A stretch of 64,000 bases of DNA from Siminovitchia terrae (GTDB lineage Bacteria > Bacillota > Bacilli > Bacillales > Bacillaceae_C): NCBI RefSeq assembly GCF_003605405.2, contig NZ_QYTW02000002.1, positions 150,555-214,554 on the forward strand, in the 5' to 3' direction. This document shows positions 1 through 64,000 of the stretch, piece after piece. Positions within the stretch are counted from its first letter, which is position 1; the number at the start of each line of letters is the position of its first letter. The notes beneath the pieces were generated by a model that did not search any database, was not told the DNA's origin, and saw only the letters and a program-made list of their open reading frames with translations. The position numbers and the translations under genes were made by a program.

Positions 1-1
1 G

Positions 2-910
2 GGAGGAGCTGTTATTCTAGTATCGGAACACAGTCCTGATGATAGACGCGGTTACTGGGCAAGTTGGCCACAGACAGGGGTGCCATTGGGGAATTTATTA
101 GCAACAATTATTCTCTTAATTTTATCAAATGGCTTAAGCCCCGAGCAATTTATGAACTGGGGGTGGCGCGTAGCATTTTGGTTCTCAGCAGTTGTAGTAT
201 TAATTGGTCTGTGGATACGTAAAAGTGTAGATGATGCTCCAGTTTTCAAAGAGGCACAAGAAAAACAAGCTCAATTAGAAAAACAACAATTAGGTATTAT
301 AGAAGTATTGAAATACCATAAAAAAGCAATAATTGCAGGTATCGGAGCCCGCTTTGCAGAAAACATCTTGTACTACATGGTTGTAACTTTCTCTATCAGT
401 TATTTAAAGCTTGTGGTTGATAAGGACACTACACAAATTTTATTATTAATGTTTGGAGCCCACGCTATTCACTTTTTCTTTATTCCAATAATGGGACATT
501 TTAGCGATATTTTAGGGCGGAAGCCGATCTATGTTACAGGAGCCATTTTAACTGCGTTTTGGGGATTTATTGGGTTTCCAATGATGGATACAGGAAATGA
601 TTGGTTAATTATGTTAGCAATTATTATTGGTTTATTTATTCAATCGATGACGTATTCTCCATACTCAGCATTAATGACAGAGTTATTTCCTACTCATGTC
701 AGATATACCGCCTTGTCTTTATGCTATCAAGTAGCACCAATTTTGGCAGGCTCATTGGCTCCATTGATTTCATTAAGTCTATTAAAAAGATTTAATAGCT
801 CTATACCAATTTCAATTTACTTAGTTATATCAAGTGTCATTTCAATTCTAAGTATAATGATAGTAAAAGAAACAAAAGGAAAATCTCTTACTTTTAAGAA
901 AGCAGAGTAA
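2..910 (+). CDS. MFS transporter, metabolite:H+ symporter (MHS) type, 5'-truncated by window edge
   Basis: The reading frame is open from base 2 to the stop at 908-910. The first in-frame GTG (position 80) is not the real start, because the upstream residues read [20 protein letters not shown], the conserved loop of MHS-type MFS carriers (compare GGA-ALLVAEHAP-RRG). So only the C-terminal two thirds or so is present. The rest shows about eight hydrophobic segments, with a loop of charged residues ([14 protein letters not shown]) between the two MFS halves and a DILGRKP motif opening the second half. Family members import organic acids, osmolytes or amino-acid-like compounds with protons; the substrate cannot be told. 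The XRE-cupin gene downstream may regulate it. Confidence 0.85.
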
Positions 911-1019
911 TGACCTTGCAATAAGCCACCTTGTTAGTAATTGTGTAATATCTATCGGTAATCAGAATGTCAAACTGAATGTTTTTGGTTACTATTTAAA
1001 TAATAGAAAACTCACTTTA

Positions 1020-1057
1020 TTTGCTTCCCAAGAGTTTTTAGCGCTATTATAGTGCTA
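1020..1057 (+). promoter_or_regulatory. Possible promoter and inverted/direct repeat before the XRE-cupin gene
   Basis: A weak -35 (TTGCTT, 1021-1026) and a TATTAT -10 (1045-1050) are 18 bp apart. The -10 lies inside TAGCGCTA-TTA-TAGTGCTA (1039-1057), a repeat that could be an autoregulatory operator. Inference only. Confidence 0.3.
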
Positions 1058-1095
1058 GAAAAGAAGCATAGACGACCAGAATGGGTTGATAAAAT

Positions 1096-1629
1096 TTGGA
1101 TAATAAGTTGGGAAGAGAATTTAAACGAATACGCAAAAGTAAAAAATTAACTCTGAGAGAAGTGAGTGAGCGGAGTGGTCTTTCTGTAAGCTTTCTTTCC
1201 CAAGTGGAAAGAGGGATTAGTTCAGTTACATTTACATCATTGCGAAAGATTGCCGAAGCTTTAGAAGTAAACATCAACCTCTTTTTCGAAGCCGAAGAAG
1301 AAACTCTGTCAATAAAAAAACAAACACTGAAAAAAAGTGCAGTCCAACCTAATTTTACTTACACAAGTCTTGTCGGTAATATGGAAAACCCCAAATTCTA
1401 TCCGGCACGCATTGAATTGAAGGCTGGTGAATCTCATACTGCTCCATACACACACCATGGTCAGGAATTCGTATATGTGTTAGAAGGAGAATTAAAGGTT
1501 GTCTTGGAAAATCATGAAGAGACCTTATATGCTCACGAATCATTACACATTGACTCCACAGAAAAGCATGTATGGTACAACGAAACAGATCAGCCGGTGG
1601 TTTTATTGGTTGTCAGTACAAATACCTGA
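1096..1629 (+). CDS. XRE-family HTH regulator with C-terminal cupin domain
   Basis: 177 aa. Residues about 5-62 form an XRE helix-turn-helix (LTLREVSERSGLSVSFLSQVERG). Residues about 100-175 form a cupin_2 barrel (PYTHHGQEFVYVLEGEL). Such proteins are cytosolic repressors or activators that sense a small molecule through the cupin and usually control an adjacent transporter or amine/amino acid catabolic gene. The TTG at 1096 is the only in-frame start that keeps the whole HTH. It lacks a clear Shine-Dalgarno, so the start is less certain than the gene. The likely target is the upstream MFS gene or this gene itself. Confidence 0.85.
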   Translation: MDNKLGREFKRIRKSKKLTLREVSERSGLSVSFLSQVERGISSVTFTSLRKIAEALEVNINLFFEAEEETLSIKKQTLKKSAVQPNFTYTSLVGNMENPKFYPARIELKAGESHTAPYTHHGQEFVYVLEGELKVVLENHEETLYAHESLHIDSTEKHVWYNETDQPVVLLVVSTNT

Positions 1630-1681
1630 CTTAAAAGTTTGACAGGATTATAGACTAGTTAAAAGAACAATAGTAATCTGT

Positions 1682-1886
1682 CCCCCATTTTGAGTTGGGG
1701 GAGTGGTTAAATGTTTCTTTCGGTGTATAGCCTTGATTTGTAGGATGGGAAGGAATGCCATTATTAAGTAATGTCGGTCAATAACAGTCGCGTCGGCGTA
1801 AGGACTAAGTCAAATTGCTGTGGTGGCTGAGGAACTGGCCACCTCGCAATTTGACTTGTTCTTGTAGCTTAAGGGTGTGCGCCGTG
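1682..1886. terminator. Intergenic hairpins between convergent genes
   Basis: The space between the XRE gene and the convergent racemase gene holds three hairpins. CCCCCA/TGGGGG (1682-1702) comes first. A long imperfect hairpin (arms 1807-1818 and 1846-1857, inner stem 1822-1827/1838-1843) follows. Last is a short GC hairpin followed by seven T at about 1876-1890. They plausibly end transcription from both sides; no gene is visible here. Confidence 0.5.
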
Positions 1887-1903
1887 CGCTTTTTTTCTTA
1901 TTT

Positions 1904-3046
1904 TCAAGGAATCGGATGCAGCGTTTCAGCCGTAGTAATTCTCTCTTTTTCTACCGTGAGCCGTTCCAATTTCTCGCGATTGACCTCAAAACCGATTCCA
2001 GGACCTGACTGAACTTGAATGATTCCTAGATCCATTGTGACTTCAGGCTTGATAATATCTTCGTCCCAATAGTGGGACGACGGTGCTGTGTCTCCTGGTA
2101 TTGTAAAATTGGAAAGGGACGTCAGGGCAATGTTATGAGCGCGTCCGATTCCGGTTTCAAGCATTCCCCCGCACCAGACAGGCACTCCGTTGTCCCTGCA
2201 TAGGTCATGGATTCGGATGGATTCGCCCAGCCCGCCGACGCGGCCGATTTTAATATTGATGATTTGACAGCTGCCTAGCTGCAACGCTTTTCTGGCGTCT
2301 TCGAAAGAATGGATGCTTTCATCCAAGCAGACCGGCGTCTGTATTTCTTTTTGCAAAGTGGCATGGTCAATAATATCATCATGAGCAAGCGGCTGTTCGA
2401 TCATCATGAGGTTGTATTGATCGAGCTTTTTCAAATGCTCAATGTCATTCAATGTATACGCTGAATTGGCGTCTGCCATTAATGGAGCGTCCGGAAATGC
2501 TTTTCGGACCGCCTCAATATAGTCCAGGTCAGCGCCGGGTGCAATCTTAACTTTAATTTTTTGGAATCCTTCCTCCACATATTCGCCGACTTTCTCGACA
2601 AGCTTCTCAGGAGATTCCTGGATTCCGATGCTCTTTCCTACTTCTATTTCCGTTTTCATGCCGCCGATCAATTCGGAAAGCGGCAAGTTATTCTTCTTTG
2701 CAAATACATCCCAAATTGCTGTTTCAATCGCTGATTTCGCAATCTGGTTTCTTCGGACAAACGTGAGCATGTCATGGACATCTAACGGATGTTTAATGGT
2801 TTTATGGATGATTCTTGGAATAAGGAAATCCTTTAACATATAAACCGCTGTATGTGTGGTTTCCTCGTTATAATAAGGTTCGTCACTTGTTGTTGTCTCT
2901 CCCCAACCGGAGATGCCAGATTCGTCAATGGCCTCTACTAGGCAGACATGCTTTTCCTGGAACGTGCCAAAACTCGTTGTAAAAGGTGCAATTAGCCTCA
3001 TCTTTACAGTGTGAAGGACAACTTCTTTAATTTTAACTGGTTTCAA
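1904..3046 (-). CDS. Enolase-superfamily N-succinylamino acid racemase / o-succinylbenzoate synthase-like protein (copy 1)
   Basis: 380 aa, full length for the MenC/NSAR family. The muconate-lactonizing-enzyme catalytic set is visible: K165-x-K167, metal ligands D192 (MADANSAY), E217 (MIEQPL) and D242 (CLDES), and K266 (NIKIGRVGG). The family either makes o-succinylbenzoate for menaquinone or racemizes N-succinylamino acids. There is no men operon nearby. It lies 2 bp after an M20 amidohydrolase gene, and a paralogue at 37216-38346 lies beside a GNAT acyltransferase, so racemization of N-succinylamino acids is the better inference. The start is TTG at 3046, with GGAGAG eight bases upstream. 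An OSBS role cannot be excluded. Confidence 0.85.
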   Translation of the reverse strand: MKPVKIKEVVLHTVKMRLIAPFTTSFGTFQEKHVCLVEAIDESGISGWGETTTSDEPYYNEETTHTAVYMLKDFLIPRIIHKTIKHPLDVHDMLTFVRRNQIAKSAIETAIWDVFAKKNNLPLSELIGGMKTEIEVGKSIGIQESPEKLVEKVGEYVEEGFQKIKVKIAPGADLDYIEAVRKAFPDAPLMADANSAYTLNDIEHLKKLDQYNLMMIEQPLAHDDIIDHATLQKEIQTPVCLDESIHSFEDARKALQLGSCQIINIKIGRVGGLGESIRIHDLCRDNGVPVWCGGMLETGIGRAHNIALTSLSNFTIPGDTAPSSHYWDEDIIKPEVTMDLGIIQVQSGPGIGFEVNREKLERLTVEKERITTAETLHPIP

Positions 3047-3048
3047 TG

Positions 3049-4185
3049 CTAGTTCTCTCCTTTTTTTGCCAACACTTGTACAATCTCTGTAATAATGTCA
3101 ATTCCGTTGAAAAGGGCTTCGCGGTTGAAAGTCATATGCGGATGGTGCAGACCCGGTTTCAAATCACATCCGAGTCCGATCATTGTGGCTTTCAGTTCTG
3201 GTCTTTTAATCGTGTAAAAATGGAAATCATCTCCGCCCGGTGTCATCAGCGGGTCCATCGTATGATCCGGCCCCAAAATGTTGGAAATCGCCTGTCTGGT
3301 AATTTCCTTTGCTTCAGGAGCCACTTCGGCAGCTGGAATTCCATAATCGTCTGTGATTTTTATTTTAGATTGAAAAAGCTGTTCAGTTGCCTCTAAAGTC
3401 TCGTATACTTTTTCTTTCAGCATCTTCATGTGCTGATTTGTTTGTGCCCTCAAATCAAAAGCCAATGACGCTTGACCCGGGATAATATTGGTACTTTTTC
3501 CACCAGCATGGAACTTTGTGACTTTTACTGAATGCGGAACGGTCGGATCCAAGTGAATAGCATTAATGGCATTCACAATATGGGTGCCGACTTCAATTGC
3601 ATTGCTCGTTAGATGCGGTCTGGCTCCGTGGGCGTCATCCCCGATGATGTCACATTCAATTGAACTGGCTGCGCCATGAATAATAGCTGGAGTCGCATAT
3701 CCGTCAGGAGCCTCTTGGACAGGTCGCAAATGGATACCGAATAAGTAATCAACGTCATCAACTGCGCCTTTTTCCACCATTCTCAGTGCTCCATCACCAA
3801 CCTCTTCCGCTGGCTGGAAAATAAAGCGGACAGTCACCTTGTCCTTAATGGAAGGGTCTTTGGTGAGCTTCCACACTACGCCGAGTACCATTGTCATATG
3901 GGCATCGTGGCCGCATGAATGATTGGCTTGGAATTTTCCATCGACTTCCTGCCACAAGGCATCCATGTCGGCTCGGATCGCTACAACCGGGTTTCCGTTT
4001 GTAGGATTACCGAAATCAGCGATTACACCTGTACAATCACTGAATGTCCGTACTGTGCAGCCGGCTTTTTCAAGCTGCTCCTTCATAAATTGGTTTGTGT
4101 TCACTTCTTCCCAGCTGAGCTCCGGATGAGCATGGAGATAATTAAACGTATCGTAAACTTGTTGCTTAAAATGTTCGTCTTGCAT
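3049..4185 (-). CDS. M20 family amidohydrolase, likely N-acyl (N-succinyl)-L-amino acid deacylase
   Basis: 378 aa zinc-dependent M20D amidohydrolase. Visible signatures are HAHPELSWEE near the N-terminus, the metal-site motif NHSCGHDAHM, the catalytic glutamate pair in QPAEEVGDGA, DAHGARPH in the lid domain, and TPGGDDFHFY near the C-terminus. Family members hydrolyse N-acyl amino acids or aminoacyl dipeptides. It is the first gene of a two-gene operon with racemase copy 1 (stop and next start nearly touch). In Geobacillus kaustophilus the same partnership completes conversion of D- to L-amino acids as an L-desuccinylase, so that substrate is inferred. The ATG start has AAAGGAAA 11 bases upstream. 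Confidence 0.85.
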   Translation of the reverse strand: MQDEHFKQQVYDTFNYLHAHPELSWEEVNTNQFMKEQLEKAGCTVRTFSDCTGVIADFGNPTNGNPVVAIRADMDALWQEVDGKFQANHSCGHDAHMTMVLGVVWKLTKDPSIKDKVTVRFIFQPAEEVGDGALRMVEKGAVDDVDYLFGIHLRPVQEAPDGYATPAIIHGAASSIECDIIGDDAHGARPHLTSNAIEVGTHIVNAINAIHLDPTVPHSVKVTKFHAGGKSTNIIPGQASLAFDLRAQTNQHMKMLKEKVYETLEATEQLFQSKIKITDDYGIPAAEVAPEAKEITRQAISNILGPDHTMDPLMTPGGDDFHFYTIKRPELKATMIGLGCDLKPGLHHPHMTFNREALFNGIDIITEIVQVLAKKGEN

Positions 4186-4504
4186 GCCTGCTGATTTCCT
4201 TTCCCGATAAACGTGTTAGTTCGATAACGGCGAAGAATCACCGTTACCGATTCATTAAGTACTTCATTATATGAAATAAGGACATGAAAGTCGCCCTAGC
4301 GAATACCTATTGGTGAAAAAGCTCATAACGATCACCGTCAAACCTGGCATCCGATTATTTCATTAAAAATTTCGCCAATAGAATAATCTACATAAATTAT
4401 AGGCGCCAGGAAAAAAGGAATCAACTGGTTGTATTTATCAGTTGGTCGGGCTTGCATTTGGACGCTTGTTATAGGTAGAGAATACGTGGGATTCTATGAA
4501 AATT
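4186..4504. other. Intergenic region upstream of the M20/racemase operon
   Basis: AT-rich spacer. It holds the ribosome binding site of the M20 gene and presumably its promoter; I see no convincing ORF, hairpin terminator or named regulatory element. Confidence 0.4.
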
Positions 4505-4651
4505 TTAATCGTTACTTTTATATAGTGCATGAGCGAGTATCAAGATATCTTCCATAATAGCAGTTTTTTTATTGCGAGGAGAGCGTTCATAGTCATCAAG
4601 CAAACGACGCAATTCTCTTACGAAGAGTTGATTTTCTTCTGAAATGGACAT
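4505..4651 (-). CDS. Small hypothetical protein (48 aa)
   Basis: The best start is the ATG at 4651, preceded by a GGGGGT Shine-Dalgarno six bases upstream; a longer reading from 4687 has no such site. The product (MSISEENQLFVRELRRLLDD...) is highly charged and predicted all-helical, with no signal peptide or membrane segment. It resembles the many small uncharacterised Bacillus helical proteins of about 50 aa. I cannot name a family or function. It stands alone between oppositely placed operons. Confidence 0.55.
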   Translation of the reverse strand: MSISEENQLFVRELRRLLDDYERSPRNKKTAIMEDILILAHALYKSND

Positions 4652-5006
4652 AGTGACCCCCAAATTAAAAAAGTTTATGTTAAACAAAAGTCGTGGTAAA
4701 AGCTATATATTTCCGTATTTATACGATCAGTCTCTTCTAAAATATATATTTTTCTTTTAGCCTTTATTTCAGTTTTTAAACATTTTGTAATATTATTGTT
4801 ATATGTTCGTAAATGTTGCATTTTATGTAGTATCTTTTTCAGCTTGCATCGTCTAATAGATATGGGGGGTAATTTTTATCGAAATGAATAGAATTTGAAT
4901 CTTTTTGATGTGTAAATTCGTTGTTATTATTGTCACTATTTGTGGGATTTCCCAGTATATATAAAAAAATAGGGAATTCCACCATCATTTACAAGGGGGA
5001 TATATT

Positions 5007-6215
5007 GTGAAGAAGAAAGCCTGGATATGGGCAGGATCTATTGTTGGGGTGTTGGTATTGGCGCTTGTGGTCACATTGGTGATTAGGGCACAGGCAGGAA
5101 AAATGGCAGTAGCAGATGATGAGGAATCTCTTCTTGTTCAAAAGGTGTCAGAGCAGGAACTGAGTGAAAGCATTTTGGTAACTGGAAAAATTGTTCCGGA
5201 AGATGAGCAAAAAGTGTATTTGGATGCGGAAAAAGGAGCGGTAACGGAATTCAAAGTAAAGGAAAACCAAAAGGTAAAGGCCGGAGACCCTCTGTTTGTC
5301 TATGATTCTTCCAAATTGCAGTCAGAATATAATAAAGCCGTTAGAGAAAGGGATTTGGTGCAAAAGCGATCCCAGACGGAAATTAATCAGATAGCAGAAA
5401 TGAACAAGCGAATTGCGAATGCGAAAAATAAACCAGCTCCATCTGGGGATGGTGAGGATGACGAAGCTGCATCAGAAGATGTGAATTCTTTGACGAGTGA
5501 AAAGCTTGAAATGGAAACCCAGCATGAAAGTACAAAATCAGAAATTGAATCTGCTCAGGAGCAGATCAATGATTTAGATACCCAAATCAAAGAAATGACC
5601 GTCACGAGCAAGATTGATGGAATTGTTGTCAAAGTAGACCGAAATGCTGTGAGCACTGAAGGTGGGGAAACAAACCCTGCTGTACATATCATTTCAAGCC
5701 AGCCATTCAAGGTCATTGGCACAATGAGCGAGTTTGACGCTGTAAAAATCAAGGAAAAGCAGAAAGTAATTATTCGTCCAAAAGTTTATAAAGATAAAGA
5801 ATGGAAAGGTGCCATCGAATCTGTTTCCCAATTTCCGAATGAAGAAGGCGGGGATGAGGAGTTTTCCGATGGTGGCGGCGGTGGCGGAGTCACTATGTAT
5901 CCATTTAAGGTCGCCATTACAGATGACACATCCAAACTGCGTCAAGGATTCCATGTTTCATTGGAAATCAAAATAGACGGAGATGGCAAAAAAATGGCCA
6001 TCCCTCATGCTGCCATTTTGGAGGAAGAGGATAGCAATACGGTTTTTGTACTGAAAGATGGAAAATTGGAAATGCGCGAAATTGAGACTGGGACATCCAA
6101 TGACGAATTTATCGAGGTCAAAAATGGACTGGAAAAAGACGAGCTTGTTGTCATTGCTCCTAACGAAGGCTTGCACGATGGAATGGAAGTGACCACCTTT
6201 GATGAAATTGAGTGA
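5007..6215 (+). CDS. HlyD/MacA-like efflux adaptor (membrane fusion) protein, YknX-like
   Basis: 402 aa. An N-terminal membrane anchor (residues about 5-28) is followed by a split lipoyl/barrel-sandwich domain (ILVTGKIVPEDEQKVYLDAEKG...), an acidic coiled-coil hairpin (about 95-200) and beta-barrel domains. A glycine-rich insert (GGGGGG) follows SQFPNEEGGDEEF. In Gram-positive bacteria such adaptors sit outside the membrane and join an ABC exporter. Here they precede MacB-type ATPase and permease genes, exactly as in yknXYZ, an exporter linked in B. subtilis to protection against a toxic peptide. GTG start with AAGGGGGA upstream. First gene of a three-gene operon. Confidence 0.9.
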   Translation: MKKKAWIWAGSIVGVLVLALVVTLVIRAQAGKMAVADDEESLLVQKVSEQELSESILVTGKIVPEDEQKVYLDAEKGAVTEFKVKENQKVKAGDPLFVYDSSKLQSEYNKAVRERDLVQKRSQTEINQIAEMNKRIANAKNKPAPSGDGEDDEAASEDVNSLTSEKLEMETQHESTKSEIESAQEQINDLDTQIKEMTVTSKIDGIVVKVDRNAVSTEGGETNPAVHIISSQPFKVIGTMSEFDAVKIKEKQKVIIRPKVYKDKEWKGAIESVSQFPNEEGGDEEFSDGGGGGGVTMYPFKVAITDDTSKLRQGFHVSLEIKIDGDGKKMAIPHAAILEEEDSNTVFVLKDGKLEMREIETGTSNDEFIEVKNGLEKDELVVIAPNEGLHDGMEVTTFDEIE

Positions 6216-6879
6216 GATTACGAAAGTTTATGGGAACGGGTCACTCCAGGTTCCGGTGTTGCATGGCATTGATTTGGATGTAGAAGATGGTGAGTTTATT
6301 GCCATTATGGGCCCCTCGGGATCAGGAAAATCAACACTGATGAATATCATTGGTTTTTTGGATTATCCCACAGCAGGTATATTTGAACTGAATGGTGAAA
6401 ATATCAATTCTGCGAAAGAGAAGCATTTGGCAAAACTGCGGAATGAACATATCGGATTTGTTTTCCAGCAATTCTTTTTGCTGCCGAGGTTGAATGCACA
6501 GAAAAATGTGGAAGCTCCGTTAATTTATGCAGGTATGTCCAAGCGGGAAAGAGCGGAAAGGGCCAAGCAGATGCTGGAAAAGGTTGGGTTAGGAGACCGC
6601 GTGAAGCATTTGCCCAACCAGCTTTCGGGAGGACAAAAGCAAAGGGTTGCCATTGCGCGCGCCCTTGTGAACAACCCGACCCTTATTTTGGCAGATGAGC
6701 CGACAGGTGCTCTTGATTCAAAAACGAGCGCCCAAATCATGGAACTGTTTGTTCAACTGAACAAGGAAGGGAAAACTGTCATCATCGTTACCCATGAAGA
6801 GGAAATCGCAGCTTATACAAACAGGATCATAACTTTAAGGGATGGAAAAATCATTGATGACCGGAGGACGAAGCCATGA
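6202..6879 (+). CDS. ABC transporter ATP-binding protein, MacB/LolD/YknY-like
   Basis: 225 aa nucleotide-binding subunit with Walker A (GPSGSGKS), Q-loop ([14 protein letters not shown]), signature LSGGQKQR, Walker B ([12 protein letters not shown]) and H-loop (VTHEEE). It energises the exporter formed with its neighbours. The ATG at 6202 overlaps the end of the adaptor gene by 14 nt; a TTG three bases earlier is possible. Its end overlaps the permease start (ATGA), so the three genes are translationally coupled. Confidence 0.9.
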
Positions 6880-8078
6880 ATTTGTGGGAAAGCTTCAAAA
6901 TCGCTCTGTCGTCCATATGGAATCATAAAATCCGGTCAATTTTAACAATGCTTGGCATCATCATTGGAGTCGCGGCCGTTATTGTCATAGTGGCAATAGG
7001 ACAAGGTGCGAAAAAAGAAATGATGGATGAGATGTTTAGTACCGATAAAAATGCGATAAACCTTATATACGAGCCAATGGAGACGGAAGACGAAGAGATG
7101 TTCTGGGAAGAGCCTGAGCTGACCTCATTGGACCTGGAGGTTTTGAAAGAAGTACCGGGAGTCAAATCTATATTGGCCACTAATCAGGGGTTTGGGACTT
7201 CCATGATCAATGACAAAACGGCGGAGATGGAAATTACAGGAGTCGACGGTGTATATTTTACCGCCCAAAAAATTCAAACAGTGGAGGGGCGTCCGCTGAA
7301 CGATAAAGATAACGACGCTATGAACCGCGTTGTTATGATTGATACGGTCGCGAGAGACAAATTTTTTAAAGACTCGGATGATGTTGTCGGGGAAATCATA
7401 GAGTTAGACGGAAACCCCTACAAAATTGTTGGTGTTTATGAATCTCCCGTTCCCGAGCAGTTTCGCTGGAATGAAGATGGTGAGATGGTAATGCCGAGGA
7501 CTGTCATCTCCATGATGTTTGGAAACAATGAAATAGAACAGCTGGCTATCATCGTTGACGATCCTGAAAGGCTTTCCGAGATCGGGATGGAGGCGGCCAA
7601 TACGCTGACAGAGCACAAAAATTTAGAAGATGGTATGTATAATATCCCGAATCTGTCTGAGTTTATGGAGGAAATCGAAACATACGTCAACATGATGACA
7701 TTATTCATCGGCAGTATTGCTGCCATATCCCTATTGGTTGGTGGAATTGGGGTCATGAATATTATGCTCGTATCTGTTACGGAAAGAACAAGGGAAATTG
7801 GTCTCCGCAAGGCTCTTGGTGCAACGAGGGGAAAAATATTGCTTCAATTTCTAATTGAATCAGTCACATTAACCTCATTGGGCGGATTGATTGGAATCGG
7901 TTTGGCATCATTAGGAGCGCTGCTTATCACGATATTTGCGCCAATCACCGCTCCAATCAGTCCATTGGTTGTACTGATAGGAGTTGGTTTCTCAGCATTT
8001 ATCGGGATCATCTTTGGAATTCTTCCGGCCAACAAAGCGTCTAAGCTCAGCCCGATTGACGCGTTAAGATATGAATAA
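6876..8078 (+). CDS. ABC transporter permease, MacB/FtsX-type, YknZ-like
   Basis: 400 aa. The topology is that of MacB: one N-terminal membrane helix (SILTMLGIIIGVAAVIVIVAIG), a large extracytoplasmic domain (about 45-270), then three C-terminal helices of the FtsX domain with the typical VTERTREIGLRKALGATRG segment. Together with the two preceding genes it forms a complete mechanotransmission-type exporter, likely for a peptide or other amphipathic toxin. A strong terminator follows at 8128. Confidence 0.9.
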   Translation: MNLWESFKIALSSIWNHKIRSILTMLGIIIGVAAVIVIVAIGQGAKKEMMDEMFSTDKNAINLIYEPMETEDEEMFWEEPELTSLDLEVLKEVPGVKSILATNQGFGTSMINDKTAEMEITGVDGVYFTAQKIQTVEGRPLNDKDNDAMNRVVMIDTVARDKFFKDSDDVVGEIIELDGNPYKIVGVYESPVPEQFRWNEDGEMVMPRTVISMMFGNNEIEQLAIIVDDPERLSEIGMEAANTLTEHKNLEDGMYNIPNLSEFMEEIETYVNMMTLFIGSIAAISLLVGGIGVMNIMLVSVTERTREIGLRKALGATRGKILLQFLIESVTLTSLGGLIGIGLASLGALLITIFAPITAPISPLVVLIGVGFSAFIGIIFGILPANKASKLSPIDALRYE

Positions 8079-8127
8079 GTTAAAGAGGCTGGAACATAAG
8101 TTTAATTAGTATAAATCGTGAAAAATC

Positions 8128-8177
8128 AACCGCATGAAATCAGTGTATTTACATTGGATTTCATGCGGTTTATTCTT
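8128..8177 (+). terminator. Rho-independent terminator after the exporter operon
   Basis: The arms 8128-8141 and 8157-8170 are perfect 14-bp complements (AACCGCATGAAATC) with a 15-nt loop, followed by a T-rich stretch. Confidence 0.85.
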
Positions 8178-8300
8178 TCTTATAAGGTTTTGTCCAGCTT
8201 ACGGGTTAAGTGATAATGAGTGGGAAAAGGAAAAATGATCTGATATTTCTGGTAGTTTTCCGAAACATTTGATATGCTTGATAAGAAAACTGAATAAGTA

Positions 8301-8480
8301 GAAATAGGTGCAGATAAAAAGGGTTTTATTTGCTTAATAGGGAAGTTCGGTTGGATTCCGACGCTGTCTGCGCAACTGTATTTGGGAGCGATTCAAAAGG
8401 GAGCCACTGTTTTCATTCACTTGAAAATGGGAAGGTTTGAAAAGCGATGATCATAAGCCAGGAGACCTGCCTGTTTCAGC
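8301..8480 (+). promoter_or_regulatory. Cobalamin (B12) riboswitch
   Basis: The conserved aptamer blocks appear in the right order: TAATAGGGAAGTTCGGT (about 8336-8352), CCGACGCTGTCTGCGCAACTG (split over 8358-8379), GCCACTG (8403-8409), a GGGAAGG arm (8429-8435), GCGATGA, and the B12-box-like AAGCCAGGAGACCTGCC (8455-8471). A transcription terminator (8574-8602) lies about 95 nt downstream, so control is probably by termination on ligand binding. Candidate targets are the small ORF at 8620 and, if read-through occurs, prpD-prpB. Confidence 0.92.
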
Positions 8481-8573
8481 AAACATCGATACCTACGCGA
8501 GATGGGAGGTGTTAAGTGCGAAAATGGTAAAGCATGTATTTTGACATGTTTATTTATTATTCATTCGTCCCTT

Positions 8574-8602
8574 AACAACTTCTGTAATGAAGTTGTTTTT
8601 TT
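8574..8602 (+). terminator. Expression-platform terminator of the cobalamin riboswitch
   Basis: AACAACTTC (8574-8582) pairs with GAAGTTGTT (8589-8597) and is followed by a run of T. The upstream GTGTTAAG (about 8509-8516) can pair with CTTAAC just before the arm, which offers an alternative fold. Confidence 0.75.
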
Positions 8603-8619
8603 ATTGAAAGGAGTTTATT

Positions 8620-8850
8620 TTGTTTGGATCAGTGGATTACTTTACCAATTTTTTGAAAGCAGGCATCATGAACAATTTTGGTTTGTCTTCGTCTTGCTCT
8701 ATTCAAGATCAATACACACAATTAAAAACGGAAATAATGAAAACAGCAGAAAGACAGTTTGAGCAGGAGGCTTATTTACAAAACCTTGAGAAGGCCTATT
8801 TGAACGTGAAAATTGAAATTTTCGGATCGGAGGACGAGAAACGGCAGTGA
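8620..8850 (+). CDS. Small hypothetical protein downstream of the B12 riboswitch (76 aa)
   Basis: TTG start at 8620, supported by AAAGGAG at 8607-8613 directly after the riboswitch terminator. That is the expected place for the regulated gene. The product is hydrophobic at the N-terminus (FGSVDYFTNFLKAGIMNNFG) and acidic/helical in the second half. I recognise no family. Its stop (TGA, 8848-8850) overlaps a GTG that opens a second short frame. It could be a genuine B12-regulated small protein or the remnant of a larger gene lost here. Confidence 0.45.
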   Translation: MFGSVDYFTNFLKAGIMNNFGLSSSCSIQDQYTQLKTEIMKTAERQFEQEAYLQNLEKAYLNVKIEIFGSEDEKRQ

Positions 8851-8936
8851 CACATGAGGATATTGTTGCTGTCAAAAACAAACATCTTGTCTCTAGATAC
8901 GAAACAGGGAAATGTCAATTTCAGAAACTCCTATAG
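8847..8936 (+). CDS. Very short overlapping ORF (29 aa), possible gene remnant
   Basis: The GTG at 8847 overlaps the preceding stop as GTGA, the usual geometry of translational coupling. The peptide begins MTHEDIVAVKNKHLVSRYET and ends after 29 residues. It looks like the N-terminus of a longer protein. No continuation was found in other frames downstream, so it may be a decayed second gene of the riboswitch operon. Confidence 0.25.
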   Translation: MTHEDIVAVKNKHLVSRYETGKCQFQKLL

Positions 8937-9229
8937 TGCAGACTGACGAAGAGGAAAAAATATTCGGTCTTTAAAATTAAAGTTCCCCTTGTAACTGTTG
9001 CACTGCTCAGATTCAGTTCCGTAATCAAAGATTTTCGTTCAAACTATGTAGAATATGAAAATACTGTCTGACATACGAAAATACTGTCCGAAATTTGGAA
9101 ATGCTGTTGCACATGTTTAAATTTGATCCGGAATAAACCGCAAATCTTTCGTTCAACTTATATAGCCTTATTACAGTGAACATGAGCTTCTTAATTCTAC
9201 AGGAATGATGGATAGAAAGGAAGATTGAT
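8937..9229 (+). other. Intergenic region before prpD with short repeats
   Basis: It contains about three units of a 21-bp degenerate repeat (consensus GAAAATACTGTCCGA) at 9053-9112, the same family as at 34256-34415. An imperfect direct repeat (ATTTTCGTTCAAACTATGTAG at 9031-9051 and a near copy at about 9144-9164) brackets it and could be operators. No U-tailed hairpin is visible, so transcription from the riboswitch could reach prpD. Confidence 0.45.
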
Positions 9230-10666
9230 GTGATCAAAACGAATGAGCGCCCTACAAATGTAGACCATTTACTGGAGGACATTGCCGACTATGTACTAGA
9301 TTCGAAGATTACAAGTAACGAAGCTTTCGAGACAGCACGTTATGTACTGCTTGACACATTGGGATGTGGAATACTTGCGTTGCGATATCCAGAATGCACA
9401 AAGCTGTTAGGACCGCTTGTGCCGGGTACGACGGTTCCAAAGGGAAGCCGGGTGCCGGGGACATCATACGTACTTGATCCGGTACGCGGGGCATTTAATA
9501 TTGGATGCATGATTCGCTGGCTCGATTACAATGATACGTGGCTGGCGGCTGAGTGGGGGCATCCTTCAGATAATCTGGGCGGAATACTGGCAGTGGCTGA
9601 CTATGTTAGTCAAGTGCGCCTTGAAGAAGGGAAAGAACCATTGGCCGTTCGGGATGTGCTGGAAATGATGATTAAAGCACATGAAATTCAGGGGGTTCTC
9701 GCATTAGAGAACAGTTTGAACCGGGTTGGACTGGATCATGTGCTTTTTGTTAAAGTTGCCACAACCGCTGTTGTGACAAAGATGCTTGGAGGAGGGCGTG
9801 AAGAGATCATCAATGCGCTTTCCAATGCATGGATTGACAATAGCAGTCTTAGAACGTACCGTCACGCTCCGAATACGGGCTCTCGGAAGTCATGGGCTGC
9901 CGGGGATGCGACAAGCAGAGGCGTTCTTTTGGCAATGATGGCCGTTAAAGGAGAGATGGGCTATCCACAGGCTCTTTCTGCGCCGGGCTGGGGTTTTCAG
10001 GATGTTTTATTTAAAAAACAAGAATTAAAGCTTGCGCGGCCTCTTGATTCCTATGTAATGGAAAACGTATTGTTCAAAGTATCTTACCCGGCAGAATTTC
10101 ACGCACAAACTGCCGCGGAGTGTGCAGTCAAGCTTCATCCACAAATCAAGGATCGGTTGGATGAGATTGATAGGATCACCATTACTACACATGAATCGGC
10201 AATTCGAATCATTGATAAACAAGGGCCGCTCCATAATCCGGCTGACCGCGACCATTGTCTTCAGTATATTACGGCAATTGGTTTGATTAAGGGGGATATA
10301 CGGGCGGAATATTATGAAGAGGAAACGGCGGCGGATGAAAGGATTGACCGTTTACGGGCCAAGATGGAAGTCATAGAAAATAAACAATACAGTATTGATT
10401 ACTTAGATCCGAGCAAGCGCTCAATCGCCAATGCTGTACAGGTCCATTTTATGGATGGAACTTCGACTGAAAATGTTGAATGCGAGTATCCTTTGGGTCA
10501 CCGATTCCGCAGGGAAGAAGCTATTCCGCTCATTAAGAAGAAATTTTCAAATAATCTGAGGGCGCATTTCCCAAATAAGCAATCAGAAAAAATTGAGGAA
10601 GAATGTTTTGATAAAGAAAAGCTTGAGCAAATGCATGTTAAGCAATTTCTGGAATTGTTCTTATAA
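9230..10666 (+). CDS. prpD: MmgE/PrpD family 2-methylcitrate dehydratase
   Basis: 478 aa, the usual length of PrpD. Recognisable blocks are [42 protein letters not shown] (near-universal in the family) and the C-terminal [21 protein letters not shown]. PrpD dehydrates 2-methylcitrate in the propionyl-CoA-degrading methylcitrate cycle. The GTG start has AAAGGAAG upstream. prpB follows after 15 bp, so the two are co-transcribed. A methylcitrate synthase (PrpC) and the next hydratase are not in the window and must be encoded elsewhere. Confidence 0.92.
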
Positions 10667-10681
10667 TGGGAGGGCTGATAA

Positions 10682-11593
10682 ATGGCTTGGATCGTTGATC
10701 AACCAATGACGCAAAGCGATCTTGCAGACAAGTTTCGAAAGCTATTAACAACAGCAGATGTGACACAAGTTCCGGGTGCCCATGATGCAATGGCTGCTCT
10801 AACGGCGAAGGAAACAGGATTTTCATCACTTTATTTATCGGGAGCGGCCTACACGGCAAGTCGGGGACTGCCCGATTTGGGAATTGTTACTTCAACAGAA
10901 GTGGCAGATCGAGCGAGGGATCTTGTCCGCGCTACGAATTTGCCGCTGCTTGTAGATATTGATACTGGGTTTGGGGGTGTTTTAAATGCTGCCCGGACCG
11001 CGAGGGAAATGGTAGAAGTCAATGTGGCGGCTGTCCAAATGGAGGATCAGCAGTTGCCCAAGAAATGCGGACATTTAAATGGGAAGCAGCTCGTTTCAAC
11101 GGAAGATATGGTCCAAAAGATTAAGGCTGTGAAAGAGACTGCTCCGTCCCTGGTAATGGTGGCCCGGACAGATGCTCGTGCTGTAGAAGGATTGGATGCA
11201 GCGATAGAACGCGCACTTGCGTATGTTGAAGCAGGAGCGGAAGTAATATTCCCGGAAGCACTTCAATCCAAGGAAGAGTTTCAATTATTCTCTGAAAAAA
11301 TCAAGGTTCCTTTGTTGGCAAACATGACGGAATTCGGAAAAACACCTTACTACACCGCAGAAGAGTTCGCAAGCATGGGTGTGAAGCTAGTAATCTATCC
11401 AGTGACTTCCCTTCGTGTTGCTGCGAAAGCATGTGAAAGAGTGTTCCAGCTTATTAAAGAGCAAGGTACACAAAAGGAAGGGCTATCCTCCATGCAAACG
11501 AGAAAAGAATTATATCAGACCATTTCCTATTATAAATTTGAGGAACTAGATCGTAAGATTGCCAAAACAATTTTAGATGATGGAGATGAATGA
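10682..11593 (+). CDS. prpB: 2-methylisocitrate lyase
   Basis: 303 aa member of the isocitrate lyase/PEP mutase family. Visible are the PGAHDAMAALTAKETGFSSL N-terminal strand, metal-binding VDIDTGFG, the active-site loop KKCGH (in QLPKKCGHLNGK) and VARTDAR. It splits methylisocitrate to pyruvate and succinate, the last step of the methylcitrate cycle, and corresponds to B. subtilis YqiQ/MmgF. The ATG lies right after a GGGAGGG ribosome site. It ends at a terminator shared with the convergent C45 gene. Confidence 0.93.
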   Translation: MAWIVDQPMTQSDLADKFRKLLTTADVTQVPGAHDAMAALTAKETGFSSLYLSGAAYTASRGLPDLGIVTSTEVADRARDLVRATNLPLLVDIDTGFGGVLNAARTAREMVEVNVAAVQMEDQQLPKKCGHLNGKQLVSTEDMVQKIKAVKETAPSLVMVARTDARAVEGLDAAIERALAYVEAGAEVIFPEALQSKEEFQLFSEKIKVPLLANMTEFGKTPYYTAEEFASMGVKLVIYPVTSLRVAAKACERVFQLIKEQGTQKEGLSSMQTRKELYQTISYYKFEELDRKIAKTILDDGDE

Positions 11594-11644
11594 GGCAGTG
11601 GTTCATTATATACTCGCTTTCTTTCTTAGCCCATCATCAGGCTG

Positions 11645-11677
11645 GAGCCCCCTATTCAGTCGGGGGCTCTACCTTTT
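11645..11677. terminator. Bidirectional terminator between prpB and the C45 hydrolase gene
   Basis: GAGCCCCC (11645-11652) pairs with GGGGGCTC (11662-11669), followed by a pyrimidine-rich tail. The 3' arm reaches the stop codon of the converging gene. Confidence 0.7.
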
Positions 11678-12727
11678 AAACCAGTCGGCATTTTCATCCA
11701 TATGTACGAATGGAATATCCGTGTCTACTTCCCCTGTTATGCTTTTTACTATAATGTCCTTCCCTTTCAGCCATTCTCCAAAATCAAACTTCATCGGTTC
11801 CTGATTTCCCCCCAGTGCCATCCATGTTTGCATTTCTTTAGGAAAGTATGCAGAAGTATGGATTGTTCCAGCCCAGCTGCTGTATAAGCCAGAAAAAACA
11901 CCTTTGTCCGTATCGTTGAATAGACGGAAAGCTTCGTATTTATCCGAAACGGGATTCTTTCGAATCGCTTCAAGTCTGCGTTCGGAATCCGCAAGATGAT
12001 GACGATTTTCGTGTTTTAATTCTTCAAAATGATTTGTGCAGGCGTTTGATTGTCTTACGGTGATCTTCCTTGGCGTCGCTTCAACAATATGAGTCTCGCC
12101 GCTTCGGTCATACACAATATAGCTGAACGAATGCCGATGCGGAATTTCTTTTAACAATGAGACAGCTTCCTTCACATTTGCACAAGTCTCCAAAACAAGC
12201 CTTCCGATCATTCCGCAAATGAAGCCATCCTTAGGGCTCTTTCGGTTCATAAAATTGTAGCCCATGGCGAGTCCTTTCTCGTTCAAGCCATCCGAACGAC
12301 CCGTAATTCTTTGGCTAGGCCCCACGGTCGCATAACCATTTTTGACTGGCTGGAAAAATACATATCGTCCTTCATATGTTTTCGGATGATAATCGTAATT
12401 GCGGATGAGATAGCCGTCACCGGTTAAAATGGAGCAACCTGACCGGGGAATTTCTAATCGGTACCCGCCAAATTCAGTTAGTGCGCGTTCCAAAGGCCAT
12501 TTCAGCGCTTCCTGTAACCCAAGAATTTCTTCCCAAACCCCCGGTGCAATCGAGGTAATCGCCTCTTTCACTTCAGCAGCATCGATTTTGAATCGCGGTC
12601 TGCGCACCTTCCATTGATTTTCCCTATTTTTGACAATAAGGGAATTCTTTAAAATCTGTCCCTGCATAAAACCGAAATCATAATGGGAACCGCGGAATTG
12701 AATAATATCACTATAAATATTTTTCAT
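11669..12727 (-). CDS. C45-family (acyl-CoA:6-APA acyltransferase-like) Ntn hydrolase
   Basis: 352 aa. The RGSHYDFGFMQGQIL N-terminal block and SGCSILTGDGYLIRNYDYHP are typical of C45 proteins. The cysteine in SGCS is the autoprocessing nucleophile that becomes the new N-terminus after self-cleavage. Such enzymes hydrolyse or transfer acyl groups on amides such as N-acyl amino acids or peptides; the substrate is unknown. The ATG at 12727 is chosen because GTGAGGA lies just upstream; the GTG 12 bases earlier is inside that ribosome site. A decayed copy of this gene's 5' end and leader lies at 22788-22860. Confidence 0.85.
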   Translation of the reverse strand: MKNIYSDIIQFRGSHYDFGFMQGQILKNSLIVKNRENQWKVRRPRFKIDAAEVKEAITSIAPGVWEEILGLQEALKWPLERALTEFGGYRLEIPRSGCSILTGDGYLIRNYDYHPKTYEGRYVFFQPVKNGYATVGPSQRITGRSDGLNEKGLAMGYNFMNRKSPKDGFICGMIGRLVLETCANVKEAVSLLKEIPHRHSFSYIVYDRSGETHIVEATPRKITVRQSNACTNHFEELKHENRHHLADSERRLEAIRKNPVSDKYEAFRLFNDTDKGVFSGLYSSWAGTIHTSAYFPKEMQTWMALGGNQEPMKFDFGEWLKGKDIIVKSITGEVDTDIPFVHMDENADWFKR

Positions 12728-12870
12728 TATGTTCCTCACTTTCTATTAAGGCTATTTTATGGGAAGAGGGAGGGGAGGGCAACACTTTGGTGCTCTACTA
12801 ATAGAGTAAATGTAAACCCTATAAAGCTCTGTCTTGAGAGAAATATCTTATTAAAATGTGAATCCCTGTT

Positions 12871-13065
12871 TTAACTTCATTCAGCAGAAATCTCCCACTT
12901 TTGTAAGTGGTGAGATGAAAGTATATTGATATTCCATTCAGTGGAGGTTCAAACCTTGGCTGAATAAAGTTAAAGCCTCTGGCGGATGCCATAGATTTTC
13001 AGAGGAGATTTGTCGAGCGGAGCTCGGTAAAATCTGGGCGTAAATACGCCAAGGCGAATTTGATT
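12871..13065 (+). repeat. Structured dispersed repeat, copy A (most diverged)
   Basis: One of seven copies, all on this strand. The 5' TTTAACTTCATTCAGC pairs with the internal GCTGAATAAAGTTAAA and encloses two hairpins; a third stem-loop (TTGTCGAGC/GCTCGGTAA) follows. Compared with other copies the pairs changed to A-T and G-T rather than being lost: the T-arm-like stem GGGG/CCCC became GAGG/CCTT. Confidence 0.85.
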
Positions 13066-13173
13066 AAACTTGTGTTAAATCTAATCATATTCGTTAATAT
13101 ACTCAATTTTTTGTCTGACATAATAAACAGAGTAAACAGAATGTTGACAAAAATGAGGAGGAGATGTAACATT

Positions 13174-13218
13174 ATGTTATTAGAGGTTAAGGTGGAGGCT
13201 GTAATTGGCACATATTAA
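13174..13218 (+). CDS. Possible 14-aa leader peptide overlapping the kinase start
   Basis: The ATG at 13174 has a very strong AGGAGGAG site (13156-13163) and encodes MLLEVKVEAVIGTY. It ends 13 bases inside the kinase gene in another frame. It could set translation of the kinase, whose own TTG start is weaker, or be fortuitous. Confidence 0.35.
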   Translation: MLLEVKVEAVIGTY

Positions 13219-14665
13219 ATCAGCAAGAGAAATTTGTCGCACGCATACACAACTCAGTGAGGAAGATATTGCTGAAATAGAAAAAATAGAAAGTAATCTA
13301 CAGCTAATTGCAGATTTAAATCAAGCAAATATTTTTATAGACTGCCCGACCCAGGAGCTAAAACATGCAATTATTGTTGCAGAAGCGGTCCCATCTAATG
13401 GGAATTCGTTGTACGATCGGCCTGTTACAGGAGAATTTGCCTATGAAGCTTTTGAACCCGCCGTCTTTTTTACCCTTCGAACAGGGAAGCAAATGATTCT
13501 TAACAGAGCACTTACACAAGAAGGTAAAATGGTGAAACAGAGCGTTGTTCCGGTTAATGGGAAAGACGGAAGAGTAATTGGAACATTAATAATGGAAAAA
13601 GATATCACCGAACAGGTTGAAGAAGAAGATAAAATGAAAGCGCTGTCTAAGGCTACAGCTACCCTTAGTGATATCATGATAAGAATGACTCAAAATGATC
13701 CAATTGTTCCTGAGATCATTGAAGAGTCCTTGTTTTATATAGATGAAAATGATGATATCGTTTATGTGAATCCGTCGGCTATGAACCTTATTTATGAAAT
13801 ATATGGGAGTAAATGTAATGTAGGTGAACCGATTACCGAGTATCTGCCTTTTATTGAAGAACTCCTGTCTCTTCCCGAGACGTTATTAATGAGGGAGATT
13901 CAGATAAAAAGCCGTTTTTTTCAATTAAAGAAAATATCCCTAAACCATAACAATAATAAAGCATCCGGAACATTTATTATTTTACAGGATCTTACCGAGC
14001 TTAAAGAGAAAGAACGGCAGCTTATAGTAAAATCTGTGGCAATTCGGGAAATTCACCATAGGGTAAAAAACAATTTGCAAACAGTCGCTAGTCTTTTGCG
14101 TTTACAAATGAGAAATGGAGTTCCGGAAGCAAGTAAGCCGCACTTTCAAAAAAGTCTTAACCGGATATTAAGTATAGCAGCCGTTTATGAATTGATCCTG
14201 TCAGGCTCAAGCGCAGATGATGTAAACGTGTTAAATTTGGTGGAAAAGATTGCTCATATGATAGTGTACAGTGAACCTCAAAAAGATATATCTGTACAGA
14301 TTAATTATGAAAAATCGAATTTACAGCTTTCATCCCATAAAGCCGTTTCAATTGCATTAATTATTAGTGAACTGATACAAAACTGTGTCAAACACGCATT
14401 CAAAGGCAATTCACAAGGAAAAATTATTGTCGATTTCAAAAAAAATAATGACAGAATTGAAATGAAGGTTATAGACAATGGAATTGGATATTCAAAGGAT
14501 ACCGGTGCTTCTTTTGGATTAGATATTGTAAAGATGATGGTCGAATACGATTTGGAGGGCGAATTTTATATTCAACGTATGTACCCTGGAACAGTAGCGA
14601 CGGTTATTTTTCAATCGAAGGAGAACCATCATGCTGAACAAGCGGATTATAGTAGTGGAGGATGA
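13205..14665 (+). CDS. Sensor histidine kinase, HisKA_2 type (PdtaS/EutW-like)
   Basis: 486 aa, no membrane segments, so a cytosolic sensor. Residues about 5-140 match the HK_N/GAF-like sensor domain of EutW and PdtaS. Residues about 165-270 are a PAS domain (SLFYIDENDDIVYVNPSAMN). The HisKA_2 motif EIHHRVKNNLQTVASLL puts the phospho-accepting histidine at 284/285. It is followed by an HATPase_c domain with ELIQNCVKHAF and DNGIGYS. Kinases of this class phosphorylate ANTAR antiterminators; in Enterococcus EutW senses ethanolamine. TTG start with GTGGAGG upstream. The end overlaps the next receiver gene. Confidence 0.88.
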   Translation: MAHIKSAREICRTHTQLSEEDIAEIEKIESNLQLIADLNQANIFIDCPTQELKHAIIVAEAVPSNGNSLYDRPVTGEFAYEAFEPAVFFTLRTGKQMILNRALTQEGKMVKQSVVPVNGKDGRVIGTLIMEKDITEQVEEEDKMKALSKATATLSDIMIRMTQNDPIVPEIIEESLFYIDENDDIVYVNPSAMNLIYEIYGSKCNVGEPITEYLPFIEELLSLPETLLMREIQIKSRFFQLKKISLNHNNNKASGTFIILQDLTELKEKERQLIVKSVAIREIHHRVKNNLQTVASLLRLQMRNGVPEASKPHFQKSLNRILSIAAVYELILSGSSADDVNVLNLVEKIAHMIVYSEPQKDISVQINYEKSNLQLSSHKAVSIALIISELIQNCVKHAFKGNSQGKIIVDFKKNNDRIEMKVIDNGIGYSKDTGASFGLDIVKMMVEYDLEGEFYIQRMYPGTVATVIFQSKENHHAEQADYSSGG

Positions 14666-15002
14666 GTCCATCGTTCGTCTGGATATTGTTGAAATGCTCA
14701 AAGCAGAGGGTTTGAATGTAGTTGCAGCAACAAATAACGGTGAAAAGGCTATAGAGCTTGCAGAAATTTTACAGCCTGATCTCATTATTATGGATATAAA
14801 AATGCCTAAAGTAGACGGGATTAAAGCGAGTGAGATTATATCTGAAAAATTGGATGTTCCCATATTATTATTAACGGCGTATACACAGGATGAAGTTATA
14901 AAGATTAGAAAAATCAATTCTATTTTAGGATATTTGGTGAAACCTGTATCCGAAAACAATTTGATACAAGCAGTAAAAAATATATTATTTCCATCCCAGT
15001 AA
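14631..15002 (+). CDS. Receiver-only response regulator (no ANTAR output)
   Basis: 123 aa containing just one CheY-like receiver: acidic pair VEDES, phospho-acceptor in DLIIMDIKMPK, LTAYT, and the conserved lysine in GYLVKPV. It is closely related to the receiver of the ANTAR regulator at 20415-20996 but stops where the ANTAR domain would begin. No ANTAR remnant is found downstream in any frame. It overlaps the kinase gene by 35 bp with GAAGGAG upstream, so kinase and receiver are made together. It may act as a phosphate sink or competitor for the full-length regulator. Confidence 0.85.
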   Translation: MLNKRIIVVEDESIVRLDIVEMLKAEGLNVVAATNNGEKAIELAEILQPDLIIMDIKMPKVDGIKASEIISEKLDVPILLLTAYTQDEVIKIRKINSILGYLVKPVSENNLIQAVKNILFPSQ

Positions 15003-15050
15003 AAAAGCCGGTAGGAAATGATAGATTTCTATCTCTGATGAATTATCTAT

Positions 15051-15119
15051 AAAAGTTCATAAGTTCAAGCGATGGTGCTTATCCGTATTATCTTTGATAA
15101 AACGGATAGGCACTTTTTT
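15051..15119 (+). promoter_or_regulatory. Candidate ANTAR-controlled attenuator in the eutH leader
   Basis: A block AAAAGTTCATAA (15051-15062), identical to one in the leader of the ANTAR gene, is followed by the small hairpin AAGC-GATGGT-GCTT (15067-15080). This hairpin overlaps the 5' arm of a terminator (GTGCTTATCCGT 15075-15086 / ACGGATAGGCAC 15102-15113, then TTTTTT). The two folds exclude each other, as in ANTAR two-hairpin antitermination. The hexaloop has G at position 4 but G, not A, at position 1. It could also simply end the kinase operon. Confidence 0.5.
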
Positions 15120-15206
15120 GTTTGAATTTTACCGTTACATTAGGGGAAATCTATTAACCTCGGTTGATATAAATTATAAAAATAAATATAAATGGAGGGA
15201 TTCTAA

Positions 15207-16469
15207 TTGGAACTCGTCGGAAATATAGTAGTATATATTATTATGATTTGTGCAGTCATGGGTGCGTTTGCTGCAATGAAAGATGCCCAAAAGGGGCTTG
15301 GCAAGGAGTTTATGGAAGGGATATATACGGTCGGTCCCATTTTTGCCAATTCAGCAGGAATTATGGCCTCCATTCCCTATTTGTCGAAGTTTATAACGAA
15401 TGTCTTTGGTCCCTTTTTTGATAAGCTGGGAGCAGATGCGGCCATTGCTGCTACTTCCATCCTTGCAACGGATATGGGAGGCTATCAGTTGGCTAACGTT
15501 CTGAAATCTTCCTATGAAGGCTGGATCATGGCTATGATCGTTGGCTATATGGCCGGTGCGACTATTGTGTTTTCAATTCCACTCGGTTTACCCATGCTTG
15601 ATAAAAGAGACCATAAATATATGGCGCTTGGCATCATGTCAGGTCTGTTGACCATTCCAATCGGAGCTTTTATCTCCAGTATCATTATTGTACTATCGAA
15701 TGCAAAGATCCGTACAATCATTGATACGAGTGCAGAATCAACTTATGAGTTCACACTAAGTTATTTATCAATCCTGGTTAACTTGTTGCCGCTTTTTATA
15801 TTTGTAGTCATTATTGCATTGGGATTATATTTTTTCTCTGATTTAATGATCAAAGGTTTCATGATATTTGGAAAGCTATTGGACATAAGCATTAAGATCG
15901 TTTTGGTGTTTTCTATTGTTGAAATCTTTACCGGGTTTTTCTCTACTATTTTGGGTTCATGGGGATTCGATCCTATTATGGCCGATGGAAAAGATAATTT
16001 CAGGGCGCTGGAAAATGCAGGGAATATTGCGATTATGCTGGCGGGTGCATTTCCAATGGTATATTTAATCCGTAAATATTTATCAAAGCCTCTTACAGCC
16101 ATGGGCAGAAAAATTGGACTCAGTGAAGCAGGAAGTGCAGGAATGCTTGCCACTGTAGCTAACATACTGGCTATGTTCAAACTTGTACGTGACATGCCGC
16201 CAAAGGACAAAGTGATCAATATATCTTTTGGAGTGTCGGCAGCATTTTTACTGGGTGATCATCTTTCCTATACTGCCAACTTTCAACCGAGTCTGATTCC
16301 TGCAGTATTGATAGGGAAAATTTGTGCAGGAGCTTTAGGAGTTGTATTTGCTTATTGGATTTGTGTTCCTAAGGCTCTTGAATTGGAGAAGATGGACAGA
16401 GAAGCGGGGATCATTGGAAAACAAGAGTATGTTTATGAAGAAGAAAAACAGACGTCAACCATAGCGTAG
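15207..16469 (+). CDS. eutH: Ethanolamine permease-like protein EutH
   Basis: 420 aa polytopic membrane protein with ten or more hydrophobic segments. The family hallmarks are present: KDAQKGLGKEFMEGIYTVGPIFANSAGIMASIPYL, ATDMGGYQLA and FSYTANF-type GDHLSYTANFQPSLI. EutH carries ethanolamine across the membrane. No eut microcompartment or ethanolamine ammonia-lyase genes are nearby, so import must feed another route; the GS-like, ALDH and SDR genes that follow are the obvious one. TTG start with GGAGGG upstream. The leader carries an attenuator. Confidence 0.88.
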   Translation: MELVGNIVVYIIMICAVMGAFAAMKDAQKGLGKEFMEGIYTVGPIFANSAGIMASIPYLSKFITNVFGPFFDKLGADAAIAATSILATDMGGYQLANVLKSSYEGWIMAMIVGYMAGATIVFSIPLGLPMLDKRDHKYMALGIMSGLLTIPIGAFISSIIIVLSNAKIRTIIDTSAESTYEFTLSYLSILVNLLPLFIFVVIIALGLYFFSDLMIKGFMIFGKLLDISIKIVLVFSIVEIFTGFFSTILGSWGFDPIMADGKDNFRALENAGNIAIMLAGAFPMVYLIRKYLSKPLTAMGRKIGLSEAGSAGMLATVANILAMFKLVRDMPPKDKVINISFGVSAAFLLGDHLSYTANFQPSLIPAVLIGKICAGALGVVFAYWICVPKALELEKMDREAGIIGKQEYVYEEEKQTSTIA

Positions 16470-16487
16470 CTTTACTTTAGTACCTGT

Positions 16488-16609
16488 GCCTGGAGGGGGA
16501 TGCCTTCCAGGCTATTGACTGTGCCTAATCTAAGAAAAGATGAGAATTGTTCGATAAACATGCAGGAACGTGATTAAGCCCTTGGAACCTTTGAGTAGGT
16601 TACAAGGGC
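16488..16609 (+). terminator. Hairpins downstream of eutH
   Basis: Two stems, GCCTGGA/TCCAGGC (about 16489-16513) and GCCCTTG/CAAGGGC (about 16578-16609), lie between the convergent eutH and SDR genes. Neither has a proper T tail on the + strand, so termination is only likely, not certain. Confidence 0.4.
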
Positions 16610-16673
16610 CTGCTATAAATCTTTATGAAGGAGACTCCCGATTCAGGGACGAGTGTTGGCTAATCACTGCTTT

Positions 16674-17441
16674 TTAAAAATAATTTGATGTAATACCGCC
16701 GTCAACATTGATTAAGGCGCCGTTCGTCCAGTCGGCTTCGTCGGAAGCGAGGTATAATGCGCAATTGACGATATCCTGTGGCTTTCCGAAGCGTCCCGCC
16801 GGCTGCCGGTCTAGACGAACGCGTTTTGCCTCCTCATCTGTAACAAGCCATTCCATTAATAACGGCGTTTCAATTGGTCCTGGACAAATGGCGTTTGTGC
16901 GTATTCCTTTTGGTCTGAATTGAATGGCAAGTGATTTGGTGAGTGAACATACAGCTCCTTTGGAAGCCGTGTAGGCATCCTGAGGTACTGAACAGCCCAT
17001 AAAAGCGACAAATGAAGCGATATTGATAATAGAGCCCGATTGATTTTTCTCCATTTCAGGGATAACATACTTTGTCATGAAAAAGATGCCTTTCACGTTT
17101 ACATTCATTACTAAGTCCCAAACTTCTTCCGAAGTATCCACTACTGAGTGATCTTCCGCTGGCATTACACCAGCATTATTATATAGAACATCTATTTTTC
17201 CGTATTTTTCGACCACTTCTGAGACGGCGGAAGCAACATTTTGTTCATTTGCAATGTTACACAGGAAAAAAGCTGCTTCTCCACCGTTTTCCTTTATTTC
17301 GTTCACTGTTTCCAACCCCGCTTGCTCATTGAGCTCAAATACTGCAATTTTTCCTCCTTCTTTGGCAAACATTTGGGCAGCAACCTTCCCCATGCCTCCA
17401 CCTGCACCTGTAATAATGCATACTTTATCTTTTAATCTCAT
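16674..17441 (-). CDS. SDR family oxidoreductase, candidate gamma-glutamyl-amino-alcohol dehydrogenase
   Basis: 255 aa classical short-chain dehydrogenase: NAD(P) motif TGAGGGMGKVAA, NNAGVMP, catalytic serine region INIASFVAF and YTASK, C-terminal NVDGGITSNYF. It is the last gene of the operon ANTAR regulator-ALDH-GS-like-SDR, 18 bp after the GS-like gene with a GAGGTGA ribosome site. In the gamma-glutamylation route for ethanolamine an alcohol dehydrogenase must oxidise gamma-glutamylethanolamide before an aldehyde dehydrogenase acts. This SDR is the only candidate in the island, but no substrate can be read from the sequence. Confidence 0.85.
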   Translation of the reverse strand: MRLKDKVCIITGAGGGMGKVAAQMFAKEGGKIAVFELNEQAGLETVNEIKENGGEAAFFLCNIANEQNVASAVSEVVEKYGKIDVLYNNAGVMPAEDHSVVDTSEEVWDLVMNVNVKGIFFMTKYVIPEMEKNQSGSIINIASFVAFMGCSVPQDAYTASKGAVCSLTKSLAIQFRPKGIRTNAICPGPIETPLLMEWLVTDEEAKRVRLDRQPAGRFGKPQDIVNCALYLASDEADWTNGALINVDGGITSNYF

Positions 17442-17459
17442 TTATTTTCACCTCATTAA

Positions 17460-18863
17460 TTAACATTGTTCAAAATATCTGGCAATCTCCCAATTGGAAA
17501 CAAATCTATCAAACGCCTGCTGTTCTACTGTAGCAGCGTGCAAATAATGCTTAGCAACCTTATCTCCCAATACCTTGCTTATAACTCCGCTATTTTCCCA
17601 GCACATGATGGCTTCATGCAAAGAGGAGGGAATTCTCTTCACATTTGGATCCGCATAGGCATTCCCTTTGAATTCTGGAGACAGTTCAAGCTCTTGCTCA
17701 ATTCCTAGCAAACCTGCTCCAATGAGTGCTGAATAGGCTAAATAAGGATTCATATCAGCTCCAGGTATTCTTGACTCAAATCGTAAGTGGTTGTCATTGC
17801 CAACGACACGATAACCCGCTGAACGATTATCTTTACTCCATACGATATTTACAGGCGCCCAGCTGTTTGGGGAAAATCGTTTAAATGAATTAACGTTTGG
17901 GGCAAAAAACAACGAGAAATCCCTGGTGTAAGATAGAACGCCAGCCATGAAATGCTGCATCGTTTTTGACATGGAGCTACTCGCGTCTTCGCCGGCAAAA
18001 AAAACATTTTTACCAGTATGGATGTTTGTGAGACTGAGGTGAATATGCCCGCTAGAACCGGTCCATTCATGATGCGGCTTAGACATGAAGGTGACGGATC
18101 GTTCATTTTGGATACATATCTCCTTCATTCCATGCTTAAAAAATAAATGTTGGTCCGCCGCTTTTAAGGCATCCGCGTATTTCAAATTAATTTCATGCTG
18201 CCCATAATAGGCTTCCCCTTTCGAAGATTCGATCGGTATACCGGCCTTGTCCATATATTGGCGAATCTTTTGATAGAGTGGTTCGTTTCTTGTACCTTGC
18301 AAAAGGTTATAATCTTCATTCACATGACCTGCTGTCTGAAGGCTTCTATATTCCTTTTCATGCGCAGTTTCATATGTTTCAGTAAATAAATAAAATTCCA
18401 GCTCACTTGCCATATACGGCTGAAAGCCCATTTGTGCCGCTTTTTTCAATTGGCTCTTCAATATGTTTCTTGGAGCGACAGCCACAGGAGTGGTACCATC
18501 CATTTCGTAAACATCACAGAAAATTGACGCTGTTTTTTCCAGCCAAGGGATCACTTTAAAGGTATCCCAATCCGGCTTAGCAATCCAATCGCCATAACCA
18601 TCATTCCAATTCATTGATTCATAGCCTTCGGGAACATTCATTTCAAAGTCGGTCCCTAATAAATAATTGCAAAAGTGGGTTCCTGTATCTAAGTCGTTTT
18701 CCAAACAGTATGTGCCAGTAACCCTTTTTCCCATAAATCTTCCTTGCATATCACAAAAGCCAAGAATGACGGTGTCTATTTGTCCTTCTTTAATCAATTG
18801 GAGTAGTTTGTTCTTGGTACTTGTTCCCTTAGCCTCACTGTAATTGGACAGTGTCTTTTCCAT
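17460..18863 (-). CDS. Glutamine synthetase-like gamma-glutamyl ligase (GlnA4/PuuA type)
   Basis: 467 aa. GS catalytic-domain motifs are all present: metal site ASELEFYLF, GQHEINLKYADAL, ATP/glutamate site GSSGHIHLSL, NSFKRFSPNSWAPVNIVWSKDNRSAGYRV and RFESRIPGADMNPYLAYS. The adenylylation-loop context and substrate pocket differ from assimilatory GlnA, as in ligases that gamma-glutamylate amines (PuuA, Streptomyces GlnA3/GlnA4). Beside EutH and an aldehyde dehydrogenase the likely amine is ethanolamine or another small amino-alcohol. The ATG at 18863 is taken with AAGGAG 12 bases upstream; an ATG at 18884 would overlap that site. Confidence 0.82.
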   Translation of the reverse strand: MEKTLSNYSEAKGTSTKNKLLQLIKEGQIDTVILGFCDMQGRFMGKRVTGTYCLENDLDTGTHFCNYLLGTDFEMNVPEGYESMNWNDGYGDWIAKPDWDTFKVIPWLEKTASIFCDVYEMDGTTPVAVAPRNILKSQLKKAAQMGFQPYMASELEFYLFTETYETAHEKEYRSLQTAGHVNEDYNLLQGTRNEPLYQKIRQYMDKAGIPIESSKGEAYYGQHEINLKYADALKAADQHLFFKHGMKEICIQNERSVTFMSKPHHEWTGSSGHIHLSLTNIHTGKNVFFAGEDASSSMSKTMQHFMAGVLSYTRDFSLFFAPNVNSFKRFSPNSWAPVNIVWSKDNRSAGYRVVGNDNHLRFESRIPGADMNPYLAYSALIGAGLLGIEQELELSPEFKGNAYADPNVKRIPSSLHEAIMCWENSGVISKVLGDKVAKHYLHAATVEQQAFDRFVSNWEIARYFEQC

Positions 18864-18895
18864 AGTATGAATCATCTCCTTCATAATAGATCGAC

Positions 18896-20323
18896 TTACT
18901 GCAAGGTTAATGAGATATATTTAAGCTCCACAAATTCATCTAATCCAAAGTGGCCGCCTTCTCTCCCCATTCCACTCTCCTTCACTCCGCCAAATGGTGC
19001 TTGAGGAACACTTAATTGTGTTCCATTGACGCCGACCATCCCGTACTCTAGGCGTTCACTGATCCGATACACCCGATTGACATCATTTGTAAAGAAGTAG
19101 GCGGCTAGACCATAAGGCGATTTGTTGGAAAACTCGATAACATCTTCCTCATTTTCAAAAGTCATAATAGGGGCAATGGGTCCAAATATTTCTTCTTGTA
19201 TAAGCTCCATTTTATCTGTGATATCTGTCAAAATTGTTGGCGAATAAAAATATCCGTCCAGCTCTGTCTGGATTCGTTCACCTCCTGTCAATAAAGTAGC
19301 CCCTTTCTCCTTGGCATCCTTCACTAAGTCCTCCATCCGTTGGAGGGCGGCATCATTGATTAACGGTCCCATTTGTACATCTGCTTTTGTGCCTTCACCT
19401 ACCTTTATTTTCTGGACCAAATATTTAATTTTTTCGGTCAGTTCCTCCTCTATATCTTTGTGTGCCATGATGACATTGATTCCGTTACACATTTGTCCGC
19501 AGTTTTCAAATTTATTCTCCACTATTTTTTCGGCTGCCACGTCCAAATTGGAATCAGGAAAAACAATAACAGGCGCATTTCCTCCGAGTTCAAGTGAAAT
19601 TCTTTTAACTTGATCCGCTGCTTTTTTCATTAATTTTTTCCCCACATTTGTAGAACCAGTAAAGGAAATTTTGCGTATACGTTGATCTTCGAATAGTACA
19701 TCGGATATTATAGAGGCCTTGCCTGTCACCAGGTTGGCAACACCGGCGGGTATTTTCGTTGCCATGAGTTCGTCAAACATGGCTATAGCAATTTTCGGTG
19801 TTTCACTTGCTGGCTTCACGATAATTGTGCAACCAGCAGCTAAAGCGGGAGCAACTTTTCTGGCAATCATCGCACCTGGAAAGTTCCAAGGTGTAATTAA
19901 CGCGCAAACCCCTACGGGCTGTTTTATTACGGTGATCCGTTGATTTTGACTGGAAGGGGGGATGACTTCTCCATATATCCGTTTACCTTCCTCTGCGTAC
20001 CACTTAATAAACTGAGCGCTACCTTCTATTTCACCGCGCGCCTCACTCACCGGTTTACCTTGTTCTTCGCTCATCAATAGGGCCAGTTCCTCCCGTTTGT
20101 TTAATAAATTTTCAGCCCATTTAGTTAAGTAAGCTCCACGTTCAGATGGGGTTAACTTAGACCAACTCACATAAGCACGGGAGGCTGCATCTATGGCAGC
20201 TGCAACTTCTTTTTTTCCTGCAGATGGTACATCTCCAATCACTTTCCCAGTGGCCGGGTTCATTACGTGAATCGTTTTCTCTGTTTTCCATTTCTTTCCG
20301 TTAATCCAGTTATAATTAAACAT
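18896..20323 (-). CDS. Aldehyde dehydrogenase, candidate gamma-glutamyl-aminoaldehyde dehydrogenase
   Basis: 475 aa NAD(P)-dependent ALDH with ITPWNFPGAMIARKVAPALAAG, FTGSTNVGKKLM, general base ELGGNAP, nucleophilic cysteine in NCGQMCNG, and EEIFGPIAP. It resembles succinate-semialdehyde and gamma-glutamyl-aminobutyraldehyde (PuuC-like) enzymes. Placed between the ANTAR regulator and the GS-like ligase, it would oxidise the gamma-glutamylated aldehyde. The ATG at 20323 has AAAGGAG ten bases upstream; an upstream in-frame start at 20380 lies inside the attenuator and is rejected. Confidence 0.9.
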   Translation of the reverse strand: MFNYNWINGKKWKTEKTIHVMNPATGKVIGDVPSAGKKEVAAAIDAASRAYVSWSKLTPSERGAYLTKWAENLLNKREELALLMSEEQGKPVSEARGEIEGSAQFIKWYAEEGKRIYGEVIPPSSQNQRITVIKQPVGVCALITPWNFPGAMIARKVAPALAAGCTIIVKPASETPKIAIAMFDELMATKIPAGVANLVTGKASIISDVLFEDQRIRKISFTGSTNVGKKLMKKAADQVKRISLELGGNAPVIVFPDSNLDVAAEKIVENKFENCGQMCNGINVIMAHKDIEEELTEKIKYLVQKIKVGEGTKADVQMGPLINDAALQRMEDLVKDAKEKGATLLTGGERIQTELDGYFYSPTILTDITDKMELIQEEIFGPIAPIMTFENEEDVIEFSNKSPYGLAAYFFTNDVNRVYRISERLEYGMVGVNGTQLSVPQAPFGGVKESGMGREGGHFGLDEFVELKYISLTLQ

Positions 20324-20360
20324 GTCAAACAATCTCCTTTCATAGCTACTTTTTAACAAA

Positions 20361-20413
20361 ATAAAAAGGCGCTCCAACAACAGTGATCAACTGTTCATTA
20401 AGCGCCTTTGCTT
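20361..20413 (-). promoter_or_regulatory. ANTAR-type attenuator upstream of the ALDH/GS-like/SDR genes
   Basis: Read on the minus strand, AAGC-AAAGGC-GCTT (20413-20400) forms a hairpin with a six-base loop carrying A1 and G4, the published hallmark of ANTAR binding loops. It starts two bases after the regulator's stop codon. Its loop and 3' arm are also the 5' arm (AAAGGCGCT, 20409-20401) of a terminator whose other arm is AGCGCCTTT (20373-20365) with a T run. The two structures are mutually exclusive. Confidence 0.6.
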
Positions 20414-20414
20414 T

Positions 20415-20996
20415 TTATTCACTTGTTTTTAGTTGGTATTTCTTTAAGATAGCGGATGCAACGACTTCCATCGGCTTTTGGTGATTCATACTTATCTTTC
20501 TTAGTAAAACATATGCCTCGTCTTCTGATAAATTTTTTACTTTCATTAAATAGCCTTTTGCTCTTTCTATCAATTTGCGAGTCTCAAGCTTCTCCTGTAA
20601 GTTTTTTATTTCGTTTGTAATTTGCTTTTTAATATTTACTTGTGACAAAGCTATTTCAACAGCCGGAATTAAACTAGCTTCCATTACAGGCTTTACAAGA
20701 TAACCTAGTACATGCGGCTGTTTTGCATCCTCAATGAAATCTGGCTGGCTGTATGCTGTTAAAAAAATAATCGGTGTGCCGGTAGCTTTACCAATAATTC
20801 TACTTGCTTTGAGACCGTTGAGTTTAGGCATCATAATATCCATTACAATAAGGTCTGGATTAATTTCATACGCCATTTCAATGGCAGACTCTCCATCCCC
20901 GGTGGCGTATACCTTGTATCCTGCAGATTCCAGCATTTGTTTTACATCCAAACGTATAATTGTTTCATCTTCAACTAGTAATATACCGGTTTGCAC
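20415..20996 (-). CDS. ANTAR-domain response regulator (PdtaR/EutV-like antiterminator)
   Basis: 193 aa from the GTG at 20996, which has GAGGTGG six bases upstream; an ATG at 21011 overlaps that site. A receiver domain (VEDETIIRLDV, phospho-acceptor DLIVMDIMMPK, GYLVKPV) is followed by a short coiled coil and a C-terminal ANTAR domain (LIERAKGYLMKVKNLSEDEAYVLLRKISM). ANTAR dimers bind pairs of RNA hairpins with hexaloops and prevent terminator formation. It heads the operon with ALDH, GS-like ligase and SDR. Its own leader and two others carry candidate target hairpins. The partner kinase is probably the product at 13205-14665. Confidence 0.9.
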   Translation of the reverse strand: MQTGILLVEDETIIRLDVKQMLESAGYKVYATGDGESAIEMAYEINPDLIVMDIMMPKLNGLKASRIIGKATGTPIIFLTAYSQPDFIEDAKQPHVLGYLVKPVMEASLIPAVEIALSQVNIKKQITNEIKNLQEKLETRKLIERAKGYLMKVKNLSEDEAYVLLRKISMNHQKPMEVVASAILKKYQLKTSE

Positions 20997-21054
20997 TATG
21001 AACCACCTCATAAGGATCTCAATTAGATAACGCTTTCAATAGGGGGGACAGTAA

Positions 21055-21126
21055 AAAAGCGCCTAAAGATTCCTTTCGTTTTTCCGGAAAGTGTCAATAG
21101 CGCCTTTGCATGTTTTATGAACTTTT
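21055..21126 (-). promoter_or_regulatory. ANTAR-type attenuator in the leader of the ANTAR regulator gene
   Basis: On the minus strand AAAAGTTCATAA (21126-21115, shared with the eutH leader) is followed by GC-AAAGGC-GC (inside 21111-21097), the same A1/G4 hexaloop as before the ALDH gene. The AAAGGCGCT arm (21107-21099) can instead pair with GGCGCTTTT (21063-21055) to form a terminator with a T run. This would make the regulator autoregulated by antitermination. Confidence 0.55.
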
Positions 21127-21132
21127 GTAATA

Positions 21133-21161
21133 ATCTTACTAGAATAAAAAAAGCTTGTCAA
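21133..21161 (-). promoter_or_regulatory. Promoter of the ANTAR-ALDH-GS-SDR operon
   Basis: TTGACA (21161-21156) and TAAGAT (21138-21133) are separated by 17 bp on the minus strand. Transcription would start near 21126, at the beginning of the conserved leader block. Confidence 0.75.
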
Positions 21162-21183
21162 TTATTTAAATATAATTTAGAAT
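21155..21183 (+). promoter_or_regulatory. Divergent promoter of the M20 peptidase gene
   Basis: TTGTCA (21155-21160), 17-bp spacer, TAGAAT (21178-21183). Its -35 box overlaps the -35 box of the opposite promoter almost completely, so the two promoters compete or are co-controlled. Confidence 0.65.
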
Positions 21184-21228
21184 TTTTCATTAGTAATAGA
21201 ACATGACAGAAAGAGGGGCAGTGACTAT

Positions 21229-22299
21229 ATGGGGGAACGTTTGACAAGCCTGATTGAAGACTTGATTCGAATTGATAGTTCCACAAAACAAGGAGCTAAT
21301 GAAGCAATTAAATATTGCCAGAACTGGTTTCTCTCACGTGGAATGACTGTGAAAACATTGGAAAATAATGGATTTAAAATGTTGATATGTGAAGTGGGAA
21401 AGGGAGAAAAGACTTTAATTTTGAATGGTCATGTCGATGTTGTAAGCGGAAAAGAAGATCAATTTCATCCATACCAGGCAGAAGGTCAATTATTTGGTAG
21501 AGGATCGGCAGATATGAAGGCAGGTGTAGCTGCGATGATGTGTGCACTTGCCGATTTAAAAGACACGGTGCTACAATGTAAAATTCAATTACAGCTTGTG
21601 ACAGATGAAGAAATCGGTGGGTATAATTGTACGAAATATTTAACTGAATCAGGTTATCTTGGAGACTTTGTCATATGTGCTGAGCCTACTCATTTAGGGA
21701 TTGGTTTACAGGCAAAAGGGGTTCTCCAATTGGATATACTTGTCAGGGGAAAGTCGGCTCATGGAAGCCGGCCTTGGGAGGGAGAGAATGCTATTTTACG
21801 TGCTTATGATTTATATAGGCATATTCTTGGCCTTCCTTTTGCAAAAGAATCCTCAGAATTGTTTAGGTATCCCTCCATTAATTTGGCGAAAATCAAAGGA
21901 GGGGAAGTGTATAATAAAGTTCCTGATACATGTATTATTTCGTTGGACATCAGATTTCTCCCTACTCAAAACAAACAAATAATTATAGAGCAAATCCGAA
22001 GTGTTGATGAATGTGAGATTGACATTATCTTATACGGGGATCCGGTCATGAATACGACTGATGATACACATATGCAGAATTTGATATCGCAAATCAGCGC
22101 CAACACTAGTAAACAAAGGGTTGAGATTTTCGGACAGCATGGATTTGCCGATACTAGGTATTTTTCTAGGTTCAATATACCTGCCATTGAGTTTGGACCT
22201 GCGGGAGGTAATTGGCATGGTGACAATGAGTATGTGAATATAGAATCTGTTGAAACATATAAACAAATATTAATTGCATTTGGAAAAGCCTTTAAATAA
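21229..22299 (+). CDS. M20 family metallopeptidase (ArgE/DapE/CPG2-like)
   Basis: 356 aa. Metal-binding motifs are LNGHVDVV, RGSADMKAG, TDEEIGG and CAEPTHLGIG, with dimerisation-domain GKSAHGSRPW and C-terminal PAGGNWHGDNEYV. This M20A group removes acyl or glutamyl groups from amino acids (deacetylases, succinyl-DAP desuccinylase, carboxypeptidase G2). It is divergent from the gamma-glutamylation operon with overlapping promoters. Hydrolysis of gamma-glutamylglycine, or a similar end product, to recover glutamate is therefore an attractive role, inferred from context only. A strong terminator follows. Confidence 0.85.
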   Translation: MGERLTSLIEDLIRIDSSTKQGANEAIKYCQNWFLSRGMTVKTLENNGFKMLICEVGKGEKTLILNGHVDVVSGKEDQFHPYQAEGQLFGRGSADMKAGVAAMMCALADLKDTVLQCKIQLQLVTDEEIGGYNCTKYLTESGYLGDFVICAEPTHLGIGLQAKGVLQLDILVRGKSAHGSRPWEGENAILRAYDLYRHILGLPFAKESSELFRYPSINLAKIKGGEVYNKVPDTCIISLDIRFLPTQNKQIIIEQIRSVDECEIDIILYGDPVMNTTDDTHMQNLISQISANTSKQRVEIFGQHGFADTRYFSRFNIPAIEFGPAGGNWHGDNEYVNIESVETYKQILIAFGKAFK

Positions 22300-22375
22300 T
22301 AAAATGATGATCCTTGCGCTGATGGTATTATCATCTAATTTGTATCAATTAAAAAAAGACGCCTTTGGGTGTCAC

Positions 22376-22418
22376 AGCTTGTCGAAAAAGTGGATATTTT
22401 CTCGACAAGCTTTTTTTC
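22376..22418 (+). terminator. Rho-independent terminator after the M20 peptidase gene
   Basis: AGCTTGTCGA (22376-22385) pairs perfectly with TCGACAAGCT (22402-22411), followed by TTTTTT. Confidence 0.88.
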
Positions 22419-22440
22419 ATTTAGGTAAATACTGCTCCTT

Positions 22441-22632
22441 TTTATTCATTCAGCAGAAGTCTCCCACTTCTGTAAGTGGTGAGATGAATGCATATTGGTA
22501 CTCCATTCAGTGGGGGTTCAAACCCCGCTGAATAAAGTCAAAGCCTCCAGTGGATGCCACAGATTTTCAGAGGAAATTTATCGAGCGGAGCTCGATAAAA
22601 TCTGGGCGCAAATACGCCAAGGCGTATTTGAT
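22441..22632 (+). repeat. Structured dispersed repeat, copy B
   Basis: Near-consensus copy, 23 bp after the M20 terminator. The stems CCCACTT/AAGTGG, GGGG-TTCAAA-CCCC and TTATCGAGC/GCTCGATAA are intact; it ends in TATTTGAT. Confidence 0.88.
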
Positions 22633-23137
22633 ATAAAAATGACTACCATACCTAGACACAGGCAGTCGATTTTCTTTCTGGCGATAAACGGTTCAGGCGG
22701 ACTTGGTCTTTATTTTCCTCCCAAACGTGGCGGGTGACCACCTTTTGATGGTTTTGAGAACAGGTGCACTGCTTTAGTGATCACCGCCATATATTGATTT
22801 CATTATGTTCCTCTCTTGCTATTAAGACTATTTTATGGAAATGGGGAAGGGATGGCAAGAACGTGAAAATATTGTCTTTTTAAAAACAGCCGTCTTATAG
22901 AGAGGAAAAAAGCTCGAAAAAGTGCGGTTGGCTAAAAGTCGGTCACGAAAGGGTGCTCAAAAAAGTGCAGGCGGTCATAAATAGAGTGGTTAGCTGCCTG
23001 AAAAAGCATTGTTTCCCAAAAACTCGGTCACTATTCGAATAGGAAGGTGCAAAAGGGAAAAATCCTTCATTGGTGGATTAACTGGAATAAAGCGGGAATA
23101 TTAAACTCGAACATCGCTACATGGAAATACATAAATT
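22633..23137. other. Non-coding decayed region upstream of catalase
   Basis: No intact gene. Positions 22788-22860 are a degraded copy of the start and leader of the C45 hydrolase gene (see the pseudogene entry). 22900-23040 contains loosely repeated GGTCA/AAAAAGTGC-type motifs without a clear unit. Confidence 0.5.
22776..22860 (-). pseudogene. Relic of a C45 hydrolase 5' end and leader
   Basis: Bases 22801-22858 align with 12725-12782, the start codon and leader of the C45 gene, at roughly 80 percent identity by eye (CATTATGTTCCTC, CTATTAAG, CTATTTTATGG). On the minus strand the reading MKSIYGGDH then stops, where the intact gene reads MKNIYSDII. Only the 5' end survived, suggesting an old duplication followed by deletion. 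Confidence 0.55.
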
Positions 23138-23155
23138 TTGGGAGGAGTGTCATCC

Positions 23156-24760
23156 ATGATGGACAAAAATAAAGAATCAATAGACAAAAAATCAAATCAA
23201 GAAGGCGATATGACTCTTACAAATAGACAGGGTCATCCAGTCACCAACAATCAAAATCTAAGAACGGTTGGCAACAGAGGGCCCGCAACTCTAGAGAATT
23301 ATGACTTCATTGAAAAGATCAGCCATTTTGATCGGGAGCGAATTCCGGAACGTGTTGTGCATGCAAGAGGAGCCGGGGCACACGGTTATTTCGAGGCTTA
23401 CGGAAAAGCGGGAGATGAACCTGTTTCTAAATATACAAGGGCAAAGGTTTTTCAGGAACAAGGAAAACGAACCCCTGTTTTCGTCCGCTTTTCAAGTGTG
23501 ATTCATGGTGGTCATTCACCGGAAACCCTCCGGGATCCACGCGGTTTTGCGGTTAAATTTTACACTGAGGATGGTAACTGGGACTTGGTGGGAAACAATT
23601 TAAAGATCTTTTTTATTAGGGATGCCATTAAATTCCCTGATATGATTCATGCCTTTAAACCGGATCCGATTACCAACATACAGGATAGTGAACGCTTTTT
23701 CGATTTTTGCGCTAATTCTCCAGAGTCATTTCATATGGTGACCTTTCTATATTCTCCATGGGGAATACCGGCCAACTACCGGCACATGCAAGGTTCAGGG
23801 GTCAATACTTATAAGTGGGTGAATCATGATGGAGAAGCTGTTCTGGTTAAGTATCATTGGGAACCGAAGCAAGGGATTAAAAACCTGACTCAAAAAGAGG
23901 CTGAGGAAATACAAGCGAAAAACTTCAATCATGCCACACAGGATTTGTACGAAGCGATTGAGCGCGGGGACTATCCGGAATGGGAGCTTTTTGTACAGAT
24001 TTTGAGTGATGAAGAGCATCCAGAGCTTGACTTTGACCCACTTGATGACACAAAGATTTGGCCGAAAGATCAGTTCCCATGGCTGCCTGTAGGCAGAATG
24101 GTTCTGAATAAAAATCCGGAAGACTATTTCAATGAAGTGGAACAAGCAGCTTTTGGAACAGGAGTACTTGTAGATGGACTTGATTTTTCGGATGATAAAA
24201 TGCTTCAAGGACGGACCTTCTCTTATTCAGACACACAAAGGTACAGGGTTGGGCCAAACTATCTTCAACTGCCAATCAATTCGCCGAAAAAGAGGGTGGC
24301 TACCAATCAAACTGGCGGTCAAATGCAATATAAAGTGGATCGCGCTCCTGGTCAAAATCTGCATATTAATTATGAGCCGTCCATTCTTGGAGGATTAAAG
24401 GAAGCGGAGCAACCGGGAAAAGAATACACGCCTAAAATCGAAGGACACCTTGTGAGGGAATCAATTGACAGAAATGATAATACTAAGCAGGCAGGAGACA
24501 CATATCGCAGCTTTGAGGATTGGGAAAAAGATGAGCTGATTACGAACCTTGTGAATGACCTGTCCAAATGTGATCAGAGAATCCAGAAAAAAATGATCGC
24601 TTTGGCTGAAGAAGCAGATGAAGAATATGGACGCCGTCTTAGAGAAGGAATAAAAAATGCAAGTACAGAAGGGTCTAGCATGCATCCTCTTGGAAATAAA
24701 GGTGGGGAACAAGCGCCTGAAATGGCTGAGGAAAAGGGGCGCGAAACTGATTCATATTAA
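23156..24760 (+). CDS. Monofunctional haem catalase
   Basis: 534 aa from the ATG at 23156, eight bases after GGGAGGAG; an in-frame TTG at 23138 lies in that site. Catalase signatures: [17 protein letters not shown] with the distal histidine at about residue 69, [34 protein letters not shown], and proximal haem ligand tyrosine region [15 protein letters not shown]. The length, with a hydrophilic tail of about 60 aa, is closer to B. subtilis KatX than to the 483-aa KatA. Decomposes hydrogen peroxide in the cytosol or spore. Monocistronic. Confidence 0.93.
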
Positions 24761-25048
24761 GGTTTTGAGCAGTCTTTCAAGAAAATTTTCTTGACTAGGT
24801 GTAGGGTTGTCTCACCGGGAAAAGAGTGCCCTGTCAAAACGTACAATCCTATATCAAGCCTTAGGGCATTTACTATTCGATTGCAATGAGAGTCGAATAA
24901 TGAGGGGTACACAATAAAAGCTGCGACTGAGTCTTCTAAGCTTCATCCGGCACTTTGTAGGTGTTTCTTGCGAGATCTCTAAAGAATCCAACGGGCATCA
25001 CTAGGGTATCCGGCAGCTGTTTACAGGAGGAAATCCTGCAAATGAAAA
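24761..25048. other. Intergenic region downstream of catalase
   Basis: About 290 bp without a gene. It holds a TCAAGAAAA/TTTTCTTGA palindrome (about 24777-24794, no T tail) and a TATTCGA/TCGAATA hairpin (about 24872-24897). Nothing else recognised. Confidence 0.4.
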
Positions 25049-25087
25049 ACCAGTCTGAGAACAACATGTTGTTCTCAGACTGGTTCA
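25049..25087. terminator. Bidirectional terminator between catalase and ilvA
   Basis: A perfect 36-bp palindrome (25049-25084), flanked by AAAAA on the left and TTCAATTTT on the right, between converging genes. Confidence 0.88.
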
Positions 25088-25090
25088 ATT

Positions 25091-26359
25091 TTAGATCAAT
25101 AAGTGGAACAGCATGCTGTCCTTATTGACTTCTGTATAGGAAATATTTCTTTCCTCCATCCGTTCAATCAGCCCAGCATAGTCTTCACGGCGTTTAAGTT
25201 CAATACCGACAAGGCTCGGGCCTCTCTCTCTGTTGTTTTTCTTCGTATATTCGAATGTAATGATATCATCATCAGGCCCAAGAACTTCGTCAAGGAATTC
25301 CCGGAGTGCACCCGCACGCTGCGGGAAGTTCACGATGAAATAGTAGAGCAGGCCTTCATACATCAAGGATTTCTCTTTGATTTCCTGCATTCTGCTTATA
25401 TCGTTGTTGCCGCCGCTAATGACGCACACAACAGTCTTACCTTTGATTTGGTCTTTATAAAAGTCCAATGCCGCAATCGGAAGTGCACCTGCAGGCTCCG
25501 CGATAATTGCGTGCTGATTATAGAGGTCCAGAATGGTTGTACATACTTTTCCTTCAGGTACAGCCACAATGTCATCAATATATTTCTTGGATAATTCAAA
25601 TGTTTTTTGGCCAGCACATTGGACAGCAGCCCCATCTACAAATTTATCAATGGAAGGAAGTGCGGTCACAGAGTTGTTTTCCAAAGCTGTTTTCATGCAT
25701 AAAGCTCCGTTTGGCTCAACACCGATCATTTTTGTATGAGGGGATACATTTTTTACATAAGTGCTTAGGCCGGCCATCAATCCACCGCCACCAATGCTGC
25801 CGAAGACAAAATCGACTGGCTCGTGGATTTCATTCATTATTTCAACCGCCACTGTTCCCTGTCCGGCAATGATGTCTAGGTCGTCAAATGGATGGATGAA
25901 GATACGGTCTTCTTCTTCTGCATATGCATTTGCCTCGGCGGAACTTTCATCGAAGGTATCTCCAGTCAGAACGACTTCTATAAAGTCACGTCCAAACATT
26001 TTTACTTGGTTAATTTTCTGTTTTGGCGTTGTTTGCGGCATGAAAATCGTTCCCAGAATTCCAAGGTGGGCACATGCGTATGCAACACCCTGTGCATGAT
26101 TTCCTGCACTGGCACAGACAACACCTTTTTCCCTTGCCTCAAGCTCAATCGTTTTTATTTTATAATAGGCACCACGCAGCTTAAAGGAGCGGACGTGTTG
26201 CAAATCCTCTCTTTTTACATACACCTGGCAATCATATTGCTCAGATAACCGGTCATTTTTCTGCAAAGGTGTGTGTGCCACTACATCTTTTAAAAATTGA
26301 TACGAAATGAGAATATCTTCCAAATTCAAAGTTTTTGTCTTTTCCTCCGTTGTATTCAT
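25091..26359 (-). CDS. ilvA: Threonine ammonia-lyase (threonine dehydratase)
   Basis: 422 aa PLP enzyme of the tryptophan-synthase-beta fold. PLP lysine K60 in SFKLRGAYY, ASAGNHAQGVAYA, phosphate loop GSIGGGGLMAG. The C-terminal 100 aa form a single ACT-like regulatory domain (YYFIVNFPQRAGALREFLDEVLG). This single-domain form matches the Bacillus IlvA subtype. It makes 2-oxobutyrate for isoleucine. Its position outside an ilv-leu operon is as in B. subtilis. ATG start with a weak GGAGGTAG-type site upstream. Confidence 0.93.
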   Translation of the reverse strand: MNTTEEKTKTLNLEDILISYQFLKDVVAHTPLQKNDRLSEQYDCQVYVKREDLQHVRSFKLRGAYYKIKTIELEAREKGVVCASAGNHAQGVAYACAHLGILGTIFMPQTTPKQKINQVKMFGRDFIEVVLTGDTFDESSAEANAYAEEEDRIFIHPFDDLDIIAGQGTVAVEIMNEIHEPVDFVFGSIGGGGLMAGLSTYVKNVSPHTKMIGVEPNGALCMKTALENNSVTALPSIDKFVDGAAVQCAGQKTFELSKKYIDDIVAVPEGKVCTTILDLYNQHAIIAEPAGALPIAALDFYKDQIKGKTVVCVISGGNNDISRMQEIKEKSLMYEGLLYYFIVNFPQRAGALREFLDEVLGPDDDIITFEYTKKNNRERGPSLVGIELKRREDYAGLIERMEERNISYTEVNKDSMLFHLLI

Positions 26360-26458
26360 GGCGTCATCCTACCTCCGCTTTTGTATAAAGATTTCTATAT
26401 TATAACATGAAGATATTGAAAATAACACAGGAGTTTTCAAAATATTTAGGGAAAGCGT

Positions 26459-27118
26459 TTACATAGAAACATAGGAAAATTCTGCCTGAACGCGGCTGAT
26501 AATTTCCAGAGTCCCTGGATGCAATGATGTGGACGCTTCGTTCATTGCGAACGTTTTCTTCTGATAAGGAATCACTTCTCTGTCATTAATTTCGGCAATA
26601 GAAAAAGGCACTTTGGACAATTGCACATTCAACGTTTCAGCAATGGTTTCCGCTTTCCTGCGGGCATCTAGGACGGCAAAGGATAATGCCTTCCTGTAAA
26701 ATTGATCATTTTGGGCTGCTTCAAAGGTGACACCTGAAACGATGTTGGCCCCATTTCTTACGGCAATATCGACAATCGGTCCCGCCTGATTGATTTCAAT
26801 GACCTTGACCAAAAGCATATGGTCGACCCTATAGTTTCTGAAAACCTGTTGCCCTTCCACATAATCATGCTGCGGATAGATGGAATAATCGTCAGTCTTG
26901 ATCGCGTTTTCGGGTATGCCTGCTTTGGTAAAAGCTTTCTTGATATTAGAAATAGCTCTTGCATTTTCCTCTTGAGCCTGGGCTAAGGTTAAACTTTCCG
27001 TAGAGACACCCAATCTGACTACGGCAATTTCCGGCTCAACAGAAATTTTCCCTTCACCGGACACCTTGATGACGTTCGGTCTAGTTTTGACCGTTTTGTA
27101 TGGAAGTGGATAGTACAT
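26459..27118 (-). CDS. SIMPL domain (DUF541) protein
   Basis: 219 aa from the ATG at 27118, which has GGTGAGA eight bases upstream; a start at 27148 is less likely. The whole protein is a SIMPL domain: NVIKVSGEGKISVEPEIAVVRLGVSTES, then IKTDDYSIYPQHDY and QFYRKALSFAVLDARRKAETIAE. Members are often periplasmic or surface proteins in Gram-negatives, but this one has no signal peptide and is probably cytosolic. Function is unknown. Monocistronic. Confidence 0.85.
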   Translation of the reverse strand: MYYPLPYKTVKTRPNVIKVSGEGKISVEPEIAVVRLGVSTESLTLAQAQEENARAISNIKKAFTKAGIPENAIKTDDYSIYPQHDYVEGQQVFRNYRVDHMLLVKVIEINQAGPIVDIAVRNGANIVSGVTFEAAQNDQFYRKALSFAVLDARRKAETIAETLNVQLSKVPFSIAEINDREVIPYQKKTFAMNEASTSLHPGTLEIISRVQAEFSYVSM

Positions 27119-27320
27119 GAGAATCTCACCGCTTTCTCCCAGTATCATTTATAATAAGTATGAGACAAATCAGAGTGGAACAACTTTATTTTGGAAGATG
27201 CTCCATCCTTGTTGACTTGTTTCTACGCTTTTTTGAAGAAACTTCTTTTAAAAGCGCATTTGTCAGCAACACGAAAGCTATCGCGTTCCACGAAATTCGC
27301 AACCTTAACCTTTTTGAACA

Positions 27321-27517
27321 TTTTAACTTCATTCAGTAGAAGTCTCCCACTTCTGTGAGTGGTGAGATGAATGCCTATTGGTATTCCATTCAGTGGGGGT
27401 TCGAACCCCGGCTGAATAAAGTTAAAGCCTTCGGCGGATGCCACAGATTTTCAGAGGAAATTTATCGAGCTTAAGCTCGATAAAATCTGGGCGCAAATAC
27501 GCCAAGGCGAATTTGAT
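27321..27517 (+). repeat. Structured dispersed repeat, copy C
   Basis: Full-length copy in the divergent space between the SIMPL and MerR genes. The apical stem reads TTATCGAGC-TTAA-GCTCGATAA, with stem intact and loop changed relative to the GGA/GAA loops of other copies. It ends immediately upstream of the MerR promoter. Confidence 0.88.
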
Positions 27518-27523
27518 CATAGC

Positions 27524-27554
27524 TTGAAGTTGACGCAGCGTCAACTTGTATACT
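27524..27554 (+). promoter_or_regulatory. MerR-type promoter with 19-bp spacer and operator palindrome
   Basis: TTGAAG (27524-27529) and TATACT (27549-27554) are 19 bp apart, the over-long spacing typical of MerR-activated promoters. The spacer is filled by a 21-bp perfect dyad (27527-27547, half-site AAGTTGACGC). The MerR gene starts 29 bp downstream, so it is autoregulated. Confidence 0.85.
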
Positions 27555-27582
27555 GGTGTTAGAAACGAGCGAGGTGCATGAT

Positions 27583-28335
27583 ATGATCACCATTAGCGAA
27601 TTATCGAAAAAAGCCAATGTAACCCCCAGAACTTTGCGGTACTATGATTCAATTAACTTATTGAAGCCTTTGGGCGTAACTGAAGGCGGACACCGCACAT
27701 ATAGAAAAGAAGATATTATTAAACTTCAACAGATCCAATTCCTGAAAAAAGTCGGCTTTTCTTTAAAGGAGATCAAGCAGCTGATTGAAAATGATGACTT
27801 GGATCCGGTTGATCATATAAAAAATCAACTCAACCTCATCCGCTCAGAACAGAAACTTCTTAAAGAAATGGAAAGGGACCTAGTGGGACTTCTCCATAGT
27901 CATTCCATTGAAGGAAGACTAAATTGGGATCTTATTTTACAAATGCTTCAGCACCAGCAAACGGGTCAAATGGAGATGAGGAAATACTCCAAGCAATGGT
28001 TTGGAGAAAAGGTGGACGAAGTGACTAAAAAGCTTCCAAATATAAATGACGATAACAAAGAGACAGGGGAATGGATCGATCTGATAAAAGCACTTCAAGA
28101 CATGATGGACCAGCCCCCGAACTCTATAGAGGTTCAGACTATTGTGGAGGAAATTTGGATGAAATCTAAATCGCTATATGGCGACGATGAACAGCTTCAA
28201 CAACAATTATGGGAAGTGCGAAAATCACCCGAAGAATCCTCGCGGCTTGGCTGGTACCCTTTAGATGAAAAACTATTGCGTTTTTTAGATCAAGCATTTG
28301 CAATTTATGAAAATGGAGGGAAGATTCATGATTGA
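27583..28335 (+). CDS. MerR family transcriptional regulator
   Basis: 250 aa from the ATG at 27583 (GAGGTG seven bases upstream). The N-terminal 70 residues are a MerR winged helix (MITISELSKKANVTPRTLRYYDSINLLKP) with the usual LQQIQFLKKVGFSLKEIKQLI. A dimerisation helix and a roughly 150-aa helical C-terminal domain follow, resembling TipAS-type multidrug-sensing domains only in size and helicity. It overlaps the following membrane protein gene by 8 bp (ATGATTGA), so both are one operon under a MerR-type promoter. Confidence 0.87.
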   Translation: MITISELSKKANVTPRTLRYYDSINLLKPLGVTEGGHRTYRKEDIIKLQQIQFLKKVGFSLKEIKQLIENDDLDPVDHIKNQLNLIRSEQKLLKEMERDLVGLLHSHSIEGRLNWDLILQMLQHQQTGQMEMRKYSKQWFGEKVDEVTKKLPNINDDNKETGEWIDLIKALQDMMDQPPNSIEVQTIVEEIWMKSKSLYGDDEQLQQQLWEVRKSPEESSRLGWYPLDEKLLRFLDQAFAIYENGGKIHD

Positions 28336-28957
28336 ATTTATTCTTCAATATAAATGGTTATTTCTTATCTTGGGGGAGGTTATATTTTGGGTAAGTCTTT
28401 TGGGATTCTTTATCGTCAGATATGCGTTCGGTCTGGAAAAGCTCAGTAAATACTTTATTTTCCTTTGGCTTACCAGCGATGCCTGGCTTTTAGCGCTTGG
28501 CGTCATGGACTACAGAAACACTGGTACTTTTGATACATTTCAGGTCATCATTGTTATATTCCTTCTGTATGCTTTGACATTCGGAAGAAATGATATGCGG
28601 AAGCTTGACCAATGGATGAAAAGAAACATCCGAAAGTGGAAGGGTGAGCCTCCTGTTGAAGAGGAAAAAGAGGAGAAATTATTTGGCTTGGATTATGCAG
28701 TTAAGCAAGGGAAGGAATTCGCGCTTCATGCATTGATGTATGCTGCTGTGTTGTTTATTTTAAGCTTTTTCAGTGATTTTCGTAGTCCGAATGAGATATT
28801 AAAGTTGAACGATTTCGGGGATGCGCTCGGACATCTCATTGAAAAAGGCTGGTTTACTGATCCGACAATTGGAAAGATTACTGGCATTTGGATGCTCATC
28901 CTGATCATTGATGCCGTTATAACAGTAACGTATTTTATTTTTCCAAAAAAAGCCTAG
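28328..28957 (+). CDS. Membrane protein of unknown function, partner of MerR regulator
   Basis: 209 aa from the ATG at 28328 with GGAGGGAAG upstream. Predicted five membrane helices: about 5-30, 40-62, 72-90, then after a charged cytoplasmic loop (KGEPPVEEEKEEK) about 140-158 and 185-206. No known domain recognised; similar five-helix proteins in Bacillaceae are annotated only as integral membrane proteins. Co-transcription with a MerR sensor suggests a role in membrane or drug stress, but that is inference. Confidence 0.75.
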   Translation: MIEFILQYKWLFLILGEVIFWVSLLGFFIVRYAFGLEKLSKYFIFLWLTSDAWLLALGVMDYRNTGTFDTFQVIIVIFLLYALTFGRNDMRKLDQWMKRNIRKWKGEPPVEEEKEEKLFGLDYAVKQGKEFALHALMYAAVLFILSFFSDFRSPNEILKLNDFGDALGHLIEKGWFTDPTIGKITGIWMLILIIDAVITVTYFIFPKKA

Positions 28958-28962
28958 GAAAA

Positions 28963-28999
28963 AACGTTGGTTGCTTAGAGACAGCCAGCGTTTTTTTTA
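28963..28999 (+). terminator. Terminator after the MerR operon
   Basis: AACGTTGGTTG (28963-28973) pairs with CAGCCAGCGTT (28982-28992), including G-T pairs, and is followed by TTTTTT. Confidence 0.85.
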
Positions 29000-29291
29000 C
29001 ACGCCCTTTTCATTTTCCGTCTTTATTAATATACATTGTGAATTAGATTGGAGACCCACCAGCACCGGCATAACTATATAAATAAGAAGCAACCACGCTC
29101 CTTTATTAAGCAGTAAAATTGGTTCTTATACAAAGTGATATCTTAGATTGAGGAGATTCTAGAAATAGAAGGTAATGGTCGAAAGAAATTTATTAAAAAA
29201 ATTCCAGAAATTATCATATAGTTCATACATTCAATAGGAACAATGTTAAAATAGTCGATATGATTCTTTTTTTAGGAGGTTTTTTCAAAAG
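28999..29291 (+). other. Intergenic region before the MoxR cluster
   Basis: AT-rich. It contains the promoter and the AGGAGGT site of the next gene; no ORF, repeat or structured RNA recognised. Confidence 0.35.
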
Positions 29292-30200
29292 ATGGATGAG
29301 AGATTTAGTAGACCGAAAGGGTTTGGTCAGATTCTAGATCATACTTTCAGTTTAAGCAAGAGGCACTTTAAGGACTTATTTTTAATATTTCTTATTTTTA
29401 TGGGGCCTATCTATTTATTACAAGCTATCATCGAGTTGGCCTCTGGAGTCAGTTTTTTCCGGGAGGTTGGAGTGGGGGAGACATGGTATGAACAGATCCT
29501 TACGAGTTTCGATGATACGGAAGATGTCAACCTGGGTGCTGATTTAGGGATTGCACTAGTGGGGCTTATTAGTATTTTTGTTGCACCTGTTGCCACAGCG
29601 GCAGTCATGTTTGCGGTAGACCATATGAGAAAAGGTGAAGAGTATACGGTCGGTTCCGTTATTAAGCAGGCGTTTTCACGCTATTGGCCTATGCTTGGAA
29701 GCACCATTCTATTTGGAGTGATCGCGTTCTGTTTATTTGTAGTACCGGTAATCATCATAACGATTGCGGGTGTTGTCGGAGCGATTGTTCTCCCAGTTGT
29801 CGGCATCATCTTGGCTATTTTGCTTTTCGTAGGGTTTTTCATAGGAATAGGTCTTTTGCTGACTCGCTGGAGTTTTTATTTCGGGTCGGTCGTCTTTGAG
29901 GAGGAGACACCTGGACTTTCACGTAGTTGGAAATTGACAAAAGGCCGCACTTGGGTACTGTTTGGGCTCTTTATTATTTTCTCTTTGATTGTGACTATGA
30001 TTAGCACAATATTGGAAATGACTTTTGGACTGGTTCTTGGAAATAGTGTACTACTTTCACTTATTATCAATGCAGTAAGTATTTTTACAACGATGATTTT
30101 TTCTGTAGGGTATGCCGTTATGTATTTTGACCTAAAGATTAGGCATGATGCGGACGACTTGAAAGAAATGATTGGGGAATATCACACACCACAAATCTAG
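29292..30200 (+). CDS. Polytopic membrane protein, GDPD-membrane-domain-like
   Basis: 302 aa with about six to seven hydrophobic segments. Opens with DERFSRPKGFGQILDHTFSLSKRHFKDLFLI and later has FYFGSVVFEEETPGLSRSWKLTKGRTWVLFGLF, the pattern of the glycerophosphodiester-phosphodiesterase membrane-domain family. This family is often found beside DUF4129 and MoxR genes. Function is unknown. First gene of a five-gene operon (29292-34243), with AGGAGG upstream. Confidence 0.78.
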   Translation: MDERFSRPKGFGQILDHTFSLSKRHFKDLFLIFLIFMGPIYLLQAIIELASGVSFFREVGVGETWYEQILTSFDDTEDVNLGADLGIALVGLISIFVAPVATAAVMFAVDHMRKGEEYTVGSVIKQAFSRYWPMLGSTILFGVIAFCLFVVPVIIITIAGVVGAIVLPVVGIILAILLFVGFFIGIGLLLTRWSFYFGSVVFEEETPGLSRSWKLTKGRTWVLFGLFIIFSLIVTMISTILEMTFGLVLGNSVLLSLIINAVSIFTTMIFSVGYAVMYFDLKIRHDADDLKEMIGEYHTPQI

Positions 30201-30215
30201 GTCAGGTGATGGTTA

Positions 30216-30857
30216 ATGCTGGATGCTGATCAGGCGAGGGAAAGACTTCAGGAAATATTAAACAAAGCTGAATATAAGGTTTATGAGAACCAGACGAAGG
30301 GTTTCCTGCAGAGCTGGTGGGATAGTGCCAAGGAATGGATTGTAAGACAGCTTGAAAAGCTGTTTCCTTCCCACGAAGCGGCAAGCGCGGCTGCAGGCCC
30401 AGTTTTGATATTGATCGCTGTTTTGATCGTCATCGTGCTGGGGCTAGTCGTCTATTTTGTTGTCCGCCATACGCGAAGGTCTAGGCGATACCGCGATAAA
30501 TCGCCGCTCCAATCAATGAGTGAACTGGATTGGACTTCTGAGAGGCACTTGGCGGAGGTACTTAAGCTGGAAAAACAGCAGGATTATTCAATGGCTGCGC
30601 GCCATTTGTTTTTGGCAACCCTTCTTTATTTTCATCAAAAGAGCTGGCTGGAAGCAAGGATCTGGAAAACGAATTGGGAGTATTATGATGAATTAAAAAA
30701 ATTTAATCGGAATTGGGCAGATCAATTTTACCATTTGGCGCGTGTTTTTGATGAAGTGACATACGGTGAGAGGAAACTCGAAAAAGAAGAGTATGGCCAG
30801 TTTCGGAAAGAAGCGATGGAATGGTTGGAGGAGCCTGAGAAAACGATGAAAGGATAG
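30216..30857 (+). CDS. DUF4129 domain-containing membrane protein
   Basis: 213 aa. A cytosolic or external N-terminal helical part (1-60) is followed by one membrane helix (about 62-88) and the C-terminal DUF4129 domain (HLAEVLKLEKQQDYSMAARHLFLATLLYFHQKSWL). In related loci this domain is fused to or encoded with transglutaminase-like or DUF58 proteins and is thought to be an assembly factor near the cell envelope. Start ATG after AGGTGATG. Confidence 0.82.
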   Translation: MLDADQARERLQEILNKAEYKVYENQTKGFLQSWWDSAKEWIVRQLEKLFPSHEAASAAAGPVLILIAVLIVIVLGLVVYFVVRHTRRSRRYRDKSPLQSMSELDWTSERHLAEVLKLEKQQDYSMAARHLFLATLLYFHQKSWLEARIWKTNWEYYDELKKFNRNWADQFYHLARVFDEVTYGERKLEKEEYGQFRKEAMEWLEEPEKTMKG

Positions 30858-30868
30858 GAGGGGGAAGT

Positions 30869-32005
30869 TTGCAAGGATCTGGAAAAAGAACATGGATTTT
30901 GCTTAGCCTTCTTCTTTTATGCTTTTTGGCCGGCGGATATTTCTTACAGTCAAAGCAGCCCGCCGCCTACCCCGCCTATGTTTCCGATTCTCCGTCTCCT
31001 ACCGGTACAAAGGCAATTTATACATATTTAAAAGAAGAAGTGGAATCCGTTAAAAGGTGGAATAAAACTCCGCAACGATTGGATCATGATGGCGGGAGCC
31101 AGGTGCTCGTCATGGTTGAGCCGCTGAATATGCCTAATAGTGAAGAAATGAAGGCTTATGAAAAGTTTATGAAAGCAGGCAATACCATTTTACTATTTCA
31201 AAGGAATCCGCAGGGGATGTTTAATCTGGTAACGGACCCTCTCGCAGCGGAGGCAGAAGCAGAAGAAGGAATACTGTACGGTAAAAAAGATGGTAAATAT
31301 AAGGCGGATATTTCATACTTGAACCGTATTCAAACGGAGCAGCAGGACAGCATCCTATTATATGATGATGCAGGGACAATTGCGCTCGAACGTCCTTACG
31401 GAAAAGGAAAGTTGATTGTTTCTATTTTCCCGGAATGGATGACAAATAAACAGATTTTGAAAAAGGACCATGTTTCCCTTCTTACTTCGCTGCTGAATGA
31501 AACGGAAGGTCGACACTTGTTATTTGATGAGCATATACACCAGCCTCAGGGCGGGGAAAAAGCATTGACTGTTTATCCGATTTGGTTCTTGCTCTTCATG
31601 TTCCAAGGGGGAATCCTCGCTATTCTTTGGCTTTGGTATCAAGGAAAGAGGTTCGGTCCGATATTCAGCCCAAGGGAAGCGACTGTCCGTTTCAGTGACG
31701 AAGGAATCCGTGCATTGGCTGCCTGGTATATGAGGGGCCGGCGTTACCATGATTCCATCGTCATCCAGGCTGATTATTTGAAATTTATCCTGCAAGAGAA
31801 ATGGCACATTCCTTACCGACAGGAGTGGAGAAGCCTCTCCTTGCTTTTAGAACGTAAAAGTAAAGGGCAGATGGAGAAAAAGGATATCGATTCTTTTCTG
31901 TCCGGTTTAACGGACGTCTTACATAAAGAAAGATTGAGCAAGCAGGAATACTTATTATGGTCGAAAAAAATTGATCGGCTGAGGAAAGTGGTGGAAGAGA
32001 GATGA
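30869..32005 (+). CDS. DUF4350 domain-containing membrane protein
   Basis: 378 aa. N-terminal membrane anchor (WILLSLLLLCFLAGGYFL), an extracytoplasmic DUF4350 region (SPSPTGTKAIYTYLKEE... to about 210), a second membrane helix (FLLFMFQGGILAILWLWYQGKRFGP) and a cytosolic C-terminal tail. DUF4350 proteins occur almost only in MoxR/DUF58/DUF4129 clusters and have no known activity. The TTG start has GGAGGGGG upstream. Its stop overlaps the MoxR start. Confidence 0.82.
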   Translation: MQGSGKRTWILLSLLLLCFLAGGYFLQSKQPAAYPAYVSDSPSPTGTKAIYTYLKEEVESVKRWNKTPQRLDHDGGSQVLVMVEPLNMPNSEEMKAYEKFMKAGNTILLFQRNPQGMFNLVTDPLAAEAEAEEGILYGKKDGKYKADISYLNRIQTEQQDSILLYDDAGTIALERPYGKGKLIVSIFPEWMTNKQILKKDHVSLLTSLLNETEGRHLLFDEHIHQPQGGEKALTVYPIWFLLFMFQGGILAILWLWYQGKRFGPIFSPREATVRFSDEGIRALAAWYMRGRRYHDSIVIQADYLKFILQEKWHIPYRQEWRSLSLLLERKSKGQMEKKDIDSFLSGLTDVLHKERLSKQEYLLWSKKIDRLRKVVEER

Positions 32006-32931
32006 GTACAAAAGTATTAGCGTTGTTGGAGAAGTATGAAGAACGGATCCTTGGGCAAAGTACGAATCTTCGACTCTTGCTGTCTGCGATTCTGGCAGGA
32101 GGGCATGTGCTTCTGGAAGGGGTGCCGGGGACGGGAAAAACAGCAACGGTCCGAACTCTCGCAAACCTTCTAGGCGGACAATTCAATCGTATTCAGTTTA
32201 CCCCTGATCTGCTTCCAAGCGACATAACAGGAAGTGTTATTTATAACGTGAAGGAAGGTTCTTTCGAAACGTTGAAAGGGCCGATTTTTACAAATATCCT
32301 GTTGGCGGATGAAATTAACCGGACCCCCGCCAAAACGCAGGCTGCCCTTTTGGAAGCGATGGAAGAGAGGCAAGTTACCATTCAGGGGACGACCTACCCG
32401 CTGTCAGAAATGTTTTTTGTTGTGGCGACACAAAATCCGATTGAATTCGAAGGGACCTACCCGTTGCCGGAAGCTCAGCAGGACCGCTTTTTATTTAAGC
32501 TCTTGATTGATTTTCCAACGTTCGAAGAAGAGAAAGATGTATTGAAAAATGTGATCGAAAACAATTTCGAAACATCAGCGATTGAGCCGGTGCTGGACAT
32601 GGAAGAGTTTTTAAAAGCCAGACAAGAGATTATGCAAACCACGGTGAACGACAGTGTTCTGGAATATATCATGACAATTGTAAGTAGGACAAGGGAGACG
32701 GAGGCAATCCGTTATGGGGCTAGTACAAGAGCGGCGATTGCTATTGGGAAAGCCGCCCAGGCGTGGGCCTTTTTGGATGGCCGTGATTATGTAACACCTG
32801 ACGATGTGAAAATCGTTGCTAAACCGTCACTAAGACATAGGATACAATTAGCCCCGCATGTGGAATTGGAGGGAGGATTTGTTGACCAAGTCATTGAAGA
32901 GCTTGTGGGCTCGGTTCCTGTTCCAAGATAG
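32002..32931 (+). CDS. MoxR family AAA+ ATPase
   Basis: 309 aa. Walker A GVPGTGKT, QFTPDLLPSDITGS, Walker B NILLADEINRTPAKTQAALLEAMEE, sensor 1 ATQNPIEFEGTYPLPEAQQDRF and sensor 2 GASTRAAIAI are textbook MoxR features. MoxR ATPases act as chaperones that remodel or load partners, usually a VWA/DUF58 protein as encoded next door. Translationally coupled to both neighbours. Confidence 0.93.
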   Translation: MSTKVLALLEKYEERILGQSTNLRLLLSAILAGGHVLLEGVPGTGKTATVRTLANLLGGQFNRIQFTPDLLPSDITGSVIYNVKEGSFETLKGPIFTNILLADEINRTPAKTQAALLEAMEERQVTIQGTTYPLSEMFFVVATQNPIEFEGTYPLPEAQQDRFLFKLLIDFPTFEEEKDVLKNVIENNFETSAIEPVLDMEEFLKARQEIMQTTVNDSVLEYIMTIVSRTRETEAIRYGASTRAAIAIGKAAQAWAFLDGRDYVTPDDVKIVAKPSLRHRIQLAPHVELEGGFVDQVIEELVGSVPVPR

Positions 32932-34243
32932 GGGAATATTGCCAACCAAGCGGCTGCTGTTTGTTTTCCTGGGCATCTCTGCTTTTTTCATCCTGCTTGG
33001 TGTATTGACGAATGTTTCATGGACATACATTATCATGATGAATGTGATCGTTTTTTTGGCAAGCTTTCTGGACCTGTTTTTTTCACCAGGCAGAAAAGAC
33101 CTGAATTTCCAACGGTTCATGCCCGAAGAGATGGAGCGGGACCTTCCGTATACCATAAAGATAGAAGTGGAAAACTACTCCAAACGCCCATTTTCATTTG
33201 CTTTTGTTGACGATTTGCCGCAGACTTTCAGGCGCCCTTTCCCTGTAAGTGGAATAGGGCATAAAGAAGCGGTGACGGAAGTATCGTATGTAACGAGTGC
33301 GCCAGTCAGGGGAGACTATGGGGTTACGAAGCTATATTTCCGCTATAAAAGCACGCTTGGTCTTTGGGAAAAACAGAAAACGGCAGAACTCCCCCAAACT
33401 TTGAAAGTAATCCCGGACATGACTGAAACGAAGCAGTACCTGAAGGATGCGCAAAGGTTTTTATTGCATGAAGGCATGAAAATTCGTAAATTCCAGAGCG
33501 GATCAGGAGAATTTGCTCAGATTAGAAAATATGCAGCGGGCGATGATCCGCGCATGATCAACTGGAGGCAGACTGCGAAGCTTCAGGAAGTCATGACGAA
33601 CGAATATGAGCCCGAGCATGGAAAATATATTACGATTTTAATAGATTGTGGAAGAATGATGGGAGCGGAACTGAAAAAAGGCAATCGTTTGGAACGGGCA
33701 TTGGAAGCCGCTATGACCGTAACAGCGGCTGCCTTGCGGAAAGGGGACTATGTATCTGTCCTCGCTTTTTCAAAAGATGTGAAGGTCTTCGTTCCGCCAG
33801 CTAAAGGAATGGAGCATATGCAGACCATCCTGAAATCCATCTATCATTTGCAGGCCGATCCGGTGGAACCGAACTATGGAGCCGTCTTTTCATTTTTGGA
33901 AACCATGCAGAAAAAGCGGAGCCTGCTGCTATTGTTTAGCGATATCCGTACATTTCTGTACGAAGAAAACACACTCACCTATTTGATGCGGATTAGGCAG
34001 CGTCATTTGTTTTTAATGATCGGCGTTGAAGATGAAGTCATCAAGAGGCGGATAAATGAAAGTCCGGACCAAGTGGAGCATGCCATGATCAAAACCATTG
34101 CCCAACAGCAAATGCTTTTTAAAAAGAGGGAAAAAGCTAAATGGGAAAACCAGGGACTGCTCATGATGGAAGCCGATGAGGAAAAACTAGCGGTTGCCGC
34201 TGTTTCTTATTATATTGACATGATGAATCGGAATCTGCTGTAG
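32882..34243 (+). CDS. DUF58 domain-containing protein
   Basis: 453 aa. Two membrane helices near the N-terminus (about 22-60) precede an extracellular beta domain and then the cytosolic or surface DUF58 core (FAQIRKYAAGDDPRMINWRQTAKLQEVMTNEYEPEHGKYITILIDCGRMMG), which contains a VWA-like metal-site fold. It is the usual partner of MoxR. The TTG at 32882 is preferred because GGAGGGAGG ends five bases before it; an ATG at 32858 would add eight residues. It overlaps the MoxR gene by 50 bp. Confidence 0.87.
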   Translation: MTKSLKSLWARFLFQDRGILPTKRLLFVFLGISAFFILLGVLTNVSWTYIIMMNVIVFLASFLDLFFSPGRKDLNFQRFMPEEMERDLPYTIKIEVENYSKRPFSFAFVDDLPQTFRRPFPVSGIGHKEAVTEVSYVTSAPVRGDYGVTKLYFRYKSTLGLWEKQKTAELPQTLKVIPDMTETKQYLKDAQRFLLHEGMKIRKFQSGSGEFAQIRKYAAGDDPRMINWRQTAKLQEVMTNEYEPEHGKYITILIDCGRMMGAELKKGNRLERALEAAMTVTAAALRKGDYVSVLAFSKDVKVFVPPAKGMEHMQTILKSIYHLQADPVEPNYGAVFSFLETMQKKRSLLLLFSDIRTFLYEENTLTYLMRIRQRHLFLMIGVEDEVIKRRINESPDQVEHAMIKTIAQQQMLFKKREKAKWENQGLLMMEADEEKLAVAAVSYYIDMMNRNLL

Positions 34244-34445
34244 CGAAACTGGGGGAATACTTCTCAGTTGAGGAAAATACTGTCTAGAAACGGGACGTAC
34301 TCGGATTGGGAATCATACTATCCGGTTCGTCAAGAATACGATCCGTTAGCAGGATAATACTGTCCAGTTATGTAAAATACTCTTCGAATCGTAAAGACCA
34401 TCCCTCATCGAAGGTTTTCCAAACAGGCCCGCTCTGCAAGCATAA
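34244..34445 (+). repeat. Array of about eight degenerate 21-bp repeats
   Basis: From about 34256 to 34415 the motif AATACTGTCC(A/G)G recurs with a period of 19-24 bp (AATACTTCTC, AATACTGTCTAG, GTACTCGGA, ATACTATCCGG, AATACGATCCG, AATACTGTCCAG, AATACTCTTCG, AGACCATCCC). The same unit occurs three times at 9053-9112. Confidence 0.6.
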
Positions 34446-34449
34446 AAAA

Positions 34450-34469
34450 ACGGGGCGTCACGCCCCGTC
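34450..34469 (-). terminator. Terminator at the 3' end of the SpoIIM-like gene
   Basis: ACGGGGCG (34450-34457) pairs with CGCCCCGT (34461-34468). On the minus strand it is followed by TTTTTTT. It lies between converging genes. Confidence 0.85.
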
Positions 34470-35447
34470 TCAAATTTGCTCCAGTCTTCCGATTTCACGC
34501 AGGAAAAGTCTTTTTCCAATAATAAAGTAAAAGATCAATCCGAGGACTGTTACGAATGCTACGAAGTATTTGGCTTCAAGCGGGATGGGTGCCGGGGTGA
34601 TGAAGCCTTCTATGATTCCGGCAATGACGAACAGCGGGACCGTACCAAGCAAGAGCTGCACGGACCTTTTCGCGTTCACCTTCAATTGGTATCCTCTCGA
34701 GAAATGTCCTGGAACAAAAAGCTTATATCCCATCAAAAGCCCCGCACCGCCGGCGATAAAGATGGCGGTAAGTTCAATCATTCCGTGAGGGACAATATAT
34801 GCCCAAAATTCATAGCTTTTTCCGTGAGTCCAGAACAAGGCGGCAAGGGCCCCGATAATGATTCCGTTATAAATAAGGACATAGACGGTCAACAATCCGA
34901 AAATAACGCCTCCAGCAAAAGCCAGGATGGCGACCTTGATATTATTGGACATAATACTTGACGACATCACGGAAGAATCCCAAGACCCCTTGTCGCTTCC
35001 AAGCGAATCCGGATCGACGCCATAGGCAATTTCAGGCGGAAGAATAGCATACATATTTTGTGGATCTTGAACCACAGCTATGTAACTGCCGACTGCACCA
35101 ATTGTAAAGAGCACGAAGGCTGCAATGACAAACTTCCACTGTTCCCAAAGTAACCGGATAAATGTCGTGGTGAAAAAGTGGCGCACCTGTTGAATGCTCG
35201 ACATTTGATCTTTGTATAAAATATTATGGGATTTTGAAACAAGGCCGTTTAAATAGAAGGTGACCTCTTCATGTGGAAAATAAGTTTGGGAGTACGAAAG
35301 ATTTTGAGCGGCTTTCTGATAAAGCCGATAAAATTGATCGATCGTGGAGCCAGCTACATCTTTTTTGCGTTTATGCATCGTAACTACAAGCTGCTCTAGC
35401 TGTTTCCAGTCATCCCGGTGTTTTTTAATAAACTGCTTTACATTCAT
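34470..35447 (-). CDS. Stage II sporulation protein M-like (DUF95) membrane protein
   Basis: 325 aa. N-terminal cytosolic helical part (NVKQFIKKHRDDWKQLEQLV...), then about five membrane helices with the SpoIIM core VAILAFAGGVIFGLLTVYVLIYNGIIIGALAALFW and YIVPHGMIELTAIFIAGGAGLLMGY. It is not the sporulation gene spoIIM itself (about 215 aa in B. subtilis) but the longer variant that accompanies RDD proteins and MoxR/DUF58 clusters. ATG at 35447 with AGAGGTGA upstream. It is divergent from the RDD gene. Confidence 0.85.
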   Translation of the reverse strand: MNVKQFIKKHRDDWKQLEQLVVTMHKRKKDVAGSTIDQFYRLYQKAAQNLSYSQTYFPHEEVTFYLNGLVSKSHNILYKDQMSSIQQVRHFFTTTFIRLLWEQWKFVIAAFVLFTIGAVGSYIAVVQDPQNMYAILPPEIAYGVDPDSLGSDKGSWDSSVMSSSIMSNNIKVAILAFAGGVIFGLLTVYVLIYNGIIIGALAALFWTHGKSYEFWAYIVPHGMIELTAIFIAGGAGLLMGYKLFVPGHFSRGYQLKVNAKRSVQLLLGTVPLFVIAGIIEGFITPAPIPLEAKYFVAFVTVLGLIFYFIIGKRLFLREIGRLEQI

Positions 35448-35547
35448 GTGACTCGTCACCTCTTGTAAAAGATCGACATCTATACTCTTCTATTATAGTA
35501 ACACTCCTGAGCAATAGAAACATTAACTTGGGAAAGGAGGAAAAAAT

Positions 35548-36345
35548 ATGGAAAAAGAACAGGTTGGGGTTAAGACACCGGAATTCGTTTCTATCCAGTT
35601 TCAGCTGGCCGGCTTGGGAAGCAGAATGGCGGCTTATATGCTAGACTGGCTCATTTTGGGTGTGATGAATGTAATAATAATTATTATTCCGCTTATTCTG
35701 TTAATCGATGGGAATCCGTTTTATGATGACATTACCTCCATTGTTATGGCAATATTGATTATAGCGCTGTTTGTCCTGAACTGGGGATATTTTATTTTCA
35801 TGGAATTTTATTTTGGCGGGAAGACGATTGGAAAAAGAGTACTGGGGATCCGGGTGATTCAGGATAACGGACATAGTCTGACATTGTTATCGAGCTTTAT
35901 CCGAAACTTCATGCGAATTGTAGACTCTTTGCCTGCTGGTTATTTAACGGGATTGTTGATGATTTTTTTCCATCCTAAGCATAAAAGAGTGGGAGATTTG
36001 GTCGCAGGTACAATGGTCGTCCACGAAAGGAAAGCGAAGCGACTGGGCAAGCTTACGCCTGTCGAAAAGGAAATTCAAAGAAGAGGACTCTCAAAACACG
36101 ATATTTTAGTCGAAGAATTTTCAGTTCGCGCATTGAACGCCCAAGATTGGAATCTGGTCCGTACATACAGTAGCCGCCTGCTGCAGCTCCCAATGGAGGA
36201 ACGCCACGATTTGACGAAGCAAGTGGCGGAAATTTTATTTCCAAAGATCGGGTGGGATACGAAGGGGAAAAGTACCCGCGAATTGGAGGACTCTCTTCTC
36301 GTTTTGTATTTGAATATGAAAGACGAATGGGAGTTTGAAGTGTAA
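35548..36345 (+). CDS. RDD family membrane protein
   Basis: 265 aa. Residues about 18-160 are an RDD domain (GLGSRMAAYMLDWLILGVMNVIIIII, GKTIGKRVLGIRVI, RNFMRIVDSLP, KRVGDLVAGTMVVHERK) with three membrane helices. A soluble C-terminal 100 aa rich in charged residues follows. RDD proteins are poorly understood; some affect ion transport. It is paired divergently with the SpoIIM-like gene, the same combination known from actinobacterial MoxR loci. Confidence 0.87.
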   Translation: MEKEQVGVKTPEFVSIQFQLAGLGSRMAAYMLDWLILGVMNVIIIIIPLILLIDGNPFYDDITSIVMAILIIALFVLNWGYFIFMEFYFGGKTIGKRVLGIRVIQDNGHSLTLLSSFIRNFMRIVDSLPAGYLTGLLMIFFHPKHKRVGDLVAGTMVVHERKAKRLGKLTPVEKEIQRRGLSKHDILVEEFSVRALNAQDWNLVRTYSSRLLQLPMEERHDLTKQVAEILFPKIGWDTKGKSTRELEDSLLVLYLNMKDEWEFEV

Positions 36346-36356
36346 AGGATAATATC

Positions 36357-36382
36357 AAAACGCAGCGCTCCTGCTGCGTTTT
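36357..36382. terminator. Bidirectional terminator between RDD and GNAT genes
   Basis: AAAACGCAGC (36357-36366) pairs with GCTGCGTTTT (36373-36382) between converging genes. Confidence 0.85.
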
Positions 36383-36391
36383 GAACCAATC

Positions 36392-37201
36392 CTATTCTTT
36401 TTCTAAAATGTAGTATCCTACATATTCAGACGGGACGGCTGCAACCAGAATATATCCATCTGAAAACAGCTCTTGAACTACCTGTCTAATTTTCATTCTC
36501 CAATCATATGCAAGCTCAAAAGAGTTACTTTTTAGTGTCTGGATATCTTTTGGTACAGGTACAAGAATAATCCTTTCCTCTGTATGTTTAGCAACATCTC
36601 CTGAAATGGGCATTGAATGTTGGACGATAAAGTCCAGTGCAAGCGGATAATCATTGATTTCGCTATACCTTTCCTTTTTCGTGCCCATGTTGACGACTGG
36701 ATCGCTCATTAGATCCCATTCCAGTAGGAATCTGTCCGTCGGCATCCCTTTGTTAATCTTGTCCTGCATGCTTCCGTAATAAGACACGTAGTATGTCCTC
36801 ACATAACCGCCCAATTTCGTAAGGTTTAAATATCCATTCTTAATTTCCAGCGGATCGAAGGTCCACGTGATTTTTTCAAAGCCTTGATCTATCGCCCACT
36901 CACGTTGTTGTCTTTTCAGCTTTTCTCCAATACCCTGATTCCGATAATCGGGGTCCACCGCCATCATATGGGAAACGAGATGCGGTTTTGACAGGGGGCT
37001 TGTAACCCCTGGAAAACCGTAAGTGAAGCCAATCATTCGGTCTGCGTCAAATGCGCCGATGACACATCCTCCATTATGAATAGCTGCGACCATTTGGGCA
37101 AGGGAGGTGACAATATCATTTCCCCATATTTTATTTTGCAGATCAACCGCATGTTGCAATTCATTAATTTCTATGACGGGTTTAAATTGATATTTGTTCA
37201 A
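36392..37201 (-). CDS. GNAT family N-acyltransferase, candidate amino acid N-succinyltransferase
   Basis: 269 aa with an acetyl-CoA-type binding motif in SHMMAVDPDYRNQGIGEKLKRQQREWA and a GNAT-like N-terminal half; the C-terminal 90 aa are family-specific (YILVAAVPSEYVGYYILE). TTG at 37201 with AGAGGTG eight bases upstream. It overlaps the end of racemase copy 2, so they are one operon. In Geobacillus kaustophilus a GNAT enzyme encoded with NSAR succinylates D-amino acids. This gene has the right family, length class and partner, but succinyl-CoA specificity is inferred. Confidence 0.82.
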   Translation of the reverse strand: MNKYQFKPVIEINELQHAVDLQNKIWGNDIVTSLAQMVAAIHNGGCVIGAFDADRMIGFTYGFPGVTSPLSKPHLVSHMMAVDPDYRNQGIGEKLKRQQREWAIDQGFEKITWTFDPLEIKNGYLNLTKLGGYVRTYYVSYYGSMQDKINKGMPTDRFLLEWDLMSDPVVNMGTKKERYSEINDYPLALDFIVQHSMPISGDVAKHTEERIILVPVPKDIQTLKSNSFELAYDWRMKIRQVVQELFSDGYILVAAVPSEYVGYYILEKE

Positions 37202-37215
37202 TGCGGCTTCACCTC

Positions 37216-38346
37216 TCAATTAATCACTTTCATTTTCTGAAAAGATTCTGTGTAGACAACATAATGGTTAAATGTCTGCTCATTGATTCCATATCCGATC
37301 CCAGGTCCCTCTGGAACTTTAAGAACGCCCGGTTTGTAAAATTGGACTTCTGCGTCGGTGATATCCTGTTTCCAATAGCGGTCTGATGGGGACGTATCCC
37401 CTGGTATGGTGAAATTACCGAGTGAAGAAATTGCGATATTATGAGCCCTTCCTATGCCGGATTCAAGCATGCCGCCGCACCAGACAGGAATACCCATCGA
37501 CTGGCAATAATCATGGATCTTTTTCGCTTCCGTCAGGCCGCCGACCCGGCCAACCTTGATATTGATGATTTTTGTTGCTCCAATTTCCACCGCTTTTCTT
37601 GCATCTTCAACTGAATGGATGCTTTCATCCAGGCAAATAGGCGTGGAAAGCTCCCTTTGCAAGGTTCCGTGGTCAATAATATCATCATAATCAAGCGGCT
37701 GCTCAATCATCATCAGATTGAGGGGATCAAGCTGCTTTAAATGGTCGATGTCCTGCAAGGTGTAGGCTGAATTGGCATCCGCCATTAATGGAACATCCAT
37801 TCCGAACCGATCCCTGATTGCCTCCATCGGCTTGACATCAAAGCCGGGCTTGATTTTCACTTTTATCTTTTTATAGCCTTGGTCAATGCAACTGCCAACT
37901 CGATCAAGTAGCTCCTCAATTGTAGGCTCGATCCCGATACTGACTCCGACGTCAATTTCTCCCTTCGTTCCTCCAAGGGCTTTTGCAAGTGATATGCCTT
38001 TCTTTTTACAGTAAAGATCCCACACCGCCCCTTCCAGGGCAGCTTTTGCCATTCGGTGCCCTTTGACGGATTGGAAAATTGGGTCAAGGTCCTCTGGATG
38101 TTTTAGTTTTTCCATTTTTAAAACTTGGGGGATGATCAGCTCTTTCAAAATATATAGAACCGTTTCCGTTGATTCTTCGTTATAAAAGGGAAGGGGAAAT
38201 GCGGTGCTTTCTCCGAACCCTATAAAGCCTTCACTTTGCACACTAACAACTATAAAATCTCTCTTCATTAATCTCCCAAAGCTAGTTTCAAAAGGGTGTT
38301 TTAAAGGCATTTGCAGGCGGTCCAATTTGATTTGCTCGATTAACAT
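37216..38346 (-). CDS. N-succinylamino acid racemase / OSBS-like protein (copy 2)
   Basis: 376 aa, obviously paralogous to the product of 1904-3046 and with the same catalytic set: KIKVKI, MADANSAYT, MIEQPL, CLDESIH, NIKVGRVGG, and the shared stretch VWCGGMLESGIGRAHNIA. Long identical blocks suggest duplication or close common origin. First gene of an operon with the GNAT acyltransferase, which favours racemization of N-succinylamino acids over menaquinone synthesis. One of the two copies could still be the cell's MenC. Confidence 0.87.
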   Translation of the reverse strand: MLIEQIKLDRLQMPLKHPFETSFGRLMKRDFIVVSVQSEGFIGFGESTAFPLPFYNEESTETVLYILKELIIPQVLKMEKLKHPEDLDPIFQSVKGHRMAKAALEGAVWDLYCKKKGISLAKALGGTKGEIDVGVSIGIEPTIEELLDRVGSCIDQGYKKIKVKIKPGFDVKPMEAIRDRFGMDVPLMADANSAYTLQDIDHLKQLDPLNLMMIEQPLDYDDIIDHGTLQRELSTPICLDESIHSVEDARKAVEIGATKIINIKVGRVGGLTEAKKIHDYCQSMGIPVWCGGMLESGIGRAHNIAISSLGNFTIPGDTSPSDRYWKQDITDAEVQFYKPGVLKVPEGPGIGYGINEQTFNHYVVYTESFQKMKVIN

Positions 38347-38805
38347 TCAATTTCTCCTTTCTTTGATGAAACTTCATTTCTAAAAAAGGGAAACAATCCT
38401 AATTCTTTAGATTCTGTTTTTTCGTTGGTGCATCCAATATGTTTCCTGGGTCTTTTACCAGTTACTCCGCTCACCAATACATTCAGAACGGAAAAGATAG
38501 CAGGCATTCCTTTTAAAGCAATTGCTTTTTTATTGAAAAATGAAGCCTAAACTTCGAAAAAAGAATACGGCTAAGAAATCTAAAAGTCAAGAGAGTGTTT
38601 TTATAATTTACTGTTTTTTCCAGAGTAAATAAAACTCCTTTTGTTGACTCCAACTGTTTGAATAACTAGAGTCATGAAGGGTTCATGTAACCTAACCTTT
38701 ATTAAAATAATTGCTAAGATAAAATTTCTTAATTGCAATAACAAATAAAATCAATTGGAAAATTCTTTATATATGAAATAGAATCAATCTTAATTTAAAG
38801 ATCAT
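38347..38805. other. Intergenic region, possibly decayed coding DNA
   Basis: About 460 bp without an intact gene between racemase copy 2 and the pseudogene. It contains the racemase promoter region; I see no recognisable remnant upstream of 38806. Confidence 0.35.
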
Positions 38806-39281
38806 GATGTTGAGGAAGCGAAAAATTATTAGCAAAGGGTTTGAAGGAACTTGGGCTGAAGGAACTTCCGCAATTGACATACCTGTACATTTTTTCGGAT
38901 ACTGGTCATGATATCGCTCAAACGATACAAGCCCAAATCAAAGAGACTCTAGGTGTAGAGATTGCGCTTGAAAGTTTAGAAGCAAAGGTATTTTTTGATA
39001 TGCAATTTGAAGAAGGAAATAACCATTTTTCATTTGGCGGCTGGACAGCGGATTATAATGACCCTATGGACTTTTTCTAGAGTTACCTAGTTACGGAGTT
39101 GTGGGAAAATAAAGAGTACGATGTATTGCTGGAAGAGGCAAAGTTCGATCTGGATGTCAAGAAACGTGATGAACTGTTGTTAAAGGCAGAACAGCTGATG
39201 ATGGATGAAATGCCAATTATTCCACTATACTTCGGTTCAAATAACTGGGTTCAAGCTGAAATGTGGAAGGTGCTTACATGA
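38806..39281 (+). pseudogene. Broken peptide ABC transporter substrate-binding protein (DppE/OppA-like), C-terminal part
   Basis: Translation reads DVEEAK (38806-38823), then after a frameshift LLAKGLKELGLKELPQLTYLY, IAQTIQAQIKETLGVEIALE and FGGWTADYNDPMDFF. A TAG stop (39078-39080) follows, and the same frame resumes as WENKEYDVLLEEAKFDLDVKKR to 39281. These are the C-lobe motifs of oligopeptide-binding proteins. The N-terminal two thirds are gone, the segment normally joining DPM-F to the NPEYD motif is shortened, and there is one frameshift and one stop. It lies beside a D-aminopeptidase gene, as dppE does in the B. subtilis dpp operon. Confidence 0.8.
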
Positions 39282-39379
39282 CGACGATCAGTCATTTTGA
39301 CTTAAAAAGAGCGAAAATAAACGAATAATATTTTTGGTTCATTTATCCAGGGAAGTGATGATTGAAAGCTTCCCTGGAT

Positions 39380-39576
39380 TTAAACTTCATTCAGCAGAAG
39401 TCTCACACTTGTGTAAGTGGTGAGATGAATGCATATTGGTATTCCATATTCAGTGGGGGTTCAAACCCCGGCTGAATAAAGTTAAAGCCTTCGGCGGATG
39501 CAACAGATTTTCAGAGGAAATTTATCGAGCGGAGCTCGATAAAATCTGGGCGCAAATACGCCGAGGCGCATTTTAT
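39380..39576 (+). repeat. Structured dispersed repeat, copy D
   Basis: Full-length copy between the pseudogene and the LysR gene. It has a small insertion (CCATATTCAGTGGG) and ends in CATTTTAT instead of CATTTGAT. Confidence 0.87.
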
Positions 39577-39594
39577 TAACGGGTGGAAATTGTA

Positions 39595-40497
39595 TTATTG
39601 CGGTGGAAGAAGTGCCCCAATATTTACTTTAACGAAATCAATGAAAATTTTCAGCGTACCGTCTATTTTAGTATCTTTCAAATAGATTAGTTGGTATGGT
39701 CGGTTCAGTTGGGGTTGATCTTTGATTTTAATAATACGTAAGTCTTTTAGGGGTCGTTCTTCGACGATGGATGATAATGGGATAATCCCAATCCCGATTT
39801 CCTTTTTCACCATTTGTTTTACCAACTCGATATTATCTGTTTCCAATACTGCGTTTGGTTTTAAGTTCAATTTGTTGAATGCATTGTTTATCAAAACCCA
39901 ATCTATGGAACCGTGGTCATATAATAGAAGTTTTTCCCTGGCAACTTTCGATAATGAGACTTTCTCCATCGAAGCAAATGGATGATTGGGATAAGTAACA
40001 ATAACCATTTCATCATTGAATAAATGAATAGTTTCAATTTTTGGATGACCAACTGAACGCGAGATGCCTAATGGTGTTTCGTGATTCAACACCATTTCCA
40101 AGACATTGTGTGAATGCCCGGAGTGAATAGCTAATTTGATTTTTGGGTAGGTATTGTGAAACTGTCTGATGAGCTTTGGAAAAATATAATGTGACATCGA
40201 TAAGACAATCGAAATGCTCAGTTCATCTTTGATATTTTGGTTATTCTGTTGAATCGTTAATATGCCAGATTGAATGGTTTCTAGACTCGTTTTTGCAAAG
40301 GGCAGGAACGTTTTCCCTTCTCTTGTTAAAGAAATACTTTTCCCAAGGCGAATAAACAAATCACAACCTAGTTCTTTTTCTAAAGATTTTATTCTTGCAC
40401 TAACAGTTGGTTGGGAAATATAAAGAATTTCACCCGCTTTTTTAAAACTTTTTGTTAATGAAACATATAAAAAAGCTTCAATTTGTTCTAAATTCAT
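39595..40497 (-). CDS. LysR family transcriptional regulator
   Basis: 300 aa. N-terminal winged HTH (LEQIEAFLYVSLTKSFKKAGEILYISQPTVSARIKSLEKELGCDLF) and a periplasmic-binding-like effector domain from about residue 90. It is divergent from the D-aminopeptidase gene, with a shared 145-bp AT-rich promoter region, the standard layout for a LysR activator of the adjacent operon. The expected inducer would be a D-amino acid or peptide, by context. The ATG has AGGTGA upstream. Confidence 0.9.
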   Translation of the reverse strand: MNLEQIEAFLYVSLTKSFKKAGEILYISQPTVSARIKSLEKELGCDLFIRLGKSISLTREGKTFLPFAKTSLETIQSGILTIQQNNQNIKDELSISIVLSMSHYIFPKLIRQFHNTYPKIKLAIHSGHSHNVLEMVLNHETPLGISRSVGHPKIETIHLFNDEMVIVTYPNHPFASMEKVSLSKVAREKLLLYDHGSIDWVLINNAFNKLNLKPNAVLETDNIELVKQMVKKEIGIGIIPLSSIVEERPLKDLRIIKIKDQPQLNRPYQLIYLKDTKIDGTLKIFIDFVKVNIGALLPPQ

Positions 40498-40642
40498 CTA
40501 ATCACCTATCAACGATAATAAAGTGTTATACGAATAAATGATTTCAACTTAAAATTCTGATATTAAATTATAAATTAAAAGCCTATAAAAAGCTATGATA
40601 AGTATTTTTATTTACTAATAATCATTTAGGAGGAGCATTACT

Positions 40643-41476
40643 ATGAAAATTTATATTGTAGCGGATGGAGAAGGTATTTCCGGGGTTGTCAGCTCTGAAG
40701 AAATGCATCCTACTGGAAGCCGTTTCCAAGAATTCAGACGATTGATGACAATGGATGTAAATGCTGCGATTGAAGGAGCTTTTGATGCTGGCGCGAGCGA
40801 AGTTGTCGTCAATGATGCTCATTGGTCCATGATCAATATCATTTACGAAGATCTTGATCCAAGAGCGGAGATCATCAGGGGTTCAAATAAAAAATTATCC
40901 ATGGTTGAACAAATTGAAGGGTTCGATGGTGCTCTTTTTATCGGACTTCATGCTAAGGTAGGTCATTCCCATGGGGTGGCCAATGAAACAATGGTTGGGC
41001 CGGAGATGTATGAAATGAGAATGAATGGAATGCCGGTTGGAGAGGTTGAGATCAATGCAGCCATTGCCGGTTATTTTGGTGTTCCTGTCATCATGGTCTC
41101 TGGTGATGATTGTCTTGGCAAAGAAGCAACAGAAAGCTTAGGTGAAGTGGAGACCGCCATTGTTAAGAAGTCCATTGACCGCTGGTCAGCCCGCTGCCTG
41201 TCATTAGAAAAAGCCCATCAAGAAATTCATACAAAAGCATTTCAGGCAGTCAAGAGATTGGGTGATTTTAAACCTTATACAATCGAGGGACCTGTTGAAT
41301 TAGAAATAGAATGGACCTCGACTGCAGAGTGTAAGAAATCAAGTCTTGTTCCTGGATCATATGTTAAATCACCAAGAATAGTGGCCTATAAAAGTAATGA
41401 TTTTTTAGAAGCCTGGAGAGGAATTTATGCTTGTTTAAACCTCGGTGTGATGGCCTTTGATCCATTATACGGGTAA
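40643..41476 (+). CDS. M55 family D-aminopeptidase (DppA-like)
   Basis: 277 aa, the length of B. subtilis DppA. MKIYIVADGEGISGVV holds metal ligands D8 and E10. NDAHWSM, GLHAKVGHSHGVANET and NGMPVGEVEINAA are family blocks. DppA is a zinc decameric peptidase releasing N-terminal D-amino acids, used on D-Ala-D-Ala and related wall peptides. First gene of an operon with dmpA-like and dat genes. ATG with AGGAGGAG upstream. Confidence 0.9.
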   Translation: MKIYIVADGEGISGVVSSEEMHPTGSRFQEFRRLMTMDVNAAIEGAFDAGASEVVVNDAHWSMINIIYEDLDPRAEIIRGSNKKLSMVEQIEGFDGALFIGLHAKVGHSHGVANETMVGPEMYEMRMNGMPVGEVEINAAIAGYFGVPVIMVSGDDCLGKEATESLGEVETAIVKKSIDRWSARCLSLEKAHQEIHTKAFQAVKRLGDFKPYTIEGPVELEIEWTSTAECKKSSLVPGSYVKSPRIVAYKSNDFLEAWRGIYACLNLGVMAFDPLYG

Positions 41477-41561
41477 TAAATAATCGCAGGAATTCTGCGA
41501 TGGGGTATTTTTACAACGAATTTTATGAGGAGCCTTTGGTTCCGCTGCGAGGTGTTAGTTA

Positions 41562-42659
41562 TTGGGAAGGGTTAAAATAAGGGAGTTAGGGTTAGAGATT
41601 GGAAGTTTGCCTGTAGGGAAAAAGAATTGCATTACCGATGTTAAGGGGGTTCAAGTTGGTCATGTAACTCTTAAGTACCCTGAGGAAAACGAAGAATTTG
41701 TCTGTACAGGTGTGACAGCTATTATACCACACGCTGGGAATATTTTTCGGGAGAATGTTGCAGCAGCCAGTTATGTATTTAATGGATTTGGAAAAACAAC
41801 TGGATTAGTACAGATCAATGAATTGGGCAGATTAGAATCCCCCATTATGTTAACAAATACATTTGGTGTTCCGGCGGTCACGCAAGGAACTCTGCAATAT
41901 TTATTAGAACAAAACCCGGAAATCGGGGACACCACTGGAACTGTAAATATTGTAGTCGGCGAGTGCAACGACAGTTACCTAAATTCAATAAGAAGCTTGC
42001 CTGTTTTACCGCAGCATGCAAGAAAAGCAATTGATAATGCTTCGTCAGGTCGGGTAGAAGAAGGCGCTGTAGGCGCCGGAGCAGGTATGGTTTGTTTTGA
42101 TTATAAAGGTGGGATCGGCTGTTCTTCCAGAATAATTTCAATCGAAGGAGCAGAAAAAAAATATACAATCGGGTGCCTGGTTTTAAGTAATTTTGGAAAG
42201 CAGGAGGAACTATGGAACTATAGCAGTTATTCAAAAAAGGTAAAAACAAGCCATAGTCAAGAACCTGTGGTTGAATCGGATGGTTCCATTATTATGGTAT
42301 TAGCTACTGATGCACCGTTAAATGAACGTCAATTACAACGTGTTGCAAAACGCTGTGGAATTGGATTAGGCAGAACAGGAAGCCATATGAGTCACGGAAG
42401 CGGCGATATTGTAATTGCTTTTTCCACTGCACAAGTGTTTGATCACTTTTCAAATGATTGTACAGAGCAGGTTATACAATTACGGGACGATAAGTCAGTG
42501 ATGAATTCTCTTTTTACTGCGGCAGCGGAAGCGACGGAGGAAGCCATCTACAATTCCTTAAGCAATGCGAAAACGACGCGGGGAAGAAAGGGCAGAGAGG
42601 TAAAAGAAATTCCTTATTGTTTATTGGATGAAAACATGTTGATTAATCATCAAAAATAA
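41562..42659 (+). CDS. P1 family L-aminopeptidase/D-esterase (DmpA-like)
   Basis: 365 aa. The P1 fold is shown by CITDVKGVQVGHVTL, TGVTAIIPH, NGFGKTTGLVQINELGRLESPIMLTNT, GAVGAGAGMVCFDYKGGIG and the self-cleavage site before the serine in SDGSIIMVLATDAPL. The serine becomes the N-terminal nucleophile of the beta chain. DmpA-type enzymes hydrolyse N-terminal L-residues, D-amino acid amides or esters, or beta-peptides. TTG start with GAGGTG seven bases upstream; 85 bp after the DppA gene, same operon. Confidence 0.9.
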   Translation: MGRVKIRELGLEIGSLPVGKKNCITDVKGVQVGHVTLKYPEENEEFVCTGVTAIIPHAGNIFRENVAAASYVFNGFGKTTGLVQINELGRLESPIMLTNTFGVPAVTQGTLQYLLEQNPEIGDTTGTVNIVVGECNDSYLNSIRSLPVLPQHARKAIDNASSGRVEEGAVGAGAGMVCFDYKGGIGCSSRIISIEGAEKKYTIGCLVLSNFGKQEELWNYSSYSKKVKTSHSQEPVVESDGSIIMVLATDAPLNERQLQRVAKRCGIGLGRTGSHMSHGSGDIVIAFSTAQVFDHFSNDCTEQVIQLRDDKSVMNSLFTAAAEATEEAIYNSLSNAKTTRGRKGREVKEIPYCLLDENMLINHQK

Positions 42660-42673
42660 AGAGAGGAAATGAA

Positions 42674-43498
42674 ATGATATTATTAAATGAACGTTTTTTA
42701 GAGCGGGATGAGGTAACGATCGATATTGAGGATCGCGGATATCAATTTGGCGACGGAGTCTATGAAGTTATTCGTATATATAATGGAGCATGCTTTGCAA
42801 TGGATGCCCATATTGAACGTTTAAGACGAAGTGCTGAACAAATTGAAATGATTTTGCCTTACACGTTAACAGAACTAGAGGAAAATTTGCTGAAGCTTGT
42901 TGAAAAGAACAACATCAAAACGGGCATTATTTATGTGCAAGTTACTCGTGGAGCAGCACCAAGGGCGCATCATTTTCCCGAAGGTTCTTCCTCAGTTTTA
43001 GTTGCATATGTTCAAAGTCTAGATCGGCCCCTAACAAAGATAAGAAATGGCGTAAAGGTAACTTTAACCGAAGATATTCGATGGAAAAGGTGTGACATTA
43101 AAAGTCTAAACTTACTCGGCAGTGTTTTGGCTAAACAAAAAGCGAAAAATAAAGGCTTTGAAGAGGCTATTCTTCACCGTGATGAAGTTATCACAGAAGG
43201 CAGTTCTACTAATGTATTCATTATTAAGGATCAAGCCATATACACCCATCCGGCAAACAACTTGATCCTAAATGGAATAACAAGGAACAAAGTACTTAAA
43301 ATTGCAAGGGAAAAGAAATTTCAGGTTGTTGAAGAACCATTTACAATAAAGGAATTGCTCAATGCAGATGAAATATTTATCACAAGCACCACAATAGAGA
43401 TTACCCCCGTAATCGAGATTGACCAAACAGTAATCGCTGGTGGTCAACCTGGTCCAGTTACTTGTATCCTGCAAAAAGAATTTGACAAGCTGCTATAA
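42674..43498 (+). CDS. dat: D-amino acid transaminase
   Basis: 274 aa, fold-type IV PLP enzyme. LNERFLERDEVTIDIEDRGYQFGDGVYEVIRIYNG is characteristic of Bacillus D-amino acid aminotransferases. The PLP lysine is in RCDIKSLNLL (about residue 144), followed by EAILHRDEVITEGSSTNVFI. It exchanges amino groups between D-amino acids and 2-oxoacids, feeding D-Ala/D-Glu pools or starting D-amino acid catabolism. Third gene of the operon, 14 bp after dmpA, with a clear terminator after it. Confidence 0.92.
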   Translation: MILLNERFLERDEVTIDIEDRGYQFGDGVYEVIRIYNGACFAMDAHIERLRRSAEQIEMILPYTLTELEENLLKLVEKNNIKTGIIYVQVTRGAAPRAHHFPEGSSSVLVAYVQSLDRPLTKIRNGVKVTLTEDIRWKRCDIKSLNLLGSVLAKQKAKNKGFEEAILHRDEVITEGSSTNVFIIKDQAIYTHPANNLILNGITRNKVLKIAREKKFQVVEEPFTIKELLNADEIFITSTTIEITPVIEIDQTVIAGGQPGPVTCILQKEFDKLL

Positions 43499-43504
43499 TG
43501 AAAA

Positions 43505-43555
43505 GGGTGTCTCGGAAGTTTATCTTACTTGACGTGCTTCCCAGACACCCCCTTT
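43505..43555. terminator. Bidirectional terminator between dat and ALDH genes
   Basis: GGGTGTCT (43505-43512) pairs with AGACACCC (43543-43550), with an inner GGAAG/CTTCC, and is flanked by A-rich and T-rich tails between converging genes. Confidence 0.8.
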
Positions 43556-43561
43556 AAAGTC

Positions 43562-44917
43562 CTACTTAAGGAACATTTTTATTCGCTTCAACGCATTTTT
43601 TACATGAGGATAGCGAAACGGAATATCGAACAAAGTCGTCTGTTTCAAGACGCTTTTTTTATGGGAAAAAACGTCAAAACTGTTCTTTCCATGATAGGCG
43701 CCAATACCGCTCGTTCCAACTCCTCCAAACGGTAAATGAGGGTTTGCAAAATGGTAAATCGTATCATTGATGCATCCACCACCAAAGGAGATGGAATTCA
43801 GGACCTCATTCTGAATCCGCGTACTTGCGGTAAAAAGATACAGTGCAAGAGGATTCGGATGCTTGCGGATACCTTCGACCACGTCATCCAATGCTGTATA
43901 TTCCAGAACCGGAAGGATGGGGCCGAATATTTCATCTGACATGACCCGGTCATCCCACGTGATATCTGTCAGAATAGTGGGCTCAATGGATAACATCTCC
44001 CGATTTGATTTTCCTCCCAGCAAAATTTCTCCCTGCTTCAGAAAAGAAGTGAGACGATCAAAATGTTTATCACTCACAATCCGCGTCATGGATTGTTCCT
44101 CGTACATTTCGTGGATCGCTTCTCTCAATAAAGCTAAAAACCGGTCTTTGATCCGCTTGTGGACATATAAATAATCAGGTGCAATGCACGTTTGTCCAGC
44201 ATTTGTAAATTTCCCCCATGCAATGCGCCTAGCTGCCAGCTTCAAGCTCGCATCTTCATGGACGATGCAGGGGCTTTTTCCGCCCAATTCCAACGTTACC
44301 GGCGTAAGGTGTTTGGCGGCAGCTTCCATGACTGTTTTTCCAACGAGTATACTGCCAGTGAAGAAAATCTTGCCAAACTCCTCTTGAAGAAGGGCTTGGC
44401 TCGTCTCTACGCCGCCCTGAACAACCGTGACATAGTTTTGGGGAAAAATGTCCCGGATCATTTTTGCAAAAACCTGTGACGTTCTGGGAGTGAGCTCCGA
44501 AGGCTTTATAATAGCACAATTTCCAGCACTAATGGCTCCAATCAAAGGGGCGGCTGCGAGCTGGAATGGGTAATTCCAAGGAGAAATGATCAATGTCGTC
44601 CCATACGGTTCGGAATAAACGTAGCTGGCTGAACCGATATGAGTAATCGGTGTCTTTACCTTTACAGGCTTCACCCAGGACCGCAGCTTGCTGATTGTAA
44701 ACCGCAGTTCTTCCAATATGATTCCGATTTCGGTCGAGTATGCTTCAAATTCGGATTTATTCAAATCAGTTTTGAGGGCCGTAATGAATTCCCTTTCATA
44801 CAGCTTGACGGCACTCCTCAGTTTTTTCAGGGCATTCAGACGAAAGGCTACATCCTTTGTTTGATTCGTCCGGAAAAATTCCCGTTGGCTTGTGATGAGT
44901 GAGTGGTAGGATTCCAT
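43562..44917 (-). CDS. Class 3-type aldehyde dehydrogenase (YwdH-like)
   Basis: 451 aa, the short class 3 form lacking the N-terminal extension. Motifs: ISPWNYPFQLAAAPLIGAI, FTGSILVGKTVMEAAAKHLTPVTLELGGKSP (general base E), nucleophilic cysteine in NAGQTCIAPDY, and LPFGGVGTSGIGAYHG. C-terminal basic tail (KNALKRIKMFLK). Probably oxidises medium or long-chain aliphatic or aromatic aldehydes. Monocistronic, with repeat copy E about 100 bp upstream. Confidence 0.9.
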   Translation of the reverse strand: MESYHSLITSQREFFRTNQTKDVAFRLNALKKLRSAVKLYEREFITALKTDLNKSEFEAYSTEIGIILEELRFTISKLRSWVKPVKVKTPITHIGSASYVYSEPYGTTLIISPWNYPFQLAAAPLIGAISAGNCAIIKPSELTPRTSQVFAKMIRDIFPQNYVTVVQGGVETSQALLQEEFGKIFFTGSILVGKTVMEAAAKHLTPVTLELGGKSPCIVHEDASLKLAARRIAWGKFTNAGQTCIAPDYLYVHKRIKDRFLALLREAIHEMYEEQSMTRIVSDKHFDRLTSFLKQGEILLGGKSNREMLSIEPTILTDITWDDRVMSDEIFGPILPVLEYTALDDVVEGIRKHPNPLALYLFTASTRIQNEVLNSISFGGGCINDTIYHFANPHLPFGGVGTSGIGAYHGKNSFDVFSHKKSVLKQTTLFDIPFRYPHVKNALKRIKMFLK

Positions 44918-45016
44918 GTGGCAATCTCCTTATCTGATCTTGATCTGCTTAACTCTTTGCAAAATTGTACCATAGAGGGATTACTACTTAAAATCAAGGC
45001 GTGTAATACCAGAGCC

Positions 45017-45108
45017 TTTTAACTTCATTCAGTAGAAATCTCCCACTTCTATAAGTGGTGAGATGAATGTATATTGGTAATCCATTCAGTGGGGGTTCAA
45101 ACCCCGGC
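45017..45108 (+). repeat. Structured dispersed repeat, copy E (truncated after first domain)
   Basis: Matches the first 92 bases of the family, up to CAAACCCCGGC, then breaks off. The closing arm GCTGAATAAAGTTAAA and the whole second domain are missing, showing that the two halves are separable. Confidence 0.85.
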
Positions 45109-45350
45109 AAGATGAAAAACCCCCTTTGTATAAGTGTATGTCTATATCCAAGTAGTTTTAGCTGCCACTTCGTTTTTTTTCAAAAACTGTGGCTGTACAA
45201 GCAGATAGATATGCTTTGCATGTTATTTATTTTAAAACATATGTTTTATAAGAGAAGAGGCGGTAAACCCTGGGAGGCCGGTGAAACAAGCACACCTAGA
45301 TTTGATTGCTAGTTTCAAAGAAAAAAATTTAAAAAAATGGTAAAAAAAAT
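45109..45350. other. Intergenic region without recognised gene
   Basis: It contains an imperfect AGCTGCCAC/GTGGCTGT hairpin (about 45160-45196). No ORF with start and ribosome site. Confidence 0.35.
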
Positions 45351-45351
45351 A

Positions 45352-45380
45352 TTTACAAATTTCTCTTCCGGGTATATACT
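45352..45380 (+). promoter_or_regulatory. Promoter of the 30-aa peptide gene
   Basis: TTTACA (45352-45357), exactly 17 bp, TATACT (45375-45380); a near-consensus sigma-A promoter. Confidence 0.75.
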
Positions 45381-45411
45381 AAAAACACTTTAAAAAAGGA
45401 GTGACAAATTT

Positions 45412-45504
45412 ATGAACAAATCAACAAAAGCTGGACTTATATTCGTGGTTGTGCATACTGTGTTTTTCTTGAATTTGGCTGTAGATCTATCATTCCTTTC
45501 TTAG
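45412..45504 (+). CDS. Small hydrophobic peptide (30 aa)
   Basis: ATG at 45412 with AAAAGGAGTGA upstream, in line with a near-consensus promoter. The product starts MNKSTKAGLIFVVVHTVFFL and continues NLAVDLSFLS: three positively charged or polar N-terminal residues, then a single membrane segment of about 20 residues. A probable terminator follows within 90 bp, so it is an isolated transcription unit. I know no family for it. It could be a membrane-inserting regulator or a toxin-like peptide; no antisense RNA promoter was evident. Confidence 0.6.
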   Translation: MNKSTKAGLIFVVVHTVFFLNLAVDLSFLS

Positions 45505-45565
45505 TTTCTCTTCTGTTAAAGCGCTTTCAATATTTCTTCAATAAATTACTTCTATACTTACCAAA

Positions 45566-45596
45566 CGGGCTCTCTTTTAAAGAGGGGGCTTTTTTG
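45566..45596 (+). terminator. Probable terminator after the 30-aa peptide gene
   Basis: Stem built around CTCTTTTAAAGAG with GGGC/GGGGGCT flanks and followed by TTTTTT; the outer pairing is imperfect. Confidence 0.6.
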
Positions 45597-45623
45597 TGCG
45601 GAAACCTTCATTAACAAATGCTA

Positions 45624-45818
45624 TTTAACTTCATTCAGCAGAAATCTCCCACTTCTATAAGTGGTGAGAAGAATGCCTATTGGTATTCCATTCAGTAGGG
45701 GTTCAAACCCCGGCTGAATAAAGTCAAAGCCTCCGGCGGATGCCACAGATTTTCAGAGGAAATTTATCGAGCGAAGCTCGATAAAATCTGGGCGCAAATA
45801 CGCCAAGGCGCATTTGAT
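45624..45818 (+). repeat. Structured dispersed repeat, copy F
   Basis: Full-length, apical loop GAA (TTATCGAGC-GAA-GCTCGATAA). Lies about 500 bp from copy E in the same orientation. Confidence 0.88.
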
Positions 45819-46237
45819 ATCGTTGATGACTGGACCGCTGAAAACTTGAACGGCTCCATGAGTATTACTGGTTTCATTTTATTTTTTCCTCGAATGTAAA
45901 GTCGATCCCGCCAATTTTTATATTAAAAAGCTTTGATTTTTTTCCCGTCTATTTTGTACACTTTTCTTGTAAACATAGTATCACGCAGTATGTATTTTAC
46001 GATATTGAAAAAAGAAGATCGAATGGGGATATACAGTGGCCTTGAGATTGAAACGGGTCTGTCAAATGAAGAAGAACGTCTGCGGGATTCTTGATGAAAT
46101 CGGCTGAAAAGGATGTTCCCGATATCCGCCAATGCCAATGAGAGGGTCCGGTGAATATAGTTTCTTGCTCACAGTGAGGAAATCTGGGGCCATCCGCTGA
46201 CTGACGGGGAATTGGAAAAAATGGTAGGGTTTATTAG
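45819..46237. other. Intergenic region without recognised gene
   Basis: Short ORFs here lack ribosome sites and known motifs. Probably decayed DNA between repeat copy F and the tandem repeats. Confidence 0.35.
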
Positions 46238-46390
46238 TGCCCAAATTAGTCGGAAGTAATGAAAAACGGTCATCTATCTCCATTAAAAGAGCCCATATCT
46301 GTTGGGAATAGCAAAAAACGGGCACCAATTTCCCGAAAGTGCCCGCGTTGTCGGGAGTAACGAAATGCGGTTACCAACCCGCTTCATTAA
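46238..46390 (+). repeat. Tandem array of three degenerate ~51-bp repeats
   Basis: Units begin with GCCC at 46238, 46291 and 46341. Each contains T(C/T)GG(G/A)A(G/A)TA(A/G)(T/C)(G)(A)AA followed by CGG(T/G)(C/T)A(C)C and a pyrimidine-rich end. It lies just downstream of the ABC permease stop on the opposite strand. Confidence 0.6.
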
Positions 46391-46443
46391 TGTTCATCTT
46401 TATTTGTACATGCGATGGCTGCTTCATCATTTTGTTCAAATTC

Positions 46444-47268
46444 CTACTTATGCTCCGGTTTCCAGGATGAAAATCGCTTTTCAATAAGACCTAATAAAAA
46501 TGTAAGAATGAGCCCTGTAATAGTAATGATCAATACGCCAACAAACATTCGATCCGTTTGCAGGTTTTGCCCATTGCTTGTCAGTTGATATCCAATACCC
46601 GCAGTTGAAGCAAATAATTCACCTACAACTACAGCAATTAGCCCTTGGCCAATACCTAGTCTAATTCCGTTTAAAAGAAATGGTACTGTCGAGGGTAAAG
46701 CAATTGTTTTAAAGATTTGAAACTCACTGGCATTGAATGTACGCGCTGCTTTAATCAGATTTTGATCCAAGGTCACCATTGCCTTCTGAGCACTCATCAC
46801 GATGGGGAAGAAAGCCATCAAAAATACGATAACAATTTTTGATGCGGGCCCAATTCCGAAGGCAATCACAATAACTGGCAAAAGGGCAACCTTAGGTGTT
46901 ACATACAAACCAGAAATGAAAGGGTTGACTATTGCATTAAAATACTTATTCCATCCCGAAAACACACCTATTGGTATACCGACTAATATTGCCAAAGCAA
47001 ACCCTGCCAAAAACTCGTAACCGCTTACTTTTAAGTTATCCCAAAAGGAAGCTTCCTGGACCATATAAACAGATGCTTGCAAAATTTCAATCGGTGAACT
47101 AATAAATAACGGATTTATCCATGCGTTTCGAGAGGCAATTTCCCAAAGTAAGAGAAACAGTGTGACGGAAGTGATACTAATAATCAAGGGTCTTCTATCT
47201 TTTTTTACCTTCTTTTCTTTGTTTAGCTTTATTCCGGACTCTACGAATTGTGTAGCACTCTTAGTCAT
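46444..47268 (-). CDS. ABC transporter permease, SsuC/TauC type
   Basis: 274 aa from the ATG at 47268 (GGAGAAGGG upstream); a longer start at 47325 would overlap the ATPase gene. Six membrane helices and the EAA-like cytoplasmic loop AARTFNASEFQIFKTIALPSTVPFLLNGIRLGIGQG. Forms the channel of an importer with the ATPase and the binding protein of the same operon. The family takes up sulfonates, taurine, nitrate, thiamine precursors or aromatic acids; the neighbouring degradation genes favour an aromatic substrate. Confidence 0.88.
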   Translation of the reverse strand: MTKSATQFVESGIKLNKEKKVKKDRRPLIISITSVTLFLLLWEIASRNAWINPLFISSPIEILQASVYMVQEASFWDNLKVSGYEFLAGFALAILVGIPIGVFSGWNKYFNAIVNPFISGLYVTPKVALLPVIVIAFGIGPASKIVIVFLMAFFPIVMSAQKAMVTLDQNLIKAARTFNASEFQIFKTIALPSTVPFLLNGIRLGIGQGLIAVVVGELFASTAGIGYQLTSNGQNLQTDRMFVGVLIITITGLILTFLLGLIEKRFSSWKPEHK

Positions 47269-47272
47269 ATGA

Positions 47273-48097
47273 TTAGATTCCCTTCTCCTTATTTTCAAAA
47301 CCTTGCTTAGAAGACTCATCTTCAATAATTGACCATATTTGGTCTACTAATTGTAAGAATTGCGGGTCACGCTTTACATGTAAATCCCTTGGTCTAGGTA
47401 TCTGCACATTGATAATTTTGACTAAGCGTCCGGGCCTTGCTCCAAAGACGAAAACCCTATCTGCTAAAAATACAGCTTCATCAATTTGATGTGTAATGAA
47501 GAGACTAGTTTTCTTTGTTTCGCTCCAAATTCTAAGTAATTCTACCTGCATGAATTCTCTCGTTTGTGCGTCCAATGCTGAAAATGGCTCGTCTAGGAGT
47601 AATAATGATGGATCTACCGTTAAGGCTCTAGCCAAATTTACTCTTTGCTGCATTCCTCCTGATAATTCATGAGGATAATGATTTTCAAAGCCTTTTAATC
47701 CAACCATCTCTATGAATTCTCTCGCTTCTTTCTTTTTATTTTCCGAGCTTTCTTTTTGTAATTCGACGCCATAGAGCACATTGTCTAAAACTGTCCGCCA
47801 AGGCAGCAGACTAGGGTTTTGAAATACCATCGCCCGGTCTTTGCCCGGACCACTAATTTTCTGTTGATCTAATAATATTTCTCCTTTGCTTGGCTTTAGC
47901 AGCCCAACCACTGTGTTTAAAAACGTTGTCTTTCCACAGCCGCTTGGGCCGACGATACAGATGAATTCTCCCTCTTTAATATCTAGATTTATATTCTCTA
48001 AGGCTATTACTTCTGCACCAGTTTTATTATTTGTATAGGTAACATTTAAGAAGCGGGTGGACAATTTTACGTTTTCTAGCGCATTTGCAGTTCCCAT
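47273..48097 (-). CDS. ABC transporter ATP-binding protein, SsuB/TauB type
   Basis: 274 aa. Walker A GPSGCGKT, Q-loop MVFQNPSLLPWRTVLDNV, signature LSGGMQQR, Walker B LLLLDEPFSALD, H-loop THQIDEAV. ATG at 48097 with AAAGGAG nine bases upstream. Middle gene of the importer operon; the permease start is four bases beyond its stop. Confidence 0.92.
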   Translation of the reverse strand: MGTANALENVKLSTRFLNVTYTNNKTGAEVIALENINLDIKEGEFICIVGPSGCGKTTFLNTVVGLLKPSKGEILLDQQKISGPGKDRAMVFQNPSLLPWRTVLDNVLYGVELQKESSENKKKEAREFIEMVGLKGFENHYPHELSGGMQQRVNLARALTVDPSLLLLDEPFSALDAQTREFMQVELLRIWSETKKTSLFITHQIDEAVFLADRVFVFGARPGRLVKIINVQIPRPRDLHVKRDPQFLQLVDQIWSIIEDESSKQGFENKEKGI

Positions 48098-48122
48098 TTC
48101 ATAATTCTCCTTTAATAATGGT

Positions 48123-49175
48123 TTATTTGAAGACTTCATCTATATATTTATTTGTCCAAATAACGTCTTCCGCTGTATCTTGTTCTTTAGTGACGCCAGA
48201 TAAATCTTTATATTCAATTAAAGGATCTTGGGCATTGTCCCATGCTTCTTGATTCATTTCGCCATAACCCTTGAAAGTATCTTTCAATCCAATTAATGAT
48301 TTTTCAAGGATATCTACATCGACCCCTTCAAAATAAGGTGAAATAGATTTTGCTGCTTCTTCTGGATGATCACGTGTGAACTCCATACCTTTTCCGATAG
48401 CTCTTACAACTTTTAAAGAAGTTTCATGATTCTTTTCTAGGTAATCTTTGTCGGCAAACACAACTTCCCATGCCATATTCTTGTACATCGGCTCCTCCAT
48501 CATGTCGATCATGATTTCACCAACTTCTTTACCTTCGGCATGTAGACCCATCGGAGGTGAGGCAACCCCTCCGTCAACAATTCCTTCTTGCATACCGCCA
48601 ATTTTTGATCCATCACCCGATAGTTTGACTGTTTTGAAATCTTTGGGGTCGATGTTATGTAATTTCATTAAGTATCTAGCATAAACATCACCAGAATCAC
48701 CAACAAGATTTGTACCGATAGTACTGCTAGCCAATGCTTTTACTTTATCTTCAAACGGTGAATCCTTAGACAATCCCTTTGCTTTTATATATTTTTTAGA
48801 AAAAGTGATTTGAAAAGTTAGAGCAGAATTTAAAGATTGGATTGCGACTAAGTTTTCGCCTTTATCGAGAGGAGCAAACATACTCCGTGGTCCTGAGACT
48901 GCAAACTGTGCTTCTCCAGATAGAAGAGAAGCAATTACCTGGGCTCCCCCACCACCAGAGGCTATTTTAGCTTCAATACCTTCCTCTTTGAAAAATCCCT
49001 GTTCGATCGCTACGTAAAACGGGGCTACTGACAAAATTCTTGCTGGTTCAGCAAAGGTGATTTTTTCTAGTTCTTCACCCTTCGAACTCTCCTCTTTTTT
49101 CTCTTGGCCGCAGGCAGACATTGTTATGGCTAAACAAAATATAGCGGCTAGAACACCCAATTTTTTTCTTAACAT
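48123..49175 (-). CDS. ABC transporter substrate-binding lipoprotein, NMT1/SsuA-like
   Basis: 350 aa. Lipoprotein signal peptide (LGVLAAIFCLAITMSACGQ, lipobox MSAC with cleavage before the cysteine) followed by an NMT1-type type-II binding fold: AEPARILSVAPFYVAIEQGFFKEEGI, GGGGAQVIASLLSGEAQFAVSG, SGDGSKIGGMQEGIVDGGVASPP. It captures the substrate outside the cell. First gene of the importer operon, whose promoter carries a copy of the palindrome shared with the aromatic degradation genes. Confidence 0.9.
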   Translation of the reverse strand: MLRKKLGVLAAIFCLAITMSACGQEKKEESSKGEELEKITFAEPARILSVAPFYVAIEQGFFKEEGIEAKIASGGGGAQVIASLLSGEAQFAVSGPRSMFAPLDKGENLVAIQSLNSALTFQITFSKKYIKAKGLSKDSPFEDKVKALASSTIGTNLVGDSGDVYARYLMKLHNIDPKDFKTVKLSGDGSKIGGMQEGIVDGGVASPPMGLHAEGKEVGEIMIDMMEEPMYKNMAWEVVFADKDYLEKNHETSLKVVRAIGKGMEFTRDHPEEAAKSISPYFEGVDVDILEKSLIGLKDTFKGYGEMNQEAWDNAQDPLIEYKDLSGVTKEQDTAEDVIWTNKYIDEVFK

Positions 49176-49205
49176 ATTGCCATCCTCCTGTTTATATCAT
49201 TATTC

Positions 49206-49275
49206 GTTTCACATACAAAACATCGTTTTGTCGATGTTTTGGGTAATTGTAACTTGCTCCCGATATAATTGTCAA
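49206..49275 (-). promoter_or_regulatory. Promoter and candidate IclR operator of the ABC importer operon
   Basis: On the minus strand TTGACA (49275-49270) and TACAAT (49251-49246) are 18 bp apart. The palindrome GTTTCACATACAAAAC (49206-49221) lies about 25 bp downstream of the -10, where it could block elongation or initiation. Confidence 0.6.
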
Positions 49276-49507
49276 TATCTTTTTGCATTTGTGATGATTG
49301 GGTTTTTAGTGAAAAAAGCGCCATTAATACAAGTTAAATAACGGTAATTGATAGGAAAATAAAGTGAGAAAAAAAGAGGGGATTTTGTCGGATCTTGTAA
49401 GACAAGAGAGCCCTCGTAATGTTGTGGAGGATTGGAAATATATTATCGAATTGGAGGTGGAGTTCTTGAAATATTCAAAGTTAAAGAGAGGTAGTTTCAA
49501 CTTCATG

Positions 49508-49576
49508 TTGACAAATCTGAATTTAACAATAATAATTGTATTGGTTATATTGTAAACTGTGTTTTATATTTAAAAC
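49508..49576 (+). promoter_or_regulatory. Promoter and candidate IclR operator upstream of the hydrolase gene
   Basis: TTGACA (49508-49513), 17 bp, AATAAT (49531-49536). The palindrome GTTTTATATTTAAAAC is at 49561-49576, the same relative position as at the importer and cupin promoters. Confidence 0.6.
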
Positions 49577-49608
49577 TATGAATGTGTTCGTTTAAATTAG
49601 AAGGGAGA

Positions 49609-49740
49609 ATGATTACATACATAGGGATTTTCATTGTAGCCTTGGCTGCTGGTATTTTTGTTTTAGGATATCTGTTAGAACATTTGTTATTATGCGGAAA
49701 CAAAATTTTATCAGACTGTTATGGTAGGGTCATATATTAG
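49609..49740 (+). CDS. Small hydrophobic protein (43 aa)
   Basis: ATG at 49609 just after AAGGGAGA (spacing unusually short), downstream of a good promoter and ahead of the hydrolase gene. The sequence starts MITYIGIFIVALAAGIFVLG and continues through one more hydrophobic stretch to a short polar tail, so a single membrane helix is likely. Not recognised; it may be only part of the hydrolase leader. Confidence 0.35.
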   Translation: MITYIGIFIVALAAGIFVLGYLLEHLLLCGNKILSDCYGRVIY

Positions 49741-49773
49741 AAAAAAATCCAAAGATAGCGAGGTTGTTATTCA

Positions 49774-50562
49774 ATGCCCACAGTACAGCTTACGAATTTT
49801 ACAATTCATTACGCGAAAGAGGGAAATGGTCATCCCTTGATTATTTTACATGGACTGGGCAATAACTCTCAGTCATGGAAAAATCAATTGAGTGCACTTA
49901 AAGATAACTTTACGGTCATCGCTTGGGATGCTCCAGGATACGGAAAGAGTTCAGATCCAGCAGAAGAGTTTAAACATTTTTCGCAATTTACGAATGTGCT
50001 TAAGGAGTTTGTTGATACATTAGGATATGAATCTATTTATCTTTTGGGGCATTCCATGGGATCGGCGATTGCCATCGACTTTGTCCACCGATACCCTAAT
50101 TTGGTAGATAAGCTGATTATTGCTGATCCTACCCGGGGTGCGGCAGGTCTAACCGAAGAGGAGAACGAAAAAAGACTTCAAGAGCGTTTGGACTCCATTA
50201 ATCATCTAGATCCATCAGAACTGGCAAAGCAAAGGGCCAGAAACCTGCTTTCTCCCAATGCTTCTGAAGAGGTAATAAAAGAGGCTGAACGCATTATGTC
50301 CCAAGTGAGGCCCCCAGGCTATCGTTCAGTCTCTTATTCACTCGGGAATTTAAATCAAATGGACTTATTACAATCCATCTCTGTTCCAACACTTGTCATA
50401 TGCGGGGAGCTCGACAAAGTGACACCTGTTTCTGAAGCGGAAATTTTCCATCAATCCATACCGGATTCAAAATTGGAGATTATTCCCGACACGGGTCATT
50501 TATGCTATCAGGAGGATCCTGAAACGTTTAATGAAAAGGTTGTCCGCTTTTTGGAAAAGTGA
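49774..50562 (+). CDS. Alpha/beta hydrolase, meta-cleavage-product-hydrolase-like
   Basis: 262 aa. LHGLGNNSQSW oxyanion region, nucleophile elbow GHSMGS (Ser94), acid in GELDKVTP, histidine in PDTGHLCYQEDPE. Size and motifs match C-C bond hydrolases such as BphD/TodF and 3-oxoadipate enol-lactonases. The extradiol dioxygenase a few genes on makes a ring-cleavage-product hydrolase role likely. ATG at 49774; followed by its own terminator. Confidence 0.87.
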   Translation: MPTVQLTNFTIHYAKEGNGHPLIILHGLGNNSQSWKNQLSALKDNFTVIAWDAPGYGKSSDPAEEFKHFSQFTNVLKEFVDTLGYESIYLLGHSMGSAIAIDFVHRYPNLVDKLIIADPTRGAAGLTEEENEKRLQERLDSINHLDPSELAKQRARNLLSPNASEEVIKEAERIMSQVRPPGYRSVSYSLGNLNQMDLLQSISVPTLVICGELDKVTPVSEAEIFHQSIPDSKLEIIPDTGHLCYQEDPETFNEKVVRFLEK

Positions 50563-50580
50563 TGGCTGAAGGTATTTGAA

Positions 50581-50612
50581 AACTGGTGGAGAGATCTCTC
50601 TGCCAGTTTTTT
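50581..50612 (+). terminator. Terminator after the hydrolase gene
   Basis: AACTGG/CCAGTT outer stem and GAGAGA/TCTCTC inner stem (50581-50608), then TTTTTT. Confidence 0.82.
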
Positions 50613-50644
50613 CTGCTGTAGATAATGAAATATTTTGCAAAATC

Positions 50645-50676
50645 TTGAGTCTTGTTCATTTTAATCATATGATTAA
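50645..50676 (+). promoter_or_regulatory. iclR-type gene promoter with palindrome
   Basis: TTGAGT (50645-50650), 17 bp, TATGAT (50668-50673). The perfect 16-bp palindrome TTAATCATATGATTAA (50661-50676) covers the -10 and differs from the GTTT-N8-AAAC operators. Confidence 0.5.
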
Positions 50677-50713
50677 TAAGAAAGCCTGATGAAAAACTAT
50701 TTAGGGAGATGCT

Positions 50714-51469
50714 TTGTCAATGAGTGACTCAGATAAAGAAAAATATAGTGCGAATTCCTTGGTAAGAGGTTTGGAAATCCTGAAACTATTCAATGAAGAG
50801 ACCCCCACTTTATCACTCTCCGAGATATCGAAAAGCTTGGGTGTTAGTAGAACAGTACCATATCGGCTTTTATATACGTTGCAAAGTATGGGGTATCTGG
50901 ATCAAGATGAGAATACGAAGCGTTATAGCCTGACTCCTAAGGTATTAGAAATAGGATTTGCTTATTTAAGCAGTTTAAAGCTGCCTGAAATCGCACAGCC
51001 GTATATAGAAAAATTACGAGATGAGCTTGGAACGTCCTGCCATTTATCTATTTTGGATGATCAAGAGGTAGTATACATAGGCACTGCGCCAGTGAGGCAT
51101 GTTTCAATGATCAATGTCAATATAGGAGCGAGGCTTCCGGCACGGGCATTGGCCAATGGCAGGGTCCTGCTAGCATATCAGCCGGAAGGAAGATTGACAG
51201 ATAAGTTTAATGAATCCGATCTTACTTCTATCCAAAAAGAATTGGAGTCAATTCGTAAACAAGGGTATGCAATTACAGAAGGTGATTTCCTTCCTGGTGT
51301 CCATTCGGCAGCAGCACCCATTTTTGATTATACCGGAAGTATAAAGGCAGCATTGAATGTGGTTACATCAGAACCGTTATTTCATGAAAATTTCCTTGAA
51401 GAAGTGGCTTTGCCAAAAGTAGTTGAAGCAGCAAAAGAATTGTCTAATCATTTAGGATATAAAAAATGA
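50714..51469 (+). CDS. IclR family transcriptional regulator
   Basis: 251 aa. N-terminal winged HTH (SLVRGLEILKLFNEETPTLSLSEISKSLGVSRTVPYRLLYTLQSMGYLD) and C-terminal IclR effector domain (DELGTSCHLSILDDQEVVYIG, INVNIGARLPARALANGRVLLAY, VHSAAAPIFDYTGSIKAALNV). IclR proteins commonly control aromatic catabolism (PcaR, PobR, and similar) and bind short palindromes. It sits inside the cluster it presumably controls. ATG start at 50720 is possible; the annotated start at 50714 has GGGAG upstream. Confidence 0.9.
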   Translation: MSMSDSDKEKYSANSLVRGLEILKLFNEETPTLSLSEISKSLGVSRTVPYRLLYTLQSMGYLDQDENTKRYSLTPKVLEIGFAYLSSLKLPEIAQPYIEKLRDELGTSCHLSILDDQEVVYIGTAPVRHVSMINVNIGARLPARALANGRVLLAYQPEGRLTDKFNESDLTSIQKELESIRKQGYAITEGDFLPGVHSAAAPIFDYTGSIKAALNVVTSEPLFHENFLEEVALPKVVEAAKELSNHLGYKK

Positions 51470-51477
51470 CTGATTGA

Positions 51478-51511
51478 AATCTTACAAGAACTGAGAGCTT
51501 GTAAGATTTTT
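51478..51511 (+). terminator. Terminator after the IclR gene
   Basis: CTTACAAG (51481-51488) pairs with CTTGTAAG (51498-51505), followed by ATTTTTT. Confidence 0.82.
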
Positions 51512-51512
51512 T

Positions 51513-51599
51513 GTTTTATATATAAAACATAATTTTTTATGCGGAAAAATTATGTTGACAAACTTCTCTGCACGCATTATTATTTTTCTTATATAAAAC
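51513..51599 (+). promoter_or_regulatory. MFS gene promoter with two candidate IclR operators
   Basis: A perfect palindrome GTTTTATATATAAAAC (51513-51528) lies upstream. The promoter is TTGACA (51555-51560), 17 bp, TATTAT (51578-51583). A second, 14/16 match TTTTCTTATATAAAAC (51584-51599) lies directly after the -10. Two sites flanking a promoter suggest cooperative binding. Confidence 0.65.
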
Positions 51600-51692
51600 A
51601 CTGTTTCAATAAAACTCGCATTGAAAGGGGTTTCTTTTTACGGAATATTTAAACCTATAAATATTCAATAAGGAATTAAAGGAGAGTATACG

Positions 51693-52955
51693 ATGTTCTC
51701 AAACAACAAAAGATGGCTTTATATCGCTGTACCGATTTTCTTTTTCTGGTTTTTTGGGCAAATTGACAAGATGGGGATATCTGTTATCCAGACAGATCCC
51801 GAATTTTTAAAAGCTTTGGGATTAACTGGAGAGGACAGAAGTGCCAAAATAGGCATGATCACATTTGTGTTCACTGTTTCGTATGCGCTTTCAAACCTTT
51901 TTTGGGGAATTATCATCGATAAGCTAGGGGCACGCCAAACGGCCATTTTGGGGCTGGGAGTCTGGACCGTTACAATGATCATGGCTGGGTTATCAAATAC
52001 ATATGAAATGTTTTTAGTCAGCAGAATTATCCTTGGGTTGGGAGAAGGGATGATGATTCCGGTATCAGGGAAATTCATTTCAAGCTGGTTTAACCGAAGG
52101 GAATTGGGAAAGGCTCAAGCGTCATGGATTACAGGCAACTATTTAGGACCAGCGTTGGGAGCCTTGATACTCGTGTTTATTATTGCAACTCTCCATTGGC
52201 AGGCGGCATTTTTTATCCTTGCTGGTTTTAATTTATTTATCAACATCCCTATGTTCTTGTTCTTAACAAGGAATACTCCTGAAGAACATCCCGGATTAAG
52301 TAAAGAAGAACTGGCATATATTCGGTTGACAGATCAAGAGGATGAGATGTCCGATCGAAAATTTATACAGGATTTCCGTTATTGGATCGTTTGGATTGGA
52401 ATGTTGATTGCTTCTTTTCTATTTTTCGGCATTAGTATATGGCTGCCGACGTATCTGGTTGAAGCACGCGGATTTGCTCAAGAGGGCATGAAAAATATCA
52501 CGTCAGTATCCTGGTTATTTGCACTACTATTTGTACTTGCTTGCGGTTATTTATCTGATAAAACAAGAAGGCCAAGTCTAATGGCCACCATATTGTTCGG
52601 TATGACAGCGCTTTTTCTTGCTTATGCCATCATAGCGCCTAGTGCAATAATTGCTGGTCTTTGTATGGGGCTTGCCATGGGAGCACAAGGCGGAGTCTTT
52701 CATTTGAGCAATCTCTTTATTGTTAAGTTTTCCACACCTGAAACTGCTGGACGTGCTGCGGGCCTTATGGGATTCACGAATATCATGGGGGGCTTTTCAA
52801 GCTACATTATGGGCTGGCTTCGGGATGCATCAGGTGGAAGCTTCAGCTCTTCAATCATTATGTTGATTGTTGCTTCGCTTCTAGGTCTGTTGGCTTACCT
52901 TTTCTCACTCAAAAAAGAAGCTGCTGAAGTTCGCCTATTCAAGCAAGCGGTGTAG
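51693..52955 (+). CDS. MFS transporter, anion:cation symporter (ACS) type
   Basis: 420 aa with 12 predicted helices. FFGQIDKMGISVIQTDPEF and FWGIIIDKLGARQTAILGLGVWTVTMIMAG, then RIILGLGEGMMIPVSGKFISSWFNRRELGKAQA are ACS-family blocks. The family imports organic acids such as 4-hydroxyphenylacetate, phthalate, hexuronates or tartrate. In this cluster it is a second likely importer for an aromatic or related acid, alongside the ABC system. Transcribed from an operator-flanked promoter. ATG after AAAGGAGAG. Confidence 0.88.
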   Translation: MFSNNKRWLYIAVPIFFFWFFGQIDKMGISVIQTDPEFLKALGLTGEDRSAKIGMITFVFTVSYALSNLFWGIIIDKLGARQTAILGLGVWTVTMIMAGLSNTYEMFLVSRIILGLGEGMMIPVSGKFISSWFNRRELGKAQASWITGNYLGPALGALILVFIIATLHWQAAFFILAGFNLFINIPMFLFLTRNTPEEHPGLSKEELAYIRLTDQEDEMSDRKFIQDFRYWIVWIGMLIASFLFFGISIWLPTYLVEARGFAQEGMKNITSVSWLFALLFVLACGYLSDKTRRPSLMATILFGMTALFLAYAIIAPSAIIAGLCMGLAMGAQGGVFHLSNLFIVKFSTPETAGRAAGLMGFTNIMGGFSSYIMGWLRDASGGSFSSSIIMLIVASLLGLLAYLFSLKKEAAEVRLFKQAV

Positions 52956-52969
52956 CTTCCTTCATACAC

Positions 52970-53004
52970 GTACAGACGCATTAAAAAGCGTCTGTACTTT
53001 TTTA
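52970..53004 (+). terminator. Terminator after the MFS gene
   Basis: GTACAGACGC (52970-52979) pairs with GCGTCTGTAC (52988-52997), then TTTTTTA. Confidence 0.88.
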
Positions 53005-53118
53005 TTTTTTAGCGTAAAGTCCCGAATGCTGCATCCGCTGACGGAAGTCCTAATGTCAGTTGCGGGCATTGTCGGACCCTAAAAAGCCTTTGCTCTTGAA
53101 TTTTCTTAAAAATTAATC

Positions 53119-53184
53119 TTGACACCGCTATCATTATTGATTACCATAAACTCATAAAATAAAACAATGTTTCGTATATAAAAC
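53119..53184 (+). promoter_or_regulatory. Promoter and candidate IclR operator of the main degradation operon
   Basis: TTGACA (53119-53124), 17 bp, TACCAT (53142-53147), then the palindrome GTTTCGTATATAAAAC (53169-53184), about 22 bp past the -10. Confidence 0.65.
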
Positions 53185-53222
53185 ACAAACTAGTTTGTAT
53201 ACGGAAAAGGAGGATGTTAAAA

Positions 53223-53759
53223 ATGGCAAAAGAAAAATTTTCAGTTGAAGAGTTTGAGAAAAAGTACGTAGCAAGACTGAAAGATCGCACGCTTGATTGG
53301 AACGTATTGAAGTTTCAAGAGGAAGTCGATCCTCGGTACAAAAGGGCTCAAATGCGTTATATCGGGAGGGGGGCCACTGCAAACGCAGATGCAAATGTAA
53401 TAGCGGCGGAGCATTTCACTTTAAGTACGATGGTTTTACCGGCAGGATGTGTCGGCCCTCTACATCTGCATGATGACGTAGAAGAAGTTTTCTTCATCTT
53501 AAAAGGCCAGGTCACAGCACTCATTAAAGAAGTAGATAGTGATGAAATTCATGAGATTAAATTAAATGAAAGGGATTGCATTAGCAGCCCTCCAGGAGTT
53601 CACCGAGGAATTCGCAATGATAGCGACGAGGAAGCATTGATGTTAGTTATGCTTGGGGCAAGTAAGCCTAACTTACCAACTTATCCGGCAGGCAGTGCAC
53701 TTGAAGAGCTTCGCAAGCAGCGTGCTGCAGAAAGAGAAGCCATCATCAGCGGAAAGTAA
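53223..53759 (+). CDS. Cupin domain-containing protein
   Basis: 178 aa from the ATG at 53223, nine bases after AAAGGAGG; an in-frame ATG at 53214 abuts that site. Cupin_2 metal motifs: GCVGPLHLHDDVEEVFFILKGQVTALI and ISSPPGVHRGIRNDSDEEALMLVMLG. Single cupins in aromatic clusters can be ring-cleaving dioxygenases, isomerases or accessory proteins; the sequence does not say which. First gene of a long operon running to 63357. Confidence 0.82.
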   Translation: MAKEKFSVEEFEKKYVARLKDRTLDWNVLKFQEEVDPRYKRAQMRYIGRGATANADANVIAAEHFTLSTMVLPAGCVGPLHLHDDVEEVFFILKGQVTALIKEVDSDEIHEIKLNERDCISSPPGVHRGIRNDSDEEALMLVMLGASKPNLPTYPAGSALEELRKQRAAEREAIISGK

Positions 53760-53828
53760 GCGCTGCGTGGATTGATGCAAGACTTCAGGAGTGAAAGCTA
53801 CCTTACTATTAATGGGAGGTCCAAACTT

Positions 53829-54749
53829 ATGTTAGGCATTACTCATTTACGCCATATCAGCTTGATCACCCCCAATATTGATGAGCAAGTTGCATTTTAT
53901 GAAAAAGTATGGGGATTGGATAAGGTTGATACCCCAGAAAATGACGGGGCGGTTTACTTTCGAGGTGCGGGGCCTGAACATCATATTTTAAGCCTCCACG
54001 AAGGGGAAAAGCCTGGGTTACACCATATTGCTTTCGGAATGGTGGATAAAAACTCAGTAGACCAGGCAGCAGAGATTCTGCAATCTAAAAATGTGATTAT
54101 CGTGGATCCGCCCGGTTATTTAAGCGAGGCCGGCGGCGGGTATGGACTTCGTTTCCTTGATCCTGAAAATCGTCTGATTGAGTTGTCTGCATGGGCTGAG
54201 GTGCATACTTCCATTTGGAATAAAAAGAATGTGGACCCTGTAAAACTAAATCATGTTGTCATGAATACAAAGGACTTGGATATGATTGTTGAGTTTTATA
54301 CGGATGTGCTTGGTTTTAAAGTTACAGATTGGAGTGAACATCAAATGTCATTCCTCAGATGTAATAAAAAGCATCATTCGATTGCTTTTAACCAGGGACA
54401 GCATACATCAGTCAATCACATTGCATACGAGCTTGATTCGGTGAACGAAGTGATGAGAGGGATTGCCAATGTCAGGGAAGCGGGTCTGAAAGAATTATGG
54501 GGCCCGGGCAGACATGGGCCGGGAGATAATATTTTCTGTTATTTCCAAGATCCGGGCGGATTTGTTATGGAGTACACATGTTATCTCGAAACGATTGAAG
54601 ATGAATCTGAATGGCGGGCCAGAGTATGGAAACGTGTTCCACACCTTATGGATCAATGGGGAATAGCCGGACCTCCGACTCCGGAAGCCCGCAAGGCCAT
54701 GGGTGGAGAGCCTGATCCGGGATGGGTTACTGCCAATATCGCTAAATAA
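53829..54749 (+). CDS. Type I extradiol ring-cleavage dioxygenase (VOC family)
   Basis: 306 aa from the ATG at 53829 (GGGAGG upstream); the open frame extends to 53772 without a ribosome site. Two VOC domains, residues about 5-125 and 138-255. The second holds the 2-His-1-Glu iron site: KLNHVVMNT, SVNHIAYELDSV and FVMEYTCYLE. It is expected to cleave a catechol next to its hydroxyls. Together with a Rieske oxygenase and a BphB-like dehydrogenase it defines a meta-cleavage pathway. An exact substrate cannot be assigned. Confidence 0.87.
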   Translation: MLGITHLRHISLITPNIDEQVAFYEKVWGLDKVDTPENDGAVYFRGAGPEHHILSLHEGEKPGLHHIAFGMVDKNSVDQAAEILQSKNVIIVDPPGYLSEAGGGYGLRFLDPENRLIELSAWAEVHTSIWNKKNVDPVKLNHVVMNTKDLDMIVEFYTDVLGFKVTDWSEHQMSFLRCNKKHHSIAFNQGQHTSVNHIAYELDSVNEVMRGIANVREAGLKELWGPGRHGPGDNIFCYFQDPGGFVMEYTCYLETIEDESEWRARVWKRVPHLMDQWGIAGPPTPEARKAMGGEPDPGWVTANIAK

Positions 54750-54868
54750 TTTAAAGGGGGGCATTTCATATATTGAAAGGTCCCCCTCTAATAAAAACAT
54801 AAAAAGCAAGGGCTGCCTTGCTTTGATCTTCAATCATTATGGAAGGGCCTAAGGGAGGAAAAGAATAG

Positions 54869-55660
54869 ATGGATCTCGGGCTTAAAGACAAAGTAGCTGT
54901 TATCATGGGCGGCACATCAGGAGTAGGTTTAAAAACAGCAGAAACATTTCTGCAAGAAGGCGCAAAAGTTGCTATATGCGGCCGAAGCAAGGAACGGATT
55001 GAAAAAGCGAGCAACCATTTGTTTTCGTTCGGGAGCAAGGAAGATATTTACGCTGGACAGTGTGATGTTACATCAAAAGAAGATGTTGACTCATTTATCC
55101 AGGCAACAGCGAATTACTTTGGAGGTATTGACATTCTAGTTAATGCTGCAGGACATAGCGTTATGGGATACTTTTTTGATATCACAGATGAACAATGGCA
55201 AGAGCAGATTCAATTGAAATATTTTGCCATCATTTACGCGGTGCGTGCTGTACATCCTCATCTAGTAGAAAGAGGGGGAGGCAGAATTATTAATATCAAT
55301 GCAACTCTTGCGAAAGAGCCGGAGCGTCATATGGTAGCAACTGCTGCAACACGCGCTGGACTTTTGAATTTGAGTAAAACGTTGTCCCAGGAATTGGCTC
55401 AGGACAATATTTTGGTGAATTCCGTCAGTCTTGGACTGATCAAGACAGATCAATGGGAAAGAAGAAGATTAAAGAATGCACCGGATCAAGATCCGGAAGA
55501 ATATTATGCGGATCTAGCGAAGAAGCGGAATATCCCACTTGGCAGGGTTGGAGAGGCGGAAGAAGTGGCTGATGTGATCGTTTTTCTTGCTTCTGAAAAA
55601 GCCAGTTATGTAGCAGGTTCAACGATAGAAACAGCGGGGGCGCTGGGAAAAGCACTTTAA
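54869..55660 (+). CDS. SDR family protein lacking the canonical YxxxK
   Basis: 263 aa SDR. The nucleotide-binding GGTSGVGLKTAETF, CDVTSKEDV and NAAGHS are normal. But where classical SDRs have a serine and YxxxK, this reads ININATLAKEPERHMVATAATRAGLLNLSKTLS, with no tyrosine and arginine at the lysine position. A divergent SDR subgroup shares this change, so it may use another catalytic residue or a non-redox reaction. C-terminal EETA-like GSTIETAGALGK. ATG with GGGAGGA upstream. Confidence 0.82.
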   Translation: MDLGLKDKVAVIMGGTSGVGLKTAETFLQEGAKVAICGRSKERIEKASNHLFSFGSKEDIYAGQCDVTSKEDVDSFIQATANYFGGIDILVNAAGHSVMGYFFDITDEQWQEQIQLKYFAIIYAVRAVHPHLVERGGGRIININATLAKEPERHMVATAATRAGLLNLSKTLSQELAQDNILVNSVSLGLIKTDQWERRRLKNAPDQDPEEYYADLAKKRNIPLGRVGEAEEVADVIVFLASEKASYVAGSTIETAGALGKAL

Positions 55661-55689
55661 ATATTATTGGATCGAGGGTTGAGTGTGTA

Positions 55690-57375
55690 ATGGAAACAAA
55701 ACAACAGGTGGAATATACAGTTGCAGATGCAGTTGTCAAAGAGCTGGTAAATGCCGGTGTTGAAGTCGCTTTTGGCATTGTAAGCATACATAATATGCCT
55801 ATTTATGATGCAATACTTAGAAATGGAAAAATCCAGCTTATTTGTTCAAGAGGAGAAAGCGGAGCTGTCAACATGGCTGATGGTTATGCACGAGCGACAG
55901 GAAAACTGGGTGTTGTGATTACCAGTACTGGAACTGGGGCAGGAAATGCAGCAGGTTCATTGGTTGAAGCCTGGGCTGCAGGAGTGCCAGTTCTTCATCT
56001 TACAGGTGAGGTAGCATCTCCTTATCTTGGAACTGGCAAGGGTTATATACATGAATGTAAAGACCAACTGTCCATGATGAACGGAGCCTGTAAGAATGCT
56101 TACCGGCTGAGACAGCCCGAACAGGCATCTTCTTTGATGAGAAAGTCGATTCAAGAAGCTTTGGCTGCGCCTGCAGGGCCGATATCTCTTGAGATACCGA
56201 TAGACTTTCAATCAGCCATCATTGAAGATGTGACTCTTGAAGAAATACAAGTTAAAAGTTTACCTGACACAAAACCGATCGTTCCAGAGAAGGTTACTGC
56301 GATGATTTCACAATCAAAGCGGCCAGTTATTTGGGCTGGGAACGGTGTAAACGCATCAGGAGCTTCGGAGCAGCTTCGGAAACTGGCTGAGATCACTGGG
56401 GCCGCCGTCATTACAAGCCAATCAGGAAAAGGCTCTATTCCTGAAGATCATGAACAATGTATTGGACATTTTGCAGCTTATGAGGCTACAAAAAAATTTT
56501 TAAAGAGTGCTGATTTATTGATTAGTGTTGGTGTTAGATTCAGAGGTAATGAAACCTCAAATTGGAAAGTACCCGTGCCCAAAGAACATATTTCAATAGA
56601 TGCCGATTGGTTAGCTGTGAATAGGAGTTATAATGCCACTATTGGATTGGTAGGAGATGCTAAAAACATTTTGGCCAGCATGGTCGAAACACTAGAGAAA
56701 CAATCCATCGAACCAAAATTTTCCTATTTAGAAGAAGTGCGTGCGCTGAGAGAAGATGTTCGTACCCAACTGCGGGAAACACTTGGGCCTTATGTGAAGT
56801 TTTTGGATGGAATGAAAGAAGTGCTTCCACGAGATACTATTTTAGTTCGGGATGTAACAGTTCAGGCGAATGTCTGGGGCAGTCGGTTATACGAAATCTA
56901 CGAACCTGGCACTTCCATACATGCATCTGGAGGAGGAATCGGTCAGGGGCTGCCAACCGCTATTGGAGCGCAAATTGGCTGCAAAGATAAGAAGGTCGTC
57001 TTAATGGCTGGTGATGGAGGGTTTATGGTCAATGCGGGGGAAATGGTGACAGCAGCCGAAGAACAGCTTCCGTTGATCATCATTTTATTCGATGATTCAG
57101 GATACGGTGTTCTGCGGAACATACAAGATGAGGCATATGGACGCCAGGTAGCTGTAGATTTATTAAGCCCCGATTTTGTAAAAATGGCTGAGGCAATGCA
57201 CTTTAATGCAGTGAGAATTCAATCAGCAGATGAATTTGTACGTGAACTGAAGAAATCGATGGATAACCGCAAACCATCAATGATTGTTGTGGATATGGAT
57301 AAGGTTGGACCTATGGCAAAGCCATTTGGCGGACCTCCAGGAGCAGCAGAGGCATTTAAACCGAAAAAATTATGA
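55690..57375 (+). CDS. Thiamine diphosphate-dependent enzyme (acetolactate synthase/benzoylformate decarboxylase-like)
   Basis: 561 aa with the three ThDP-enzyme domains. The Pyr domain has the catalytic glutamate (CSRGESGAVNMADGYARATGK), a middle FAD/ADP-fold domain comes next (SKRPVIWAGNGVNASGASEQL), and the PP domain has the ThDP motif (MAGDGGFMVNAGEM ... DDSGYGVLRNIQ). Such enzymes decarboxylate or ligate 2-oxoacids. In this operon, beside an aldehyde dehydrogenase, decarboxylation of an oxoacid intermediate to an aldehyde is a natural guess. ATG start with a weak GAGGGTTGAG site. Confidence 0.88.
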   Translation: METKQQVEYTVADAVVKELVNAGVEVAFGIVSIHNMPIYDAILRNGKIQLICSRGESGAVNMADGYARATGKLGVVITSTGTGAGNAAGSLVEAWAAGVPVLHLTGEVASPYLGTGKGYIHECKDQLSMMNGACKNAYRLRQPEQASSLMRKSIQEALAAPAGPISLEIPIDFQSAIIEDVTLEEIQVKSLPDTKPIVPEKVTAMISQSKRPVIWAGNGVNASGASEQLRKLAEITGAAVITSQSGKGSIPEDHEQCIGHFAAYEATKKFLKSADLLISVGVRFRGNETSNWKVPVPKEHISIDADWLAVNRSYNATIGLVGDAKNILASMVETLEKQSIEPKFSYLEEVRALREDVRTQLRETLGPYVKFLDGMKEVLPRDTILVRDVTVQANVWGSRLYEIYEPGTSIHASGGGIGQGLPTAIGAQIGCKDKKVVLMAGDGGFMVNAGEMVTAAEEQLPLIIILFDDSGYGVLRNIQDEAYGRQVAVDLLSPDFVKMAEAMHFNAVRIQSADEFVRELKKSMDNRKPSMIVVDMDKVGPMAKPFGGPPGAAEAFKPKKL

Positions 57376-57390
57376 TTGGGAGGCATGAGG

Positions 57391-58836
57391 ATGATCGCAA
57401 CTTATCCGAATACATCAGGGCAATGTCTGATTAATGGGGAATGGAGAAAGGTAGAAAAAACTGCAGATGTTATAAATCCAGCTAACAAAAAAGAAAAAGT
57501 CGGTGAAGTTGCCTTGTGTTCCCCAGAATTGGTCAAAGAGGCGATTGATTCGGCAGCAGAAGCATTCAAAGACTGGTCCCGTTCAGATATACATGACCGA
57601 GCTACACGGATGAATGAGGCAGCGGAAGAACTGGCGACGATCGTGGAGGAAAGTGTATCTTTACTTGTCCGAGAAAATGGGAAGTCATTAGTCGAAGCGA
57701 AAATCGATTTGCTCAGATGTGTGGACGTTATGAAAGGCTCGGCGCAGGAACTGCTCGAATGGTGGGGAGCGGAAACATATAATGGCGGCCAAAATGTTCA
57801 GATAAGAAGAAGGCCAAGGGGTGTTACGGCAACTATTACTCCGTGGAACTCACCGATGATTTTAACATTCAAACGAGTGATACCTGCAGTGCTTGCAGGA
57901 AACACCGTTATCGTGAAACCTGCTACCAACTGTCCATTGACCATCATGAGCTTTCTTAAAGTAGTAGCATCTTACTTTCCGGCAGGTGTTATCAACATTG
58001 TGACCGGATCCGGGAGGGAAATCGGAGACCTTATTTGTTCTGATTCCAGAGTCAGAACGATTGCATTTGTAGGAAGTACAGAAACAGGAAAAGATATTAT
58101 GCGTAAGTCTTCCGGTACATTGCAAAAATTATACATGGAATTGGGAGGCAACGATCCAGCTATTGTTTTTGAAGATGCTAATCTCGATAAAGCCACGATT
58201 GAGAGATTGAAAATGGGTGTTTTACGAGCAGCTGGTCAGGTATGTTCTGCTATTAAAAGAATTTATGCTCATGAATCGCGGTATGATGAGCTCGTTGAGA
58301 AGCTGACGCAAGCTTTTGAGAAAGTAGTTGTCGGTAATGGCATTCAGCCGGATGCCACGATGGGGCCAATCAATAATGAAGCTCAATTTAATTATGTCAC
58401 GGAATTGCTAGAAAGGACCTCCAAATCAGGTGCGAATGTTGTGACAGCAGGGATTCAGCTGGATCCTGAGACTTGGGATCAGGGATATTTCATGCTTCCA
58501 TCTATCGTAACAGGTGTTCAACAGGATAGTGAAATTGTTCAAGCAGAGCAATTTGGCCCGGTTATCCCGATATTGCCATTCTCTACTATTGATGAAGTGA
58601 TTGAATTGGCGAATGACAGTCAATTCGGTTTGCGGGCCTCCGTTTGGACAGAAAGTGAAGAAATAGCAATTGAAGTGGCGGATCGTCTGGAGGCAGGAGC
58701 TGTATTCCATAATAATCATACGATTTTTAAAGATTTGAACCTTGATTTTCCAGGCTTGAAGGAAAGTGGCTTGTCTCGTGAAACGAGGCATGGAAGTCTT
58801 GAGTTGTTTGCAGATTCGTACGGGTTCGCTGATTAG
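57391..58836 (+). CDS. NAD(P)-dependent aldehyde dehydrogenase
   Basis: 481 aa from the ATG at 57391 (GGGAGG seven bases upstream; an in-frame TTG at 57376 overlaps that site). ITPWNSPMILTFKRVIPAVLAGNTVIVKPA, FVGSTETGKDIM, general base MELGGNDP, catalytic cysteine AAGQVCSAIKR, EQFGPVIPILPF. Likely oxidises the aldehyde produced by the preceding ThDP enzyme or by ring-cleavage-product processing. The start nearly abuts the ThDP gene's stop. Confidence 0.9.
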   Translation: MIATYPNTSGQCLINGEWRKVEKTADVINPANKKEKVGEVALCSPELVKEAIDSAAEAFKDWSRSDIHDRATRMNEAAEELATIVEESVSLLVRENGKSLVEAKIDLLRCVDVMKGSAQELLEWWGAETYNGGQNVQIRRRPRGVTATITPWNSPMILTFKRVIPAVLAGNTVIVKPATNCPLTIMSFLKVVASYFPAGVINIVTGSGREIGDLICSDSRVRTIAFVGSTETGKDIMRKSSGTLQKLYMELGGNDPAIVFEDANLDKATIERLKMGVLRAAGQVCSAIKRIYAHESRYDELVEKLTQAFEKVVVGNGIQPDATMGPINNEAQFNYVTELLERTSKSGANVVTAGIQLDPETWDQGYFMLPSIVTGVQQDSEIVQAEQFGPVIPILPFSTIDEVIELANDSQFGLRASVWTESEEIAIEVADRLEAGAVFHNNHTIFKDLNLDFPGLKESGLSRETRHGSLELFADSYGFAD

Positions 58837-58851
58837 GAAGGGTGAAATTTC

Positions 58852-59637
58852 ATGAAATTGGGTTTGATCGGCTGTGGCAATATAGGTGAATTTCTTTTGA
58901 AGGCGATCAATAAAGACGGACTTCTCCCGGGCGGGAAAATCAATTCGGTTTTTTCCCGCCGGGAAGAAGTTGCAGCAAAGGTAGCGCAAAAATTCAATGC
59001 AAAAACCTACGGGGATATCGATTCATTTCTCAATTCTGACATAGACGCGGTCATTGAAGTGGCAACCGTCGAGGCCGCTCGGGAGTATGCATTGAAGGTG
59101 CTTGAGAGCGAGAAAGATTTAATATTGAGCAGCATCGGAGTAATGGCTGACGAAGGGTTTCTGGAGAATATCCAAGAAATTTGCCGAAAAAACAATGTAA
59201 CTGCTTCTGTTCCTTCTGGTGCTATCGGCGGGCTGGATATCCTTAAGTCCGCAAAAGCAATGGATGGTCTTGGTGCTGTTTCTCTAACAACAAGAAAGCC
59301 TCCAACTGCTTTGCCATCTGATCAGACATTGAGAGAAGAAAAAATCCTATTTGAAGGTCCGGCAAGCGAAGCGATTAAAAAGTTTCCGAGAAATATCAAT
59401 GTGGCGATTGTTCTTTCCTTGGCCGGACTTGGGCCGGATAAGACCAGCGTAAAAATTATCGCTGATCCGAATATATCCAAGAACATGCATCTGATTGAGG
59501 CGGCCGGATCATTCGGAACCTTAAAGCTTGAAGTAGAGAATAATCCGATGCCGGATAACCCAAAAACAAGCTTTTTGGCTGCTCTGAGTGTTCTATCAAC
59601 GCTCCAAAATAAGGAACATGTTGTGCAGGTTGGATGA
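58852..59637 (+). CDS. L-aspartate dehydrogenase-like protein (DUF108)
   Basis: 261 aa. N-terminal Rossmann motif LGLIGCGNIGEFLLKAI and the family's C-terminal signature ENNPMPDNPKTSFLAALSVLSTL, with VPSGAIGGLDILKSAK between. Aspartate dehydrogenases reductively aminate or oxidise amino acids, and relatives are found in aromatic degradation clusters where their reaction is unknown. Location between an ALDH gene and the Rieske oxygenase genes suggests a pathway-specific role rather than NAD biosynthesis. ATG with GAAGGGTG upstream. Confidence 0.85.
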   Translation: MKLGLIGCGNIGEFLLKAINKDGLLPGGKINSVFSRREEVAAKVAQKFNAKTYGDIDSFLNSDIDAVIEVATVEAAREYALKVLESEKDLILSSIGVMADEGFLENIQEICRKNNVTASVPSGAIGGLDILKSAKAMDGLGAVSLTTRKPPTALPSDQTLREEKILFEGPASEAIKKFPRNINVAIVLSLAGLGPDKTSVKIIADPNISKNMHLIEAAGSFGTLKLEVENNPMPDNPKTSFLAALSVLSTLQNKEHVVQVG

Positions 59638-59661
59638 TTTAAAGCAGGGAGGAAAAGAAGA

Positions 59662-60966
59662 ATGATTAAAACGAAACAGTTCGCAAAAGAGATGACAAAA
59701 GAGCAGTTGACAGACCATTTAAAAGAAACGGTTATTCCGAAAGAAGGAACCATTCCAGCATATATATTGGGCGATGAATCTGTTTATCATCTGGAGCATG
59801 AAAAGGTTTTTTTAAAGACATGGGTATTTGTCGGTCACGAGTCCGAAATACCCAACAAAAATGACTTTATGACTCGTGAATTATCGGGGTATTCCATTAT
59901 TATCACCCGTACTGGGGATGACGAAATCAACGCATTTTATAATATGTGTACACATAGAGGTATGAAGCTTTGCCGTGCAGATAAGGGTAATAAGCGAACA
60001 TTCCAATGTCCCTACCATGGTTTCAACTTTAGGAATACCGGCGAATGTATTGGTGTCCCGTTGCAGAAGGACATCTATAGTGAGGATTTCGACCGTTCAA
60101 AGCTTGGCTTGAATCAAGTTAGAATTGAATCTTATAAGGGACTACTATTTGCTACTTGGAACGAAGAGGCGGAACCTCTCATAGATTTCTTAGGTAACCT
60201 TACATGGTATTTGGACTTACTTGTCGGGCGGGCTGAAATGGAAGTTGTCGGTGAGCCGCAGCGCTTTATTGTTAATGCCAACTGGAAGGTTGGCTCCGAT
60301 AACTTTGTCGGAGACTCTTATCATACGATGGTTACACACGGATCTATCGCAAAACTTGGAATGGTTCCAAGTGCAACATATTCAAAGCGGGGATATCAAA
60401 TACACACGGAAAATGGTCATGGATTGAACTTGGGTATGCCAAACCCTGTTTTTGCTTTTCCTGAAGAATTGAAAGAAGAATTCAAATCGAATTTAACAAA
60501 AGAGCAATATGAAGTGCTGAGTAACATGAAAAATATGATTGGTAATGTATTCCCCAACTTATCCTTTTTAATTTCACATACGGAAATAAAAGGCCAGCCC
60601 ATCTCTAACACATCAGTAAGAATGTGGAGGCCAATTGGCGTCAATAAAATGGAAGTAACAGCGTGGATGCTTGTAGAGAAAAATGCTCCCCAAGAATGGA
60701 AAGACCGTTCAAGAGATGCATTCATTCTTACATTCAGCCCTTCTGGCATTTTTGAGCAGGACGATACAGAAGTTTTTACAGATATCACTATCGCAGCTTC
60801 AGGTTCAATGCCATTTCAAAAGAATTTGACTTATAACTATACAATGGGGCTACAACGAGAAACTGTTGACTTTGTTGGACCGGGTGTTGCTTATGGTGAT
60901 AAATTCTCAGAAGCGAGTCAGCGGAACTTCTACAAATATTGGCTGGAGTTAATGACCAAAGAGTGA
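59662..60966 (+). CDS. Aromatic ring-hydroxylating dioxygenase, large (alpha) subunit
   Basis: 434 aa. Rieske [2Fe-2S] motif C96-T-H98 ... C116-P-Y-H119 (CTHRGMKLCR, QCPYHGFNF) and mononuclear iron site NFVGDSYHTMVTH. The pair with a beta subunit next door gives an alpha3beta3-type oxygenase like those for benzoate, biphenyl or phenylpropionate, forming cis-dihydrodiols. No ferredoxin or reductase gene lies in the window, so electrons must come from partners encoded elsewhere. ATG with AGGGAGGA upstream. Confidence 0.92.
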   Translation: MIKTKQFAKEMTKEQLTDHLKETVIPKEGTIPAYILGDESVYHLEHEKVFLKTWVFVGHESEIPNKNDFMTRELSGYSIIITRTGDDEINAFYNMCTHRGMKLCRADKGNKRTFQCPYHGFNFRNTGECIGVPLQKDIYSEDFDRSKLGLNQVRIESYKGLLFATWNEEAEPLIDFLGNLTWYLDLLVGRAEMEVVGEPQRFIVNANWKVGSDNFVGDSYHTMVTHGSIAKLGMVPSATYSKRGYQIHTENGHGLNLGMPNPVFAFPEELKEEFKSNLTKEQYEVLSNMKNMIGNVFPNLSFLISHTEIKGQPISNTSVRMWRPIGVNKMEVTAWMLVEKNAPQEWKDRSRDAFILTFSPSGIFEQDDTEVFTDITIAASGSMPFQKNLTYNYTMGLQRETVDFVGPGVAYGDKFSEASQRNFYKYWLELMTKE

Positions 60967-60986
60967 GGCTAGAAGGGGGAAAGAAA

Positions 60987-61496
60987 ATGGATATCGAAAC
61001 TATGCTAGCCATTTCCGAATTCGAACAATGGCTATATCATGAAGCATCATTACTGGACAATATTGAATTTGATGAGTGGTATAGTTTAATGCACTCAAGC
61101 CTGCTTTACCGGATGCCAGTCAGGGTTAATAAGGAAGGAACTGAGCGTCCTGACTATTCGGCGGATATGTTTGCCTTTAATGATGATATTGAATTGTTAA
61201 AGTTGAGGGTAGAAAGATTGAAGACAGACTATGCCTGGGCAGAGATTCCCCCATCAAGAACCCGCCGTTTTGTAAGTAATGTTCGTGTTGATGAGTATAA
61301 AAAAGAAAAGCGCGCCAAAGTCAAAAGTTATTTGCTTATTTACAGAAGCAGAAGCACCGACATTCATCATGATTTGATTTCCGGTGAAAGAATTGATGAG
61401 TTCTTATATGAGGATGGGCAATGGAAATTGTCAAAACGGGATTTCATTGTCGATCAGTCAACGATTAATACTAGGAATCTGGCAATCTTTGTCTAA
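60987..61496 (+). CDS. Aromatic ring-hydroxylating dioxygenase, small (beta) subunit
   Basis: 169 aa from the ATG at 60987 with AAGGGGGA upstream; the frame is open earlier to 60939, overlapping the alpha gene, without a ribosome site. NTF2-like fold: FEQWLYHEASLLDNIEFDEWYSLM, HSSLLYRMPVRVN, RTRRFVSNVRVDEY, ISGERIDEFLYEDGQWKLSKRDFIVDQ. It has no cofactor and stabilises the alpha subunit. Confidence 0.92.
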   Translation: MDIETMLAISEFEQWLYHEASLLDNIEFDEWYSLMHSSLLYRMPVRVNKEGTERPDYSADMFAFNDDIELLKLRVERLKTDYAWAEIPPSRTRRFVSNVRVDEYKKEKRAKVKSYLLIYRSRSTDIHHDLISGERIDEFLYEDGQWKLSKRDFIVDQSTINTRNLAIFV

Positions 61497-61581
61497 TGGT
61501 TGGATCAATAAAGTCAAACTAAAAGTCATGAAAGGAGCTTCATCCTAGCAGTTGAAGCTCCAAGAGCGAAAGAGGTTATCG

Positions 61582-62373
61582 ATGATGGGAACAGCTTTAC
61601 AGGATAGGGTGGTCATTGTTACAGGAGGGACATCCGGTATAGGGGAGGCGGTTGTGCGCCGGTTCATCCATGAAGGAGCAAAGGTTGGAATTATCGGCCG
61701 ATCCAAAGATAAGCTGGATAGATTGTCTGAAGAGTTTGGGTCCAGCTTGCTCGCCATCCAAGGGGATGTAAGTCAGTACGAAGATAATGAGAAAGTAGTT
61801 CAGGCAACTGTTGAGAAATTTGGTAAGCTAGATGTTTTCATCGTCAATGCAGGAGTATTTGATGGCTTTGCCAAGTTTGTAGATGTTGAACCTGAGGCGG
61901 TGTCAGAAGCATACGATTATCTGTTTAATATCAATGTCAAAGGATCATTCTTTGGAGCAAAAGCTGCTGTTAATGAACTATTAAAAACAAAAGGCAGTAT
62001 GATTTTTACAGTTTCGGGTGCAAGCTTCTACCCGGATGGAGGAGGAGTTTGGTATACGGCAAGCAAGCATGCACAAATCGGTTTGCTTCGACAACTCGCA
62101 TTTGAATTGGCTCCAAACATTCGAGTCAATGCGGTTGCCCCTGGCGGTACATTGACAGCCCTTTCTGTCATTCCTCCACTAACCCCATATGTAAAAATTA
62201 TAGATAATGAGACAAAAGCAAAAAATATTAGAAAGCGTAATCCGCTTCAAATTGCTATGGCATCGGAAGATCATGTCGGAGCCTATGTTCTTTTGGCTTC
62301 TGATGAATCGAAGGCAATCACTGGTGAGATCATTTCAAGTGATGGAGGATTGTCTGTACGCGGGCTGGGTTGA
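61582..62373 (+). CDS. cis-Dihydrodiol dehydrogenase (BphB-like SDR)
   Basis: 263 aa from the ATG at 61582 (AAAGAGG upstream). TGGTSGIGEAVVRRF, NAGVFDGFAKFVDVEPE, and the active site GGGVWYTASKHAQIGLLRQLAFELAPNIRVNAVAPGGT, which is the hallmark of BphB/TodD/BnzE-type dihydrodiol dehydrogenases. It rearomatises the product of the Rieske dioxygenase to a catechol using NAD. Direct neighbour of the oxygenase genes in the same operon. Confidence 0.9.
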   Translation: MMGTALQDRVVIVTGGTSGIGEAVVRRFIHEGAKVGIIGRSKDKLDRLSEEFGSSLLAIQGDVSQYEDNEKVVQATVEKFGKLDVFIVNAGVFDGFAKFVDVEPEAVSEAYDYLFNINVKGSFFGAKAAVNELLKTKGSMIFTVSGASFYPDGGGVWYTASKHAQIGLLRQLAFELAPNIRVNAVAPGGTLTALSVIPPLTPYVKIIDNETKAKNIRKRNPLQIAMASEDHVGAYVLLASDESKAITGEIISSDGGLSVRGLG

Positions 62374-62403
62374 CCGAATTTCCGGAAAAGGAGTAGATAT
62401 TCC

Positions 62404-63357
62404 TTGAATAGACCGTTACTGGGCAATAACAAAATAAACCAATTAGCATTTGTTGTCAAGGATATTAAGGCAGCAAATGAAGCTTTCACAAAGTTATTGG
62501 GGATAAGAAAAACGGAGCCTTTTTTGACAGGCGACAGCTCTGTTTCCAAGGTTATATTTAAAGGAAGCCCCAGCGAATCAAGATCCAAATTGGCTTTTTT
62601 GAATACACCGACTGTTCAATTTGAACTTATTGAACCGGATGAGAATCCCGGAACCATGCGGGAGTTTCTGGACAAGGTTGGTGAAGGAATTCATCATATC
62701 GCTTTTGATGTAGAATCAATTGATACCTATCTTCCGGTTATAGAAGAAAAGGGATATCTTGTTTTGCAAACTGGTGAATTTACCTTAAGTGAGGGACGGT
62801 ACGTATATATTGATACATCTGCTGACCATAAAACTTTGATTGAGCTCCTTGAAAGTGAAGAGCCAAGGGAAGTGGGATGGGAAAAGCCAGAGGATGAAAA
62901 TATGAGACCGTTGTTAGGTACTAACAAAGTGGAGCAGCTTGCATTTGTTGTGAAAGATCTTGATGCAGCGGCAGATGCTTATTGTCAATTGCTTGGTGTA
63001 AAGAAGCCCGAGGTTATTTACTCGGCTCCCAGGGAATTGACGAATGTTATTTATAAAGGGGAGCCTACAGAAGCTAAGTCGAAATATTTGTTTATTGATA
63101 CTCCTTTGATTCAAATTGAATTGATTGAGCCCGGCGACTCTCCGAGTACGTGGAAAGATCACCTTGATACGTATGGGGAAGGCGTTCACCATATATCATT
63201 TGTTGTTAATGATATGGATGAAAAAATTAAGATGCTTGAAGAGATGGGGTACCCGGTCATTCAAACAGGTAACTTTTATAATGGGAAAGGCCGATATGCA
63301 TACATGGATACGACCTCCACTTTTAAAGTCATCATTGAATTATTGGAGCGTTTTTAA
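62404..63357 (+). CDS. Tandem-VOC (glyoxalase-fold) protein
   Basis: 317 aa made of two homologous halves, residues about 1-153 and 165-317, each opening with RPLLG(N/T)NK and QLAFVVKD, and each containing GEG(I/V)HHI(A/S)F and IELLE. The pattern is that of methylmalonyl-CoA epimerase-like VOC proteins, but the first metal position is Q (INQLAF, VEQLAF) instead of H in both halves. Function is unknown; it may be an isomerase, epimerase or dioxygenase of the pathway. TTG start with AAAGGAG upstream. Its stop codon is inside the first bases of repeat copy G. Confidence 0.82.
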   Translation: MNRPLLGNNKINQLAFVVKDIKAANEAFTKLLGIRKTEPFLTGDSSVSKVIFKGSPSESRSKLAFLNTPTVQFELIEPDENPGTMREFLDKVGEGIHHIAFDVESIDTYLPVIEEKGYLVLQTGEFTLSEGRYVYIDTSADHKTLIELLESEEPREVGWEKPEDENMRPLLGTNKVEQLAFVVKDLDAAADAYCQLLGVKKPEVIYSAPRELTNVIYKGEPTEAKSKYLFIDTPLIQIELIEPGDSPSTWKDHLDTYGEGVHHISFVVNDMDEKIKMLEEMGYPVIQTGNFYNGKGRYAYMDTTSTFKVIIELLERF

Positions 63358-63530
63358 CTTCATTCAGCAGAAATCTCCCACTTCTGTAAGTGGTGAGCTG
63401 AATGCCTATTGGTATTTCGAGGGTTCAAACCCCGGCTGAATCAAGTCAAAGCCTCCGGCGGATGCCACAGATTTTCAGAGGAAATTTATCGAGCGGCGTT
63501 CGATAAAATCTGGGCGCAAATACGTCAAGG
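63352..63530 (+). repeat. Structured dispersed repeat, copy G (internal deletion)
   Basis: It begins with TTTTTAACTTCATTCAGC, whose TAA is the stop codon of the VOC gene. About 13 bp around the CCATTCAGTGGGG arm are deleted, but the apical stem is kept with a G-T pair (TATCGAGC/GTTCGATA). Confidence 0.87.
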
Positions 63531-63610
63531 TCACCATTAGTTGTTAATGCATTGTTGCATGAACTGAGTTTGTCTATTTAAAAGGCCAAATTTTAGGAAT
63601 GGGGATTGTT

Positions 63611-64000
63611 ATGAAAGCACAAATCGCATGGAAGGTCGGAGGTCAGCAAGGAGAAGGAATTGAAAGTACGGGAGAAATCTTTTCCGTCGGCCTGAACCGG
63701 CTGGGTTACTTTTTATATGGATATCGTCACTTCTCATCCAGAATCAAAGGCGGTCATACGAATAATAAAATTCGTGTGAGCACAGAGAAGGTAAATGCAG
63801 TTTCGGGTGATTTAGATATTCTTGTAGCTTTTGACCAAGAAACGATTGATTTGAACGAACATGAACTGACAGAAGAAGGCATCATTATTGCTGATGCTAA
63901 ATTTAACCCGACGAAGCCGGAAAACTCAAAAGCTCAGCTATATGCTGTCCCATTTACGGAAATTGCTTCTGAACTGGGCACTTCTTTAATGAAGAATATG
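63611..64000 (+). CDS. 2-Oxoacid:acceptor oxidoreductase alpha subunit, 3'-truncated by window edge
   Basis: Open from the ATG at 63611 (weak GGGGATTG upstream) to the window end, 130 codons. WKVGGQQGEGIESTGEIFSVGLNRLGYFLYGYRHFSSRIKGGH is the gamma-domain start of the alpha subunit of 2-oxoglutarate/pyruvate ferredoxin oxidoreductases (KorA type). These iron-sulfur/ThDP enzymes pass electrons from oxoacid oxidation to ferredoxin. The beta subunit presumably follows outside the window. Confidence 0.88.
   Translation, partial: MKAQIAWKVGGQQGEGIESTGEIFSVGLNRLGYFLYGYRHFSSRIKGGHTNNKIRVSTEKVNAVSGDLDILVAFDQETIDLNEHELTEEGIIIADAKFNPTKPENSKAQLYAVPFTEIASELGTSLMKNM

Follow-up and report, generated by a model that had tools for sequence, protein, structure and literature searches.

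Gene content and conservation of the locus

We analysed a stretch of 64,000 nucleotides from Siminovitchia terrae (the window), in which eight genes between positions 13205 and 22299 were all found open at the coordinates and on the strands listed in Table 1. The earlier note had described a kinase, a receiver and EutH, then an ANTAR regulator, an ALDH, a ligase and an SDR on the opposite strand, with a divergent M20 gene, and the open reading frames and family matches confirmed every one of these. The RNA element at positions 20424-20363 makes the ATG at 20323 a likelier start of the ALDH gene than the TTG at 20380, and the RR-ANTAR gene possibly starts at the GTG at 20996.

Table 1. Genes and RNA elements of the locus, in window coordinates
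Feature	Position	Strand	Evidence or content
EutW-like histidine kinase	13205..14665	+	GAF_PdtaS, HisKA_2, HATPase_c; apparently soluble
Free-standing receiver, 123 aa	14631..15002	+	Response_reg; overlaps kinase gene; reads as EutV receiver without ANTAR
ANTAR-type attenuator 5′ of eutH	15053..15120	+	box AAGTTCATA, P2 AAGC-GATGGT-GCTT, overlapping terminator
EutH ethanolamine permease	15207..16469	+	NF011668 above cut-off
SDR, proposed gamma-glutamylethanolamide dehydrogenase	16674..17441	-	SDR family match
GS-like ligase, proposed gamma-glutamylethanolamide synthetase	17460..18884	-	Gln-synt_C match
ALDH, proposed gamma-glutamyl-aminoacetaldehyde dehydrogenase	18896..20323	-	Aldedh match; start moved from 20380
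ANTAR-type attenuator 5′ of ALDH-GS-SDR	20363..20424	-	box AAGTGAATA, P2 AAGC-AAAGGC-GCTT, terminator
EutV-like response regulator	20415..21011	-	Response_reg and ANTAR output domain
ANTAR-type attenuator 5′ of RR-ANTAR gene	21053..21124	-	box AAGTTCATA, P2 GC-AAAGGC-GC, weaker terminator
M20 (ArgE/DapE-like) hydrolase, proposed gamma-glutamylglycine hydrolase	21229..22299	+	Peptidase_M20 match; divergent

Siminovitchia fortis has the same gene set, and six genomes from a second Bacilli family (f56) have it in a different order, so the locus is more than a chance assembly. The ligase-SDR-ALDH triad was also found in 32 relative loci, and two relatives came from a single-protein scan of named genomes.

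ANTAR-type elements and the regulators

ANTAR-type elements, each made of a box, a P2 hexaloop hairpin and a terminator, precede the eutH, ANTAR and ALDH genes, in line with the earlier proposal of ANTAR control, which the attenuators on these operons support at the sequence level. The box of the three leaders is designated AAGTNNATA. The elements were located by pattern, because Rfam at gathering thresholds returned only a cobalamin riboswitch. The box-plus-hairpin pattern had three matches in the 5.3-Mb assembly, all at this locus, and its reversed form had none. When P2 hexaloops (A1, G4) overlapping a terminator were considered, three sites were found in the window, one with G at position 1 and one with a two-pair stem, while 60 shuffles of the window gave a mean of 0.28 elements and a maximum of 3, reached by at least one shuffle. 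The deviating G lies in the eutH element, where S. fortis has A, and the stem of only two pairs belongs to the ANTAR-gene element. No such element was found 5′ of the M20 gene. A simple terminator scan gave 7 hits against 7.5 expected; the three attenuators were not among them, probably since it accepted only uninterrupted stems with loops of 3-8. A promoter-like TTGACA-17-TAAGAT sequence lies at 21161-21133, before the RR-ANTAR leader; matches of this kind barely exceed their expected number.

We found the element in 18 of the 19 relative triad loci with a response regulator nearby, versus 3 of 13 without one. Of these three, L075 and L077 resemble chance hits in GC-rich sequence; L080 carries a kinase, and no response regulator was found in its vicinity. 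The same box and P2 stand 5′ of eutH in three of the 13 EutB-genome loci examined, L166, L170 and L172, which have EutB within 5 kb. Across genomes, the box-plus-P2 pattern had 46 matches in 43 genomes, compared with 11 for the reversed control; some of the matches lie in genomes lacking the triad, and none in five that have it (G594, G725, G757, G631 and G639). Stem pairs 1 and 2 and positions 3 and 6 of the loop were left free by the search pattern, which constrained pairs 3-4 of the stem and the remaining loop positions (1, 2, 4 and 5). With L067, L075 and L077 left out, the free pair 2 was A-T in 12 sites, G-C in 9, G-T in 1 and T-T in 1, and pair 1 was standard in 16 of 23. None of 41 sites had a P1 hairpin like that of E. 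faecalis (at least 3 pairs, A1, G4, linker of at most 16 bases), and 31 of them carried the box AAGTNNA(T/C)A.

As in EutVW-type systems, an apparently soluble kinase and a REC-ANTAR regulator are both present. The kinase has no hydrophobic stretch of membrane type, as judged by hydropathy only, and is 89% identical to that of S. fortis and 32-48% identical to 18 kinases of other triad loci, 12 of them at 43-48%. Identity of the free receiver is 54-64% to the receivers of RR-ANTARs encoded upstream of eutH in f56, 55-61% to the L012-L016 receivers and 53% to the receiver of the locus's own RR-ANTAR. We rejected a frameshifted EutV as its origin: the 123-aa receiver is free-standing in S. fortis too and is under purifying selection (dN/dS 0.085), which is unlike a sequencing error. 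For this question, the sequence 3′ of the receiver was judged by eye. A likely role of the receiver is competition for phosphate supplied by the EutW-like kinase.

Ligase clade, transporters and distribution of EutB

The earlier note had assigned the ligase to the type that gamma-glutamylates ethanolamine, and comparison lends this assignment support, since ligases encoded in ethanolamine-type operons share its clade. The window ligase is 46% identical to a Paracoccus protein from an operon that matches, in gene order, the ethanolamine operon described for Phaeobacter (PMC10132767), 53% to a Thermomicrobium ligase adjoining an SDR and an eat gene, and 36% to IpuC. In a tree of 48 rows, from which six near-duplicates were left out and among which S. 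coelicolor GlnA4 does not figure, the window ligase lies inside a 37-row clade (99/95) alongside rows from Paracoccus, Ruegeria and actinobacteria (four of the last, one a long branch) and groups with the Thermomicrobium ligase, and IpuC, GlnT and its own GlnA lie outside, several outside rows being long branches; the fork uniting Bacilli with Paracoccus and Ruegeria is weak (84/82). Ligases 57-64% identical in Geomicrobium (L004) and G261 (L017) have no SDR or ALDH nearby, which counts against the proposed pathway.

That the gene encodes an ordinary or type III glutamine synthetase, linked to EutH by accident, is highly improbable. The best NCBIfam matches are indeed TIGR03105 (type III) and GlnA, but they score far under their cut-offs (256 of 470 and 238 of 429), and the ligase has a flap Trp in place of Glu and is without the DGSS motif, both Glu and DGSS being present in the genome's own GlnA (L131). 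That separate GlnA scores above the cut-off elsewhere in the same genome, and the linkage of the ligase recurs in relatives; we therefore rejected this candidate on model scores and residues. The Puu (putrescine) route was rejected as well, the ligase scoring 205.9 bits against a cut-off of 650 with the gamma-glutamylputrescine synthetase model NF045547. So was the ipu (isopropylamine) route, given that the ligase lies outside the IpuC clade and that a scan of nine genes of the locus and its flanks gave no match to the ipu partners P450 and ferredoxin.

EutH scores 674 bits with NF011668 (cut-off 575) and is 58-70% identical to EutH of EutB-bearing genomes, with one exception (L093, 46%). Acquisition from another class of the phylum was rejected, as EutH of L165, from a EutB genome of the same order, is 70% identical versus 58-62%. 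The claim that eutB is absent held genome-wide: the 5.3-Mb assembly had no match to the EutB model, which found its match in E. coli among 14 control genomes. The term microcompartment-free is right for the locus, where no shell proteins are encoded, and wrong for the genome, which has three BMC shell genes, all on another contig (C36; the window is on C12), among amidohydrolase, adenine-deaminase-like, UbiD and isochorismatase genes. In a sample of 398 Bacilli genomes, 48 have EutH, and these carry EutB (39) or the triad (7), never both, with two having neither (G073 and G112). EutB thus occurs in 0 of 7 EutH genomes with the triad versus 39 of 41 without it (Fisher 4.9e-7, but from only two lineages).

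We also compared the transporters beside other triads. The ethanolamine permease model TIGR00908 was matched by 7 of 26 APC proteins scanned, with E up to 1e-30 and one displayed score of 473 bits against a cut-off of 381.75; the Eat-type loci, assigned by identity, are L012-L016, L062 and L066. EutH in Siminovitchia and f56 occupies the place of these Eat-type permeases, and this swap between two ethanolamine transporter families beside the triad supports the proposed ethanolamine route. The general amino-acid permease model was matched by 15 of the 26, a set that includes four proteins from L082-L085, which are distant loci. Since more of these proteins match the general model than the ethanolamine model, the substrate may differ among relatives.

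It is conceivable, if improbable, that the same chemistry and control serve another amino alcohol (such as 1-amino-2-propanol or 2-amino-1-propanol) and yield another gamma-glutamyl product. The isopropylamine route goes via gamma-glutamyl-alaninol, and general APC permeases accompany other triads. Moreover, amine choice varies among ligases of this family (PMC6529630). These points have to be set against EutH of the same model standing beside EutB elsewhere, the seven loci in which Eat-type permeases replace EutH, and the shared RNA element 5′ of eutH in three EutB-bearing genomes, all of which favour ethanolamine.

Proposed pathway and comparison with known systems

Taken together, these results make the locus a probable ethanolamine catabolic island that does not require cobalamin, in which import and control of the eut type act on a gamma-glutamylation route. 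Ethanolamine would enter via EutH, and the GS-like ligase, using ATP, would join it to the gamma-carboxyl of glutamate. Oxidation would follow in two steps, from alcohol to aldehyde by the SDR and on to gamma-glutamylglycine by the ALDH; glutamate, to be recycled, and glycine would then be released from this product, perhaps by the M20 enzyme. We propose that a shell is unnecessary because no free acetaldehyde is formed in this route. The kinase would sense ethanolamine and phosphorylate RR-ANTAR, which would bind the hexaloop hairpins of the three leader RNAs and block terminator folding, and the resulting antitermination would allow transcription of eutH, the RR-ANTAR gene itself and ALDH-GS-SDR.

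Of all the proposed steps, the one assigned to M20 is the least secure, because descriptions of the known pathways give other hydrolases. An M20, M20D or PuuD-like hydrolase lies within 6.5 kb of the ligase in 24 of the 32 relative triad loci, with no candidate nearby in 8, and in six of 13 M20 loci the identity to the window M20 is only 25-27%. Among proteins of solved structure, the closest to the window M20 that have a named function are deacylases and carboxypeptidase G2, and M20 is not known to act as a gamma-glutamylglycine hydrolase. The pathway could hold with its last step performed by another hydrolase, either the C45/AAT-family protein at 11669-12739 or one encoded elsewhere, and with M20 as a passenger. 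The M20 gene is without an ANTAR element, the C45 gene is close to the cluster in S. fortis too, and AAT-type enzymes cleave aminoadipyl amides. We nevertheless consider this unlikely, though less so than a different substrate, as the six f56 loci retain M20 and gave no C45 match over about 18 kb, and a close M20 (44-47%) stands beside a separate SDR-ligase-ALDH set in L082-L085.

Beyond the ethanolamine island itself, we tentatively suggest that in Bacilli the sensor, the ANTAR antiterminator, the RNA element and EutH form a portable module, which moved from the B12-dependent EAL/shell pathway onto ATP-driven gamma-glutamylation; that M20 is a new kind of gamma-glutamylglycine hydrolase; that one EutV copy of Siminovitchia shed its RNA-binding domain and is now a phosphate-competing receiver; and that a linear AAGTRAATA-like box replaces the P1 hairpin. 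This combination is somewhat more likely to fail in one of its parts than to hold in full. If the ethanolamine island works as proposed, Bacilli could use ethanolamine independently of cobalamin and a shell, and genome surveys based on EutB would therefore overlook such users. The control circuit would be separable from the chemistry, with one kind of RNA switch placed over two unrelated routes for one substrate, and the signal of the EutW-like kinase could be tested cleanly apart from the B12 branch. The locus also offers a testable function for an M20 hydrolase subfamily and a variant ANTAR target.

Compared with canonical eut loci of Bacilli and related classes (EutVW, EutH, EutB), the order kinase, RR-ANTAR, eutH is shared (for example in L086-L088 and L165), as is the RNA element 5′ of eutH in L166, L170 and L172. 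In contrast, the window genome has no EutB match and the locus no shell genes, so no need for cobalamin is expected. The ipu genes of Paenarthrobacter aurescens TC1 (L097, L140) likewise have a GS-like ligase with an SDR, an ALDH and an amidotransferase nearby, but that ligase is outside the window clade and P450 and ferredoxin are present. The Thermomicrobium roseum plasmid locus (L099) resembles the window in its 53%-identical ligase and the adjacent SDR and ethanolamine permease, and differs in having Eat instead of EutH and in that neither ANTAR nor ALDH is among its 13 listed features. The Paracoccus operon, as annotated, has an iron-type alcohol dehydrogenase and an enzyme of the N-formylglutamate-amidohydrolase type.

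In Streptomyces coelicolor, GlnA4 was shown to glutamylate ethanolamine, and its cluster (SCO1610-1615) also unites an SDR, an ALDH and a GS-like ligase without canonical eut genes (PMC6529630). It differs in the EpuRI repressor, where the window has the ANTAR system, and in orf5, called a glutamine amidotransferase, where the window has M20; Streptomyces has no strong EutH homologue and, in some species, another permease (PMC6529630). The operon of Phaeobacter and Chromohalobacter shares the ethanolamine gamma-glutamylase, two dehydrogenases and the proposed gamma-glutamylglycine product, and differs in its TRAP transporter and RpiR regulator (PMC10132767). The earlier claim of a new pathway assembly thus stands for EutH and EutVW-type control in Bacilli and not for the chemistry, because the triad was already known in Streptomyces (PMC6529630) and a related operon in Phaeobacter (PMC10132767).

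Gene content of the locus and its relatives

Every gene that the earlier note had described here was recovered by the ORF list and family scans (see the table), and its placement of the genome in Bacillaceae was sound, the nearest named relative found being Siminovitchia fortis (ligase identity 89%), which the tree tool labels Bacillaceae. No match to EutB was obtained in the whole 5.3-Mb assembly (68 contigs).

Features of the window locus and its surroundings
Feature	Position	Strand	Basis or remark
Cobalamin riboswitch	8289-8488	+	strong, 103 bits
PrpD-like gene	from 9230		named by reading
C45/AAT-family autoproteolytic hydrolase	11669-12739	-	adjoins kinase
Kinase	13205-14665	+	ORF list and family scans
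Free receiver	14631-15002	+	ORF list and family scans
EutH	15207-16469	+	NF011668, 674 bits vs cut-off 575
SDR	16674-17441	-	ORF list and family scans
GS-like ligase	17460-18884	-	ORF list and family scans
ALDH	ends at 18896	-	ORF list and family scans
RR-ANTAR (EutV-like)	20415-21011	-	ORF list and family scans
M20	21229-22299	+	ORF list and family scans

Between the riboswitch and the PrpD-like gene, inspection by eye shows a short open stretch of some 75 codons. Elsewhere in the genome, contig C36 (L176, 5001-18418) carries three BMC shell genes beside amidohydrolase, adenine-deaminase-like, DUF1989, UbiD, flavoprotein, isochorismatase and M20 genes; this set is a microcompartment locus of a non-eut kind.

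Relative loci were annotated by BLAST against the window proteins, and matches to SDR, ligase and ALDH (the triad) at >45% identity were found at 32 of them, 7 of which also carry EutH. EutH, ligase, ALDH, SDR and RR-ANTAR occur together in S. fortis (L003), which has the same gene set as this locus, and in six genomes of another Bacilli family, f56 (L056-L061: kinase, RR-ANTAR, EutH / SDR, ligase, ALDH / M20). At L012-L016, L062, L066 and other loci, the triad lies near an RR-ANTAR gene, mostly with a kinase and mostly with an APC permease. In a scan of 26 APC proteins, of which triad loci supplied 22 and the distant loci L082-L085 four, 15 matched a general amino-acid permease model and seven, assigned by identity to L012-L016, L062 and L066, matched the ethanolamine permease model TIGR00908 with E up to 1e-30. 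Moreover, a ligase gene (53.5%), an SDR gene and a gene annotated eat are consecutive on a Thermomicrobium roseum plasmid, and the eat product scores 436 bits vs the TIGR00908 cut-off of 381.75. EutH and Eat are non-homologous transporter types according to a passage of PMC9397018; since EutH occurs in some triad loci and Eat in others, two transporter types attach to one enzyme set. Ligases 57-64% identical, with no SDR or ALDH nearby, were seen in Geomicrobium (L004, where the match is split over two ORFs) and in G261 (L017).

Compared with other receivers, the 123-aa free one shows 54-64% identity to those of the f56 RR-ANTARs encoded upstream of eutH, 55-61% to those at L012-L016 and 53% to that of its own genome's RR-ANTAR. 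Its dN/dS of 0.085 (RR-ANTAR 0.081, EutH 0.020, M20 0.128) shows that it is under purifying selection. By sequence it looks like an EutV whose output domain was lost, with the eutH-linked copy favoured by a small margin, and it might act by competing for phosphate.

EutB, the triad and the ligase clade

EutB was found in none of the 33 triad genomes tested, the window genome included, and in all four genomes with a distant ligase of 38-41% identity (G721, G769, G435, G650). Of 398 Bacilli genomes sampled, 48 encoded an NF011668-type EutH; EutB accompanied it in 0/7 genomes with the triad and in 39/41 without (36/37 and 3/4 in two scans), triad absence in these 41 resting on a ligase search of apparently the same 398 genomes. 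The Fisher p for this difference is 4.9e-7, but the seven triad genomes belong to two genera and therefore represent about two events, not seven. G073 and G112 carry EutH with neither EutB nor the triad, and there EutH adjoins a gene for a 1075-1076-aa protein (L092, L164). L082-L085, from genomes that also have EutB, show M20, SDR, ligase (38-41%), ALDH and APC permease genes beside a sigma-54-type regulator (in L083 best matching PrdR, below cut-off), and perhaps represent a gamma-glutamyl route for another amine.

In a ligase tree of 48 rows, which does not include GlnA4 of S. coelicolor, the window ligase groups with S. fortis and four f56 rows (99/94), next within 29 Bacilli-Thermomicrobium rows (100/99), and then in a 37-row clade (99/95) that adds Paracoccus, Ruegeria, Paraburkholderia, Allomeiothermus and four rows from actinobacteria. 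One of these four, Streptomyces NBC_00470, has a long branch and an unsure place. The fork between Bacilli and Paracoccus/Ruegeria is weak (84/82). Outside this clade fall both IpuC, the L082-L085 ligases, GlnT, a PuuA-like protein and three further GS of the same genome (L131-L133), several being long branches whose joins may be false. In gene order, the Paracoccus operon agrees with the Phaeobacter ethanolamine operon as described in PMC10132767. The flap Glu of the genome's own GlnA is Trp in the window ligase, which also lacks DGSS, in agreement with the account of GlnA4 and PauA7 residues in PMC6529630. Among solved structures, the chains nearest to the ligase are 11zs and 5dm3, the latter being the Chromohalobacter salexigens enzyme. 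Two GS-like proteins without the flap Glu, about 5 kb apart on contig C45 (L132, L133), are perhaps further gamma-glutamyl ligases.

RNA elements and candidate last-step hydrolases

Putative ANTAR-type attenuators, consisting of a box, a P2 hexaloop hairpin and an overlapping terminator, were searched on both strands with the hairpin pattern GC-[AG]ANG[AG]N-GC overlapping a terminator. The window contains three such sites, all in this locus, before eutH, the ANTAR gene and ALDH (60 dinucleotide shuffles: mean 0.28, maximum 3); the leaders fold at -31.9 (z -7.2), -15.7 (z -2.2) and -24.3 kcal/mol (z -4.1), respectively. In triad loci, 31 of the 41 sites have the box AAGTNNA(T/C)A ahead of P2, with a gap of 2-8 bases to the four-pair stem. 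Stem pair 2 varies over the 23 distinct P2 sequences (A-T in 12, G-C in 9), an exchange that supports the hairpin. Box plus P2 matched three times in the window genome, all at this locus (reversed pattern 0), and twice in each of the six f56 genomes, always within the locus. Across 43 genomes the reversed control matched 11 times and the pattern itself 46 times, triad-free genomes included, and five triad genomes had no match; therefore the pattern alone is not proof. Two same-genus genomes lacking the ligase (L107 of G024, L110 of G028) gave one match each. The element was present at 18/19 relative triad loci with an RR nearby vs 3/13 without (Fisher 4.3e-5 over the 32 loci, relatedness ignored). 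Under a looser rule, eutH was preceded by the same box and P2 at 3 of 13 loci from EutB genomes (L166, L170, L172), with EutB within 5 kb; L170 and L172 had a second such pair before a 483-aa gene.

Within 6.5 kb of the ligase at the 32 relative triad loci, M20 of the window's cluster occurred at 13 (seven at 48-80% identity, six at 25-27%), an amidotransferase at six (the one member scanned best matched gamma-glutamyl-GABA hydrolase, below cut-off), an M20D amidohydrolase at five (one member scanned) and no candidate hydrolase at eight. At L012-L015, an ANTAR element of its own ties the M20D gene to the regulon; the pattern search on both strands gave none before the window M20. M20s 44-47% identical to the latter stand beside the separate SDR-ligase-ALDH set of L082-L085. 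The C45/AAT-family gene, near the cluster in S. fortis too, is a second candidate amidase.

Comparison with known ethanolamine systems

Taken together, the linkage in relatives, the ligase clade, the EutB-triad pattern and the RNA elements lend good support to the hypothesis that the locus serves ethanolamine gamma-glutamylation. The earlier note had suggested that EutH joined to this route under ANTAR control in a Bacillaceae would be a new pathway assembly. The chemistry itself was already known: the triad and the gamma-glutamylglycine route had been proposed in S. coelicolor, with GlnA4 activity shown (PMC6529630), and PMC10132767 reports induction of the matching Phaeobacter operon. The combination of EutH or EutV with gamma-glutamylation was not found in titles and abstract openings of the open literature, subscription papers lying mostly outside this scope, so its absence is unproven. 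E. faecalis EutV recognises two hexaloop hairpins, as stated in sections of PMC3369931 and PMC8934654, whereas the triad-locus sites have the box where P1 would stand; a P1 hairpin (three pairs, A1 and G4) was found at 0/41 sites. Streptomyces has no strong EutH homologue according to PMC6529630. What appears new is thus the use of EutH and EutVW-type RNA control for a known pathway in Bacilli, where it would replace EutB.
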